A stretch of DNA of 51,083 nucleotides from Oscillospiraceae bacterium (GTDB lineage: Bacteria; Bacillota; Clostridia; Oscillospirales; Ruminococcaceae), in NCBI GenBank assembly GCA_021202155.1, contig JAJQDP010000019.1:1-51083 (forward strand), in the 5' to 3' direction. Made by a program: the position numbers and the translations under genes. Below the pieces are notes generated by a model. The model was given only the letters and a program-made list of their open reading frames with translations. It was not told the origin of the DNA and searched no databases. Of the stretch, positions 1-51,083 are shown one piece after another (the first letter of the stretch is position 1; each line of letters starts with the position of its first letter).

Positions 1-40
1 TTTCATTATCCTTTTGTGCCTTGTAGCGTAGCGGAAAGGT

Positions 41-1873
41 ATGGTCATAAATATGAAAAAACTCAGGGAATTATCTGGAATTAAAGATTTACGCCGAAGC
101 TGGGACAGTGTAGTCTACCTGATGAAATACTTCAAAGGTCAGAAGCACAGTGCGCTCTATATCTTCCTGCAAATACTTCTTACCGTGTTGGACGCCTTGG
201 TGCCGGTGGTCTATATGATAATTCCCGGTCTTATCATCAACGAGCTGTCTGCTGACAGGAATACTAAAGTGATCGTATTGCTTGCATCTGTTTTGGTGGC
301 GGTTCCTCTTTTGAACCACCTGAAAGAGATGACCTTGCGTGTAAAGGCGAGTGAACTTTACCGTGAGCTTCGCCGTGCTTTTCAGGGAGAGCTTCAGTCA
401 TATGTTGCTGACATGGAGTATGCTTCGCTCGAAGACCCGAAGGTTGCGGTTCAGCTTAATCGAATCAGTATGCACGCACCGAACGCTCCGCTTGAAATGT
501 TCAGCTATATTCTCAGGCTCATCAACTCGTTTGTAAAGATTCTTGCGGTAACTTCAATAATCGTATATCTGAATCCGGCAGTAATCATAGTTCTCTTGGC
601 GATAATCGCTATCAACGCAGTTGTCACAAAGAAAATCAATGTTGCGAACTACAACTTCGGCTTGGAACTCAGCAAGCTCGACAATGAATATTGGAACGAA
701 TTTTATAACCTCACAGATCACTCAAGAGGAAAGGAAGTCCGAATATTCAGACTAAAGGATTTCTTCGTCAACCGTTATACCGGTATCGGCAAGAAGCAGG
801 ATGATGTGTCGAAGAAACAGGATAAATTCGGTGCAAGGTGGAGAATGGCTCACGCAGTCACAAGTGCCGTTCAGGAAGCAGTTTTGTACCTTGTTGCAAT
901 ACTCAAGGTTCTGTTTGATGACCTTGCACTCGGTTCCATGACAATCTTTATGTCTGCGGCAAGCCAGTTCTCAAGTGCTGTAAGCGGAATCTTCAACGCT
1001 TATCTTGAAATATCTTCATACTCGATGAACGTTGATGAAATGAAAGCGTTTCGCTCCCAGCCCACCATGCTTGAAAACAACGGTAACAAGATGCCTCTGT
1101 ATGATAAACATTCCGTTATTGAGTTCAGAGACGTGTCCTTCAAATATCCGGGAAGCGAACGCTACGCACTAAGACATCTCAGTGTTAAGATTCCCTGCGA
1201 CCAGAAGCTCTGCATAGTTGGTGAGAACGGCTCCGGCAAAACAACGTTCGTCAAGCTTCTCACCCGTTTGTATGTTCCCACCGAGGGCGAGATTCTCCTT
1301 GATGGTATCAACATAATGGATTATGATTACGTCAAGTATCAGAGACTGTTCGCTCCCGTATTTCAGGATTTCTGCCGTTTCAATATGCCTCTTTCGCTCG
1401 GCATAGCCTGTGAGGAAAACTATGACACTGACAAGCTGAATAATGCAATAGAAAGAGCCGGAATAAAGCCTTTGGTTGACAGCTTGGAAAAGGGCGTGGA
1501 TACATATGTCGGAAAGAATATAGACCCTACCGGCTTTGAACCCTCAGGCGGTGAAGACCAGAAGATAGCGATAGCAAGAGCGATATATCACGATGCGCCT
1601 ATCTACATCCTGGACGAACCAACAGCCGCATTAGACCCGTTTGCCGAGTATGAAATCTACACCAAGTTCACCGAGATGATTACAGACAGAACAGCAGTCC
1701 TGATAACTCACAGAATGGCGGCAGTCCAGTTAGCCGAGAAAATCCTCGTCTTCCAGGACGGCAACATAGTAGAATCCGGCACGCATAAGGAGCTTTACGC
1801 CCAGGGCGGTCTCTACACTGAAATGTTTGATAAGCAGGCGGAGTTCTATATCAACGCAAAAGAAGAGGAGTAA
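41..1873 (+). CDS. ABC exporter half-transporter 1 (permease-ATPase fusion)
   Basis: Type-1 ABC exporter of about 610 residues: an N-terminal six-helix membrane domain (residues ~35-320) followed by an ATPase domain with Walker A GENGSGKTT (~393-401), a variant signature PSGGEDQ (~500), Walker B ILDEPTAALDP and switch histidine ITHR. The substrate cannot be read from sequence; this family often exports peptides or lipids. The start is uncertain: ATG at 41 has GGAAAGG directly in front of it, ATG at 53 has wider spacing. It is first of three tandem paralogues, and its stop is one base from the next ATG, so at least genes 1 and 2 are co-transcribed. The C-terminus THKELYAQGGLYTEMFDKQ recurs in both paralogues. 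It may act as a heterodimer with gene 2. Confidence 0.9.
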   Translation: MVINMKKLRELSGIKDLRRSWDSVVYLMKYFKGQKHSALYIFLQILLTVLDALVPVVYMIIPGLIINELSADRNTKVIVLLASVLVAVPLLNHLKEMTLRVKASELYRELRRAFQGELQSYVADMEYASLEDPKVAVQLNRISMHAPNAPLEMFSYILRLINSFVKILAVTSIIVYLNPAVIIVLLAIIAINAVVTKKINVANYNFGLELSKLDNEYWNEFYNLTDHSRGKEVRIFRLKDFFVNRYTGIGKKQDDVSKKQDKFGARWRMAHAVTSAVQEAVLYLVAILKVLFDDLALGSMTIFMSAASQFSSAVSGIFNAYLEISSYSMNVDEMKAFRSQPTMLENNGNKMPLYDKHSVIEFRDVSFKYPGSERYALRHLSVKIPCDQKLCIVGENGSGKTTFVKLLTRLYVPTEGEILLDGINIMDYDYVKYQRLFAPVFQDFCRFNMPLSLGIACEENYDTDKLNNAIERAGIKPLVDSLEKGVDTYVGKNIDPTGFEPSGGEDQKIAIARAIYHDAPIYILDEPTAALDPFAEYEIYTKFTEMITDRTAVLITHRMAAVQLAEKILVFQDGNIVESGTHKELYAQGGLYTEMFDKQAEFYINAKEEE

Positions 1874-1874
1874 T

Positions 1875-3707
1875 ATGTCCAAAAAGAAAGAAAAGAAAGA
1901 GAAAAAAGATCAGCAGGGATTCCTGCACACTGTCAAATCCACGTGGTACATACTGTCATTCATATGGCACAAAGACGGCGGAAAGCAGTATATCTCGATT
2001 TACTACTTCACAAGCATACTCAATGCCCTTGTGTGGAATATAACAATCATATTCCCCGGCTTGATTATCAACGAGCTTACCGGCGAGTGCAGGATGAGTG
2101 TTATCATCACCTATGTTGCACTGATGGTGCTGTTGCCGCTTGCAAATACCGGAATCAACAGCCTTCTGAGCTATCAAAGGGAAAAGGCAGAACAGCGGCT
2201 TGATTTCAGTACAAACGAGTATCTATATAATCACATCGCAAGAATGGACTATGAAACGCTCGAAAGCCCTGAAATTCAGAACTTGCAGGAAAGAGCAGAG
2301 GAAACTCTTGGCTCAATCGTAAGCGTTGTTGACCGCTTCGGCAATTTCCTGTCGGCACTTGTCAGCATCGTCACGCTGTCCGCTATTATCAGCACCCTGA
2401 ACCCGTTGATTATCGTTGTAATCGCAGTTATCATCTGGATAAATTCGAGGATGACCAAGTATACAAACGGAGTATCATTTGAACTCAACAAGATAATGCA
2501 CAAGTTTGACAGAATCCAGTGGCTCTATCCTTTCATGCTTGCAAATTTCACCAATGCCAAGGAAATGCGCCTTTTCGACCTGAAGGATTACTTCATGGGA
2601 CTTTGGAAAGAAAGCAAGGGTAAATCAAACAAAGTCATGATGAAGATAATTAAAAACACACAGACGCTGAGATTCTTGCAGGGAATAACTGCTATGATTC
2701 AGAAAACACTTCTGTATGCTTACTTTATCTTCAATGTACTTTTCAGAGGCTTGTCTGTAGGTTCGATGACCATCTACATAACGACAACCGAGTCTTATGC
2801 TTCTGCACTTACAAACGTCTTCTCGACCTATCTCGAACTTTCTCGCAAAAGCCTTAATATCGACGAGATGATAGCCTTCTTCAACCTTGAGCCGAAGCAG
2901 TATATGACCGGCACAAAGGAACCTGTTTTCACAAAGGATTCCACAATAGAGTTCAGAAACGTCTGGTTCAGGTATCCCGGCAGTGAAAACTATGTTATCA
3001 AGGATCTCAGCCTCAAATTCAAGGGCAGTGACAGAATCTGCATAGTCGGTGAAAACGGAAGCGGAAAGACCACGTTTATCAAGCTTCTCACAAGACTTTA
3101 CTTCCCGGACAAGGGCGAAATCCTGCTTAACGGCATCAACATCAACGAGTACGACTACAAGAAGTATCAGAGACTATTCTCGCCGGTATTTCAGGACTTC
3201 ATCACTTATTCTCTCAGCCTGAAAGCAAACATAATTCTTGGGCATGAGGAAGACCCGAAGCTTCTTGACGAAGTCTGCAACAAGACAGGAATCATCGACT
3301 TGGTAAGAAAGCTCCCGAAAGGCTATGACACTCAGGTCAACAAGTACGTTGACGAGTCTGGAATCGACCTTTCAGGCGGTGAAGGTCAGAGAGTTGCTAT
3401 CTCAAGAGCCTTGTATCACGGTGGCGAGATTTACCTTCTTGACGAACCCACAGCGGCATTAGACCCGAATATTGAGTATGAAATCTATTCACAGTTCAAC
3501 TCGATGATTCAGGATAAATGCGCCGTCCTGATAAACCATCGCCTGTCCGCCGTTCAGCTCGCCGACAAGGTAGCTGTCTTCCAGGACGGACATATAGTCG
3601 GCTATGGCACACATAAAGAGCTTTATGCCCAGGGTGGGCTTTACACAGAGATGTTTGATAAGCAGTCGGAGTTTTATGTTAAGGCGGCAAATGAGGAAAA
3701 GGGTTGA
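1875..3707 (+). CDS. ABC exporter half-transporter 2 (permease-ATPase fusion)
   Basis: Second type-1 ABC exporter, about 610 residues. The chosen start is ATG 1875, one base after the stop of gene 1 and preceded by AGAGGAG inside its last codons; the open frame extends upstream but without a better site. The N-terminus is Lys/Glu-rich, then the membrane domain, Walker A GENGSGKTT (~391), canonical signature LSGGEGQR (~498) and Walker B LLDEPTAALDP. The switch region reads INHR rather than the usual ITHR, so the threonine before the catalytic histidine is replaced by asparagine; the histidine itself is present. One partner with a variant signature (gene 1) beside one with a canonical one is a pattern seen in heterodimeric exporters. 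Substrate unknown. Confidence 0.9.
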   Translation: MSKKKEKKEKKDQQGFLHTVKSTWYILSFIWHKDGGKQYISIYYFTSILNALVWNITIIFPGLIINELTGECRMSVIITYVALMVLLPLANTGINSLLSYQREKAEQRLDFSTNEYLYNHIARMDYETLESPEIQNLQERAEETLGSIVSVVDRFGNFLSALVSIVTLSAIISTLNPLIIVVIAVIIWINSRMTKYTNGVSFELNKIMHKFDRIQWLYPFMLANFTNAKEMRLFDLKDYFMGLWKESKGKSNKVMMKIIKNTQTLRFLQGITAMIQKTLLYAYFIFNVLFRGLSVGSMTIYITTTESYASALTNVFSTYLELSRKSLNIDEMIAFFNLEPKQYMTGTKEPVFTKDSTIEFRNVWFRYPGSENYVIKDLSLKFKGSDRICIVGENGSGKTTFIKLLTRLYFPDKGEILLNGININEYDYKKYQRLFSPVFQDFITYSLSLKANIILGHEEDPKLLDEVCNKTGIIDLVRKLPKGYDTQVNKYVDESGIDLSGGEGQRVAISRALYHGGEIYLLDEPTAALDPNIEYEIYSQFNSMIQDKCAVLINHRLSAVQLADKVAVFQDGHIVGYGTHKELYAQGGLYTEMFDKQSEFYVKAANEEKG

Positions 3708-3730
3708 CAAAAACTGCCTGGGGGTATAAT
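3704..3730 (+). promoter_or_regulatory. Candidate promoter for ABC exporter 3
   Basis: TTGACA at 3704-3709 overlaps the stop codon of exporter 2 and TATAAT lies at 3725-3730. Both hexamers are perfect but the spacer is only 15 bp (a TAATGT alternative gives 17). It would let exporter 3 be expressed separately. Confidence 0.45.
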
Positions 3731-3762
3731 GTTAGTACAATTCTAAATAAGGAGAAATCAAA

Positions 3763-5580
3763 ATGAAAAAGCCCGACAATCAAAAAGTAAAGAACACATG
3801 GAAGTGTACAAAGTTTGTGCTGTCCTTCGTTGTGGGAACGCCTAAAGGAAAGCTATATCTTTTCCTCAAAGGCTTAATATCAGTGCTACAGGCATTGATA
3901 ACAGTTATGTACACGGTACTCCCCGGATGGATTATCAATGCACTTGTTGACGGCGACAGCATCAGTATGGTGGTTCTGTATGTCGGTCTCTTGGTTTTAA
4001 ATTCTGTGATCGCTTATGTTGTCAATTCATGGGGCGATTATTGGCTCAACAAAATCAGATGGGACTTGGACATCAGTTTTGAGTCGGATTTTTATCGCCA
4101 TCTGATGACGATGGACTACGAAGATTTTGAAAATCCCAGCATAATTGTTATGAAAAACCGTGCCAGCGACACTTTAAGCGACATTCTGAATTATGTCGAC
4201 CTGATATTCAAAGCGGTTACAGCAGTCTTCACTCTTATTGCGATTTCATCTATCATTGCAACACTGCATCCACTGATAGTTGTTCTGGTATTGGCTATGG
4301 TGCTTATCAACTCGGCTGTTACGAAGAAGCTTAATGCGAAGCAATTTGAGCTGAACAAGGAAAATGCAGTTTATTCAAACCGTGACTGGGGATTAACCTA
4401 CATGATGTACGAGCAGGCATATGGTAAAGAAAACAGGCTTTTCTCAGCAGGAGAATATCTCATAAGCCTTTTCAGAGAAAATAAGTATAAGTTCGCTGAC
4501 GTTATCATCCGAGGCAAACGCTCATGGTCAACCGGAGGCATTGTCTATACCATTACCTCACTTGTGCAACAGGTTGTTTTGTATGCCTATCTCATTATCA
4601 GAGTCATATACTATTCACTTGCAATAGGTAGCATGACAATATATCTTTCGGCTGTCAGCCAGTTCTCATCGGCTTTGTCTAATGTATTCAATACATATCT
4701 GTCGCTTTCAGCTAAAAGCCTCGATGTTCAGGAGTATCTCGAATTTATGTCGCTTCCAAGAAAGGGATATGGTTGCGGAACTGAAACGCCTGTCTATGAC
4801 AAGGACTCTACAATCGAATTTAAGAATGTTTCATTCAAATATCCCGGTAGTGAAGTATATGCTTTGAAAAATCTTAATCTCACACTCAAAGGCTCAGAGC
4901 ATCTCTGCGTTGTCGGAGAAAACGGTGCTGGAAAATCAACATTTATAAAGCTTCTCACAAGGCTTTATATGCCGACCGAGGGAGAGATTTTACTTAACGG
5001 CAAAAACATAAACGAGTATGATTACGAAAAGTATCAGCGACTGTTCGCACCTGTATTTCAGGATTTTGTCGAGTATAAGTTGCCTCTTGAAAAGAATATT
5101 ACGCTCAGCGGTGAACCGTGCGACCATGAACGTCTTGACGACGTTTGCAGAAAGTGTGGGCTTACAAAGTTAGTAGCAAAGCTGCCAAAAGGCTATGATA
5201 CATATGTCGGGAAATCAGTGGATGAGGGAGGTTTCAAGCCATCAGGAGGAGAAGGACAGCGTATTGCAATCGCAAGAGCGCAGTATCACGGAGGCGAAAT
5301 CTATCTCTTGGATGAACCTACTGCCGCACTTGATCCGAACGCCGAGTACGAAATCTATTCACAGTTCAACTCGATGATTCAGGACAAGTGCGCCGTCCTG
5401 ATAACTCACCGTCTGTCCGCAGTTCAGCTCGCCGACAAGGTAGCAGTCTTCCAGGACGGACATATAGTCGGCTATGGAACGCATAAGGAGCTTTATGCAC
5501 AAGGCGGGCTTTACACTGAAATGTTCGATAAGCAGTCGGAGTTTTATGTCAAAGCAAACGAAGAGAAAAAAGGGGAATAA
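3763..5580 (+). CDS. ABC exporter half-transporter 3 (permease-ATPase fusion)
   Basis: Third type-1 ABC exporter, 605 residues, starting at ATG 3763 eight bases after AAGGAG. Membrane domain, then Walker A GENGAGKST (~383), signature PSGGEGQR (~492), Walker B LLDEPTAALDP and ITHR. A 55-bp gap and a candidate promoter separate it from exporter 2, so it may be a homodimer or an alternative partner. Its last ~200 bp are nearly identical in nucleotides to the end of exporter 2 although the upstream parts have diverged. An intrinsic terminator follows. Substrate unknown; no maturation enzyme, precursor peptide or regulator is adjacent within the window. Confidence 0.9.
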   Translation: MKKPDNQKVKNTWKCTKFVLSFVVGTPKGKLYLFLKGLISVLQALITVMYTVLPGWIINALVDGDSISMVVLYVGLLVLNSVIAYVVNSWGDYWLNKIRWDLDISFESDFYRHLMTMDYEDFENPSIIVMKNRASDTLSDILNYVDLIFKAVTAVFTLIAISSIIATLHPLIVVLVLAMVLINSAVTKKLNAKQFELNKENAVYSNRDWGLTYMMYEQAYGKENRLFSAGEYLISLFRENKYKFADVIIRGKRSWSTGGIVYTITSLVQQVVLYAYLIIRVIYYSLAIGSMTIYLSAVSQFSSALSNVFNTYLSLSAKSLDVQEYLEFMSLPRKGYGCGTETPVYDKDSTIEFKNVSFKYPGSEVYALKNLNLTLKGSEHLCVVGENGAGKSTFIKLLTRLYMPTEGEILLNGKNINEYDYEKYQRLFAPVFQDFVEYKLPLEKNITLSGEPCDHERLDDVCRKCGLTKLVAKLPKGYDTYVGKSVDEGGFKPSGGEGQRIAIARAQYHGGEIYLLDEPTAALDPNAEYEIYSQFNSMIQDKCAVLITHRLSAVQLADKVAVFQDGHIVGYGTHKELYAQGGLYTEMFDKQSEFYVKANEEKKGE

Positions 5581-5593
5581 AATATTTTTGAAG

Positions 5594-5626
5594 TCAGCCT
5601 GAGAGTTCGCTCCCGGGCTGATTTTA
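5594..5626 (+). terminator. Intrinsic terminator after ABC exporter 3
   Basis: Stem TCAGCC (5594-5599) with GGCTGA (5616-5621), inner GAG/CTC pairing round a TTCG loop, then a T-rich tail. It closes the three-exporter block. Confidence 0.75.
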
Positions 5627-5664
5627 TATTGCCGAAAGGCTTCAAAATAATCCCTTTTTACTCC

Positions 5665-5692
5665 TTGACAATTCCGAAATATATGCTAAAAT
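5665..5692 (+). promoter_or_regulatory. Promoter for DUF1292 gene and GH8
   Basis: TTGACA 5665-5670, 16-bp spacer, TAAAAT 5687-5692, about 35 bp before ATG 5728. The short gap to the GH8 gene suggests it serves both. Confidence 0.65.
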
Positions 5693-5727
5693 ATACCCTA
5701 ATGTGTTTTGAAAAGGAGGCTTCCGCA

Positions 5728-6006
5728 ATGGCTGACAGAGCTATTATAACCGCACTTGGTGAGAACGACGAAATCATCGATTGTGACGTCCTGTTCACAT
5801 TCAAAAACACCGCGACCAATCGGTGCTACATCGTTTATACCGAGAATACATACGACGAAAACGGAGACATCGAGGTTTTCGCCTCCATTTTCGACCCTGA
5901 TGACAAAACGCTGACCTTCCACCCGATTGAGACGGAGGAGGAATGGGCACTTTTGGAGTCAAAGCTCAGGGAGTATGAGAGAAACAAAGAGCAGTCTGAC
6001 TCCTGA
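5728..6006 (+). CDS. DUF1292 family small protein
   Basis: A 92-residue acidic soluble protein. ATG 5728 follows AAGGAGG (5713-5719) with 8-bp spacing; upstream in-frame codons lie before the predicted transcription start. The order GENDEIIDCDVLFTF, YIVYTE, EVFASIFDP and a C-terminal EEEWALLE helix matches DUF1292 proteins common in Firmicutes, which often sit near housekeeping genes and have no assigned function. Here it precedes the GH8 gene by 24 bp and is probably co-transcribed with it, though a functional link is not evident. Confidence 0.8.
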   Translation: MADRAIITALGENDEIIDCDVLFTFKNTATNRCYIVYTENTYDENGDIEVFASIFDPDDKTLTFHPIETEEEWALLESKLREYERNKEQSDS

Positions 6007-6030
6007 CGGCACTTTTGAAAGGAACATTAC

Positions 6031-7191
6031 ATGAAGAAATATCGCAACATTTTATCTGAGCTCGGAATCCCCGAGGCTGAAATCGACAAAAGGATCAATG
6101 AAACCTTTGAGACCATGTTTTTCGCACCTCGCGACGTGAGCATCTATCGTGAGACAACCGACGGCATGGGCTACATGGAGGACACCGGCAACATCGATGC
6201 CAGAACCGAGGGCATGTCCTATGGCATGATGATGGCGGTTCAGATGGACCGCCAGGACGTCTTCGACCGCATCTGGAAATGGTCGATGACGAATATGTAC
6301 CTATATGAAGGCAAGTGTGCCGGATATTTCGCCTGGTCATGCGCTCCCGATGGCACGAAAAACGCCTATGGTCCCGCTCCAGACGGCGAGGAGTATTTTG
6401 CAATGGCATTAATCTTCGCTTCCCATCGATGGGGAGACGGGGAGGGGATATATAACTATTCCTCCTGGGCTCGGCAGATTCTCCGCGACTGCATCCACCG
6501 TAACGGCGAAGGCGACAAGCTGGGGCAGACCATGTGGGACTTAGACAATCACCTTATCAAGTTCATCGTCGAGGTCGACTTTACAGACCCGTCTTATCAT
6601 CTTCCTCATTTCTACGACCTGTTCGCCGAAAACTGCGATGAGCGCGACCGTGATTTCTGGAAAAAGGCGGCTGACGCTTCAAGAGAATATCTCCACCACG
6701 CCTGCCATCCCCTGACCGGTCTTTGCGCCGATTATTCGTCATATTCCGGCGAGCCTGTAGTATTCCCGGAGGATAAGCCCTTCTGGAATCCGCAGGCATT
6801 CTATCGCTACTATTCCGACTCCTACAGAACAGTCATGAACATGGCACTTGATACCTCATGGAACGCTGTTGACCCGTGGCAGTGCGAGAATGCCGCCAAG
6901 GTTCAGGCTTACTTTGAGAGCCTTGGTGACAATTGGTACAAAGTTCCTCGCCGTGATGGCACACTTCTTAACGAGGATGCCATGCACCCGGTTGCAATAA
7001 TTGCTTCCAACGCCGCCGCGTCTTTGGCTTCCTGGCAGGAGGGAGCAAGCGACGATGTCATTGAACGCGCGAAGAAGTGCGTTCTTAAGTTCTGGAATAC
7101 GCCCTTGCGGACAGGCAACCGCCGCTACTATGACAACTGCCTTTACTTCTTCGCACTCCTCATGCTCAGCGGACGCTACCGTCAGTGGTAA
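6031..7191 (+). CDS. GH8 reducing-end xylose-releasing exo-oligoxylanase
   Basis: Glycoside hydrolase family 8, 386 residues, no signal peptide, hence cytoplasmic. Rex enzymes cut xylose from the reducing end of xylo-oligosaccharides by inversion. The motif RTEGMSYGMM carries the expected catalytic acid (Glu60). The expected base region SDSYR puts an Asp at residue 263, the position known for the Bacillus halodurans Rex base; the equivalence was judged by eye. Length matches the Rex subgroup rather than secreted GH8 cellulases or chitosanases. Start ATG 6031 has GAAAGGA upstream. It implies import of xylo-oligosaccharides, although no xylan-specific transporter is adjacent. A strong terminator follows. 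Confidence 0.88.
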   Translation: MKKYRNILSELGIPEAEIDKRINETFETMFFAPRDVSIYRETTDGMGYMEDTGNIDARTEGMSYGMMMAVQMDRQDVFDRIWKWSMTNMYLYEGKCAGYFAWSCAPDGTKNAYGPAPDGEEYFAMALIFASHRWGDGEGIYNYSSWARQILRDCIHRNGEGDKLGQTMWDLDNHLIKFIVEVDFTDPSYHLPHFYDLFAENCDERDRDFWKKAADASREYLHHACHPLTGLCADYSSYSGEPVVFPEDKPFWNPQAFYRYYSDSYRTVMNMALDTSWNAVDPWQCENAAKVQAYFESLGDNWYKVPRRDGTLLNEDAMHPVAIIASNAAASLASWQEGASDDVIERAKKCVLKFWNTPLRTGNRRYYDNCLYFFALLMLSGRYRQW

Positions 7192-7198
7192 AATATAT

Positions 7199-7230
7199 CG
7201 GTGGAAATTTGAATTTTCCACCGTTTTTTT
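7199..7230 (+). terminator. Intrinsic terminator after GH8 gene
   Basis: Perfect 9-bp stem CGGTGGAAA (7199-7207) with TTTCCACCG (7215-7223) followed by seven T. Confidence 0.92.
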
Positions 7231-7253
7231 ATGCTGTTTTCAGCGAAATACTG

Positions 7254-7282
7254 TTGATTATATGGCGAAAAGAGTGTATAAT
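7254..7282 (+). promoter_or_regulatory. Promoter for fucO
   Basis: TTGATT 7254-7259, 17-bp spacer, TATAAT 7277-7282. The leader to ATG 7343 is about 55 nt. Confidence 0.75.
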
Positions 7283-7342
7283 TATAACATGTGATGAGGC
7301 GGCGAGCCTCGTCGAAAAAGATTTTAAGGAGTGTTTATATTT

Positions 7343-8491
7343 ATGGCAGATCGTATTGTACTGAATTCCGTTTCCTACCATGGACACGGAGCAATCGAAA
7401 ACATCTTGGGTGAGCTCAAGTCTCATGGATGCACCAAGGCTTTGGTTTGCAGTGACCCGGATTTAATCAAGTTCGGTGTTACTGGCAAGGTAACTGCTCT
7501 TCTTGACGCCGATGGATTCCCGTATGATGTTTACAGCGACATCAAGGCTAACCCGACTATCGAGAACGTCCAGCACGGTGTAAGTGTTTTCAACGCTTCC
7601 GGTGCTGACAGCATCATTGCTATCGGCGGTGGCTCCGCAATGGACACATCAAAGGCTATCGGTATCATCGCTAAGAATCCCGAATTTGCTGACGTAAGAA
7701 GCCTCGAAGGCGTTGCTCCCACCAAGAATCACGCTGTTTTCACCATCGCTGTTCCTACAACCGCCGGAACCGCCGCAGAGGTCACCATCAACTATGTTAT
7801 CACCGATGTCGAGAAGAAGCGCAAGTTCGTCTGTGTCGACACCAACGACATCCCCGAGGTTGCAGTTGTTGACCCAGATATGATGTCCACCATGCCCAAG
7901 GGTCTCACCGCCGCTACCGGTATGGATGCTCTTACCCATGCAATCGAAGGCTACATCACCAAGGCTCACTGCACCATCAGCGATATGTTCCACCTCGAAG
8001 CAATCAGACTTATCTCTGCTAATCTGAGGGGCGCAGTCCAGAACACTCCCGAGGGCAGGGAAGGCATGGCTCTCGGTCAGTACATCGCAGGAATGGGCTT
8101 CTCAAACGTAGGCTTGGGCGTAGTCCACAGCATGGCTCACGGTCTTTCCGCTCTCTATGACACACCTCACGGTGTTGCCTGCGCTATCATTCTTCCGACC
8201 GGTCTTGAGTACAATCTTACCGTAGCAGGAAAGAGATACCGCGCAATCGGCAAGGCTATGTGTGTAGCCGGCATCGACGCTATGGACGATGACGAAGCCG
8301 CTCTCGCAACCATTGCAGAGGTCAAGAAGCTCTCTCATGACGTCGGAATTCCCGAGAACCTCAAGGGCATCCTCAAGGAAGAGGACGTTCAGTTCTTGGC
8401 AGAGTCCGCTTATGCAGATGCCTGCCGTCCCGGCAACCCAAGAGACACCAGTGTCGAGGAAATCACCGAGCTCTACAAGAGCCTCATGTAA
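7343..8491 (+). CDS. fucO: Lactaldehyde reductase, iron-containing alcohol dehydrogenase
   Basis: 382 residues with unbroken similarity to E. coli FucO as remembered: NPEFADVRSLEG, PTTAGTAAEVTINYVIT, GMDALTHAIEGYIT and GMGFSNVGLG are essentially the same. The NAD-binding GGGS motif is present, and the metal ligands expected in FucO are found as Asp and His in MDALTHAIE and two His in HSMAHGLSALYDTPHG. It reduces L-lactaldehyde to 1,2-propanediol during fucose or rhamnose use; related enzymes act on glycolaldehyde or 1,3-propanediol, so the substrate is inferred. The start is ATG 7343 behind AAGGAG, not the GTG at 7331 that overlaps the ribosome site. It is monocistronic between a promoter and a terminator; no fucose isomerase or kinase is in the window. 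Confidence 0.9.
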   Translation: MADRIVLNSVSYHGHGAIENILGELKSHGCTKALVCSDPDLIKFGVTGKVTALLDADGFPYDVYSDIKANPTIENVQHGVSVFNASGADSIIAIGGGSAMDTSKAIGIIAKNPEFADVRSLEGVAPTKNHAVFTIAVPTTAGTAAEVTINYVITDVEKKRKFVCVDTNDIPEVAVVDPDMMSTMPKGLTAATGMDALTHAIEGYITKAHCTISDMFHLEAIRLISANLRGAVQNTPEGREGMALGQYIAGMGFSNVGLGVVHSMAHGLSALYDTPHGVACAIILPTGLEYNLTVAGKRYRAIGKAMCVAGIDAMDDDEAALATIAEVKKLSHDVGIPENLKGILKEEDVQFLAESAYADACRPGNPRDTSVEEITELYKSLM

Positions 8492-8509
8492 TCCATTCAT
8501 AAATAACAA

Positions 8510-8545
8510 AACCGGCGGAGGAAATCCTTCGCCGGTTATTTTTTA
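8510..8545. terminator. Bidirectional terminator between fucO and permease gene
   Basis: AACCGGCG (8510-8517) pairs with CGCCGGTT (8530-8537) with inner GGA/TCC pairs and a T-rich tail on the plus strand. It lies between convergent genes. Confidence 0.85.
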
Positions 8546-8550
8546 TGAGC

Positions 8551-11250
8551 TTAGCTCTCAGTATTCAGCATGTCCATAATGTGGAGCTTATTGAGCCCGA
8601 GCTTTGATATGATGCAAATCAGGAATATTACCAGGAACAGCGCAACTAAGATAAGTGCAATCACCGGTGCGTTCAGTCCGTAAACAGCGAGCGTATCGAA
8701 AAGCGTTCCGATAACCGTTATAGGGCTTGTTCCCTCGGCTAACAAAGAAGCGTTGATTATCAGGTAGTACGCCAAGTAACAGACTACCGATGCCACGACC
8801 GACACAATCCCTCTCACAGCCGATTTTCGCATAATTTCAAGATTCCTCTGTCTCTTTGACATTCCCAACGCCTGCAGGATTCCATAGTGCCGTCTCTCAC
8901 TCTCAGCTTCAAGCCGCAGTGTAGTCAGCAATATTAATAGCACCACTGCCGCAATGCAGATTCCACTTACGAGGAGCGTTATGACCGATTGAAGGTAAAC
9001 CTGCGTGTTAGACGAGATATATTCCCGGCGGTTGACCATGGAAAGGTTTTCGTTGTCTTTCACGATGTTGGTGATAGCCGCATCAGTGGCGTAGAAATTG
9101 GCATTGGCATCTGCAAATACATATGCAAACAAGTACTCAACATCTGAGTCGTTTTTTAATTCAACGTTTGATATTACTCTTGATAACTCCCACCCTATAC
9201 CATCCGGAAGCTTGTCGACAATCCTTTGAAGAAATGCCTTTGAGCACAAAACAAGCGGGCTGTCATAGTCAATAAATGAGTAATCATAGCCATTGTAGGT
9301 GAATACAGAATAACCTTCTTCTGTGGTTGAGTATGTATAGTTTCTCGATGCGAGTACATCAGGAAGCTTGTAAATCTTCTGCCCCGGTTCAATTTCTTCA
9401 ATATTACCGATTACAGCACTGATATTTATCGCACTTTCGCTTTCCGGGTCAACGCTATCTGAAACGACATAGATACTGTCTCGATAGTTAATAGAAACGG
9501 TGACAGTTTCACCCGTTTCAAAGCGTTCATCTGCGTTGTAACCTTTGAGCGAGATTTCCGGAAATTCAATACCGGAGTAATAATTTGCCTGGTAATACCG
9601 CATTGCTTTTTCGTCATCCATATACTGAATGATAATTGTTTCGCCGTTGTCGTATGCTTCGGTATCTATTTTTGAAAGGTCGGCGTAATCTGAAAGCTCG
9701 TCCGAATCAATGACAAACACAGACATGTACTCCGACTCTCCGCTGTCTGATGTTATCTGCGCATAGAAGTTTGCTAATCCATCTACATCGTTGATGCCTT
9801 CAACCGAAGCTACTGTTGACATCAGCTCATCGGTTATCTGTCCACCTGAAGAAAGCCAGTTATCGCTCCAGATGTAGTACGACCACTTGGAAGCCCAGTC
9901 GTTGTAGCCATATAGCGGCTTGGCAAGGCTGAACGATGTGAACACAACCGAAACACAGAAAACTATAGACATTAACATAACGAGAGCGTGTCTGAATTTC
10001 ATATAGAATTTCGACTTGCGTCTCTGCATGACCATTCTTCCCGTCAGGGGAGTGGCAAGAGCTATCTGGAAGGTTATCATTCTTATGATAAGAACTCCTG
10101 CAATCCACAGACCCGCAGAAATAAGAAGATAGTTCCATGGTATGTTTATGATTATCGAGGTAGAGCCGGTATAGGTGCTGATTCTCAAGAGTCCCCACAG
10201 CCCAAGGCTTCCGAGTGCGGCTCCCAGTATCATTGCAGGTATGCACAAAATCATCGTTTCAACGAATATAAGTAGCCTCAGTTGTCCTTTTGAACCTCCA
10301 AGGCTTCGCATCCTGACAATTCGCTTGACTTCAGTCTGCATTTGCAGAACATAGATAATGACAACCGCGAGAAGAGTTACAGCGAATATAAGCCAAACAT
10401 AGAACGTATTGACCTCGGCGTTTTCTTCGTCAAGCGCAACTGCTGTGTTGACCGAAAGTTTGCGGGTTCTTGTTGACGAATGGTTGGACACGAGATAGGA
10501 ACTTACCTTGCTCTGAACGTTCTTCTCCATACCTTCTTTGACAGAGAAGAACATTGTAACGTCTGTCGTATATTCAAGAGAATCCCGGTATCCTTCATAC
10601 ACACTTGAAATTGCATCTTCCCAAAGCTCCGCAATGCAGTCTTCGGTAACAATAACGTTGTTGAGAGTACCGTTCACGCTCCAGATGCTCGTGTAAGAAC
10701 TGATAACTCCGACAAGGGTGAATTCTTGGGTGGTATCAAAACTACGCTCATCAGCGGTAAACGTGACTATAAGCTGTACCTTCTGACCAAGGCTTGAACC
10801 TAATCCAAGGGTTGAAAGCATAGAGGATTCAACCGCGATTTCGCCGCTTTTATTCGGCATACGACCGCTTTGCATCTGAATGCCCATATCGACAAGCGAA
10901 TCGTCAACAGTTCCGAGGCTCAGAGAATCACCCGTAACACCGTAAGATTCATACAATCCCTCGTATTGAGAGACTTTTCCGTAGTTCACGCTTACTCCCA
11001 CATCGTCAAGCCAGTCGTTTGACTCAAGATACTCTCTGTCCGCGGCTTCATCTTCGGCAATGAAGGAGGCGTACCATGTCCCGAAGGTATCGGTGTATAG
11101 CTGTGAGTTGGTCGAGGAAATACTGCTCGAATAGCTCAGAAGCATAATAGCAAACGCAAATGAGATAGTCAGTACAGCGAAAATCAGAAGAGATTGCCTT
11201 TTTCTTCGCCTCATTCCTTGAATTGCAAGTGAAAAGATGTTTTTGATCAT
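8551..11250 (-). CDS. FtsX/MacB-type ABC permease
   Basis: 899-residue membrane protein with the DUF214/FtsX permease layout: one N-terminal helix (~20-40), a large extracellular domain, three helices (~280-400), a second helix near 420-440, another large extracellular domain, and three C-terminal helices with RRHYGILQALGMSKRQ, typical of this family. Such permeases work with a separate ATPase in lipoprotein release, peptide resistance or cell-wall signalling. No partner ATPase is adjacent, so its partner must lie elsewhere. It has its own promoter and its start is supported by GTGAGGT in front of ATG 11250. The downstream terminator isolates it from fucO. Confidence 0.85.
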   Translation of the reverse strand: MIKNIFSLAIQGMRRRKRQSLLIFAVLTISFAFAIMLLSYSSSISSTNSQLYTDTFGTWYASFIAEDEAADREYLESNDWLDDVGVSVNYGKVSQYEGLYESYGVTGDSLSLGTVDDSLVDMGIQMQSGRMPNKSGEIAVESSMLSTLGLGSSLGQKVQLIVTFTADERSFDTTQEFTLVGVISSYTSIWSVNGTLNNVIVTEDCIAELWEDAISSVYEGYRDSLEYTTDVTMFFSVKEGMEKNVQSKVSSYLVSNHSSTRTRKLSVNTAVALDEENAEVNTFYVWLIFAVTLLAVVIIYVLQMQTEVKRIVRMRSLGGSKGQLRLLIFVETMILCIPAMILGAALGSLGLWGLLRISTYTGSTSIIINIPWNYLLISAGLWIAGVLIIRMITFQIALATPLTGRMVMQRRKSKFYMKFRHALVMLMSIVFCVSVVFTSFSLAKPLYGYNDWASKWSYYIWSDNWLSSGGQITDELMSTVASVEGINDVDGLANFYAQITSDSGESEYMSVFVIDSDELSDYADLSKIDTEAYDNGETIIIQYMDDEKAMRYYQANYYSGIEFPEISLKGYNADERFETGETVTVSINYRDSIYVVSDSVDPESESAINISAVIGNIEEIEPGQKIYKLPDVLASRNYTYSTTEEGYSVFTYNGYDYSFIDYDSPLVLCSKAFLQRIVDKLPDGIGWELSRVISNVELKNDSDVEYLFAYVFADANANFYATDAAITNIVKDNENLSMVNRREYISSNTQVYLQSVITLLVSGICIAAVVLLILLTTLRLEAESERRHYGILQALGMSKRQRNLEIMRKSAVRGIVSVVASVVCYLAYYLIINASLLAEGTSPITVIGTLFDTLAVYGLNAPVIALILVALFLVIFLICIISKLGLNKLHIMDMLNTES

Positions 11251-11288
11251 AATTTTTACCTCACATATAATTTTTCTTTCCAGCTATC

Positions 11289-11317
11289 ATAATACCACTT
11301 TTTGCAAGTGTTGTCAA
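11289..11317 (-). promoter_or_regulatory. Promoter for FtsX-type permease
   Basis: On the minus strand, TTGACA (11312-11317), 17-bp spacer, TATTAT (11289-11294), about 40 bp before the ATG at 11250. Confidence 0.8.
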
Positions 11318-11350
11318 GGCAAAATCCGATACTTTAAGGCTTTATTCTGC

Positions 11351-11395
11351 AAAAATCTCCCCAAAGCTCTAAGCCTCAGGGAGATATTATCACTA
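11351..11395 (-). terminator. Terminator of the 287-residue membrane protein gene
   Basis: Read on the minus strand, ATCTCCC pairs with GGGAGAT (plus positions 11389-11395 and 11355-11361), with inner GCT/AGC pairing, then a run of T. Confidence 0.65.
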
Positions 11396-11397
11396 TG

Positions 11398-12261
11398 TCA
11401 GTCGACATTCAGGAATGTCAGATAGTTCTTTTTCGTTGGAATTGTGATTGTTGAGGTCTTCCACTCTGCGTTTTCTCCGAAGCGATACCTCAGCTTGTAG
11501 GAAGCGGCGGTGGTTTCTCCTGATTCGTTGTAGTCCTCGTTTACAACCCATTCGATGTCCGGGGTGACTCCACGTGTCGAGTATTTCGCGATTCTGACGG
11601 AATAGCCCTCCTCAACAAGCGTGAAGAACCGGTAGTTTACGTCCATGTCGTTCGGCTCGACAACGATGATGACCTTGCCTCGGTCGTTGTCCTGAACGTC
11701 GATGATGTAATAGCGGTATTTTCCGTCAGGGGAGACGCTGTTCGCATTCAGTTCGGCAATCTTGTCCATGTCGTATTCGTCGGTGACTGCAGTGTCAGTG
11801 ACAGTGGAATCAAGGATTGTTTCGATAGCAGAGCCGCCGAAAAGTGTACTCATGATGTAGAATACAATAATTCCGACTATGAAGAGTATAAGATAGAACG
11901 AACCCCAGATAATCTTCGGAGTATCTCCTGAACCGCAGATGAAGAACATCAGAACTCCCACAACAAACGGTGGGATAAACAGTGCCGGCATTGACGAGCT
12001 GAACAGTACTAAGATGAATACCGGTATCAGTAGCAACAGTGAAACAATCCTTGTGAAGAACTGATTCCTCGTCATCATCAGAAGAACAAAGAAAATGACG
12101 TTCAATGCGATATACACGGCGTAAAAGGTCGTCTCATTTTTCAGCTCTATTGTATAGAGAAACGACCACAAAGCCAATACGCTTATGAGGAAAAGATATA
12201 AAAGGTTAAAGCAGGATATGCCGAACCTGACGTATTTGTTTGAGATGGCTAATTTGTCCAA
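11398..12261 (-). CDS. Hypothetical membrane protein
   Basis: 287 residues, family not recognised. Five or so hydrophobic segments cover residues ~12-160, followed by an acidic stretch (TVTDTAVTDEYDMDKIAELNANS) and a C-terminal mostly beta-strand domain (~175-287) that probably lies outside the membrane. The start is TTG at 12261, ten bases after AAGGAG; the nearby ATG is out of frame. It has its own promoter with a perfect palindrome in the spacer and its own terminator, so it is a single-gene unit. No cysteine or catalytic motif suggests an activity. Confidence 0.75.
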   Translation of the reverse strand: MDKLAISNKYVRFGISCFNLLYLFLISVLALWSFLYTIELKNETTFYAVYIALNVIFFVLLMMTRNQFFTRIVSLLLLIPVFILVLFSSSMPALFIPPFVVGVLMFFICGSGDTPKIIWGSFYLILFIVGIIVFYIMSTLFGGSAIETILDSTVTDTAVTDEYDMDKIAELNANSVSPDGKYRYYIIDVQDNDRGKVIIVVEPNDMDVNYRFFTLVEEGYSVRIAKYSTRGVTPDIEWVVNEDYNESGETTAASYKLRYRFGENAEWKTSTITIPTKKNYLTFLNVD

Positions 12262-12316
12262 GCTCTCATCGCTCCTTTCTGAACTGGTGCAGTAGCTTGT
12301 TATTATGAATATACAG

Positions 12317-12345
12317 ATTATAACTGCCGGCAGTCAAAAATGCAA
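12317..12345 (-). promoter_or_regulatory. Promoter with palindromic spacer for the membrane protein gene
   Basis: Minus strand TTGCAT (12340-12345), 17-bp spacer, TATAAT (12317-12322). The spacer holds the perfect 12-bp palindrome ACTGCCGGCAGT (12323-12334), a plausible repressor site. Confidence 0.7.
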
Positions 12346-12389
12346 GCCACAGGTAAGATTTGTATTTGAATTGTAATACTTTCGTTTCC

Positions 12390-14204
12390 TCAGTCGGAAT
12401 CAAGCTTGAGAACGCTCATGAACGCTTCCTGCGGAACCTCAACAGAGCCAAGCTGTCTCATTCGCTTCTTGCCTTCCTTCTGCTTTTCAAGGAGCTTCTT
12501 CTTACGTGTGATGTCGCCGCCATAGCACTTTGCTAAAACGTCCTTGCGATATGCTTTGACAGTCTCACGGGCTATAATCTTTCCGCCAATAGCCGCCTGA
12601 ATCGGAATCTCGAAGAGCTGACGGGGAATGTTGTCCCGAAGCTTTTCGCAAAGCCTTCTTGCTCTCGGATAGGCTCTGTCCTGGTGAACGATAAACGAAA
12701 GTGCGTCGACAATCTCGCCATTGAGGAGCAAATCGAGCTTGACGAGTTTGCTCTCCTGATAGCCAATAGGCTCGTAGTCATAGGATGCATATCCACGGGT
12801 TCTTGACTTGAGAGTATCAAAAAAGTCGTATATAACTTCATTCAACGGGAGTTCATAGTGAATGTCCACTCTTGTGTCGTCAATATACTTCATATCCTTG
12901 AATGTGCCTCTGCGCTCCTGGCAGAGCTCCATAATGTTTCCGACATATTCGCTCGGGGAGAAGATATGCGCACTGATTATCGGCTCCTCAGCAAGCTTTA
13001 TAAGCGACGGGTCGGGATAGTTTGTCGGGTTGTCGATATATCTGACTTCACCGCTCATGAGGGTAACTCTGTAGATAACCGACGGAGCAGTGGTGATGAG
13101 GTCTAAGTTATACTCTCTTTCAAGCCTTTCCTGGATGATGTCCATGTGGAGAAGCCCCAAAAATCCGCATCTGAAACCAAAGCCCAAAGCTACCGATGTC
13201 TCCGGCTCAAAGGTAAGGGAAGCGTCGTTCAGTTGTAGCTTTTCGAGAGCATCTCTCAAATCTCCGTATTTTGAACCGTCAGCAGGATATATTCCCGAGA
13301 ATACCATTGACTGGACGTTCCTGTATCCGGGAAGAGGCTTGTCGCAGGGATTTGCGGCATTTGTGACTGTGTCGCCAACCTTTGTGTCTCTTATGCTCTT
13401 GATGGAAGCCGCGATATATCCGACCTCGCCGGCTTTAAGACCTCCCGACGGAATGAGCTCAGTAGCACCCATATACCCGATTTCGACCGTCTGGAATTCA
13501 GAGCCTGTTGCCATCAGATGAATTGTGTCTCCGACATTCAGAGTGCCTTGCTTGACGCGGACATATATGATAACGCCTTTGTATGAATCATAGTAGCTGT
13601 CGAATATCAGGCACTGAAGCGGAGCATTCGGGTCGCCCTTTGGGGCAGGGAAGTCGGTGATTGCCCTTTCCAGGACCTCACGGATGTTGATCCCCAATTT
13701 AGCCGAGATTCTCGGTGCGTCCTCAGCAGGAAGCCCTATGACATTCTCAATTTCTGCAATCGCACCCTCCGGATTTGCGCTCGGAAGGTCAATCTTGTTG
13801 ATGACAGGTAGTATTTCGAGGTCGTGCTCAAGCGCAAGATAGGTATTCGCAAGAGTCTGCGCCTCAATTCCCTGAGAAGCATCCACAACCAATATCGCAC
13901 CCTCACAAGCTGCAAGTGATCGCGAAACCTCATAGTTGAAGTCGACGTGACCGGGAGTGTCTATAAGGTTAAATACATAGGTTTTGCCGTTGTCCGCCTT
14001 GTAGTTGAGACGAACGGCACGAGCCTTGATGGTGATTCCTCTTTCGCGTTCTATATCCATGTTGTCAAGAAGCTGGTCCGACATGTCTCTGAGTGCGACA
14101 GTCTCGGTGAGCTCAAGAATTCTGTCTGCAAGTGTAGACTTTCCGTGGTCTATGTGCGCAATAATGCAAAAGTTTCTTATGTTTTCCTGTTCAATGCTGT
14201 CCAT
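12390..14204 (-). CDS. lepA: Elongation factor 4 (LepA), back-translocating GTPase
   Basis: Translational GTPase: G1 [10 protein letters not shown]2 region ERERGITI, G3 DTPGH, G4 NKID and SAK, then domains II and [18 protein letters not shown], and the LepA-specific C-terminal domain ending near [12 protein letters not shown]. LepA acts on stalled or mistranslocated ribosomes at the inner membrane. The open frame begins at GTG 14240, but that codon is only ~2 bases from the predicted transcription start; ATG 14204 ([19 protein letters not shown]) fits the family N-terminus, giving 604 residues. It is not linked here to hemN or hrcA, its frequent neighbours. Confidence 0.95.
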
Positions 14205-14248
14205 TTCCGCCCACGCCTTTCTTTCTGCATTGTTATTCACAGACCTCT

Positions 14249-14277
14249 ATTATAGCACATTTCAGCTCATGTGTAAA
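14249..14277 (-). promoter_or_regulatory. Promoter for lepA
   Basis: Minus strand TTTACA (14272-14277), 17-bp spacer, TATAAT (14249-14254). The predicted start of transcription near 14242 rules out the GTG at 14240 as a practical start codon. Confidence 0.75.
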
Positions 14278-14389
14278 CCTCGTTATTTGCAATTTTTTCA
14301 CCATAGTCAGAATTGATGAAAGCTGAGACACAAAAGTATGCATCATTTTGCATATTCGGTGAAATCGAAATGAAAGTTTATCAATTCGT

Positions 14390-14417
14390 TTGCATTCTCA
14401 AAAAAACGTGTTATACT
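14390..14417 (+). promoter_or_regulatory. Promoter for RING/zinc-ribbon protein
   Basis: TTGCAT 14390-14395, 16-bp spacer, TATACT 14412-14417; about 33 bp before ATG 14451. Confidence 0.65.
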
Positions 14418-14450
14418 TAGATTAGTACGAATGTAGAAAGGAGAGAGCTA

Positions 14451-15497
14451 ATGCCAATTTATGTAGGTCAGCCATGCACATCATGCGGCAGGATATTAAC
14501 CAAAACAGATGATATAGTTGTTTGTCCGGAATGCGGTTCTCCATATCATAGAGATTGTTATATAAGTGAAGGAAAGTGCACCAACATTCATCTTCACGAA
14601 ACAGGTGAGAGCTGGCAGCCGACGGTAACTCAAGAAGAGAAAAAGCCTGAGAAGCTTATCTGTCCGAACTGTGGTGCCGAGAATTCAGCCGAGGCGGCGT
14701 TCTGTTGTAATTGCGGTTCGCCTATCAACATGGAGAAGGCTTCCGGTGGCTATCAGAGAACGAACGCAGGATCGTATAATCAGAACCCATATGGTAACGG
14801 CGGTTACCAGAATGGAAACTATCAGAATCAGAACGGCAATTACCGGAATCAGAGCCAGAATGGCTATGGTCGCCCCTACGGAAATCCATATATGGGTGGC
14901 ATGGGTGGCGGCTTCCCGTTCTTTGGAAACAGTGCATACAGTGCTGACTTTGCAATTGGAAACCATACAGTGGCGGAATATTCCGACTATGTCGGCTCCA
15001 ACAGTCCATATTTCATTCCGAAATTCGTCAGGTTTGAGAAGGGCAAGAAGTGGTCGTTCAACTTTTCAGCGTTCTTCTTCCCACACATTTATTTTTTCTA
15101 TCGCAAGATGATTCCGATGGGAATAGTTATGCTCCTTCTGACGGCAGTGTTTTCAGTCCCGACCCTTATATATTACCTCTATGCCTATGGAATCATAGGC
15201 GAAGCAATTGTCAGCACAACATCATTTGCAGTGATATATAATGTCTGTTCGATACTTTCCTATGTTCTGAGCATCTTTGCAGGACTGTTTGCAAACTATC
15301 TGTACTACACAAAGGCTAAGTCCGACCTTGACCAGATCAAGACCGAAATCGTTGAGTATAACTCTCAGCGCGAAGCACTCATTACCAAGGGCGGAACCTC
15401 GATGGCATATGCTATTGGCTCTGTAGTAGCGTTGACGGTTGTGTTTTTAGCAGTAATGATTGTAGTGATGAGTGTAGCAACGGGAACGTCGGCATAG
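14451..15497 (+). CDS. RING-like and zinc-ribbon membrane protein (DUF2628-like)
   Basis: 348 residues. Residues 1-55 hold a prokaryotic RING/treble-clef-like set of metal ligands (PCTSCG, VCPECGSPYHRDCY). Residues ~70-90 are a zinc ribbon (CPNCG...CCNCG). A low-complexity Asn/Gln/Gly/Tyr linker covers ~100-150. The C-terminal half begins with VRFEKGKKWSFNFSAFFFPHIYFFYRK and has four hydrophobic helices, as in DUF2628 proteins. Such proteins are common and uncharacterised in Clostridia; the zinc modules probably face the cytoplasm and bind protein or nucleic acid. Monocistronic with its own promoter, and ended by an inverted repeat that merges with the rpsF promoter. Confidence 0.8.
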   Translation: MPIYVGQPCTSCGRILTKTDDIVVCPECGSPYHRDCYISEGKCTNIHLHETGESWQPTVTQEEKKPEKLICPNCGAENSAEAAFCCNCGSPINMEKASGGYQRTNAGSYNQNPYGNGGYQNGNYQNQNGNYRNQSQNGYGRPYGNPYMGGMGGGFPFFGNSAYSADFAIGNHTVAEYSDYVGSNSPYFIPKFVRFEKGKKWSFNFSAFFFPHIYFFYRKMIPMGIVMLLLTAVFSVPTLIYYLYAYGIIGEAIVSTTSFAVIYNVCSILSYVLSIFAGLFANYLYYTKAKSDLDQIKTEIVEYNSQREALITKGGTSMAYAIGSVVALTVVFLAVMIVVMSVATGTSA

Positions 15498-15521
15498 TAA
15501 CTGCCTTACACAGTAAAAATT

Positions 15522-15556
15522 TCGGATTTGTCAAAACTTTTACTTGACAAATCCGA
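15522..15556 (+). terminator. Inverted repeat: terminator overlapping the rpsF -35 box
   Basis: Perfect 13-bp arms TCGGATTTGTCAA (15522-15534) and TTGACAAATCCGA (15544-15556), 9-nt loop, then TTTCTTTT. The second arm contains the -35 of the rpsF operon. Confidence 0.75.
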
Positions 15557-15572
15557 TTTCTTTTGGTATACT
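15544..15572 (+). promoter_or_regulatory. Promoter for rpsF-ssb-rpsR
   Basis: TTGACA 15544-15549, 17-bp spacer, TATACT 15567-15572. The ~50-nt leader contains a CCGTC/GGCGG hairpin round 15591-15606 with CCG and GGC elements. It might be the known S6:S18 autoregulatory site, but this was judged by eye only. Confidence 0.8.
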
Positions 15573-15630
15573 ATCTTAGTTATCCTTGTCCGTCGCGAGA
15601 GGCGGGCGGAATCCAGAAGGAGGTGCAATT

Positions 15631-15927
15631 ATGGCAAAATTATCTGAGAACTACGAAGCTATGGTGGTTTTCTCAACCAAAGCGGGCGACGAGGCTGTAG
15701 CTGAGCTTGTCGCTAAATTCAAGGACATGATCGAAGCGAACGGAACTCTTGCCGAAGTTGACGAATGGGGAAAGCGCAAGCTTGCCTATGCTATCAACTA
15801 CGAGACTGAGGGCTATTACGTTGTCTACACTTTCGAGTCCAAGCCCGACTTCCCAGCCGAGTTTGACCGTGTCCTCAACATTACCGACGGCGTACTTCGT
15901 TCCTTAGTCATCGCTAAGAATAGCTGA
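15631..15927 (+). CDS. rpsF: 30S ribosomal protein S6
   Basis: 98 residues; pattern LSENYEAMVVFS, VDEWGKRKLAYAI and GYYVVYTFE are diagnostic for bS6, which pairs with S18 on the 30S platform. ATG 15631 follows AGGAGG at 15618-15623; the upstream GTG frame at 15586 has no ribosome site. First gene of the conserved rpsF-ssb-rpsR operon, 15 bp before ssb. Confidence 0.97.
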   Translation: MAKLSENYEAMVVFSTKAGDEAVAELVAKFKDMIEANGTLAEVDEWGKRKLAYAINYETEGYYVVYTFESKPDFPAEFDRVLNITDGVLRSLVIAKNS

Positions 15928-15942
15928 TTGGAGGAATGAGTA

Positions 15943-16422
15943 ATGCTTAACAGAGTAATTTTGATGGGTAGAATAACCCGTGACCTTGAAATCAGGCAAT
16001 CTCAGGGTGGCACAGCCGTTTTGAGATTCAGTATCGCTGTAGACAGAAGTTTCACAAGACAGGGTGAAGAGCGTCAGACTGACTTCTTTACCTGTGTGGC
16101 ATTCGGACAGAGAGCTGAGTTCATCAACAAGTACTTCAGAAAAGGTAGTATGATTGCCGTTGAAGGACAACTTCGTGAGAATAATTACGAAGACAAAAAT
16201 CAGGTAAAGCACTACAATGTAGAAGTTATTGTTGATGGTGTCTCGTTTACTGGCGAGAGGGCATCAGATCGCGACAACAGCGGTTCTTCCTCTTATCAGT
16301 CATCTTACCGTCAGCCTACCCAGCAACAACCCGCTTATAATGAGCCGACGTCCAATCCTATCGCCATTGGAAACATGGATGATTTCGAGGAGATTCTTAG
16401 CGACGACGGCGTCCCGTTCTGA
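15943..16422 (+). CDS. ssb: Single-stranded DNA-binding protein
   Basis: 159 residues. N-terminal OB fold (MLNRVILMGRITRDLEIR, FSIAVDRSF, DFFTCVAFG) over residues 1-105, then a Ser/Gln-rich linker and the acidic tip DDGVPF that recruits replication and repair partners. GGAGG lies 8 bases before ATG 15943. Located between rpsF and rpsR as in most Firmicutes. Confidence 0.97.
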   Translation: MLNRVILMGRITRDLEIRQSQGGTAVLRFSIAVDRSFTRQGEERQTDFFTCVAFGQRAEFINKYFRKGSMIAVEGQLRENNYEDKNQVKHYNVEVIVDGVSFTGERASDRDNSGSSSYQSSYRQPTQQQPAYNEPTSNPIAIGNMDDFEEILSDDGVPF

Positions 16423-16462
16423 TTTCAAGAGCGAGATAAATCTTTGAAAGGAGAATTTCACC

Positions 16463-16708
16463 ATGGAAAGAAATACTGCCGGTGCAAGACCGACAAAGAG
16501 ACCGAGAAAAAAGGTTTGCATGTTCTGTGTTGACAGAGCAGAGACCATCGATTACAAAGACACTGCAAAGCTTCGCAAGTGCCTCACCGAGCGTTCCAAG
16601 ATATTGCCCAGACGTGTAACCGGAACCTGTGCATATCATCAGCGCGAACTCACCAAGGCTGTAAAGAGAGCAAGATATGTTGCACTCCTGCCTCATTCTT
16701 CCGACTGA
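16463..16708 (+). CDS. rpsR: 30S ribosomal protein S18
   Basis: 81 residues; KVCMFC and CAYHQREL preserve the zinc-binding Cys form of bS18, and the basic RPRKK start and LPRRVTGTC core are typical. AAGGAG lies upstream of ATG 16463. Last gene of the operon, followed by a terminator. The retained cysteines suggest the zinc-dependent version; a zinc-free paralogue may exist elsewhere. Confidence 0.97.
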
Positions 16709-16727
16709 TAAACAGTTTAGGTATTAC

Positions 16728-16758
16728 AAAAGCCGAAGGTTTAATCCTCCGGCTTTTT
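16728..16758. terminator. Bidirectional terminator, rpsR and M42 peptidase
   Basis: AAAAGCCG (16728-16735) pairs with CGGCTTTT (16750-16757), with inner AGG/CCT; T-run on one side and A-run on the other serve both convergent units. Confidence 0.85.
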
Positions 16759-16773
16759 CGTGCTTACTCGTTT

Positions 16774-17820
16774 TCAGATATTCAGATACCCCTTCAATAC
16801 TTTCAGAGTATTCATAATGCCGTCGACATGGCTTCTTTCATAGCCGTGGCTGGCGTAAACTCCTGCTCCGATAAGTCCGTGGCGGATGTCATAGCCTGCT
16901 CTCAGCGTTGCCTCAACGTCTGAGCCATAATGAGGGTAAACATCAACAGCATAGTCCGCACCCTCTTTTTTGGCGGCGGCTATAAGCTTTGAAACTACCT
17001 GATAGTTGTAAGGCCCACCTGAGTCCTTGGCGCAGATAGAAACCTGTCTCTCAGTACAGGTGAGTCCGTTTCCTACGCAGCCCATGTCTACGCTTATAGC
17101 TTCTGTAACGCCCTCGGGAACAGAGCCCGAGCCTCCATGCCCGACCTCTTCGTAAACGGTAACGTGAACATAGGTCTTCCTCGGGAGCTTGATGCCGTTG
17201 TCAGCAATATACTTCGCAAAGCCCAAAAGAATTCCAACTGAAAGCTTGTCATCCAAAAATCTTGACTTGATATATCCCGACTGAGTCAGCCGCGTTCTCG
17301 GCTCAAAGCAAACAATGTCGCCGACTTCGATGCCGAGCTTCTTAACGTCATCAGCTGAGCTCACATTCTCGTCAATGACGACCTCCATCGTGTCGAAGCT
17401 TCTCTTGGTGGAGTGGTATTCTCCGTTGACATGAACGCTTGCGTTACAAAGCTGGAGTGCACCCTCATAGACAAACTGCTCACGAGTGTAAATTCTCACA
17501 TTCTCCGCCTCGGCATTGTTTGCCTCCATTCCGCCAAGGTTGGTTATCTTAAGCCTTCCTGAGCCGGTAATTTCACAGACCATCCCTCCAAGGGTATCGG
17601 TGTGTGCCTCCAAAAGCAGGGCATCATCCTTGCTGACACCGCCCAAATCAGCGATAACTCCGCCTTTTTCGGTGATGGTAGCCTTGAATCCCAAGCTCTC
17701 GAATTCATCTTTTACCCAAGACGCGGCTCTTTCGGTGTAACCGGAAGGGCTGTCTATTGCTAAGAGCTCGAAGGTCTTGTTTCTTGCATAGTCGCGATAT
17801 TTAGTGTCCATTTCTGGCAT
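16774..17820 (-). CDS. M42 family metallo-aminopeptidase
   Basis: 348 residues, cytoplasmic. M42 motifs: LLLEAHTDTLG (metal His and Asp), SRFLDDK (bridging Asp), YEEVGHGG (catalytic Glu pair), SVDMG and a C-terminal SHGYERSH. M42 enzymes form dodecameric shells and trim short peptides; they are often misannotated as endoglucanases. AAGGAG lies 8 bases before ATG 17820. It starts 21 bp after the glycosyltransferase gene ends and is probably the third gene of the plsY operon, though its link to lipid synthesis is not obvious. Confidence 0.9.
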   Translation of the reverse strand: MPEMDTKYRDYARNKTFELLAIDSPSGYTERAASWVKDEFESLGFKATITEKGGVIADLGGVSKDDALLLEAHTDTLGGMVCEITGSGRLKITNLGGMEANNAEAENVRIYTREQFVYEGALQLCNASVHVNGEYHSTKRSFDTMEVVIDENVSSADDVKKLGIEVGDIVCFEPRTRLTQSGYIKSRFLDDKLSVGILLGFAKYIADNGIKLPRKTYVHVTVYEEVGHGGSGSVPEGVTEAISVDMGCVGNGLTCTERQVSICAKDSGGPYNYQVVSKLIAAAKKEGADYAVDVYPHYGSDVEATLRAGYDIRHGLIGAGVYASHGYERSHVDGIMNTLKVLKGYLNI

Positions 17821-17841
17821 ATCAGTATCTCCTTATTTATT

Positions 17842-18975
17842 TTAATTCTTAGCGGCGTTTGACATAACCAATGCTTCTGCAAGCTTACAAATGTCAGATG
17901 CCGCATGTGGATTAATCGTTTCGTGTTGCCTTTTTATCATATTCTGGCGATGTTGCTCATCACTGAGATACTCCAAAGCCTTGTATACGCTCTTCTTGTT
18001 GGGCTTAACCTTGAGGCTCATGCCTTCATAGGAGAAGTAGTTCATATTTATTGTTTCACACCCGGGAATCGGGGTTATGTGAGCAATTGGGACTCCCACC
18101 ACAGCAGCTTCGGTTGAGGAAAGCCCTCCCGGCTTTATGAAGCACACCTCGCTCAGATTAAATAGTTCCGGCATCTTCTCGGTAAAACGATATAAAATAA
18201 TGTCGTTTCCGTAAATTGCATATAACTGCTCAAATAGCTTGGTGTTATTTCCACAGACGACAATCAGCTTTGTGTGACCGTCATTATGACACCATTCTTC
18301 AAGAATTCGGATTATCTTCTTAAGCTTTCCGGCACCCATGCTTCCGCCACAGACAAGGAGATACTTATATTCGGGATCGAGCTCAAGCTCGTCCATCAGG
18401 TCTTTTTTTGATGTTGCTTCTGCAAACTTGGAGCTTGTCGGTATACCATAGCTGTAAATGCGGGGAAGAGACACTCCCTTGCGTGAAAAATCGTCTGTCT
18501 GGTCCTTGCTTGGAATAATGCAGGCGTCAGTCTTGACCTCTCCCTCAAATGGGATACAGGCGTAGTCTGTGGCTATAAAGATGGTCTTTGGAAGACCGGA
18601 TTTTTTATCATAGAGATATGTCAGCATTTCACCTGCAAAAAGGTGAGTGGTGATTATGACGTCATAGTGATTCTCTTTGAGGTATTTTTCAAGCGATTTT
18701 GCGGGTTTGCGATTGATCGCATATATGATGGAATGACGGAACGGAAGTCCCGAGACGACTCCGCCTATTTTATAGATTAATCCAAACAATCCGGGAACAT
18801 ATTGTACAGTCGCAATGTAGGCTTTGTCAACAAATTTCGCGAGTTTTCTGCTTTTGAGCTCGTAGGGATTCATGAGATCGGCGGTGTGTCCTCGCCTCTC
18901 CAATTCTTCCTTGACAGCACGAGCGGCGGCATTGTGTCCGCCACCGGTGCCCATCGAAAGTATCAATGCTTCCAT
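17842..18975 (-). CDS. MGDG-synthase/UgtP-like glycosyltransferase
   Basis: 377 residues with the MurG/MGDG-synthase fold: an N-terminal acceptor domain starting ALILSMGTGGGHNAAARAV (Gly-rich loop) and a C-terminal nucleotide-sugar domain with VCGGSMGAGK, VCGNN and the donor-binding KPGGLSSTEA loop. Relatives transfer glucose or galactose from UDP-sugar to diacylglycerol, making glycolipids or anchors for lipoteichoic acid. Its first codons overlap the end of plsY by 13 bp, so translation is probably coupled. The neighbourhood with phospholipid acylation supports a membrane glycolipid role; acceptor and sugar remain inferred. Confidence 0.85.
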   Translation of the reverse strand: MEALILSMGTGGGHNAAARAVKEELERRGHTADLMNPYELKSRKLAKFVDKAYIATVQYVPGLFGLIYKIGGVVSGLPFRHSIIYAINRKPAKSLEKYLKENHYDVIITTHLFAGEMLTYLYDKKSGLPKTIFIATDYACIPFEGEVKTDACIIPSKDQTDDFSRKGVSLPRIYSYGIPTSSKFAEATSKKDLMDELELDPEYKYLLVCGGSMGAGKLKKIIRILEEWCHNDGHTKLIVVCGNNTKLFEQLYAIYGNDIILYRFTEKMPELFNLSEVCFIKPGGLSSTEAAVVGVPIAHITPIPGCETINMNYFSYEGMSLKVKPNKKSVYKALEYLSDEQHRQNMIKRQHETINPHAASDICKLAEALVMSNAAKN

Positions 18976-19604
18976 GCTAAATTCACCTCAATTTCTTCCC
19001 GCTCTTCCGGACTCTTGTGGAGTCTGAACATGACCGCCACCGTTATGAAGACAAATCCAACCGGCAGAGCAACCATGCTTGTTTTCACTCCGAAAATGCA
19101 CATTGCAATCAGAGTGGTTAGATATGATACAGCGGTTCTGTGAAGATGGGGTGATATTTTCAGGATAAGGGAGAAGAAGATAAACGAAATTGCCATGAAA
19201 AATACAGGCTGATAAACGGGAGCAAGCCCGATAAGACAGCCGAACGTCGTAGCAATTCCTTTTCCGCCATTGAAGCTGTTGAAGATGGAGAAGGCATGAC
19301 CAATAACAGGCGCGGCGAGCACAAGAGCAAATGCAATGTCTGTGCATGGTGTTGCATCTGAATATGTACCAAACTCAAGGAACAGTCTGACAGGAACTAT
19401 GCCCTTAAGAACATCACAGAGAAGTGTGAGGAAACCACACCAGAAGCCTCCGTATGTAAATGCGTTCGATGCTCCGGGGTTATGGTCTTTTGCTTTTTCG
19501 ATTATATCTCCCTTGCGGAATATTTTTGCCCATACCTGGGCAAAGAGTATACTGCCGCAGAGATAGCCTATGATAACAAAAGGCAGTACTGTCAGCAGAA
19601 ACAT
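18963..19604 (-). CDS. plsY: Glycerol-3-phosphate acyltransferase PlsY
   Basis: 213 residues, several transmembrane helices. PlsY signatures: GYLCGSILFA, DHNPGASNAF (G-x-x-N-x-x-R-like loop), LCDVLKGIVPV and FNGGKGIATTFG. It acylates glycerol-3-phosphate from acyl-phosphate, the first step of phospholipid synthesis. AAAGGA lies before ATG 19604. First gene of a minus-strand unit plsY - glycosyltransferase - M42 peptidase. Confidence 0.95.
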   Translation of the reverse strand: MFLLTVLPFVIIGYLCGSILFAQVWAKIFRKGDIIEKAKDHNPGASNAFTYGGFWCGFLTLLCDVLKGIVPVRLFLEFGTYSDATPCTDIAFALVLAAPVIGHAFSIFNSFNGGKGIATTFGCLIGLAPVYQPVFFMAISFIFFSLILKISPHLHRTAVSYLTTLIAMCIFGVKTSMVALPVGFVFITVAVMFRLHKSPEEREEIEVNLAWKH

Positions 19605-19666
19605 AAAATCACGTCCTTTTAGTATGTATGGTTGTTACTACTCATCAATTATTAATCTCTTTTTTG

Positions 19667-19695
19667 ATTATAACCTATTTTCCGCCCCATTTCAA
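19667..19695 (-). promoter_or_regulatory. Promoter for plsY operon
   Basis: Minus strand TTGAAA (19690-19695), 17-bp spacer, TATAAT (19667-19672). The 305-bp gap 19605-19910 holds this promoter and the divergent two-component promoter; nothing else was seen in it. Confidence 0.75.
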
Positions 19696-19802
19696 GTACT
19701 TATTTTCAAAAAGCACCTGAGGTGCGGACAATCTGTGAAAACTGTTGCATACCAGCGATTGTTGCAGTACAATAAGTAGGTAAAACGTGAAAACCTGTAA
19801 TT

Positions 19803-19868
19803 ATTAAGAAATCGGCGCAAATCTTAATATCTTTACGTATGGCATCTTAATCTTTTTTGTGGTACAAT
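19803..19868 (+). promoter_or_regulatory. Response-regulator boxes and promoter of the two-component operon
   Basis: Three copies of one heptamer: ATTAAGA (19803-19809, inverted) and TCTTAAT at 19822-19828 and 19845-19851, the two direct copies 23 bp apart. A -10 TACAAT lies at 19863-19868 and no good -35 exists; the downstream copy occupies that place. This is the layout of an OmpR-family site that activates its own promoter. Confidence 0.6.
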
Positions 19869-19910
19869 ATCTATATCAACTTAAGTTGGAGAAGAAAAGA
19901 GGAAAAATAA

Positions 19911-20612
19911 ATGGGTAGCTATAACGTGCTTATTTGCGATGACGAGCCGGACATTGTGAACGCTCTCAAGATATATCTTAAAAACGAGGACTACGATTTC
20001 TTTACAGCCGGAAACGGCAAGGAAGCCTTGAGAATCCTTCACGATGAGAAGATAGACCTGGTTCTCATGGACATCATGATGCCTGAGATGGACGGAATCA
20101 AGACTCTGAGCGAGCTGAGAAGCTTCTCGAATGTCCCCGTAATCTTCCTGACGGCAAAATCCGAGGACACCGACAAGGTGTTGGGACTTAATATAGGTGC
20201 TGATGACTATGTCACTAAGCCGTTCAACGCTGTTGAGCTTACCGCCCGAATCCGCTCTCAGATTCGCAGATACACGCTCTTAGGAAGCGCGCCTGTAAGT
20301 CCTGACACTCTCAAGATAGGCGGGGTGCAGATAAGATATGAGGACAAGCAGGTGACAGTTGACGGTGAGGTTGTATCTCTCACTCCAAAGGAATACAGCA
20401 TTTTAAGATTTCTTATGGAGCATCCGGGCGAATGCTTTTCGCCTCCGGAGATATACCGTGCAGTCTGGGGAGATGTCCCGATAGGCGTCAACAACGCCGT
20501 CGCTGTACATATGCGGCACTTAAGAGAGAAGATAGAGATTGACTCTGCAGCTCCGAGATACTTAAAGGTTGTATGGGGAAAGGGCTATAAGTTTGAAAGA
20601 CCAAAAAATTAG
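19911..20612 (+). CDS. OmpR-family response regulator
   Basis: 233 residues. Receiver domain 1-120 with acidic pair DDE (10-12), phospho-acceptor Asp54 in LVLMDIMMP, FLTAKSE and the lysine of VTKPF. C-terminal winged helix (~135-231) with LTPKEYSILRFLMEHPGECFS and VHMRHLREKIE and the wing GKGYKFE. AAGAGG lies 8 bases before ATG 19911. The kinase starts 22 bp after its stop. Targets unknown apart from the likely self-control at the TCTTAAT repeats. Confidence 0.93.
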   Translation: MGSYNVLICDDEPDIVNALKIYLKNEDYDFFTAGNGKEALRILHDEKIDLVLMDIMMPEMDGIKTLSELRSFSNVPVIFLTAKSEDTDKVLGLNIGADDYVTKPFNAVELTARIRSQIRRYTLLGSAPVSPDTLKIGGVQIRYEDKQVTVDGEVVSLTPKEYSILRFLMEHPGECFSPPEIYRAVWGDVPIGVNNAVAVHMRHLREKIEIDSAAPRYLKVVWGKGYKFERPKN

Positions 20613-20634
20613 CATGAAAAGAGGGGATTATCTG

Positions 20635-23037
20635 ATGACCAGTGGCAAAAGAAAGCGGGGAAGACTCTGGGTAAAAGTGACGGCGTTTGTCTGCCTTGTT
20701 TTAGCGGCGGTGATATTTGCAGGCAGTGCCCTTGCCACAATTATTCTCTATTATAACGACGCCTACTATTTTGATAACTACACTATCATGGATGATTATG
20801 TCTCAAACGAAACCGAGCTCAAGAAGAATCTCACTGGGGTATATCTCTCGTGGTATGAGCCATACGGCTATTCTGCTGAGGCACTGGATGAGGCGGTTTT
20901 CTACGATTCGTATGACTACGAAACCTCAACCTATGATGCCACCGTTGGTTATAGCTATCTCTTTGATGATGAATTTATCGAATACTACGCCATCAACTAC
21001 GACGATTACGACGATATTTCTCCACTGTTCGGCTTTTACTATTACGACGGCGAGACGTCTATAGATTGGCTCGAAGAAATTTTCAGCGTTTCATATTCGG
21101 AGTCAGAAAATCTGATTGTTGAAGAAGACTTGGATAGCTTCGATGACTATATGGAGATATACTATTCCGAGGGAAGAACAAATTTCAGAATTGATGTCAG
21201 CGACACTGCCGGCGAAACCCTCTACTCCAATCACACGTCTATAGATGATGAGGATATTGAACTGACATCTTCATCGGAAGACTATACCGTCACCGTCATG
21301 GGCGAGCCGATGGTTATCGAGGTTATCACCTACAGTTATGAAGAAGCCGAAAGTTGCCTCAGCATGTTTTCAGAGCTCGACGACTTGGTTGAAGTATTAG
21401 GCTTTGAGATTTCGATAGATCAGGAGGAAGATGCTTTCAATGGCGAGATAATTTATTGCACCCATATCGTGCTCTCTCAGATTCTGTCTGAGACACTGAC
21501 CGTCACCGTAAGTCTGCCGTCATCGCTAAGTGATTTCACAGTTCATGATGATGTCTATATCAAGCTTACAAGAATCAATACACTCCTCAGTAACAAGGAT
21601 AATTTCATAATCCTTATGGTTATAACCGCAATAGTGGCACTTGTTTGCTTTATAGTACTCATGACGACAGCAGGACATTTTCAGGAATACGAAGGCATTC
21701 ATCTCACTCTTGCGGACAAAATTCCATTGGAGCTGTATCTGTTTCCGGTGGGTGCTGTGCTTTTCGGCTCTTTGTACATCGTCTCTGAAATTATCTATAT
21801 TGACCTTGAAGCAAGGTTGCTTCTATATCTGATTTTTGCTCTTTGTGCAGGAGCTTCGGCGGGAGCGGTTATGCTTGTCTTAATGACCTGCTCCGCAAGA
21901 GTCAAGACAAGGCGGTTCTTCAAGAATACGATCATCTGCGGCTCACTGATATGGCTTTTCGGATTCTTCAGAAAGCTCATCAGAAACCGCAAATATGCAA
22001 CAAAGCTTAAGTTTATCTTCATAGGCGTTCTGATATATGATTTCCTGTGCTTCTTGCTTTTGTTCAGCAACGCCTTTTTAGGGCTTCTCATGTTCACTGT
22101 AGGAAATCTTGCCGTGCTGATTGCGGCTCTCGTTTATGCCATGGGTGTAAGAAAGCATGAGGAAGCCGCCAAGGATATTTCCGAGGGCAAGACAGAGACT
22201 GTCGTCGACAGTGACGGGCTCTATTTCGGTCTCGGGAGCTTTGCTGGACACCTGAACAACATCAATGACGGGATTCAGGCGGCTGTAGACGAAAGCCTCC
22301 GCTCGGAAAGGCTCAAAACCGAGCTTATAACCAACGTCTCCCACGACCTGAAAACGCCGCTTACTTCCATCGTGAACTATGTCGACATCCTCTCAAAGGA
22401 AGACATCCAACCTGACAGTGCGAAAGAATATGTAGATGTGCTCGTTCGCCAGTCCCAGAGGATGAAGAAGCTTATAGACGATTTGGTAGAAGCCTCAAAA
22501 GCCCAAGCAGGAGCTATCCCCGTAACTCTTGAAAAGACGGATATGTCGATTCTACTTACGCAAGCTACGGCTGAATACGATGACAGACTTGAAGCGAACA
22601 ATCTCAAGCTTGTCGTTACGACTCCGGAAAAGCCCATGATGGCTCTTGTCGACGGAAGGCTGATGTGGCGTGTCTTCGACAACCTGATGGGAAATATTGT
22701 GAAGTACGCCCAGCCTGACACCAGAGTATACGTCTCAGCCGGAGAGACCGACGGCAAAATCCTGATAACCTTCAAGAACATCTCAAAGTACGAGCTCAAT
22801 ATCTCAAGCGACGAGCTCATGGAGCGATTCGTCAGGGGAGACTCCTCCCGCTCAACTGAGGGAAGCGGCTTGGGTCTTTCGATAGCAAAGAGCCTATGCG
22901 CTCTCAATAACGTTGATTTTAATATAATTATCGATGGCGACCTCTATAAAGCCGAGCTTTCGATGGATGAGCTTCCATGGGAGCCGAAACCGCCTAGTGA
23001 AGAAACGCTTCCAGCAATCGTTGTTGATACAGAATAA
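20635..23037 (+). CDS. Multi-pass sensor histidine kinase with acidic Tyr-rich ectodomain
   Basis: 800 residues from ATG 20635, chosen because AGAGGGG lies 8 bases upstream; the longer frame from 20569 overlaps the regulator gene. One helix (~10-37) leads to a ~285-residue extracellular domain extremely rich in Asp, Glu, Tyr and Ser. About six further helices follow (~320-520), then a DHp domain with NVSHDLKTPLTS (His570), an HATPase domain with N-box FDNLMGNIVKY and G-box GSGLGLSIAKSL. The C-terminus ends in a Pro/Glu tail. The ectodomain shows no recognised sensor family; acidity suggests binding of cations or cationic peptides. Terminator downstream. Confidence 0.9.
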   Translation: MTSGKRKRGRLWVKVTAFVCLVLAAVIFAGSALATIILYYNDAYYFDNYTIMDDYVSNETELKKNLTGVYLSWYEPYGYSAEALDEAVFYDSYDYETSTYDATVGYSYLFDDEFIEYYAINYDDYDDISPLFGFYYYDGETSIDWLEEIFSVSYSESENLIVEEDLDSFDDYMEIYYSEGRTNFRIDVSDTAGETLYSNHTSIDDEDIELTSSSEDYTVTVMGEPMVIEVITYSYEEAESCLSMFSELDDLVEVLGFEISIDQEEDAFNGEIIYCTHIVLSQILSETLTVTVSLPSSLSDFTVHDDVYIKLTRINTLLSNKDNFIILMVITAIVALVCFIVLMTTAGHFQEYEGIHLTLADKIPLELYLFPVGAVLFGSLYIVSEIIYIDLEARLLLYLIFALCAGASAGAVMLVLMTCSARVKTRRFFKNTIICGSLIWLFGFFRKLIRNRKYATKLKFIFIGVLIYDFLCFLLLFSNAFLGLLMFTVGNLAVLIAALVYAMGVRKHEEAAKDISEGKTETVVDSDGLYFGLGSFAGHLNNINDGIQAAVDESLRSERLKTELITNVSHDLKTPLTSIVNYVDILSKEDIQPDSAKEYVDVLVRQSQRMKKLIDDLVEASKAQAGAIPVTLEKTDMSILLTQATAEYDDRLEANNLKLVVTTPEKPMMALVDGRLMWRVFDNLMGNIVKYAQPDTRVYVSAGETDGKILITFKNISKYELNISSDELMERFVRGDSSRSTEGSGLGLSIAKSLCALNNVDFNIIIDGDLYKAELSMDELPWEPKPPSEETLPAIVVDTE

Positions 23038-23040
23038 AAA

Positions 23041-23069
23041 TGCACCGTCTGATTAAACAGGCGGTGCAC
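23041..23069. terminator. Bidirectional terminator, kinase and gap
   Basis: TGCACCGTCTG (23041-23051) pairs with CAGGCGGTGCA (23058-23068) with one wobble; a T-rich tail on the minus strand fits gap best. Confidence 0.8.
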
Positions 23070-23094
23070 TTTGCATTTGCATAAAAACTCTAAG

Positions 23095-24171
23095 TTATGC
23101 GAGCTCAGCGAAGTACTTGATAGTTCTGACCATCTGGCTGGTGTAGGAGTTCTCGTTGTCATACCAAGAAACTACCTGTACCTGATAGAGGTCGTCGGTG
23201 AGCTTAGCAACCATGGTCTGAGTAGCATCGAAGAGAGAACCGTATCTCATGCCGACAACGTCGGAGGAAACGATAGGATCTTCGTTGTAGCCGAAGGACT
23301 CAGAAGAAGCGGCCTTCATAGCGGCGTTGATGCCTTCCTTGGTGATGTTCTCGCCCTTGACAACAGCGGTGAGGATGGTGGTGGAACCGGTGGTAACAGG
23401 AACTCTCTGAGCGGAGCCGATGAGCTTGCCGTTGAGTTCAGGAATTACCAAGCCGATAGCCTTAGCGGCACCAGTGGAGTTAGGAACGATGTTAGCCGCA
23501 CCTGCTCTTGCACGACGAAGGTCGCCCTTGCGGTGAGGACCGTCCAAAATCATCTGATCGCCAGTGTAGGCGTGGATGGTGGACATGATACCGCTCTGGA
23601 TAGGAGCATAGTCGTTAAGAGCCTTAGCCATAGGAGCCAGGCAGTTGGTGGTGCAGGAAGCTGCGGAGATGATGGTGTCCTCAGTGGTGAGGGTCTTCTC
23701 GTTAACGCTGTAAACAACAGTGGGGAGATCGTTTCCTGCAGGAGCAGAAATAACAACCTTCTTTGCGCCAGCGTCGATGTGAGCCTGGCTCTTAGCCTTT
23801 GAGCAGTAGAAGCCGGTGCACTCGAGAACTACATCAACACCGAGCTCACCCCAAGGAAGCTCAGAAGCGTTGGGCTTTGCATAAATGGTGATTTCCTTGC
23901 CGTCAACGATGATAGCACCGGGAACTGTAACGGTCTTGCCGTCCTCAGCATAAACAGCGGGCTTAACGTCAACAGTGTGAGCGTTCTCGCCGATTCTTCC
24001 GCAGTAGCCGCCCTGAGCGGTATCATACTTGAGAAGATGAGCGAGCATCTCAGGCTTTGTGAGATCATTGATTGCTACGATTTCGTATCCTTCAGCACCG
24101 AACATCTGGCGGAAAGCAAGACGTCCGATTCTACCAAATCCGTTAATCGCAACTTTTACAGACTTAGACAT
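23095..24171 (-). CDS. gap: Glyceraldehyde-3-phosphate dehydrogenase, type I
   Basis: 358 residues, somewhat longer than the usual ~335. NAD-binding INGFGRIGR at the N-terminus, catalytic [12 protein letters not shown] with Cys173, substrate loop [20 protein letters not shown] and [13 protein letters not shown] at the C-terminus. Central glycolytic enzyme. GGAGG lies ten bases before ATG 24171. Monocistronic here, without pgk or tpi beside it. Confidence 0.96.
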
Positions 24172-24209
24172 AATATAAAAACCTCCAATAGTGTTTTTTA
24201 TGCTCTTAT

Positions 24210-24238
24210 ATTCTACACCATTTTCTCGCAGTTTGCAA
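24210..24238 (-). promoter_or_regulatory. Promoter for gap
   Basis: Minus strand TTGCAA (24233-24238), 17-bp spacer, TAGAAT (24210-24215). Confidence 0.65.
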
Positions 24239-24333
24239 GACCTTTGTCCGAAAAATGATGATGTTTGCAGGAAAATTTTTCGTTAAGAGCTTCACAAGCA
24301 AATATAAAAGCACCAGTTGAACATATTTCGTGC

Positions 24334-24367
24334 AAAAAAATCAGAGCCACCAACCAAGGCGGCTCTG
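24334..24367 (-). terminator. Terminator of GH98 copy A
   Basis: On the minus strand AGAGCC pairs with GGCTCT (plus 24361-24366 and 24343-24348), inner CC/GG pairs, followed by seven T (plus A-run 24334-24340). Confidence 0.88.
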
Positions 24368-24373
24368 CCCGCT

Positions 24374-26779
24374 TCATGATTTAGACTTCTTTCTTGTTGC
24401 CACAACTACAGTGATGACTGCAACTAATGCGACTGCGCCAACGATTCCAATAATAAGTGCCGCAGTTCTACTAGACATACCTGACGCAGTCGTGGTCAAC
24501 GTTGTCGTTGCTGTTTGCGAGCTTGCATCTGAACCTTTGTCGAGCATCATGCAATCAAGATAAAGAGTATCTGATAGCTTACTTGTCGATTTGAGCATAA
24601 TCGTATTTTCACCGCTGTCAAGAGAAATGTCGATTGTGTAGTAAGCCCAATCGCTTGTTGAGCCGGTTTTACTCATAGTAATGTTCGAGACCTTCTTGTC
24701 GTTCACATACAGCGCGAGCCCAGAGATATTGGATTTTTCAAGCAGGTATCGGATACTGAGGGTATACGTCCCCGAAGAGGTAACCGAAACTGTGTCCTTC
24801 ACGGAAGCACCCTTGGCAGTTCCGAAAACTAAGTAGCCCTGACCGTAGTAGTTGCTGATTCCTGTTCCATAGCCGCTCTTTACGTATTCAGTGATGCCCT
24901 TATAAGCATAGAATTCGGCTTCATACTGTCTTGTGCCTGTGTACTCGGGTGGGCTTTCAGGCTCGACGATAGTAGCGACATTGTAGTCTGTAGAACGGTC
25001 TGTGTTTGAACCACCGACGTTTATAGTTATGTCGATAGGACCATTATGAGCGACAGTAACAGTGAATACTCCGTTTTCATACTCGGTAGTGACAGTGCTT
25101 TCAGCCATGTTGATGCCGCGGTCGGTGTATGTGATGGTGGGCTCTTCTGAGCAACCGCTTATTACAATAACATCGTTCTTTTTGAGAAGAGGGCTGTTTT
25201 CGTTGTAATTGTTAAGGTATATTTCGAGGCTGTCCGAATATTCATTGATAATTCCTGTTGTATAGGTTGATAGAGTGAGTTCCATGCTGTCGGCTGTATT
25301 GTACTGGAAAGGAATTGTTCCGACTGCACTTTCACTGCTGTCTAATGGATTGTATACTACCCATGTGTTACCGTTCCGACCGGCATAGATATTTCCCGAG
25401 TATTCCTCCGGGAACAGTTCGTTGAATTCAGCTACCTTGTCCTCAATCGTCGCCCACCGTTCCGATATTTCCGATTGCAGAATCTGCACCTCGAACTGCT
25501 CCGCTACATCATCCGCAAGAGCATATACAGTGGGAATTGTCGGGTAACGTCCCGTAGGCTTGTAGAAGTTATGGTTATCAGAAAGATTTCCGTCATCATC
25601 CTTCTGGTACAAGCCTTCAAAGAGGGTGGGGTAGGTGCTGTATTTATCGTCATCAGAACCGGTTTCGACATCCTGAATGATTACTAATTTAGTATTTGCG
25701 ATAACCTCCTCGCGAGTCGGAATGCGGATAGCACCTTCCAAAATCTTGCGGAACATGTCCGTCACGACATTCGTAAATTGCGTGTATGACGACCATTGTC
25801 GCTCGGTGTAACCATCGTCGTCGACTGTCGCATCGTCCTCATAAAAGTCATCCTGCCAGATAAGCTCGGGACCGTCGATAACTGTTGCACCCGATTTAAG
25901 GTAGGTTTCAAGCATTACAGCAAGTCCGGTCGACTGTGTGAATGGTACCGACCCGTCCCAGCCGGTTTCATCATACCTGACGCCGAAGTTACCGCAATAG
26001 CCGGCGAGATACGTTCCAAGTACTATACTCTCCATGTCCTGAATATAGCTGGTTGAGGTGTACTTCTGGCATAGGATGAAGTTCTCAGTGTAGTCAAGGC
26101 AAGCCTGTTCAAATTCAGGCACTTGCTTTATCATCGCAAGAGGATTGATGGCAGAAACCCACTTGTTTCCGCACCAGCTTACAACCAAATATCCTCCGTA
26201 CTTGTTGCAAAGTTCAAGGAGATTTGCAAAGTGCTTGTATCGCTCTTCTCCAGTTAATCCTGCCTCAGTGTAGCCCCAGAACTGCTCGCAGTAGTTGAAG
26301 CCCAAGAAGTTCGGATAATCAACGAAGAACTCTTCAAAAATAGTTCCCTCAAGGCTTGAATCGGGATAGTCGGGGAAGTGTGACCTTCCTCCGCTTGAAG
26401 GCTGAATAAGAGTCCATACGCCTCTTTCGGCGCATGTTCTCAGCCATGATTTTGCAGTTTCATAGCCGTCCTCGACCAATGTCCATTCGTGTGTGGTAGA
26501 GTCCCAGCTTACCGAAAGGGAGATATTGAAGACAACATACGGGAGAACATCTTCCGGAATCAGGTCTATTATCTTGTCGGGGTCGGGATAGTTCCAGGTG
26601 TCGATGTGTACAATCCACATAGGCGACTCGGTCGAGACAACCCGGCGGAGTGTCCCATCAGTTGATACAGTTGTACTTGCTTCGCTTGACGTGCTTCCGT
26701 CGGCAATAGTAGCGATGGGAAGAGCACAGAGCATTAAAGCAATTGTTACGAGCCAGGCTATTATTTTTTGAAGTTTCAT
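24374..26779 (-). CDS. GH98-type glycoside hydrolase, copy A, membrane-anchored
   Basis: 801 residues from the second ATG (26779), which has the same 8-bp spacing to AAGGAG as copies B and C; the first ATG is at 26782. Signal peptide 1-26. Catalytic GH98-like barrel ~45-345 (SPMWIVHIDTWNYPDPDKI, PSSGGRSHF, NYCEQFWG with Glu165, VIDGPELIW with Asp302/Glu305). C-terminal GH98 beta domain ~400-620 (GRYPTIPTVYAL to NGPIDITINV). CBM35/6-like beta-sandwich ~640-765 (YEAEFYAY to DTLYLDCM). Thr/Ser linker, one helix and RKKSKS tail, hence outer-surface anchored. GH98 members are endo-galactosidases on blood-group glycans or xylanases; the target here is unknown and catalytic residues are tentative. 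Confidence 0.82.
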   Translation of the reverse strand: MKLQKIIAWLVTIALMLCALPIATIADGSTSSEASTTVSTDGTLRRVVSTESPMWIVHIDTWNYPDPDKIIDLIPEDVLPYVVFNISLSVSWDSTTHEWTLVEDGYETAKSWLRTCAERGVWTLIQPSSGGRSHFPDYPDSSLEGTIFEEFFVDYPNFLGFNYCEQFWGYTEAGLTGEERYKHFANLLELCNKYGGYLVVSWCGNKWVSAINPLAMIKQVPEFEQACLDYTENFILCQKYTSTSYIQDMESIVLGTYLAGYCGNFGVRYDETGWDGSVPFTQSTGLAVMLETYLKSGATVIDGPELIWQDDFYEDDATVDDDGYTERQWSSYTQFTNVVTDMFRKILEGAIRIPTREEVIANTKLVIIQDVETGSDDDKYSTYPTLFEGLYQKDDDGNLSDNHNFYKPTGRYPTIPTVYALADDVAEQFEVQILQSEISERWATIEDKVAEFNELFPEEYSGNIYAGRNGNTWVVYNPLDSSESAVGTIPFQYNTADSMELTLSTYTTGIINEYSDSLEIYLNNYNENSPLLKKNDVIVISGCSEEPTITYTDRGINMAESTVTTEYENGVFTVTVAHNGPIDITINVGGSNTDRSTDYNVATIVEPESPPEYTGTRQYEAEFYAYKGITEYVKSGYGTGISNYYGQGYLVFGTAKGASVKDTVSVTSSGTYTLSIRYLLEKSNISGLALYVNDKKVSNITMSKTGSTSDWAYYTIDISLDSGENTIMLKSTSKLSDTLYLDCMMLDKGSDASSQTATTTLTTTASGMSSRTAALIIGIVGAVALVAVITVVVATRKKSKS

Positions 26780-26822
26780 CATAAGATCTCCTTTCGCAAG
26801 ACCAAAAAGTATTTGTGCAATT

Positions 26823-26893
26823 ATTATATAGAAATCGGCAATTCAAGTCAAGAGTTTATAGCTATTAGACAAAAAACTCTAATTTTTAGACTA
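26823..26893 (-). promoter_or_regulatory. Promoter and palindromic operator of GH98 copy A
   Basis: Minus strand TTGACT (26846-26851), 17-bp spacer, TATAAT (26823-26828). A 28-bp palindrome lies upstream at 26866-26893: half TAGTCTAAAAATT, centre AG, half AGTTTTTTGTCTA (10 of 13 paired). Almost identical to copy B. Confidence 0.85.
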
Positions 26894-26920
26894 TATTGAC
26901 TTGTGAAATGTCTAACATAA

Positions 26921-26949
26921 AGAAAACCGCACCAGTTACCCCGGTACGG
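26921..26949 (-). terminator. Terminator of spoIIID
   Basis: Minus strand CCGTACC pairs with GGTGCGG (plus 26943-26949 and 26927-26933) followed by TTTTCTTT. It insulates GH98 A from spoIIID. Confidence 0.75.
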
Positions 26950-26961
26950 CTTATATTGACT

Positions 26962-27231
26962 TCAGCGGTGATGCATTGCCGCCATCTCGTATTTCCTTTT
27001 GGTGGCTTCTCCGCCCCTTATGTGCCTTTCCTTCTTGTTGATGTCAAGAATGACCTTGACCTCTTGGTATAGTGACGGCTCTACTTTTTGCAATCTGTCC
27101 GACACGTCTTTGTGGACTGTGGATTTGCTGATCCCGAACTCTTTTGCCGCCTGTCGGACGGTCGCCCTGTTTTCAACTATGTATTCGCCTAAAATAACAG
27201 GACGTTCTCTGTCTCGTGGTATTTCCGTCAT
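26962..27231 (-). CDS. spoIIID: Sporulation transcriptional regulator SpoIIID
   Basis: 89 residues closely resembling SpoIIID of Bacillus: VILGEYIVENRATVRQAAKEFG, then FGISKSTVHKDVSDRL (helix-turn-helix), EVKVILDINKKERHIRGGEATK and a basic tail. SpoIIID binds DNA in the mother cell after engulfment and adjusts the sigma-E and sigma-K regulons. It shows that the lineage encodes sporulation. ATG 27231 has a GGGAGTGAG-rich leader; no clear sigma-E promoter was recognised. The location between two divergent GH98 genes is unusual, since it is more often beside mreB or spoIIQ; it has its own terminator. Confidence 0.95.
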   Translation of the reverse strand: MTEIPRDRERPVILGEYIVENRATVRQAAKEFGISKSTVHKDVSDRLQKVEPSLYQEVKVILDINKKERHIRGGEATKRKYEMAAMHHR

Positions 27232-27360
27232 AAGCTCACTCTCACTCCCAATTGCTTTATAATAATGTATATTACAAGCCTTGGGAAAATAGAAGCAGAT
27301 TTCTCGTTAAAGACTGTATATAGCCGAAATTATTGCTGTTAGCCATAATAAAAGTTTGTG

Positions 27361-27431
27361 TAGTCTAAAACTTAGAAGTTTTTGTCTAATAGCTATAAAC
27401 ACTTGACTTAAATTGCCGATTTCTATATAAT
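27361..27431 (+). promoter_or_regulatory. Promoter and palindromic operator of GH98 copy B
   Basis: TTGACT 27403-27408, 17-bp spacer, TATAAT 27426-27431. The 28-bp palindrome at 27361-27388 is TAGTCTAAAACTT, centre AG, AAGTTTTTGTCTA, with 11 of 13 positions paired. Its 3' end lies 14 bp before the -35. Confidence 0.87.
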
Positions 27432-27477
27432 TATTACACAAATACTTGGAACAGCTTATCTGAAAGGAGATACTGTT

Positions 27478-29721
27478 ATGAAATTAGCTAAAATTTTCGC
27501 CCTGATTATCGCAATTGCAATGCTTGCATGTGTGCTTCCGATTTCAACTGTTGTAGTCGAAGCATCTTCAAGCAGTTCAGGCACAGCTTCGTCAGACGGA
27601 ACACTCAGACGCGTTGTCTCATCCGAATCGCCGATGTGGATAGTGCACATTGACTCCTGGAACTATCCCGATCCGGATGCAATAATTGACCTGATACCGG
27701 AGGATGTCCTTCCTTACGTCGTCTTTAACATTGCACTTTCCGTCAGTTGGGATTCGGAAACTCACGAATGGTCATTAGTCGAGGACGGCTATGAAACCGC
27801 AAAATCATGGCTCAGAACCTGTGCCGAAAGGGGAGTCTGGGCGATGATTCAGCCGTCAAGCGGAGGCAGGTCACACTTCCCGGACTACCCCGATTCAAGC
27901 CTTGAAGGTACTTTTTTTGAAGAGTTCTTCGTTGATTATCCGAACTTCTTGGGCTTCAACTATTGTGAGCAATTCTGGGGATATAGCGAAGCAGGAGTGG
28001 ATGTAGAGGACAGATACAAGCATTTCGCCAATCTTTTGGAGCTCTGCAACGAGTATGGCGGGTATCTGGTAGTAAGCTGGTGCGGAAACAAGTGGGTCTC
28101 CGCTATCAATCCTCTTGCGATGTTAAAGCAGGTTCCCGAGTTTGAACAGGCTTGCCTTGACTACACTGAGAACTTCATCCTCTGCCAGAAGTACACTTCG
28201 ACCAGCTATATTCAGGACATGGAGAGTATAGTCCTTGGAATGTATCTTTCGGGATACTGTGGAAACTTCGGTGTCAGATATGACGAAACCGGCTGGTCAG
28301 GTTCTACAGAATTTACTCAGTCAACCGGGCTGTCAGTCATGCTTGAATCCTTCCTTAAATCGGGAGCAACTGTTATTGACGGTCCTGAACTTACATGGCA
28401 GGACGATTTCTATGAGACTTCCACAAGTAAGGACTCAGATGGTTACAGCGAAAGGCAGTGGGAATCGTACACACAATTCACGAATGTCGTGACCGACATG
28501 TTCAGAAAGGTTATAGAGGGTGCAATCTGTATTCCGACGCGTGAGGAGGTTATCGCCGATACAAAAGTAGTGATTATCCAGGATGTTAGCTCTGGGTCTG
28601 ACGATAACAAATACAGCACCTATCCTACTCTTTTCGAGGGTTTGTACCAGAAAGATGATGACGGAAATCTCACAGATAACCATAATTTCTACAAGCCTAC
28701 GGGACGCTACCCGACGATTCCAACTGTATATGCTCTTGCAGATGACATAGCCGAACAGTTTGAGGTGCAGATACTGCAATCGACAATATCAAGGCGATGG
28801 TCGTCGATTTCAAAAAAGGTTGCGGAGTTTAATGAGCTTTTCCCGGAGGAATACTCAGGAAATATCTATGCCGGTCGGAACGGGAATACATGGGTGGTTT
28901 ATAACCCTCTTGATACCGGTAAGAAGGCGACAGGAACGATTCCGTTCCAGTATAATACTGCAGACAGCATCAAGCTCACTCTATCCACCTATACCACAGG
29001 TATAATCAACGAATACGCGGACAGCCTTGAAATTTATCTCAACAACTATGACGAGAATAATCCCACTACAAGGACAACAGATACAATCGTTATAAGTGGC
29101 TGTTCAGAGAAACCGACAATTACTTACAATAACCGTGGAGTTGACACAGTTTCGAGTATCGTTTTAACCAGCTATAAGGATGGGGTCTACACTGTAAAGG
29201 TTTCTCACAACGGTCCTATCGATATAACCATAAATGTCAGTGGCTCAAATACTGACCGTTCAACCGATTACAATGTATCAAACATCGTAGAACCTGAGAG
29301 CCCGCCAACATACACCGGCGACAGACAGTATGAAGCTGAGTTTTACGCATACAAGAACATCAGCAAAGTAGTAAAAAACGGTGCCAGCTACGACATCAGG
29401 AACTACTATGGTCAGGGGTATCTTATATTCGGAACCAAGAGCGGAGCATCTGTCAAGGACACAGTTTCGGTCAACAGCTCCGGTACATATACCTTGAACA
29501 TCAGGTATCTTCTTGAAAACTCCAATGTCTCCGGACTAGCACTGTATGTGAACGGTAAGAAGGTTTCAACAATTTCGCTGAAAAAGACGGGGTCTGCCAG
29601 TAATTGGGACTACTACACGATTGATGTGCCTCTTAATTCTGGCGAGAATACAATCACACTTACTGCTACGAACAAGCTTGCAGATACTCTGTACCTTGAC
29701 TGCATGATAATCAGTGGATAA
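27478..29721 (+). CDS. GH98-type glycoside hydrolase, copy B, unanchored
   Basis: 747 residues; ATG 27478 eight bases after AAGGAG. Same domain order as copy A: signal peptide 1-30, GH98 barrel (SPMWIVHIDSWNYPDPDAI, NYCEQFWGY, VIDGPELTW), beta domain and CBM-like sandwich. It stops at TAA 29719-29721 right after the CBM (DCMIISG), so it lacks linker and membrane helix and should be released. The reading frame continues for 43 more open codons after the stop. Relative to copies A and C the barrel is conserved, and variation is mainly in surface positions and the CBM. Substrate unknown. Confidence 0.82.
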   Translation: MKLAKIFALIIAIAMLACVLPISTVVVEASSSSSGTASSDGTLRRVVSSESPMWIVHIDSWNYPDPDAIIDLIPEDVLPYVVFNIALSVSWDSETHEWSLVEDGYETAKSWLRTCAERGVWAMIQPSSGGRSHFPDYPDSSLEGTFFEEFFVDYPNFLGFNYCEQFWGYSEAGVDVEDRYKHFANLLELCNEYGGYLVVSWCGNKWVSAINPLAMLKQVPEFEQACLDYTENFILCQKYTSTSYIQDMESIVLGMYLSGYCGNFGVRYDETGWSGSTEFTQSTGLSVMLESFLKSGATVIDGPELTWQDDFYETSTSKDSDGYSERQWESYTQFTNVVTDMFRKVIEGAICIPTREEVIADTKVVIIQDVSSGSDDNKYSTYPTLFEGLYQKDDDGNLTDNHNFYKPTGRYPTIPTVYALADDIAEQFEVQILQSTISRRWSSISKKVAEFNELFPEEYSGNIYAGRNGNTWVVYNPLDTGKKATGTIPFQYNTADSIKLTLSTYTTGIINEYADSLEIYLNNYDENNPTTRTTDTIVISGCSEKPTITYNNRGVDTVSSIVLTSYKDGVYTVKVSHNGPIDITINVSGSNTDRSTDYNVSNIVEPESPPTYTGDRQYEAEFYAYKNISKVVKNGASYDIRNYYGQGYLIFGTKSGASVKDTVSVNSSGTYTLNIRYLLENSNVSGLALYVNGKKVSTISLKKTGSASNWDYYTIDVPLNSGENTITLTATNKLADTLYLDCMIISG

Positions 29722-29853
29722 ACCATTGATAGTGGCAATAGCAGCGGAAGCGGTGAAATCGTCAGCAAAACAGCTAAAGAGACTGCAGTTGAGATAAATG
29801 CTCCTCTTGAGCAGTTTTATGCTAAACCGGAAACTGAAAATGCCGTGACTTAG
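29722..29853 (+). pseudogene. In-frame tail behind the stop of GH98 copy B
   Basis: After TAA 29719-29721 the same frame stays open for 43 codons to TAG 29851-29853. It begins TIDSGNSSGSGE, a Ser/Gly linker like those before surface anchors, and ends KPETENAVT. It does not match the helical tails of copies A and C. Probably a remnant of a former C-terminus cut by a nonsense change or by the duplication that made copy C. Confidence 0.5.
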
Positions 29854-29856
29854 CCC

Positions 29857-29885
29857 TTGACTAAACTTCACAATTTCTATATAAT
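29857..29885 (+). promoter_or_regulatory. Promoter of GH98 copy C, without the palindrome
   Basis: TTGACT 29857-29862, 17-bp spacer, TATAAT 29880-29885. From the -35 to the start codon it aligns with copy B, but the sequence just upstream is the tail of copy B and no palindrome is present. Confidence 0.82.
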
Positions 29886-29932
29886 TACTACATAAATACT
29901 TGGAACAGTTTCGACTGAAAGGAGATACTGAA

Positions 29933-32305
29933 ATGAAATTAAAAAGAATCGTATCATGGATAATTGCACTTGCACTGTTACTCTATGCTCTTCCTGTTGC
30001 GACAATTGCCGATGAATCTGCATCGAGTGAAACGAGCTCAATCACGACTTCGGACAGCAATTTGCGCCGTGTCGTCTCTACCGAGTCGCCGATGTGGATT
30101 GTACATATCGACACCTGGAACTATCCCGACCCGGATAAGATTATAGATTTGATACCCGAGGATGTCCTTCCTTATGTCGTCTTCAACATCTCGCTTTCGG
30201 TAAGCCGCGATGATGATGGGACATGGAGCCTTGTTGAATACGGATATGAAACAGCAAAATCATGGCTGAGGACCTGTGCTGAAAGAGGCGTCTGGGTGAT
30301 GGTTCAGCCGTCAAGCGGCGGATTTTCTCACTTCGAAGACTACCCCGACTCAAGCCTTGAGGGAACCCTTTTTGAAGAATTCTTCGTCGACTACCCGAAC
30401 TTCTTAGGCTTCAATTACTGCGAGCAGTTCTGGGGCTTCAGTGATGCAGGAGTAGAACCGACGGACAGATACAAGCATTTCGCCAATCTTTTGGAACTCT
30501 GCAACAAGTATGGCGGATATTTGGTAGTAAGCTGGTGCGGAAACCAGTGGAGCGCGTCGATAAATCCTCTTGCAATGATAAAGCAAGTTCCCGAATTTGA
30601 ACAGGCTTGCCTTGACTATACCGAGAACTTCATTCTCTGCGAGAAGTACACACAAACCAGCTACATTGCGGATATGGAGAGCATTTGTCTCGGAACATAT
30701 CTATCGGGCTACTGCGGAAACTATGGCGTTCGCTATGACTCATCTGGATGGACCGGTGCGATTCCTTTCACTCAGTCAACAGGACTTGCTGTCATGCTCG
30801 AACGTTTTCTTAAGTCAGGAGCAACAGTAATTGACGGTCCTGAGCTCATCTGGGAGGATGATTTCTATGAAACTGTTGCGACTGTTGATGACGACGGCTA
30901 CACCGAGCGACAATGGGCGTCATATACGCAGTTCACGAATGTCATCACGGATATGTTCCGAAAGGTTCTTGAGGGTGCTATAAGAATTCCTACCCGTGAA
31001 GAGGTCATCGAGAACACCAAGGTGGTCATAATTCAGGATGTCGAAACCGGTTCTGATGATAATAAATACAGCACCTATTCGACGCTCTTTGAGGGGCTAT
31101 ACCAGAATGACTACGACGGCAGTCTCAGTGAAAACCACAGTATCTACAAATCCACAGGACGTTATCCGGCAATTCCGACGGTATATGCTCTTGCGGATGA
31201 TGTAGCGGAGCAGTTCGAGGTGCAGATTCTGCAATCGGAAATATCTGAACGATGGGCGACAATTGAAGATAAAGTGGAAGAATTCAACGAGCTCTTCCCG
31301 GAGGAATACACCGGAAATATCTATGCCGGTCGTAATGGAAATACATGGGTTGTATATAATCCGCTGAAGAGCAGTGAAAGTGCAAACGGAACAATTCCAT
31401 TCCAGTATAACACTGCCGACAGCATTGAGCTCACCTTGTCAACCTATACGACCGGAATCATAAATGAATATGCTGACAGTGTTGAGATATATCTCAATAA
31501 CTATGATGAAAACAGCGTTCTTCTCAAGAAGAAGGATACAATCGTAATAAGTGGTTGTTCCGAAGAGCCGACCATCACGTATACCGACAGGGGAATAAAT
31601 ACCTCCGAAAGTACCGTTACGACCGAATATGCAAACGGCGTATTTACTGTCACAATAGCGCATAACGGTCCTATCGACATCACGATAAATGTAAGTGGCT
31701 CGAATACCGGTCGCTCAACCGACTATAATGTGGCTACAATAGTCGAGCCTGAAAGCCCTCCTGAATATACCGGTGACAGACAGTATGAAGCAGAGTTCTA
31801 TGCATACAAGGACATAGTCGAGTACGTAAAGAACGGCTATGGCAAGGGAATCAGCAACTATTATGGTCAGGGCTACCTTGTTTTCGGGACTGCAAAGGGT
31901 GCGTCCGTGAAGGACACAGTATCTGTAAACTCTGCAGGAACATACACTCTGAATCTGAGATACCTGCTTGAAAATTCAGATGTCTCCGGGCTTGCGCTGT
32001 ATGTCAACGGCAAGAAGGTTTCAAACTTGGAGCTTGAAAGCACCGGTTCAAAGAGCGAATGGGATTACTACACAGTCGATGTATCTCTCAAGAAGGGCGA
32101 AAACACCGTCATGCTCAAGGCTACAAGTGAGCTTGAGGACACACTCTATCTTGACTGCATGATAATTGATGGAGATGCAGTGTCGGTTTCCGGAGGATCA
32201 ACTATGTCCACGGGAGTGGCGATTGCAATTGTAGGTGTTGTGGCTGTGATTGCAGTCGTTGCGGTTGTTGCTGTGATAATCATCACAAGAAGAAAACAGG
32301 AATAA
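29933..32305 (+). CDS. GH98-type glycoside hydrolase, copy C, membrane-anchored
   Basis: 790 residues from ATG 29933 (AAGGAG, 8-bp spacing); the in-frame ATG at 29900 lies about at the transcription start and is excluded. Signal peptide 1-26, GH98 barrel (SPMWIVHIDTWNYPDPDKI, PSSGGFSHF, NYCEQFWGF, VIDGPELIW), beta domain, CBM-like domain, then VSVSGGSTMS linker, one helix and RRKQE tail. It is closer to copy A in the anchor and beta domain. Tandem duplicate of copy B or A with its own promoter core; ended by a strong terminator. Confidence 0.82.
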   Translation: MKLKRIVSWIIALALLLYALPVATIADESASSETSSITTSDSNLRRVVSTESPMWIVHIDTWNYPDPDKIIDLIPEDVLPYVVFNISLSVSRDDDGTWSLVEYGYETAKSWLRTCAERGVWVMVQPSSGGFSHFEDYPDSSLEGTLFEEFFVDYPNFLGFNYCEQFWGFSDAGVEPTDRYKHFANLLELCNKYGGYLVVSWCGNQWSASINPLAMIKQVPEFEQACLDYTENFILCEKYTQTSYIADMESICLGTYLSGYCGNYGVRYDSSGWTGAIPFTQSTGLAVMLERFLKSGATVIDGPELIWEDDFYETVATVDDDGYTERQWASYTQFTNVITDMFRKVLEGAIRIPTREEVIENTKVVIIQDVETGSDDNKYSTYSTLFEGLYQNDYDGSLSENHSIYKSTGRYPAIPTVYALADDVAEQFEVQILQSEISERWATIEDKVEEFNELFPEEYTGNIYAGRNGNTWVVYNPLKSSESANGTIPFQYNTADSIELTLSTYTTGIINEYADSVEIYLNNYDENSVLLKKKDTIVISGCSEEPTITYTDRGINTSESTVTTEYANGVFTVTIAHNGPIDITINVSGSNTGRSTDYNVATIVEPESPPEYTGDRQYEAEFYAYKDIVEYVKNGYGKGISNYYGQGYLVFGTAKGASVKDTVSVNSAGTYTLNLRYLLENSDVSGLALYVNGKKVSNLELESTGSKSEWDYYTVDVSLKKGENTVMLKATSELEDTLYLDCMIIDGDAVSVSGGSTMSTGVAIAIVGVVAVIAVVAVVAVIIITRRKQE

Positions 32306-32324
32306 GAAATAATAGAATAGCTTA

Positions 32325-32363
32325 TAAAAAAAGTTGCTCACGTGTTCGTGGGCAACTTTTTTT
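32325..32363. terminator. Terminator of GH98 copy C
   Basis: AAGTTGCTCACG (32331-32342) pairs with CGTGGGCAACTT (32347-32358) followed by T7; the A-run on the other side makes it usable for the convergent HMA gene. Confidence 0.92.
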
Positions 32364-32381
32364 ATGTGTAATTATGTGTAA

Positions 32382-32630
32382 TTATCTCGAAAACAGTCCC
32401 TTTTTAACGTATGGGTGGCTGTCAACCGAAAGAACCTTGTAACCGGTCGCACCAATTGCTTCCGTGAGCTCCTTAGCGTTCAGGCTTGATTCTGACACTA
32501 TAACGGTCTCGCCCTTTTTGTGCGAGGAGTTTACCTTCTTCACATTGAACTTGCTTCTCACGGTGTCGTTGACGTGCGATTCACACATCGAACACATCAT
32601 TCCGTCTATCTTAAGAATGGTTTCAGTCAT
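32382..32630 (-). CDS. Heavy-metal-associated (HMA) domain protein
   Basis: 82 residues; start at ATG 32630 (MTETILKIDGMMCSMC), seven bases after AAAGGA. The single ferredoxin-like HMA fold has the metal-binding MCSMC motif, as in CopZ-type chaperones and P-type ATPase N-domains. It follows the feo genes on the same strand, separated by a strong hairpin. A copper chaperone is the usual call, but linkage to iron uptake leaves the metal open. The C-terminus HPYVKKGLFSR is longer than the minimal fold. Confidence 0.85.
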   Translation of the reverse strand: MTETILKIDGMMCSMCESHVNDTVRSKFNVKKVNSSHKKGETVIVSESSLNAKELTEAIGATGYKVLSVDSHPYVKKGLFSR

Positions 32631-32650
32631 TTCAGATTCCTTTCTCATAA

Positions 32651-32684
32651 ATCAGGCGGGAAAAACTGAGCCTTCCCGCCTGAT
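32651..32684. terminator. Strong hairpin between feo genes and HMA gene
   Basis: ATCAGGCGGGAA (32651-32662) pairs perfectly with TTCCCGCCTGAT (32673-32684). The long T-run (TTTTTT, 32688-32693) is on the plus strand, where no gene reads in apart from copy C. In the feo mRNA it is a stable hairpin with only a short T tract and may attenuate the HMA gene. Confidence 0.6.
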
Positions 32685-32715
32685 AAGTTTTTTGCTTGAA
32701 TAGCAGGGAAGAGGC

Positions 32716-32907
32716 TCAACGCTTCTTTTGTCCTGCTGAGCAAGATGCCGCATGGGCACAGCCGCCACAACTGCCGCAGTTTCCACCACAGCTTAGCTTG
32801 CCGCTCTTCTTGTCCTTACGCATAGCCAAGACTATTCCGGCGACAATCGCAGCAAGAACTATCAGTACTATTATTGTTCCGATATTTTCGGCGAGCCATG
32901 TAACCAT
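32716..32907 (-). CDS. FeoB-associated Cys-rich membrane protein
   Basis: 63 residues from ATG 32907 after GAGGTG. One N-terminal helix (IIVLIVLAAIVAGIVLAM), then a cytoplasmic tail with CGGNCGSCGGC and CSAG. Small proteins of this kind regularly follow feoB in Firmicutes and may handle iron. It begins 22 bp after feoB ends and is co-transcribed with it. Confidence 0.88.
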   Translation of the reverse strand: MVTWLAENIGTIIVLIVLAAIVAGIVLAMRKDKKSGKLSCGGNCGSCGGCAHAASCSAGQKKR

Positions 32908-32928
32908 TACAAACACCTCATTTTCTAA

Positions 32929-35439
32929 TTATTTTGTACCAACGGTAAGCTTTTCAGCCGGCTTGTAGGGCTTAGCGAGCATGTAAACCATGAGCACGAT
33001 AAGAGCAATCGCTACGATGAGCGAAATAACATTTACAACGCCCATTACAGTGCCGCTTGCGAACATTGCACCGGTGAAGAGGTTTCCAAGCTGGTTTACG
33101 ATGAGGGCGATAGCATAGGCAAATCCGCACTCATAACCTATAGCAAACCAGAACCACTTTGTATTGTTCATCTCACGCTTGATGGCACCCATAGCCGCGA
33201 AGCAAGGAGCACAGAGGAGGTTGAAGATGAGGAAGGAAAGACCGGAAACTGTTGTGAATGCAGCCGCAATAGAAGCGTAAGCGGAGCTTTCTCCTGCATA
33301 GAGTATACCCATTGTCGCAACGATGTTCTCCTTTGCAACAAGACCTGTAACAGCTGCAACAGCCGCCTGCCAGTTGCCCCATCCAAGAGGAGCGAATATC
33401 CACGCTACGAGTGAACCTATCTTAGCTAAGATGCTGTACTCCATTTCTTCTTCAGCAAGCATTCTGAAGCCGTCGGGAGCCCATCCGAAGAAGGATGTGA
33501 ACCAGACGAAGATTGTCGAGAGAAGGATTATGGTTCCAGCCTTCTTGATGAACGACCAGCCACGCTCCCACATTGAACGTAAGACGTTTCCGAGTGTAGG
33601 CATATGATAAGCGGGAAGCTCCATAACGAACGGAGCGGGATCTCCTGCAAACATCTTTGTCTTCTTGAGCATGATACCGGAAACTATTATAGCCGCCATG
33701 CCAAGGAAGTATGCACCAACTGCAATTACCGGTGAGCCACCGAAGATAGCACCGGCCATCATCGAGATGAACGGCATCTTTGCACCGCAGGGGATAAAGG
33801 TTGTAGTCATTATGGTCATACGTCTGTCGCGTTCGTTTTCAATCGTTCGCGAAGCCATGATTCCCGGAATTCCGCAACCGGTACCGATAAGAATCGGGAT
33901 GAAGGACTTTCCGGAAAGACCGAATCTGCGGAAGATTCTATCAAGGACGAATGCGATTCTTGCCATATATCCGCAAGCTTCAAGGAAAGCAAGGAGGAGG
34001 AACAGTACCAACATCTGAGGAACAAATCCGAGTACAGCTCCGACACCGGCAACAATACCGTCGAGGATAAGACCCTTGAGCCAGTCTGCACAGCCAATAG
34101 CGTCGAGACCGCTTTCAATAATAACAGGAATGCCGGGAACCCAGATACCATAATCAGCAGGGTCAGGCTCAGTATATTCATACTTTTCAAGAATCTCAGC
34201 CGCCGCAACCAAATCTTCGTATGTAGCGATTTCAGTTTCAACTGCAAGAGTTTCTTCATCTTCTACTTCATATTCCGCAGTAGCGGATGAGTCAACTGAC
34301 GCGATAAGTGCATTTACTTCAGCCTGAGCAACAGCGGCATCGAATTCTTCACTTTCAGTGTCTAAGACATCTTCTAAATCGCTGTCCTCGTCTGCGAAGG
34401 CAAGAACTATGTCAGGAGAGCTTCCATATTCCTCAGCATCTTCATTATATGCTGAGCTTCCTATTCCGAAGAGATGCCAGCCGTCACCGAACAAGCCGTC
34501 ATTAGCCCAGTCTGTCGCCGCCGCACCAACGGTAACCATTGAGATGTAATAAACCAAGAACATGATGACCGCAAATATCGGAAGACCGAGCCAGCGGTTG
34601 GTGACAACCTTATCAATTTTATCCGAAACTGTGAGGCTTCCAGCGTTCTTCTTTACGTGGCAGGATTTGATTATAGAACCGATATAGACGTATCTTTCAT
34701 TGGTGATGATGGATTCGGCATCGTCGTCAAGCTCTTTCTCAGCGGCAACTATGTCTGCTTCGATGTGGGAAAGAACTCCCGGGTCAAGCTTGAGTTGCTC
34801 CAGAACCTTTTCGTCTCTCTCGAAAATCTTGATAGCGTACCAACGCTGTTGCTCCTCGGGAAGGTTATGTACAGCCGCCTCTTCAATGTGCGCAATAGCA
34901 TGTTCGACAGAACCTGAGAATGTGTGCATCGGAACCGTCTTTGAGTTCTTTGCGGCATCCAAAGCTGCCTCAGCCGCTTCCATAACGCCGTCGCCCTTGA
35001 GAGCGGACATCTCCATGACCTTACAGCCCAACTGCTTTGAAAGCTCATTAAGATTGATCTTGTCGCCGTTTTTGCGGACAATATCCATCATGTTGACTGC
35101 AACGACAACCGGAATTCCGAGCTCTGTGAGCTGGGTTGTCAGGTAAAGGTTTCTTTCAAGGTTTGTGCCATCGACTAAGTTCAGAATAGCGTCCGGACGC
35201 TCGCCGATGAGATAGTTTCTCGCTACAACCTCTTCAAGAGTGTAGGGGGAAAGTGAGTAGATACCCGGAAGGTCGGTGACGATTACACCGTCGTGCTTTT
35301 TGAGCCTGCCTTCCTTCTTTTCAACCGTTACACCAGGCCAGTTTCCGACAAATTGATTGGAACCGGTCAGGGCATTGAACAACGTTGTTTTACCGCAGTT
35401 CGGATTACCCGCAAGGGCAATTCTTATTTCCTTATCCAT
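32929..35439 (-). CDS. feoB: Ferrous iron transporter FeoB with acidic extra loop
   Basis: 836 residues. N-terminal G domain: GNPNCGKTTLFNALTG (P-loop), DLPGIYSLSP, NLVDGTNLERN and NMMD; then a helical regulatory domain and membrane domain with two Gate motifs (LIGTGCGIPGIMASRTI, TTFIPCGAKMPF, LCAPCFAAMGAIKREM). Between the first membrane helix and the conserved WVPGIPVI there is an acidic insertion of ~120 residues (~306-430) absent from typical FeoB. ATG 35439 has AGGAGAGG upstream. It lies between feoA and the Cys-rich gene in a DtxR-controlled operon for Fe(II) uptake. Confidence 0.96.
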   Translation of the reverse strand: MDKEIRIALAGNPNCGKTTLFNALTGSNQFVGNWPGVTVEKKEGRLKKHDGVIVTDLPGIYSLSPYTLEEVVARNYLIGERPDAILNLVDGTNLERNLYLTTQLTELGIPVVVAVNMMDIVRKNGDKINLNELSKQLGCKVMEMSALKGDGVMEAAEAALDAAKNSKTVPMHTFSGSVEHAIAHIEEAAVHNLPEEQQRWYAIKIFERDEKVLEQLKLDPGVLSHIEADIVAAEKELDDDAESIITNERYVYIGSIIKSCHVKKNAGSLTVSDKIDKVVTNRWLGLPIFAVIMFLVYYISMVTVGAAATDWANDGLFGDGWHLFGIGSSAYNEDAEEYGSSPDIVLAFADEDSDLEDVLDTESEEFDAAVAQAEVNALIASVDSSATAEYEVEDEETLAVETEIATYEDLVAAAEILEKYEYTEPDPADYGIWVPGIPVIIESGLDAIGCADWLKGLILDGIVAGVGAVLGFVPQMLVLFLLLAFLEACGYMARIAFVLDRIFRRFGLSGKSFIPILIGTGCGIPGIMASRTIENERDRRMTIMTTTFIPCGAKMPFISMMAGAIFGGSPVIAVGAYFLGMAAIIVSGIMLKKTKMFAGDPAPFVMELPAYHMPTLGNVLRSMWERGWSFIKKAGTIILLSTIFVWFTSFFGWAPDGFRMLAEEEMEYSILAKIGSLVAWIFAPLGWGNWQAAVAAVTGLVAKENIVATMGILYAGESSAYASIAAAFTTVSGLSFLIFNLLCAPCFAAMGAIKREMNNTKWFWFAIGYECGFAYAIALIVNQLGNLFTGAMFASGTVMGVVNVISLIVAIALIVLMVYMLAKPYKPAEKLTVGTK

Positions 35440-35482
35440 TGTGATAAATCCTCTCCTTTGATCAGCCAGTTAGCATTGACTT

Positions 35483-35498
35483 ATTAGCATAGGCTAAT
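35483..35498. promoter_or_regulatory. DtxR-type operator candidate 3, before feoB
   Basis: ATTAGCATAGGCTAAT, a TTAG-N6-CTAA palindrome in the 99-bp feoA-feoB gap, with a further GTTAGC half at 35469-35474. It may cover a weak internal promoter reading to feoB (TTATTT-17-TATGCT on the minus strand). Confidence 0.6.
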
Positions 35499-35538
35499 CG
35501 AATGATTTAAATAAATGAGGAAGCACTCCCCAAATTTT

Positions 35539-35760
35539 TTACTGAACCTCGATGGTTTCAGCGTCGGCTTCTCTTATAGAAAGCTCATAGCCTCTGACGG
35601 TTATCTCTACCGGATCACCGAGAGGAGCAACCTTGCGGACGTAAATCTCTACACCCTTCGTAATGCCCATGTCCATGATGCGACGTTTGATAGCACCTTC
35701 GCCATGAAGCTTTACAACTGTGCAGGTTTCGCCGATTTTTACATCTCTGAGCGTTTTCAC
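35539..35760 (-). CDS. feoA: FeoA family protein 1
   Basis: 73 residues, SH3-like fold: TLRDVKIGETCTVVKLHGEG, IKRRIMDMGITKGVEIYV, APLGDPVEITVRGYELSIR. Small cytosolic partner of FeoB. It lies directly upstream of feoB and 37 bp downstream of a second feoA. Confidence 0.95.
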   Translation of the reverse strand: MKTLRDVKIGETCTVVKLHGEGAIKRRIMDMGITKGVEIYVRKVAPLGDPVEITVRGYELSIREADAETIEVQ

Positions 35761-35797
35761 CTGACATACCTCCTTGATTTATATTTGAATTTCAATT

Positions 35798-36010
35798 TCA
35801 AACCATGATTTTTCTTGCCAGCTCTTCGTTTATCGCGATTCTGGAATCTTTGATGTTGACTATGACGTTGCCGCCCATAACGGTTACAATCGATATGACC
35901 GCACCCGGTACAAATCCCAGGTCTTCAAGATGAGATTTTACGTCCGGAACGCCGTTTACCTTTTTTATTACACATTCTTCCCCGACATCTGCCATCGGCA
36001 AAGGAATCAT
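35798..36010 (-). CDS. FeoA family protein 2
   Basis: 70 residues from ATG 36010, chosen for the AGAGGTG in front; the frame opens at 36040 without a ribosome site. Divergent FeoA: VGEECVIKKVNGVPDVKSHLEDLGFVPGAVISIV and RIAINEELARKIMV. Two FeoA genes ahead of one FeoB are common in Clostridia. First gene of the feo operon. Confidence 0.9.
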   Translation of the reverse strand: MIPLPMADVGEECVIKKVNGVPDVKSHLEDLGFVPGAVISIVTVMGGNVIVNIKDSRIAINEELARKIMV

Positions 36011-36054
36011 ATATTTCACCTCTTGTTGTGATCTCCACATAAAACGAATTTAGA

Positions 36055-36072
36055 GGTTAGCTCAAGCTAACC
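36055..36072. promoter_or_regulatory. DtxR-type operator candidate 1, feo promoter
   Basis: GGTTAGCTCAAGCTAACC, a nearly perfect palindrome, lies just downstream of the feo -10 (minus strand), where a bound repressor would block initiation. Confidence 0.8.
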
Positions 36073-36082
36073 ATTCTTATAT

Positions 36083-36111
36083 AGAATAGCGCATTTCCGA
36101 GCTTTTGTCAA
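36083..36111 (-). promoter_or_regulatory. Promoter of the feo operon
   Basis: Minus strand TTGACA (36106-36111), 17-bp spacer, TATTCT (36083-36088). Confidence 0.8.
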
Positions 36112-36155
36112 TATCTTTTTCGCAATTTTTTCACATTTGTCAGGTTTGACAATAG

Positions 36156-36171
36156 GTTAGTGGAAGCTAAC
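36156..36171. promoter_or_regulatory. DtxR-type operator candidate 2
   Basis: GTTAGTGGAAGCTAAC between the feo promoter and the regulator promoter, TTAG-N6-CTAA spacing as in the other two sites. Confidence 0.65.
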
Positions 36172-36217
36172 AGCAAAATTGTGCATAATTTTTGAGAGAC
36201 AAAAATTCATCTTCCAC

Positions 36218-36246
36218 TTGCATTTTTCGCTCTGTAATGCTATTAT
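36218..36246 (+). promoter_or_regulatory. Promoter of the DtxR-family gene
   Basis: TTGCAT 36218-36223, 17-bp spacer, TATTAT 36241-36246; AAGGAGGAG precedes ATG 36303. Confidence 0.75.
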
Positions 36247-36302
36247 AGATGTATAACCTATAACCGATAATAAAGTACGATTTTTACGAAGGAGGAGCTA
36301 AC

Positions 36303-36689
36303 ATGCATCTTGCAGAGTCAGGTGAAATGTATCTTGAGACTATATATATACTCTCGCATCAGAAAGGATATGTGCGTTCGCTGGATGTCGCCGAATATAT
36401 GGGATTTTCAAAACCAAGCGTAAGCCGTGCAGTCGGGCTTCTCAAAAACGGAATGTATATTACTGTCGACAAGGATGGCTATCTGTCTCTCACAGATGCC
36501 GGACTTGAGGTCGCCGAGAAAATATACGAGCGGCACACTGTACTTACAAAAATTCTCGTCAAGCTTGGCGTTGACGAGGAAACCGCGCAGAACGATGCCT
36601 GCAAGATGGAACACGACATCAGCGACACATCATTTGCGGCAATCAAAAAATTCGCCGCCGGATATGGAATCACAGGCATTGAGTGGTAA
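36303..36689 (+). CDS. DtxR/MntR-family metal-dependent repressor
   Basis: 128 residues. Winged helix at the N-terminus (SGEMYLETIYILS, VRSLDVAEYMGFSKPSVSRAVGLLKNG, LTDAGLEVAEKIYERH) and the metal-binding and dimerisation helices (DACKMEHDIS). No SH3-like third domain, so it has the size of MntR/IdeR-short types. Divergent from feo with three palindromes in the region, so it is inferred to repress feo when Fe(II) is abundant. Mn(II) as co-repressor cannot be excluded. Confidence 0.92.
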   Translation: MHLAESGEMYLETIYILSHQKGYVRSLDVAEYMGFSKPSVSRAVGLLKNGMYITVDKDGYLSLTDAGLEVAEKIYERHTVLTKILVKLGVDEETAQNDACKMEHDISDTSFAAIKKFAAGYGITGIEW

Positions 36690-36716
36690 GCCTACAACCC
36701 AAAATCAATAAAAATT

Positions 36717-36738
36717 GTCCCGCTTCACAACGGGACAT
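36717..36738. terminator. Hairpin between DtxR-family gene and MFS gene
   Basis: TGTCCCG pairs with CGGGACA. The tail on the plus strand is not T-rich, while the minus strand reads AATTTTTATT, so orientation is wrong for the plus genes; it may be a partial terminator or mRNA-stabilising hairpin. Confidence 0.4.
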
Positions 36739-36767
36739 AACTATGTATACAAGCAGGGAGATTATTT

Positions 36768-37964
36768 ATGAAGCTTAGCTACAAAAATACAATTTACTGT
36801 TCGTACGTCGGCTACATAACTCAGGCGGTGGTAAACCTTTTTGCACCGCTTCTTTTTGTGACCTTCAGCAGTGAATTCGGAATATCTGTCAGCCAGATAA
36901 CACTTATCACAACGCTTAATTTTCTCACTCAGCTCATAGTGGATTTGCTGAGTACAAAAATTATAGATAAGCTTGGCTACAGAGTCTGCATCGTAGCGGC
37001 GCATGTCTTTTCAGCAGTGGGACTCGTCATGCTTGCAGTATTGCCGACAATTCTTCCGAGTGCTTATGCGGGGCTTCTCATATCGGTCATAGTCTATGCC
37101 GTCGGCGGGGGACTGATAGAAGTTCTGATAAGCCCGATAGTTGAAGCGTGCCCGACGGACGACAAGGCGTCCGCAATGAGTCTCCTTCACTCGTTCTACT
37201 GCTGGGGAGCGGTTCTGGTAATACTCGTTTCAACGATATTTTTCAGCGTTTTCGGGATAGAAAACTGGCGGATAATGAGCTGTATCTGGGCAGTTCTCCC
37301 TGCCTTAAATGCGTTCATGTTCACACGTGTTCCGATTGAAACACTGACAGAGGACGGAAGCTCGATGAAAATCCGTGAGCTCTTCTCTTCAAAGGCTTTC
37401 ATACTCTTTATAATAATGATCCTTTGTGCCGGCGCAAGTGAGCTTGCGATGAGCCAGTGGTCGTCGGCGTTCGCAGAAAGCGGACTCGGGGTCTCGAAGG
37501 CTATGGGAGACTTAGCCGGACCGTGCCTGTTCGCTATACTCATGGGAATTGAAAGAGTTATAAACTCGAAGATTTCGCACAAGATTGATATACTCCCGGT
37601 CATGATTGGAAGCGCGACCCTCTGTGTGATTGCGTATCTTCTTACAGTTCTTTCACCTCTGCCACTTCTTTCGCTCTTGGGCTGTGCATTGTGCGGGTTC
37701 TCTGTCGGAGTCATGTGGCCCGGAGTCTTCAGCCTTGCATCTGCCAAGTTCCCAAAGGGCGGAACTGCACTGTTTGCTCTTTTAGCATTCGCCGGAGATG
37801 TCGGATGCACGAGCGGACCCACACTTGTCGGCTTTGTATCTGGTCTCAACGGCGACAGCTTGAAATCCGGGCTTTCCGCCGCAATGATTTTCCCGATAGT
37901 GCTCATAGTCTGCTGTTTTGTTTTCCTCAAGATCCGCAGTAAGCCTGAAAAAGTCAGCAGTTAA
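36768..37964 (+). CDS. Major facilitator superfamily transporter
   Basis: 398 residues with twelve predicted helices. IDKLGYRVCIVAAH between helices 2 and 3 is the MFS loop motif; the layout recalls sugar-type MFS proteins such as FucP-like ones (SMSLLHSFYCWGAV, CGFSVGVMWPGVFSLASAKFP). Substrate not assignable. GGGAG lies 7 bases before ATG 36768. Its last codons overlap those of the convergent hydrolase gene by 11 bp. Confidence 0.85.
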   Translation: MKLSYKNTIYCSYVGYITQAVVNLFAPLLFVTFSSEFGISVSQITLITTLNFLTQLIVDLLSTKIIDKLGYRVCIVAAHVFSAVGLVMLAVLPTILPSAYAGLLISVIVYAVGGGLIEVLISPIVEACPTDDKASAMSLLHSFYCWGAVLVILVSTIFFSVFGIENWRIMSCIWAVLPALNAFMFTRVPIETLTEDGSSMKIRELFSSKAFILFIIMILCAGASELAMSQWSSAFAESGLGVSKAMGDLAGPCLFAILMGIERVINSKISHKIDILPVMIGSATLCVIAYLLTVLSPLPLLSLLGCALCGFSVGVMWPGVFSLASAKFPKGGTALFALLAFAGDVGCTSGPTLVGFVSGLNGDSLKSGLSAAMIFPIVLIVCCFVFLKIRSKPEKVSS

Positions 37965-38946
37965 CTGTTATTTTTTCGGAAAGGAAGCTCATGCCCTCAT
38001 CCATTAGAAATTGCATAGCTTCTCCGCTTGGCATGTGTCCCGAGTCCGGAATCACTTTGAACCGGATATTCTCGTTCGGACATTCGCTGAGATAATCCCT
38101 GATTGTATTGGTAGATGTAACAAGGTCGGAGCTTCCCTGCACGATGAGGTAGGGGAGTTCTATTTTTGCAAGAGTGTTCCTCATGTCGATGTCCATTAGC
38201 TGACGGATAATTATAGGCTTGCGGTGCGTGCCGTTGTCGAAGACAGCCCTGAAGTCCTTGAGATGATAGTCGGGACTCGTCAGCATTCCCACGACAAACT
38301 TTCCGACAGGAGTTTTTCCGCCGTTCGGATTGTGATAGCCGTCGGTGCACTTTTTGATGAGGTTTCCCATGTCGCCAATGTCAGAATCAGTTCTCGGAAC
38401 AGTGCTCTTCTTCACCCTTTCGTACGCTTCAAGCTCACTTTTATTCATTTCTGACACGTTCTTTTCAAGTGCTGAGAAAACCTCGTCGTTGAAGAAAAGC
38501 TCTTTGGTTATCTGACCGTACACCATGACTTTGTCAAGTAATTCTGGAACTTCAACAGCACATCTTGCCGCTAAGACCGAACCCCAGGAAACGCCGAAGA
38601 GGCAAATCTTGTTGTCGGGATAGTCGTTGTGGAGAGCTTTTATCAAATCTAAAGCCATATTGACGTAGCTTTCAATGCAGATGGAATCGTCAAGCTCAGT
38701 GTCGTTGATTCCGCAACCGAGCTGATCCCAGTAGACCATGGTGCATTTTTCTTCAAGGTCAGGGAAAAGCCCACTACAGCCCTCGCCGAATGGAATCGGG
38801 TTACCGGGACCGCCATGAAGATATATAACAAGCGGGTTGTCCGCTTTCTTTCCTTCTATAAGAACCTTCTGCTCATATCCTCCAAGCATGTATGTCTTGT
38901 GCTCAACGGTTTCACAGCTTTCTATAAACTTTTTTCGACTGCTCAT
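37954..38946 (-). CDS. Alpha/beta hydrolase, prolyl iminopeptidase (S33)-like
   Basis: 330 residues, cytoplasmic. Oxyanion motif LHGGPGNP, nucleophile elbow GVSWGS, acidic region QGSSDLVTS and catalytic histidine in DSGHMPS. HGGPG is typical of the S33 proline iminopeptidase group, but such sequences also include esterases. Single gene with its own promoter, convergent with the MFS gene and divergent from GH130. Confidence 0.85.
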   Translation of the reverse strand: MSSRKKFIESCETVEHKTYMLGGYEQKVLIEGKKADNPLVIYLHGGPGNPIPFGEGCSGLFPDLEEKCTMVYWDQLGCGINDTELDDSICIESYVNMALDLIKALHNDYPDNKICLFGVSWGSVLAARCAVEVPELLDKVMVYGQITKELFFNDEVFSALEKNVSEMNKSELEAYERVKKSTVPRTDSDIGDMGNLIKKCTDGYHNPNGGKTPVGKFVVGMLTSPDYHLKDFRAVFDNGTHRKPIIIRQLMDIDMRNTLAKIELPYLIVQGSSDLVTSTNTIRDYLSECPNENIRFKVIPDSGHMPSGEAMQFLMDEGMSFLSEKITVNC

Positions 38947-38997
38947 TCTTGAGAGTACTCCCTTCTGAATCTCGCAATTTTTGTGACGCTGTCATCA

Positions 38998-39026
38998 AAT
39001 TTAACATAGATTGTCCTCAAAGTCAA
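38998..39026 (-). promoter_or_regulatory. Promoter of the S33-like hydrolase
   Basis: Minus strand TTGACT (39021-39026), 17-bp spacer, TAAATT (38998-39003). Confidence 0.6.
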
Positions 39027-39075
39027 GCCTTTCAGTGTGCTATCTGACGATTCAAAAGAAAATGATAATCACCCC

Positions 39076-39104
39076 TTGCAATGTTAAAAGGGCTGTGATA
39101 TAAT
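39076..39104 (+). promoter_or_regulatory. Promoter of GH130 gene
   Basis: TTGCAA 39076-39081, 17-bp spacer, TATAAT 39099-39104. Confidence 0.75.
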
Positions 39105-39167
39105 AATTTTGCAGAAGCCCGAACGGGATATAAATTCTGAAATCAGACCGAAAGGACAGACTAAAAA

Positions 39168-40193
39168 ATGGACAAGGTAAAGATTATAAACGGCGAGAAT
39201 CTTCCCAATATTCCTTGGCAGGACAAGCCGGAAAACTACAATCTCCCCGTGTGGAGATACACAGAAAATCCTATCATCGGAAGAAATCCGATTGAAGGAA
39301 TTGCAAGAATATTCAACAGCTCCGTAGTTACCTACGGCGGACGCTTTGTCGGCGTATTCAGAGCCGAATCAATCAATGGCGTTCCGTTCCTCTATCTCGG
39401 CTATAGCGACGACGCTATCCACTGGGAATTCGAGAAGGACAGAATCAACTTTGTGGACGAGGAAGGGAAGCCCTTCATGCCTGCATACATGTATGACCCG
39501 AGACTCCTTAAGATTGAGGACACCTTCTACATGATCTGGTGTCAGGACGGTTACGGCGCAACCCTCGGTATTGCCAAGACCACCGACTTCAAGAAGTTCG
39601 TAAGAATCGAGAATCCCTTCCTTCCGTTCAACAGAAACGGCGTTCTCTTCCCGAGAAAGATCAACGGCAAGTACATGCTTCTTTCCCGTCCGAGCGACTC
39701 CGGTCACACTCCTTTCGGCGACATTTTCCTCTCCGAGAGCTATGATATGGAATACTGGGGACATCATCGCCATGTAATGGGCATCTCCTACAACAACTGG
39801 TGGGAGGGAACCAAGATCGGCGCGGGCGCAGTCCCGATTGAGACCTCTGAGGGCTGGCTTCTCATCTACCATGGCGTTGCCAACACCTGCAACGGATTCG
39901 TATACTCTATCGGCGGAGCAATCCTTGACATCAACGAGCCTTCCAAGGTTCTCCATCGTTGCTCTACTTATCTTCTCACTCCCGAGGAGTGGTATGAAGA
40001 GAGAGGCTTCGTTCCGAACGTTGCATTCCCGTGCGCTACACTTCAGGATGCTGAGACCGGCAAGATGGCTATTTACTATGGTTGTGCTGACAGCTATGTA
40101 GGACTTGCTTTCACTCAGGTTGATGAGCTTGTCAAGTACATCATCGACCACGACAACGCCGGACCTGCTGAGCTTGAAATCGGAAGAAGATAA
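39168..40193 (+). CDS. GH130 beta-mannoside phosphorylase
   Basis: 341 residues, no signal peptide, five-bladed propeller family. Motifs RYTENPIIGRNP, YDPRLLKIED (Asp110, candidate catalytic acid), NRNGVLFPRKINGKYMLLSRPSD, GHTPFGDIF, GAGAVPIETSEGWLLIYHG and NVAFPCAT fit cytoplasmic mannosyl phosphorylases, nearest by eye to GH130 subfamily 2 (beta-1,4-manno-oligosaccharide phosphorylase). It would release mannose 1-phosphate from imported mannosides. It lies alone between its promoter and terminator, and no mannanase or epimerase is near, so substrate assignment is inferred. Confidence 0.9.
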   Translation: MDKVKIINGENLPNIPWQDKPENYNLPVWRYTENPIIGRNPIEGIARIFNSSVVTYGGRFVGVFRAESINGVPFLYLGYSDDAIHWEFEKDRINFVDEEGKPFMPAYMYDPRLLKIEDTFYMIWCQDGYGATLGIAKTTDFKKFVRIENPFLPFNRNGVLFPRKINGKYMLLSRPSDSGHTPFGDIFLSESYDMEYWGHHRHVMGISYNNWWEGTKIGAGAVPIETSEGWLLIYHGVANTCNGFVYSIGGAILDINEPSKVLHRCSTYLLTPEEWYEERGFVPNVAFPCATLQDAETGKMAIYYGCADSYVGLAFTQVDELVKYIIDHDNAGPAELEIGRR

Positions 40194-40206
40194 TTTTTAT
40201 ATGGCT

Positions 40207-40250
40207 GAAAACGTCGCTTTCAATTTGAGGGCGGCGTTTTCGTAAAAAAA
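40207..40250 (+). terminator. Terminator of GH130 gene
   Basis: GAAAACGTCGC (40207-40217) pairs with GCGGCGTTTTC (40231-40241), the TTTTC being part of the stem; the following run is A-rich, so termination efficiency is uncertain. Confidence 0.6.
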
Positions 40251-40363
40251 TTATACACTGAGATGAATACCTGAACGTTATTGGGAATACTATCCTTGAT
40301 GCTCTGATGCAAAGTGTTTGAAGACATATGCTCATTTGTATCTGAAAATGTCGAAAAAACATC

Positions 40364-40392
40364 TTTACAAACAAGAATGTATATGGTATAAT
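40364..40392 (+). promoter_or_regulatory. Promoter of the GHKL ATPase gene
   Basis: TTTACA 40364-40369, 17-bp spacer, TATAAT 40387-40392. Confidence 0.75.
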
Positions 40393-40445
40393 ATGAACCA
40401 ATTTGGGACACAACTGATGTGCAAGATTATATGGATGGTGTCATT

Positions 40446-41186
40446 ATGGAAGAAACTTTAAAGCTTAACAAACACGAATGTACAGTTATAAGAAGCAATC
40501 TTATGGAAGTAGTTTCCTGTGCTGAGCGGCTTGAGCTTGCTCTTGAGGATGCTGACGTTTACGAGGAAATGGGCACAGTGAGGACGATTGTAGATTCCTG
40601 CTACAAGGTTCTCTCCGCTGTAATCAACGCCGAGGAAATGGCGAAGCTTGACGAGTACAAACCGTCTGTCTTCTGCCTGTCCGATCTTGTATTGGACATG
40701 GTCAACGTCTGCCGCTCCAAGCTCAGAAAAACAGACATCACAATCAATACCGAGGTTGAAGACCTTGTCTATGTTGAAGCTGACGCCGACAGGCTTACCT
40801 CATGCCTCATGAATCTTATAGTAAACGCTATCAATAATGTTGACCGTGACAGTGGCGAAATCAACATCAAAATATCGAAGCTCAGCGGTTCCGCTTCTAT
40901 AGTTGTGTCTGATAATGGCTACGGCGCAGACCCCGAGGAAATCGAGGAGTGTCTTTCTGACGAGGAAAGTAACACCGGTCTGGCTGTTGTAGGCAAGTTC
41001 TGCCGTGAAGCGGATACAAATATTGTCGTTGACGAAGCAGTTGATGGCGGTATGCTGTTCTCCTTCCGCCTTCCTCTTGCAAAGCCGGGAGAAGTCACCT
41101 TCAAATCCCGCAAATCCTTCATTACCCATGAGTCCTTCTCGCCTGTTCGGGTTTACCTCGCAAAGGTTAAGGATTATGAAGAGTGA
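40446..41186 (+). CDS. Soluble GHKL (histidine-kinase-like) ATPase without phospho-acceptor
   Basis: About 246 residues from ATG 40446 (alternatives 40431 or GTG 40419; all have weak ribosome sites). No membrane helix or sensor domain. A helical N-terminal part (residues ~1-75) resembles a DHp bundle but lacks the H-box His-Glu/Asp-Pro pattern (YKVLSAVINAEEM). The ATPase part has N-box NLIVNAINNV, G1 DNGYGA and a degenerate G2 (NTGLAVVG). It could be a pseudokinase, an anti-sigma-type regulator or a His-phosphotransfer-free ATPase. No response regulator adjoins. Terminator downstream. Confidence 0.75.
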   Translation: MEETLKLNKHECTVIRSNLMEVVSCAERLELALEDADVYEEMGTVRTIVDSCYKVLSAVINAEEMAKLDEYKPSVFCLSDLVLDMVNVCRSKLRKTDITINTEVEDLVYVEADADRLTSCLMNLIVNAINNVDRDSGEINIKISKLSGSASIVVSDNGYGADPEEIEECLSDEESNTGLAVVGKFCREADTNIVVDEAVDGGMLFSFRLPLAKPGEVTFKSRKSFITHESFSPVRVYLAKVKDYEE

Positions 41187-41230
41187 TGTGATACGTATCC
41201 CTTTTGAATATTTAGCCATCCATTGATATG

Positions 41231-41265
41231 AAGCTCCCTGTTTTGCAGGTGGGCTTTTATTTTTA
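41231..41265 (+). terminator. Terminator of the GHKL ATPase gene
   Basis: AAGCTCCCTG pairs with CAGGTGGGCTT round a TTTTG loop, followed by TTATTTTT. Confidence 0.75.
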
Positions 41266-41916
41266 GTTCAAAATTCAAAGTCCGATAATACTATCACGGC
41301 GACATTGACGGACAGTTCGACCACAGTTTCAGTCTCCGATTATTCGGTTTATCAATACTGCGAGGCGGCGATAACAAGTGACGAATCAGACGAACTTTAT
41401 GCCGTGAAAGACCTCTGCGAAGCGGTGCTTGTTTACGGCTATTATGCTGAGATTTACGCGGGCGAGGAGAACAGCACTCTGCCCGGCAATCTGACCACAA
41501 TATTGGGCAGTGACTGGCTCACCACCAACGATGTCGTCACCTGGGACAATCCCGAAATCGAAGCTATCAGCTCTGACCCGGATGTCACGAAGTATCTCGC
41601 CCTCGACAGCAACGGCATTTACGTCATATTTGAGGTAACAGATACCGCAAGCACCTACACTGTTAACGGCGAGACGCTTGAAGTCAAGTACGATAATGGC
41701 ACATACTATATCGAATACAGAGTTCCCGCCAAGGAAATGTCCAAAGCTTTCACCGTGTACATCGAAGACAAGGTCTATGATACCTACAGCGTATACACAT
41801 ACGTCAGCAACATAATCAGTAGTTACAACGCTGAAAACGCGGAAGCCGTCAAGAACCTCTGCAAAGCCATCTACTTCTACGGCGAAGAGTCAGCGGCGTT
41901 CAGCGGATGGAGGTAG
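41251..41916 (+). pseudogene. 5'-truncated remnant of a surface protein related to the beta-helix gene
   Basis: An open frame enters without a start codon, ribosome site or signal peptide (only TTG 41305) and runs to TAG 41914-41916. The protein begins with SKSDNTITATLTDSSTTVSV and contains YQYCEAAITS, LCEAVLVYGYYAEIYAG and a C-terminal NLCKAIYFYGEESAAF, which parallel ITAQIM, LLNAMLNFGYYTEQYYG and NLVKAMYLYNQAANTY in the next gene. It is therefore the C-terminal half of a paralogue whose 5' part was lost, joined directly behind a terminator. Confidence 0.7.
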
Positions 41917-41974
41917 GCGACCCTTGTCCCTCAAAAATTTTTTAAAAAATCCCCACATTTTTTTGAAAAACCCC

Positions 41975-42003
41975 TTGACAACCCCCACGATGAGGTGTAT
42001 AAT
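41975..42003 (+). promoter_or_regulatory. Promoter of the beta-helix protein gene
   Basis: TTGACA 41975-41980, 17-bp spacer, TATAAT 41998-42003, both perfect. Transcription would start near 42010. Confidence 0.88.
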
Positions 42004-42009
42004 GTAACC

Positions 42010-42202
42010 ATGTGGTGGAAGGGCATATCAAAACCATACCACATTATTCATTGCGGGGGGTACTGGTTCCCCGGCGCGGAATTTTTTCGAGCCTTCTGGA
42101 ACTCATACCCACATCAAACCTCCGACACTATTTTAAACAAGTGCATCGGGGGATTTTTCATCTATATTTTCCTCCTTTGCAAAATCTAAGGAGGAATTTT
42201 TT
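42010..42202 (+). promoter_or_regulatory. Long structured leader with sequestered Shine-Dalgarno
   Basis: About 190 nt without a convincing ORF. A first hairpin pairs ATGTGGT with ACCACAT (~42008-42043); a second pairs GGGG with CCCC (~42056-42074). Directly before the gene, TTCCTCCTT (42169-42177) is perfectly complementary to AAGGAGGAA (42188-42196), which contains the ribosome site, and six T follow. The element can act as ribosome block, terminator or both. Confidence 0.65.
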
Positions 42203-44065
42203 ATGGCAAAAAGGCTTTTGTGCGTTGTCCTCAGCCTGCTGATGATAATCGCAGTTTTGCCGACGGGGGTTGTGGCGGATGAGACGTACACAGAATGGTC
42301 AACCACAGACTCGCTTCCTACGAGTGGAACTTATAAGTTGGTGACTAACGTAAACGTTTCATCCCAATACAAACTGACGGGTAATTTGACGTTGGATCTA
42401 AACGGTTATACTATCACTTATACAGCTTCTTCAGGAGAGAGTTTATTTTATAATAAGAGTTATGTTTTTACTGTTGAAGATAGTTCTGAGCTTGGCTCTG
42501 GCTCAATTGTTGTAGCTGAAACATCTTATTCTGGAGTTTATCTGCTGGAAACATATGGTGGTACTGTAAATATTAATGGCGGAACTCTTTCATTAAAATC
42601 TTCCTCGGGTTCTTATTACTGTATACAAGTTAGCGGTAGCGCAATATTAAACGTAAATGGCGGAGTCGTTGAAAGCGCATGTGGAAATGGTGCTGCTATA
42701 TACATGGTGCAATCGGCAACGGGTTCTATAAATATCAGTGGAAGTGCTCAAGTTACTAATAGTGGAAGTTCTGGAAGTGCAATATACTTCAATAGCAGTA
42801 GTGGTACGCTCACTATTTCCGGTGATGCGACTGTATCTAATTCCGGCGCAAATGGATCTGCAATTTATATGGGCAAATCCGGAACTGTGAACATCGAGGG
42901 CAATGCTACGGTTAGCAATACAGGAACAACAACAGCCTGCGCTTTATACATTAACAGATCTTCTACTGTGACTTTAAATATTTCAGGAAATGTAACTGTC
43001 TACAGTGCTCGGACGGCTGGTTGCATTTATTTAGGAGGTTCTAGTAGTACCTCTGCAAGCATTAGCATTAGTGGCGGAACTTTTAACAGCACAAGTTTTC
43101 AGAGCTATTTGACTACTAATGCCAGTTATGTTGATAATGGCGACGGAACATACACTGTTTCTACACCTGCCACCCCCGCCTTCTACGGCAAAAACATCGT
43201 CTTAGCCGGCGAAATCGGGGTTAAGTTCTACGTTGACTTTACAGACGTTGAGAATCCTGAGGATTATAGCGTTAAGTTTACGGTTGATGGCAAAGATGCT
43301 GGAAAGGTTGCATTTAACGCTACAGAGAATTTCGGCGCATATACTACTGAGGGAATTTACTACTTCCAGTGTGATGTAGCGTGCTGGGAGATGGGAGCAA
43401 AGATAACTGCTCAGATCATGAATGGAACAGAAGAAGTCGGAGAAGCGATTGAGTATTCTGTATCGGAGTATGTATCGAATAGGAAGAGCAATTCCTCAAA
43501 TGCGAATTTTGTAAGTCTTTTGAATGCGATGCTCAACTTCGGCTACTACACCGAGCAGTACTATGGTAGTACAGTTGGTACTCTTTCTGGAACTACTTTG
43601 AGTTCAAGTGTCGTTACTACAGACATGTCAGGTGAATTTGATCTCAGCGGATATGCGGCTACTTTGTCTGAAAGCAATAGTTTGGACGTTAGGGCGGGAC
43701 TTGTGCTTGACACGATTGTTGAGCTCAGGTTCTATGTACCAACAAGTGAATCAACAACTTACACTGTTAAAATTGATGGCACAGTGGTACAGTCATCCGG
43801 AACGTATACATCTGGTGATGTAACCTATAATTACTATACAACAGATGCGAATACTTTGGTTCAGAACTGGGATTATGGACACAGTATTGAAGTCACTGAT
43901 TCTGAGGGAACTGTAGTATATTCAGCGACCGGTTATAGCGTAATGAGCTATGCGAATACAGTACTGACTGAAAGCGCATACAGTAGTTATACTGACCTTC
44001 AGAATCTTGTAAAGGCAATGTATCTTTACAATCAAGCCGCAAATACATATCTCGGTTTAAACTGA
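42203..44065 (+). CDS. Secreted right-handed beta-helix surface protein
   Basis: 620 residues. Signal peptide 1-25 (LLCVVLSLLMIIAVLPTGVVA). Residues ~35-320 are short Ser/Gly/Asn-rich beta repeats (VNINGGTLSLKS, LNVNGGVVES, INISGSAQVTNSG, LTISGDATVSNSG, VNIEGNATVSNTG), as in pectate-lyase-like helices. Two C-terminal beta domains (~330-430 and ~430-620) recur in the remnant upstream. No anchor motif is visible, so it is secreted or bound noncovalently. The helix part uses more T-ending codons than the neighbours, hinting at a different origin. Function unknown; adhesin or glycan-binding protein is possible. Confidence 0.8.
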   Translation: MAKRLLCVVLSLLMIIAVLPTGVVADETYTEWSTTDSLPTSGTYKLVTNVNVSSQYKLTGNLTLDLNGYTITYTASSGESLFYNKSYVFTVEDSSELGSGSIVVAETSYSGVYLLETYGGTVNINGGTLSLKSSSGSYYCIQVSGSAILNVNGGVVESACGNGAAIYMVQSATGSINISGSAQVTNSGSSGSAIYFNSSSGTLTISGDATVSNSGANGSAIYMGKSGTVNIEGNATVSNTGTTTACALYINRSSTVTLNISGNVTVYSARTAGCIYLGGSSSTSASISISGGTFNSTSFQSYLTTNASYVDNGDGTYTVSTPATPAFYGKNIVLAGEIGVKFYVDFTDVENPEDYSVKFTVDGKDAGKVAFNATENFGAYTTEGIYYFQCDVACWEMGAKITAQIMNGTEEVGEAIEYSVSEYVSNRKSNSSNANFVSLLNAMLNFGYYTEQYYGSTVGTLSGTTLSSSVVTTDMSGEFDLSGYAATLSESNSLDVRAGLVLDTIVELRFYVPTSESTTYTVKIDGTVVQSSGTYTSGDVTYNYYTTDANTLVQNWDYGHSIEVTDSEGTVVYSATGYSVMSYANTVLTESAYSSYTDLQNLVKAMYLYNQAANTYLGLN

Positions 44066-44083
44066 TGAGAGGAGATAATGAAA

Positions 44084-44209
44084 ATGAGTAATTATGAAGA
44101 ACACAAGTTTGTGATTGTTAGTTTTACTGAATCAGATTTCTATGTTTTGACAAAAGATTTTGTCAGCGGTGAAATAACAGATGATGATGAAATGGATAAT
44201 ATGGGCTAA
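44084..44209 (+). CDS. 41-residue acidic small protein
   Basis: Begins MSNYEEHKFVIVSFTESD and ends GEITDDDEMDNMG. ATG 44084 is nine bases after AGGAG; ATG 44078 is too close to it. It lies 18 bp after the beta-helix gene and before their shared terminator, so it is in that operon. No family recognised. The hydrophobic core and acidic tail would suit a small chaperone or a modified-peptide precursor, but no modifying enzyme adjoins. Confidence 0.55.
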   Translation: MSNYEEHKFVIVSFTESDFYVLTKDFVSGEITDDDEMDNMG

Positions 44210-44228
44210 TAATTTGGCAACAGCATCA

Positions 44229-44252
44229 GGGCGGAATCAACTTCCGCCCTTT
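44229..44252 (+). terminator. Terminator of the beta-helix operon
   Basis: GGGCGGAA (44229-44236) pairs perfectly with TTCCGCCC (44242-44249); short T tract. Confidence 0.8.
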
Positions 44253-44270
44253 GCTAAATAGGGGGACTAC

Positions 44271-44879
44271 ATGAGAACACGAATTATTCTGATGGCGGTT
44301 ATGGTGGCTGTGGCGGTTTTGTGTTGCGGGTGTTCTAATATTGCTGAGGCTGAGGTTTCGGTGGGGACTACAACGGAGGCTACTACCACTGCTGAGGTGA
44401 CTACTGCTCCGGAGGAGACGACGGTGCCGGTTACTACTACTGTGCCGGAGACGACTGAGGCGACTACTGTCACTACGACAACTGCCGCGACTACTGTGAC
44501 GACTGCTCCGACTACGACAGCCGCGACCACAACTACTACAAAGGCTACGACCAAGGCTACTACGACTACCACAAAGTCGACGACTGCGGCTACAACCACT
44601 ACAGCGACCGTGACCGAGGAGGAAGTGGTGGTTTTAGACGAGGAGGATGAGGTAGTGCTTGATGAGAGCGAGGAGACTGTGGCGGTAACGACTGCGGTGG
44701 CTTCTGCCACGACTACTGCGACGACCACTACATATCGCTATTACTACCCGGTCTACGTGACGACTGCCGCGCCGATTGACACGAGCGAGAGCACGGGGAC
44801 AACTACCACAACGACGACCGGCTCTGCGGCTACAACAACGAGCGAAAGGCTTGTCCTGCCTCTCGTTCCGATAGGTTGA
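44271..44879 (+). CDS. Thr-rich probable surface lipoprotein
   Basis: 202 residues. N-terminal RTRIILMAVMVAVAVLCCGC is a signal peptide with a lipobox-like Cys (CGCSN). Nearly all the rest is Thr/Ala/Val low complexity (~30-125 and 145-195), interrupted by an acidic segment EEEVVVLDEEDEVVLDESEE and YRYYYPVYV, ending LVLPLVPIG. A mucin-like extended stalk is the simplest reading. Strong sequence repetition creates long shadow frames on both strands. AGGGGG precedes ATG 44271; promoter not identified. Confidence 0.7.
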   Translation: MRTRIILMAVMVAVAVLCCGCSNIAEAEVSVGTTTEATTTAEVTTAPEETTVPVTTTVPETTEATTVTTTTAATTVTTAPTTTAATTTTTKATTKATTTTTKSTTAATTTTATVTEEEVVVLDEEDEVVLDESEETVAVTTAVASATTTATTTTYRYYYPVYVTTAAPIDTSESTGTTTTTTTGSAATTTSERLVLPLVPIG

Positions 44880-44883
44880 TGAT

Positions 44884-45132
44884 ATGGGACGTAGAAGAAT
44901 CGACCCCGCAATAAAAGCCGAGCACGTCCGCCGCCAGAAGCGCGCAGACCGCAAGCGTTACTACGGCAAGACGGCGAACCTCTACCCGCGTCATGCATGG
45001 ACAGAGGAGGAAGAGCGACTGGTTCTGGAGCACTCCATCCCCGACAGCGAGCTGTCGGCGAAAATCTGCCGCTCCCTCAAATCCATCCAGGAAAAACGCC
45101 GCAGACTCAAGAACGCTCAAACCGAAGAATAA
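44884..45132 (+). CDS. Small basic Myb/SANT-like protein
   Basis: 82 residues, highly basic N-terminus (MGRRRIDPAIKAEHVRRQKRADRKR). The C-terminal half HAWTEEEERLVLEH...SELSAKICRSLKSIQEKRRRLK has the Trp-acidic start and last-helix SIQxKRxRL pattern of Myb-like DNA-binding helices. Probably DNA binding; target unknown. Starts 4 bp after the Thr-rich gene and has a terminator behind it, so the two form an operon. Confidence 0.65.
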   Translation: MGRRRIDPAIKAEHVRRQKRADRKRYYGKTANLYPRHAWTEEEERLVLEHSIPDSELSAKICRSLKSIQEKRRRLKNAQTEE

Positions 45133-45137
45133 GCATC

Positions 45138-45158
45138 AGCCCGGGCAACCGGGCTTTT
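45138..45158 (+). terminator. Terminator of the Myb-like gene
   Basis: AGCCCGG pairs with CCGGGCT round GCAA, followed by TTTT. Confidence 0.85.
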
Positions 45159-45177
45159 GTGCGTAAACGCTCCCTGC

Positions 45178-45353
45178 GGTCGCGCCCTCTCCGTCCGCGC
45201 CTGCGGCGCGTCCACCTCTCCCAAAGGGAGAGGCAAGAAGTTTCTCCTCTCGGAAAACACGTCTCCCCCTCTGGGGGAGATGTCAAGAAGTTCAGCAAGC
45301 TGAACTTCGGGAGATTTGCTTCGCAAACTCCGCGACAGAGAGGGCGCGCGACC
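45178..45353. repeat. MITE-like GC-rich palindromic repeat element
   Basis: About 176 bp bounded by imperfect terminal inverted repeats: GGTCGCGCCCTCTC (45178-45191) and GAGAGGGCGCGCGACC (45338-45353). Inside are stacked hairpins: CTCTCCC/GGGAGAG, TCTCCCCC/GGGGGAGA, GTTCAGCaaGCTGAAC, GTTTGCGAAGCAAAT and CGCGCCTGCGGCGCG. Such GC-rich nested palindromes are multicopy in gut Firmicutes; copy number here was not checked. No ORF of its own. Confidence 0.7.
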
Positions 45354-45403
45354 AACGGAAGCGCGTTTTGTGCTTTCGCCAGAAACTTTCGAGTGAACGA
45401 AAA

Positions 45404-45470
45404 AAGCCTCCCCTGAAAGGGGAGGGGGACCACGCGAAGCGTGGTGGAGGGGTTTCCGCGGAGGCGGAGT
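45404..45470. repeat. Second GC-rich double-hairpin repeat
   Basis: CCTCCCC (45407-45413) pairs with GGGGAGG (45419-45425); then CCACGC/GCGTGG round GAA, then TGGAGGGG. Same style as the element at 45178-45353 and perhaps a partial copy of a related one. The 45133-45674 gap contains only these repeats, a terminator, and the rpsO promoter and leader. Confidence 0.65.
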
Positions 45471-45508
45471 TCTTTCCAAAAAAATTTTCAAAACCCGCCC
45501 GAAACCCC

Positions 45509-45537
45509 TTTACAAACCGCAAAATTTGTGGTAACAT
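45509..45537 (+). promoter_or_regulatory. Promoter of rpsO
   Basis: TTTACA 45509-45514, 17-bp spacer, TAACAT 45532-45537. Confidence 0.65.
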
Positions 45538-45544
45538 ATATCAG

Positions 45545-45674
45545 TCTTCGCAGGGCTTATTCGTTCTGCGTGACAATACCGCAGACTCGGGTAGCGGATT
45601 CAGCCCTTGAAGGGAGAAAATACCTGCCGCTGTCTATGTTTGCGGAGAATATTTACTGAAAGAGGTATTATCAA
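45545..45674 (+). promoter_or_regulatory. Structured rpsO leader, likely S15 autoregulatory
   Basis: Outer pairs AGGGCT/AGCCCT enclose hairpin TCTGCG/CGCAGA. Further on AATACCT (45619-45625) and CCGC (45627-45630) can pair with GCGG (45642-45645) and AGGTATT (45663-45669), the latter containing the ribosome site of rpsO. S15 leaders are known but variable between phyla; this pairing set was found by eye. Confidence 0.55.
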
Positions 45675-45941
45675 ATGCTCAGAAAAGAAGAAAAAGCCGC
45701 TATCATTGAGGCTAACAGACTGTCCGAGACCGACACCGGCTCACCCGAGGTTCAGATTGCTATTCTCACCAAGAGAATTTCCGACCTCACCGAACATCTC
45801 AAGACCAACAAGAATGACCATCATTCAAGAAGGGGACTTCTCAAGATGGTAGGTAAAAGACGTAATCTTCTCAACTATCTCAAGAAGAAGGACATCAACC
45901 GCTACCGCGAAATCGTTGAAAAGCTCGGCTTGAGAAAGTAA
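45675..45941 (+). CDS. rpsO: 30S ribosomal protein S15
   Basis: 88 residues; [40 protein letters not shown] and [11 protein letters not shown] are diagnostic. AGAGG lies before ATG 45675. A terminator follows, then pnp, the usual rpsO-pnp order. Confidence 0.98.
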
Positions 45942-45954
45942 ACTTTGACCAATG

Positions 45955-45992
45955 GGGCAGTAGCGGCTTTCATGAGCGGCTTACTGCCCTTT
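45955..45992 (+). terminator. Terminator after rpsO
   Basis: GGGCAGTA (45955-45962) pairs with TACTGCCC (45982-45989), inner GCGGC segments, short T tract. Probably partial, since pnp has no strong promoter of its own. Confidence 0.7.
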
Positions 45993-46024
45993 GATTAAGC
46001 CCCATCTATCACAAATTGTATTGA

Positions 46025-46105
46025 CAAGCGATGTTTTTTAGTAATAAGTTAAAGCTTTTTCAGACTTCCGAAAAAGCCTTAGCTTATTGCTAAAACATCC
46101 GCTTG
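46025..46105 (+). promoter_or_regulatory. Long hairpin in the pnp leader, RNase III-like site
   Basis: One 81-nt imperfect stem runs from CAAGCG (46025-46030) to CGCTTG (46100-46105), via ATGTTTT/AAAACAT, AATAAG/CTTATT and GCTTTTTC/GAAAAAGC, round a short loop, with wobbles and few bulges. A similar stem in the E. coli pnp leader is cut by RNase III and PNPase for autoregulation. Confidence 0.7.
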
Positions 46106-46142
46106 AAAATATAAAACCTATTTTTAAGGAGGATATTAAACT

Positions 46143-48284
46143 ATGGCAATGTCAGAACTCAAGAAGTTTGACAAGTACAGAAAGTACGAAACCACATTCG
46201 CCGGACGTCCACTCACCGTTGAGACTGGTAAGACCAGTGAGCTCGCAAACGGCTCCTGCTGGGTCACCTATGGTGAGACTGTCGTCATGGCAAACGTCAC
46301 CGCCTCGGTAAAGCCGAGAGACGGCATCGACTTCTTCCCGCTTTCCGTTGATTACGAGGAGAAGCTCTATTCAGTCGGAAAGATTCCCGGCTCCTTCACC
46401 AAACGTGAAGGCAAGCCCTCCGATAAGGCTATTCTCACTTCAAGAATGGTCGACCGCCCGATTCGTCCCTTGTTCCCGAAGGACATGCGCAACGACGTAA
46501 CAGTCGTAATGACCGTTATGTCAGTTGACCCCGATTGCTCGCCTGAGATAACCGGTATGCTCGCAACCTCAATTGCTCTTTCCATTTCGGATATTCCGTG
46601 GGCAGGACCGATTGCAGGCATCAGCGTTGGTCTCGTTGACGGCGAAATCGTCCTCAACCCGACTCTTGAACAACGTTCGAGAAACCATCTCAACCTCACC
46701 GTTGCAGGAACAATGGAGAAGATCGTCATGATCGAAGCCGGCGCAGACGAAGTCGACGATGAGACCATGCTCAATGCCATCAAGACCGGACACAAGGAAA
46801 TCCAGAAGATGGTCGCCTTCATCAACGACATCAAGGCTGAGATCGGCAAGCCCAAGTTCGAGTTCGAGTCTATGGAAGTTGACCACGACCTCTTCGACGC
46901 TATCGAGGAGATGGCGGCAGAGGACGTCAAGGTTGCTCTTGACACCGACGACAAGAATGTAAGAGAGGCAAGACTCCAGCCCATCAAGGACGCTATTCAC
47001 GCCAAGTATGACGAGCAGTACCCCGAGCAGATCGCAATGATCGACGAGTGCATTTATAAGCTCCAGAAGAAGATTGTCCGCAACTGGCTCTATGAGGGCA
47101 AGCGTGTCGACGGACGTTCGCTCGGCCAGATTCGTCCTCTTGCCGCAGAGGTCGGACTTCTCCCGAGAGTACATGGTTCGGGACTCTTCACCCGTGGACA
47201 GACCCAGGTTCTCTCTATCGCAACTTTGGCACCCGTAAGCGAGAGCCAGAAGCTTGACGGCTTGGATGAAGAGACCGAGAAGAGATACATGCACCAGTAC
47301 AATTTCCCGTCCTACTCAGTAGGCGAGACAAAGGCTTCCCGTGGACCCGGACGCCGTGAAATCGGTCATGGTGCTTTGGCTGAGAAGGCTTTGATTCCTG
47401 TTCTTCCTTCAATCGAGGAATTCCCGTATGCTATAAGAGTTGTCTCCGAGGTTCTTTCCTCCAACGGCTCCACTTCCCAGGGCTCTATCTGCGGTTCAAC
47501 CTTGGCACTTATGGATGCAGGCGTCCCGATAAAGGCACCTGTTGCCGGCATTTCCTGCGGTCTTATCACCAAGGAAGACGGCTCATTCGCGACAATGGTC
47601 GACATCCAGGGTCTTGAGGACTTCTTCGGTGACATGGACTTCAAGGTAGGCGGAACTCACAAGGGCATCACCGCTATCCAGGTAGACATCAAGGTTGATG
47701 GTCTTACTTACGAGATTATCGAGGAAGCGTTCGCCAAGACTCACAAGGCAAGAGATTACATCCTTGACGAGATAATGGCAAAGGCTATCGACGCTCCAAG
47801 ACCTCAGGTTTCCAAGTGGGCTCCCAAGATGCTCACAACCAAGGTTCCTACCGACAAGATCCGCGAAGTCATCGGCTCTGGCGGAAAGGTCATCCAGAAG
47901 ATTTCTGCTGACTACGATGTCAAGGTTGACATCAACGACGACGGTAACGTATTCGTTTCCGGTCTTGACCTTGAGAAGGCAAAGGCTGCTATTTCTGTCA
48001 TCAACACTATAGCTTTTGATCCCGAGATCGGCTCTATCTATAAGGGCAAGGTCGTAAGAATCATGAACTTTGGCGCGTTCGTCGAGATCGCTCCCGGTAA
48101 GGACGGTCTGGTGCACATCTCCAAGCTTGATATGCAGAGAGTCAACAAGGTCGAGGACGTAGTGTCCATCGGCGATGAGATTCTTGTCAAGGTCATCGAG
48201 ATTGATGACCAGGGCAGACTGAACCTCAGCCGCAAGGACGCTTTAGTCGAATTGGCTGCCAGAAGAGCTCAGAAGAAAGACTGA
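46143..48284 (+). CDS. pnp: Polyribonucleotide nucleotidyltransferase (PNPase)
   Basis: 713 residues. Two RNase PH-like cores (GREGKPSDKAILTSRMVDRPIRPLF; GPGRREIGHGALAEKAL and SNGSTSQGSICGSTLALMDAGVP), then KH (IREVIGSGGKVIQKI) and S1 (GSIYKGKVVRIMNFGAFVEI) domains. Phosphorolytic 3'-5' RNA decay, often in a degradosome. ATG 46143 has AAGGAGG upstream. Followed by a strong terminator. Confidence 0.97.
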   Translation: MAMSELKKFDKYRKYETTFAGRPLTVETGKTSELANGSCWVTYGETVVMANVTASVKPRDGIDFFPLSVDYEEKLYSVGKIPGSFTKREGKPSDKAILTSRMVDRPIRPLFPKDMRNDVTVVMTVMSVDPDCSPEITGMLATSIALSISDIPWAGPIAGISVGLVDGEIVLNPTLEQRSRNHLNLTVAGTMEKIVMIEAGADEVDDETMLNAIKTGHKEIQKMVAFINDIKAEIGKPKFEFESMEVDHDLFDAIEEMAAEDVKVALDTDDKNVREARLQPIKDAIHAKYDEQYPEQIAMIDECIYKLQKKIVRNWLYEGKRVDGRSLGQIRPLAAEVGLLPRVHGSGLFTRGQTQVLSIATLAPVSESQKLDGLDEETEKRYMHQYNFPSYSVGETKASRGPGRREIGHGALAEKALIPVLPSIEEFPYAIRVVSEVLSSNGSTSQGSICGSTLALMDAGVPIKAPVAGISCGLITKEDGSFATMVDIQGLEDFFGDMDFKVGGTHKGITAIQVDIKVDGLTYEIIEEAFAKTHKARDYILDEIMAKAIDAPRPQVSKWAPKMLTTKVPTDKIREVIGSGGKVIQKISADYDVKVDINDDGNVFVSGLDLEKAKAAISVINTIAFDPEIGSIYKGKVVRIMNFGAFVEIAPGKDGLVHISKLDMQRVNKVEDVVSIGDEILVKVIEIDDQGRLNLSRKDALVELAARRAQKKD

Positions 48285-48294
48285 TATTAAAATT

Positions 48295-48332
48295 ATGCAC
48301 AGTACTTGACCGCAAGTGCTGTGCATTTTTCT
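48295..48332 (+). terminator. Terminator of pnp
   Basis: ATGCACAGTACTTG (48295-48308) pairs with CAAGTGCTGTGCAT (48313-48326) with one mismatch, then T5. Confidence 0.93.
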
Positions 48333-48380
48333 TATTTTGCACGAAAAATCGATTTTTAAAATTTTATGAGGATTCGGTGG

Positions 48381-48409
48381 TTGACAAGTGAAGAAATAAG
48401 GGATATAAT
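48381..48409 (+). promoter_or_regulatory. Strong promoter of a gene-free structured transcript
   Basis: TTGACA 48381-48386, 17-bp spacer, TATAAT 48404-48409, both perfect. No ORF follows within 370 bp. Confidence 0.88.
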
Positions 48410-48412
48410 ATA

Positions 48413-48660
48413 GCTGATGGGTCACCGGATCGACATTATTTTTTCACCGATGTTCACCGCTTATCTAACTGCTACATGAGAGTGCAGTAAGTCGGGGTGA
48501 GGTTCATCCTGCCGACGGTTTTGGTTCATCAGCCTTTATACACAGTTGCTTCCTGACATATGGTTTGGAAAGCATGGGGTCGGGGAATGTTCCTCGTGAC
48601 CATATATAACAGTAGAATATGAAAAATATGCAGAGGGTTACTGTCTCATCTGATCTGTCG
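48413..48660 (+). ncRNA. Candidate structured non-coding RNA or long leader
   Basis: No ORF, highly foldable. GCTGATG (48413-48419) pairs with CATCAGC (48527-48533), enclosing TCACC/GGTGA and ACTGC/GCAGT hairpin. A second block pairs ATATGGT (48558-48564) with ACCATAT (48599-48605), containing GGGGAA/TTCCTC. A third hairpin pairs ACAGTA (48609-48614) with TACTGT (48639-48644). TGCTTCC and GGAAAGCA offer a competing pairing for block two. It matches no family I could recognise; not convincingly 6S, SRP, tmRNA or RNase P. No clear terminator, so it may read on into the sugar ABC operon. Confidence 0.5.
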
Positions 48661-48672
48661 ATTTAACAAAGA

Positions 48673-48717
48673 CTTAACTTGACCACAGTTGAGGCTTAAC
48701 TCCCAAAAGGGTATTAT
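48673..48717 (+). promoter_or_regulatory. Promoter of sugar ABC operon with direct repeats
   Basis: TTGAGG 48689-48694, 17-bp spacer, TATTAT 48712-48717. CTTAACT occurs at 48673-48679 and 48695-48701, exactly 22 bp (two helical turns) apart, straddling the -35. This suggests a dimeric direct-repeat regulator. Confidence 0.55.
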
Positions 48718-48782
48718 TATTGTGTCAATGACCGGCTTCTCCGGCATATGATAAAATTCAGCGGTGTATAAGAGGTGCTTGA

Positions 48783-49847
48783 ATGAAAATTTCAATCCAG
48801 GGTTTAACCAAAATGTACGGTGATTTCAAAGCTGTTGACGGTCTTTCTCTCGACATCGAGAGCGGCGAGCTGGTCGGTCTTTTAGGACCATCAGGCTGTG
48901 GAAAGTCAACGACTTTGTTCATGCTCTCCGGTCTGACAGATCCGACTGAGGGTACCATCCTGTTCGGCGATACCGATGTCACGAGAATTCCTCCCGAGGA
49001 CAGAGAAATCGGTCTCGTCTTCCAGAACTACGCTCTTTATCCCCATATGAGCGTTTTAGACAACATAATGTTCCCACTAATCAACCGAAAGGTTCCTAAG
49101 AAAGAGGCTAAGGAACGTGCAGAGGCAATGGCTGAAATTGTCCACCTTGAAGGTCTTCTGGCTCGTAAGCCGAAGGCTCTCTCGGGCGGTCAGCAGCAGA
49201 GAGTTGCTATAGCCCGTGCTCTGGTCAAGGAACCCCAGGTTCTTTTATTGGATGAGCCTTTGTCTAACCTTGATGCAAAGCTAAGAGTGGAGACACGTGA
49301 AGAGATCCGCCGTATTCAGCAGGAAGTCAAAATTACAACCATCTTCGTAACCCATGACCAGGAAGAAGCGATGAGTATTTCTGATCGTATAGCGGTTATG
49401 GATGCTGGTGTGTTACAGCAGTTTGAAAAGCCTCAGGATATGTACCTGAATCCTGTTAATGTATTCGTTGCGAACTTCCTCGGAACTCCGCAGATCAACA
49501 TGTTTGAAGGTGAAGTTACCGACGCTGGTGTATTCCTTGATGGAAATTTGGTAAGAGCAAGAGCCGACTTTGCGGACAAGCTCACAGCTATTCCTAATGG
49601 TACATACAAAATGGGCATTCGTCCCGAGCACTTTGAGCTTTGCGATGACGGTGTTCCCGCAAAGGCTGACAGAGTTCTCATGACCGGTCGTGAGCTTCAG
49701 GTATTCTTCCATCTTGGAGAGACTCCCTTCAGACTTCTCACTCATTCCGACCAGAGACTTTACGAAGGAAGCGAGTTTAATCTGAGAGTAAGACGTGCTC
49801 AGCTCATGATTTTCAGCGAGGATAATCTGACACTCGCTAAGGTTTGA
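48783..49847 (+). CDS. Sugar ABC transporter ATPase (UgpC/MsmX/MalK type)
   Basis: 354 residues: Walker A GPSGCGKST, Q-loop FQNYALYPHMS, signature LSGGQQQR, Walker B LLLDEPLSNLDAKLR, HD switch VTHDQEEAMS. The C-terminal third (~245-354) is the MalK-like TOBE/OB domain. AGAGGTG precedes ATG 48783. First gene of an ABC operon whose two permeases follow; the solute-binding protein probably lies beyond the window. Such ATPases often serve several CUT1 importers. Confidence 0.95.
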   Translation: MKISIQGLTKMYGDFKAVDGLSLDIESGELVGLLGPSGCGKSTTLFMLSGLTDPTEGTILFGDTDVTRIPPEDREIGLVFQNYALYPHMSVLDNIMFPLINRKVPKKEAKERAEAMAEIVHLEGLLARKPKALSGGQQQRVAIARALVKEPQVLLLDEPLSNLDAKLRVETREEIRRIQQEVKITTIFVTHDQEEAMSISDRIAVMDAGVLQQFEKPQDMYLNPVNVFVANFLGTPQINMFEGEVTDAGVFLDGNLVRARADFADKLTAIPNGTYKMGIRPEHFELCDDGVPAKADRVLMTGRELQVFFHLGETPFRLLTHSDQRLYEGSEFNLRVRRAQLMIFSEDNLTLAKV

Positions 49848-49862
49848 TAGGGGAGGGATAAT

Positions 49863-50786
49863 ATGAAAGATTATTCGTCTCCCATCTACACGGTCAGAAG
49901 AAAGCTGAGACCATTTAAAGGTTTCCTGTATCTTCTCCCGTCCATCATCGTATTGTGCGTGTTCACAATCTATCCGCTCATAAAGACATTCATAATGAGC
50001 TTTATGGAGGATTATAACCTTGTTAATGGCACATACACGGCAATCAATCTTGAGAACTACAAGGAGCTCTTCTCCGATGCCACGTTTCTGGCGGCTCTTA
50101 AGAACACGGGTATCTACGTCATCTTCGTCGTTCCGATTTCCGTTGTTTTGTCGCTCATAATTGCCGTTTTCATCAATGATGTAGTCAGAGGAAAGGCTCT
50201 GTTCCAGACTCTTTACTTCCTGCCGTACGTAACGAGTGTTATCGCTATCGGCTTGGTATGGAGATGGATGTTCAACTCTAACTATGGTCTTATCAATAGT
50301 ATTCTCAATCTTTTCGGAATAGAATCGATAGGGTGGCTGAATGAGACAAAATACGCCATGCCGGCTCTGATAATATTCAGTATATGGAAGAGCCTTGCGT
50401 TCAATATTCTGATTTTCCTCTCAGGACTTCAGACCATTCCGCAGGATATTTACAGAGCTGCAAGAGTGGATTCAACTCCGAAGATGCGTGTATTCTTCAA
50501 ACTCACTGTTCCTCAGATGAGACCGATTATTGTGTACGCATTCATGATGGGCTTCATAAGCGCGTTCAAGGTCTATAACGAGGTCTACTCCCTGTTCGGA
50601 GGAACCCGTGCAGGACCGGCAAACAGTGCTATAACGGTTGTTTACTACATCTATACCAAGTTCTACAACAGTTATCGATATGGTCTTGCGTCAGCCGCGG
50701 CTGTCGTGCTGTTCGTGATTATCTTCGTCTTCACTATGATTGAAAGATATGTCACGAGAGATAGGGATAAGGTGAAGAGCAAATGA
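49863..50786 (+). CDS. Sugar ABC transporter permease, MalF/LacF type
   Basis: 307 residues, six helices. The binding-protein-dependent permease EAA loop reads IYRAARVDSTPKMRVFFKLTVPQMRP, close to the CUT1 consensus EAAxxDGAxxxxxFxxIxxP. N-terminal start YLLPSIIVLCVFTIYPLIKTFIMSF is typical. Begins 15 bp after the ATPase; overlaps the next gene by ATGA. Confidence 0.93.
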   Translation: MKDYSSPIYTVRRKLRPFKGFLYLLPSIIVLCVFTIYPLIKTFIMSFMEDYNLVNGTYTAINLENYKELFSDATFLAALKNTGIYVIFVVPISVVLSLIIAVFINDVVRGKALFQTLYFLPYVTSVIAIGLVWRWMFNSNYGLINSILNLFGIESIGWLNETKYAMPALIIFSIWKSLAFNILIFLSGLQTIPQDIYRAARVDSTPKMRVFFKLTVPQMRPIIVYAFMMGFISAFKVYNEVYSLFGGTRAGPANSAITVVYYIYTKFYNSYRYGLASAAAVVLFVIIFVFTMIERYVTRDRDKVKSK

Positions 50787-51083
50787 CAATGACTAAAGCC
50801 ACTAAAAAGACTCGTTCACAGCATATCAAGATGAAACCATCCGCGATAGTCACAAAGGTTATCGAGTATGTGGTGCTTATCTTGGGAGCGATATTTACAC
50901 TGCTTCCGTTCCTGTACATGATTCTTTCGAGTCTCAAGACATATCAGGAACTGAATGCGATTCCTCCGGTGTTCTTCCCGTCAATTCCTCAGTGGTCAAA
51001 CTACGTTGAGGCGTGGAACTCGGCTCCGTTTGCAAGGTACTTCCTGAATACTGTTATAGTTGCATGCTGCACTACAGTTGGAG
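50783..51083 (+). CDS. Sugar ABC transporter permease, MalG/LacG type (partial)
   Basis: Starts at ATG 50783, overlapping the TGA of the previous gene, and is open to the window end (~100 residues seen). YVVLILGAIFTLLPFLYMILSS, LKTYQEL, FFPSIPQWSNYVEAW and FARYFLNTVIVA are typical of CUT1 MalG-type permeases. The EAA loop lies beyond the window. Confidence 0.9.
   Translation, partial: MTMTKATKKTRSQHIKMKPSAIVTKVIEYVVLILGAIFTLLPFLYMILSSLKTYQELNAIPPVFFPSIPQWSNYVEAWNSAPFARYFLNTVIVACCTTVG

Follow-up and report, generated by a model that had tools for sequence, protein, structure and literature searches.

GH98 genes, core promoters and upstream elements in the window

The window, which is the whole stretch of 51,083 nucleotides that was analysed, contains three GH98 genes around spoIIID. 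Gene A (24374-26782, minus strand) matches Pfam Glyco_hydro_98M/C, with a weak CBM6-like match, and its product ends in a hydrophobic stretch and a basic tail. Gene B (27478-29721, plus strand) and gene C (29933-32305, plus strand) belong to the same family by Pfam; an anchor-like C-terminal tail is present in A and C and absent from B. The third copy, C, was missing from the original prediction, which described a divergent pair. The spoIIID gene (26962-27231, minus strand; family by Pfam) sits between A and B, and a terminator-like hairpin (26952-26924) lies 3' of it. The order of genes for a response regulator, a kinase and GAPDH beside this locus (19911-24171) is conserved in G029 (L065 15-4292), one of the 31 genomes of the genus compared here, and the block of spoIIID and GH98 A is inverted in the window relative to G029.

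All three GH98 genes have the same core promoter of sigma-A type, TTGACT-17-TATAAT, at 26823-26851 (minus) for A, 27403-27431 (plus) for B and 29857-29885 (plus) for C; those of A and B match the consensus at 11/12 positions. The promoter scan alone is no evidence, because it gave three promoter-like sites against 1.9 in shuffled sequences. Two 28-bp blocks, at 26866-26893 (minus) and 27361-27388 (plus), share a sequence that has no other exact match in the window (0.00 expected from 100 shuffles) or in the 2.25-Mb genome. They end 14 bp 5' of promoters A and B, so the shared block upstream of each -35, as first described, is indeed there. Near-identity over about 85 bp had been reported around it; the inverted repeat spanning both promoters is longer, 118 nt (26807-26924 and 27330-27447, 84% complementary), and the unit that can be aligned across relatives is 65 bp.

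This 65-bp upstream element lies at 26852-26916 (minus) for A, with its 3' end at the -35, and at 27338-27402 (plus) for B; their profile scores are 64.6 and 65.5 bits, respectively, both being training sequences of the profile. Each copy contains a distal unit TAGTCTAAAA (26884-26893 minus in A, 27361-27370 plus in B) and a proximal unit TTGTCTAATA (26863-26872 minus in A, 21 bp from the distal unit; 27382-27391 plus in B). The element was not found before GH98 C, where the tail of B occupies the upstream side, and it seems that the element of C was displaced by this tail. The stop codon of B is TAA at 29719-29721, after which the frame is open for 43 codons up to a TAG at 29851-29853, which ends 3 bases 5' of the -35 of C.

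Conservation and repeat structure of the element

The comparison material consisted of six genomes with this GH98 subfamily and five element sequences. Among scattered matches to the search pattern (up to 3 mismatches) in the 31 genus genomes, the element precedes the single GH98 gene of G001, G027 and G029. In these three genomes the gene comes after spoIIID, and in every one of the four genomes with the element, spoIIID and the element are neighbors. The five sequences (A, B, G001, G027 and G029) align without gaps over 65 columns, 36 of which are invariant. Across three species the fraction of invariant columns in the element (0.62) is only a little above that in the preceding terminator region (0.56), but higher than in the leader (0.35). 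Between A and B the element is 80% identical over 65 bp and about 93% identical over columns 23-63 (a 41-bp core), and the core promoter is 93% identical. By the terms of the original prediction, mere drift after a recent duplication would have refuted it, and this is not the case. The two coding sequences agree at only 42% of 262 fourfold-degenerate sites, and the element is kept in three relatives with a single GH98 gene. Fourfold identity among the species and paralogs that carry the element is 37-48%, where the figures for G027 are approximate since its row ran past the stop codon; the version used for the tree ended at the stop. The protein tree joins A and B as sisters (support 99/96) and places C with the single GH98 proteins of G001 and G027 (100/99), of which it is the ortholog (94% and 93% amino acid identity, the G027 figure again approximate). 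The position of A and B outside the other six has a support of 84/88, with long outgroup branches. As judged by these divergences, the A/B duplication is old.

The element is better described as a head-to-tail repeat than as a palindrome. The direct repeat TWGYCTAAAA recurs with a period of 21 bp, abuts the -35 and is kept in the relatives, with 7 or 8 of 10 bases identical between the two units in all five sequences. The statistics were made on A, B, G027 and G029, and G001 was left out as a near-copy of G027. In a column-shuffle test 21 was the best period at window lengths of 8, 10, 12 and 16; this period itself was matched by 0 or 1 of 300 shuffles, and the best over all periods by 2, 9, 20 and 5 of 300, respectively. 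The clearly repeated part is about 10 bp, and at length 16 the period of 21 is still the best (10.25/16). A repeat with a period of 30 bp, noticed by eye, was weaker and was discarded. The -35 falls in the next 21-bp register (TTGACTTAAA in B), with a mean match of 6.1/10 against a background of 3.0 (sd 1.0). The last base of the proximal unit's 21-bp cell directly precedes TTGACT; the cell abuts the -35 without overlap. The pattern of the repeat pair (up to 3 mismatches) has five overlapping matches in the window, all in this array, against 0.11 expected; this shows uniqueness and is not an independent proof, because the pattern was drawn from the same sequences. The palindrome originally proposed did not survive the comparison: its arms match at 8/10 positions in A and B and only at 5/10 in G001, G027 and G029, while the direct repeat persists there. 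Moreover, palindromes in the aligned elements were no better than those in shuffles, of which 38, 30 and 7 of 60 were as good at arm lengths of 8, 10 and 12.

A search of the genus for a wider regulon, suggested at the outset, was run with a profile of the element and none was seen. Among the 31 genomes the strong matches were the five building sequences only (64.5 to 68 bits, E about 1e-17); a sixth strong site was absent, the next best match having E 0.076, and 24 of the 31 genomes had some match at E <=10. In 247 genomes of the family, under stricter filters, four matches with E 0.0016-0.0057 were obtained besides the two sites of the window, against about 2.5 expected. Weak matches at eleven places were inspected and taken as chance. 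Several of them are inside genes, two orthologous ones (G000:C46 and G024:C29) lie 5' of a small gene for an HTH protein that neighbors an integrase-like gene, and one (G043) lies before a gene that by eye resembles PTS genes. At the sensitivity of this search, the element is specific to GH98.

A candidate AraC-type regulator

The regulator was originally placed outside the window, and the best candidate is an AraC-type protein encoded on other contigs of the genome (G000:C17:68312-69199, with a second copy at G000:C5:22864-23727). Two regulator families, AraC and LytTR, were surveyed. The census of AraC proteins in 10 genomes gave 55 proteins in 12 clusters, and one cluster alone occurs in exactly G000 (two copies), G001, G002, G006, G027 and G029. 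Among the 31 genomes this subfamily (at least 73% identity) is represented by seven proteins in six genomes; 14 further genomes have matches of 30-36% and 11 have none. The GH98 subfamily (at least 78% identity to B) occurs in the same six genomes, other GH98 loci reaching at most 60%. These six genomes do not form a clade in a species tree of three other AraC families covering 10 of the 31 genomes: four changes are needed, of which at least two are forced. Therefore, gain or loss of the regulator went along with that of the enzyme on more than one occasion.

In G002 and G006, where the element is absent, GH98 is the last gene of the AraC operon. Divergent from the AraC gene are genes for a xylose-isomerase-like protein, a Gfo/Idh oxidoreductase, a secreted protein and a solute-binding-like protein, followed on the same strand by GH98, which in G002 starts 38 bp after the preceding gene. 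In G029 (L186 10680-12645) the isomerase-like frame next to the AraC gene has a normal start and within about 90 bases joins the end of the Gfo/Idh gene of G002, as compared by eye; it looks as if most of the two genes had been deleted. In another genome (G026:C29, L061 731-1588) a more distant AraC protein (30% identity) is encoded directly upstream of a GH98 gene. In other genomes, 9 of 50 GH98 loci have an AraC-type domain in their flanks against roughly 1.5 expected (from 6 per 2.2 Mb), an excess that is suggestive only, as this rate may not fit other phyla.

The promoters of the AraC subfamily itself share a 46-bp block consisting of a 16-bp direct repeat, again with a period of 21. None of 500 shuffles was as good at length 16, but 58 of 500 were at length 10, which is not significant. 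The profile of this operator finds 11 sites in the same six genomes, eight of which were used for building, and the next match is no better than E 0.015. The three new sites are at G002:C66:5389, G006:C11:229531 and G000:C24:16912. The last one (16912-16950 minus, L267 2913-2951, E 5e-6) precedes a gene for a large secreted protein with InlB-type repeats, which is possibly a further member of the AraC regulon.

The profile of the AraC operator (AAGTCGGATTTTGTGTAGTTGC...) gives no match in the GH98 elements, where its score reaches 3.4 bits at most; its best local match there is a 10-base exact TTTGTGTAGT at 27355-27364, in B only. In reverse, the profile of the GH98 element finds nothing in eight loci of the AraC regulon. 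The half-site profiles of the two are no more alike than column-shuffled ones, as 1156 of 2000 shuffles in the best alignment and 671 of 5000 in the fixed register were as similar. The operator and the element share the period of 21 and GTC at the same place. Taking the co-occurrence and these comparisons together, we regard the GH98-linked AraC subfamily as a serious candidate for the regulator of the element, with a chance somewhat short of even. How it might do so is more speculative. One AraC regulator could read two operator dialects of the same 21-bp geometry, its own GTCG...TGTGTNG and the GH98-only GTCTAAAA. The second dialect would keep GH98 genes outside the AraC operon in the regulon and, with the -35 in the next register, occupancy could switch from activation to blocking. 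We consider this version rather unlikely.

Interpretation and comparison with known systems

The reading that we favor, at about even confidence, is that the element is a tandem activator site of AraC/XylS type for GH98 genes. Two head-to-tail half-sites (TWGYCTAAAA plus a less conserved flank), spaced every 21 bp or two helical turns, would place two protein subunits on one face of the DNA beside the -35, where they could contact RNA polymerase in the manner of AraC/XylS-type activators. The element would then set the expression of those GH98 genes that have their own promoter beside spoIIID. We infer that it binds a protein and serves activation rather than repression. The likeliest class of regulator is probably AraC/XylS, and the likeliest single candidate would be the subfamily at G000:C17:68312-69199. 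Copy C, having lost the element, may be expressed at a basal level or by read-through from B. Of the activator or looping repressor originally envisaged, the upstream placement fits the activator; looping across spoIIID need not be invoked, as genomes with one GH98 gene have the element but no partner copy. A poor -35 is usual in promoters activated by AraC. The -35 and -10 of the GH98 promoters are near consensus, which counts against activation of AraC type.

Several other explanations should be weighed. A true palindromic operator, recognized by a symmetric dimer of LacI, GntR or TetR type that acts either from upstream or through a loop joining A and B, would account for the matching arms in both copies, and a smaller perfect inverted repeat, TCTAA-N3-TTAGA, is seen by eye inside both of them; with the symmetry at shuffle level, arms matching at only 5/10 positions in the three single-copy relatives, and no second site for looping in those genomes, we hold it improbable. 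A more substantial, though still minor, share of the probability goes to another regulator that reads direct repeats. This could be a response regulator, of LytTR type or not, or an AraC protein that does not belong to the GH98-linked subfamily. That the operator of the AraC candidate differs in sequence speaks for such a regulator. LytTR sites are direct repeats of about 9 bp with a period of about 21 bp upstream of the -35, so that the spacing fits, but the GTT of their consensus is absent from the element (a weak test, made by eye). Besides, each of the 10 genomes surveyed encodes LytTR proteins, whether it carries GH98 or not (18 matches in all, counted without clustering by sequence). A response regulator of OmpR type and a kinase are encoded in the window (19911-23037), in a place kept in G029; OmpR-type sites usually repeat every 10-11 bp, a period that is not supported in the element, and nothing was found tying the response regulator (19911-20612) to it.

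It is also conceivable, but unlikely, that no regulator is involved and that the promoter is simply made stronger by an A/T-rich UP element or by A-tracts phased at a distance of two turns. The sequence directly upstream of the near-consensus -35 is A/T-rich and the relatives have A-tracts 21 bp apart; against this, G26, C28, G47 and C56 of the alignment are invariant, and in A and B the second A-tract is broken while GTCTAA stays. Far less probable is control of the neighboring genes by SpoIIID during sporulation. Its gene lies between A and B and borders the element in all four genomes, and the proximal unit, read as its reverse complement (TTAGACAAAA in A/B, TTAGACAAAC in G001/G027), fits the SpoIIID consensus WWRRACARNY at 9 or 10 of 10 positions by eye. 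But this consensus is weak and uninformative (the window has 18 perfect matches, fewer than the 31.9 expected, and the element has none), the promoter is sigma-A-like, and the strength of such a site leaves the direct repeat unexplained. We give equally little credit to mere inheritance, in which a functionless element came along when the gene was copied, or was kept uniform by conversion between the arms of the inverted repeat. Both promoters do lie within one inverted repeat, and recent conversion between A and B is possible because the identity of their elements exceeds that between species. Nevertheless, the conservation between species holds without conversion, and the element, unlike the leader, is kept across species and paralogs at 37-48% fourfold identity.

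For a family of GH98 genes in uncultured gut Ruminococcus-like bacteria, the analysis provides a defined cis-element together with a few candidate regulators. The locus with three copies is a natural experiment, where the element is present at A and B and absent at C, whose core promoter is the same. Correcting the palindrome also matters in practice, since it would have steered a DNA pull-down to the wrong families of regulators.

The enzymes align over their full length to the structures 9h6f/g/h (E about 1e-219 for B and 1e-216 for A); their match to blood-group GH98 structures is only weak (E 8e-23 to 1e-10). In A, B and C alike, the putative catalytic residues Glu and Asp are 105 positions apart. 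In the GH98 xylanase of Bacteroides ovatus, the distance from Glu361 to Asp467 is given as 106 (a passage of PMC4491172). Xylan may therefore be taken as no more than a lead for the substrate. A GH98 operon of Ruminococcus gnavus is reported to be induced on mucin (in the part of PMC8730463 concerned), which resembles our case in that GH98 is under transcriptional control in a gut Firmicute. It differs in that GH98 is one of 10 operon genes there, whereas the window GH98 has its own promoter and element; the enzymes are also distant (E 3e-11). Among the matches listed in a full-text literature search, to which subscription literature is mostly external, no description of a GH98 operator was found, and those with both GH98 and AraC concern R. 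gnavus; in one of them (PMC3808388) the AraC protein belongs to the nan cluster.

Among known operators, the tandem sites of LytTR regulators (AgrA and ComE type) are short direct repeats like the element, which lacks their GTT-bearing consensus. The sites of AraC and XylS have a 21-bp period. XylS is described as binding two 15-bp direct repeats, each made of an A box and a B box (a section of PMC5481539), and AraC as binding araI1 and araI2 and recruiting the polymerase (a section of PMC4760080). The likeness to araI1/araI2 and to the class II site of XylS at Pm lies in two half-sites of the same direction next to or over the -35. On the other hand, the GH98 element differs from both in sequence, clear repetition is confined to its A-box-like part, it lies directly next to a near-consensus -35 without reaching into it, and its AraC-type regulator is a candidate only.
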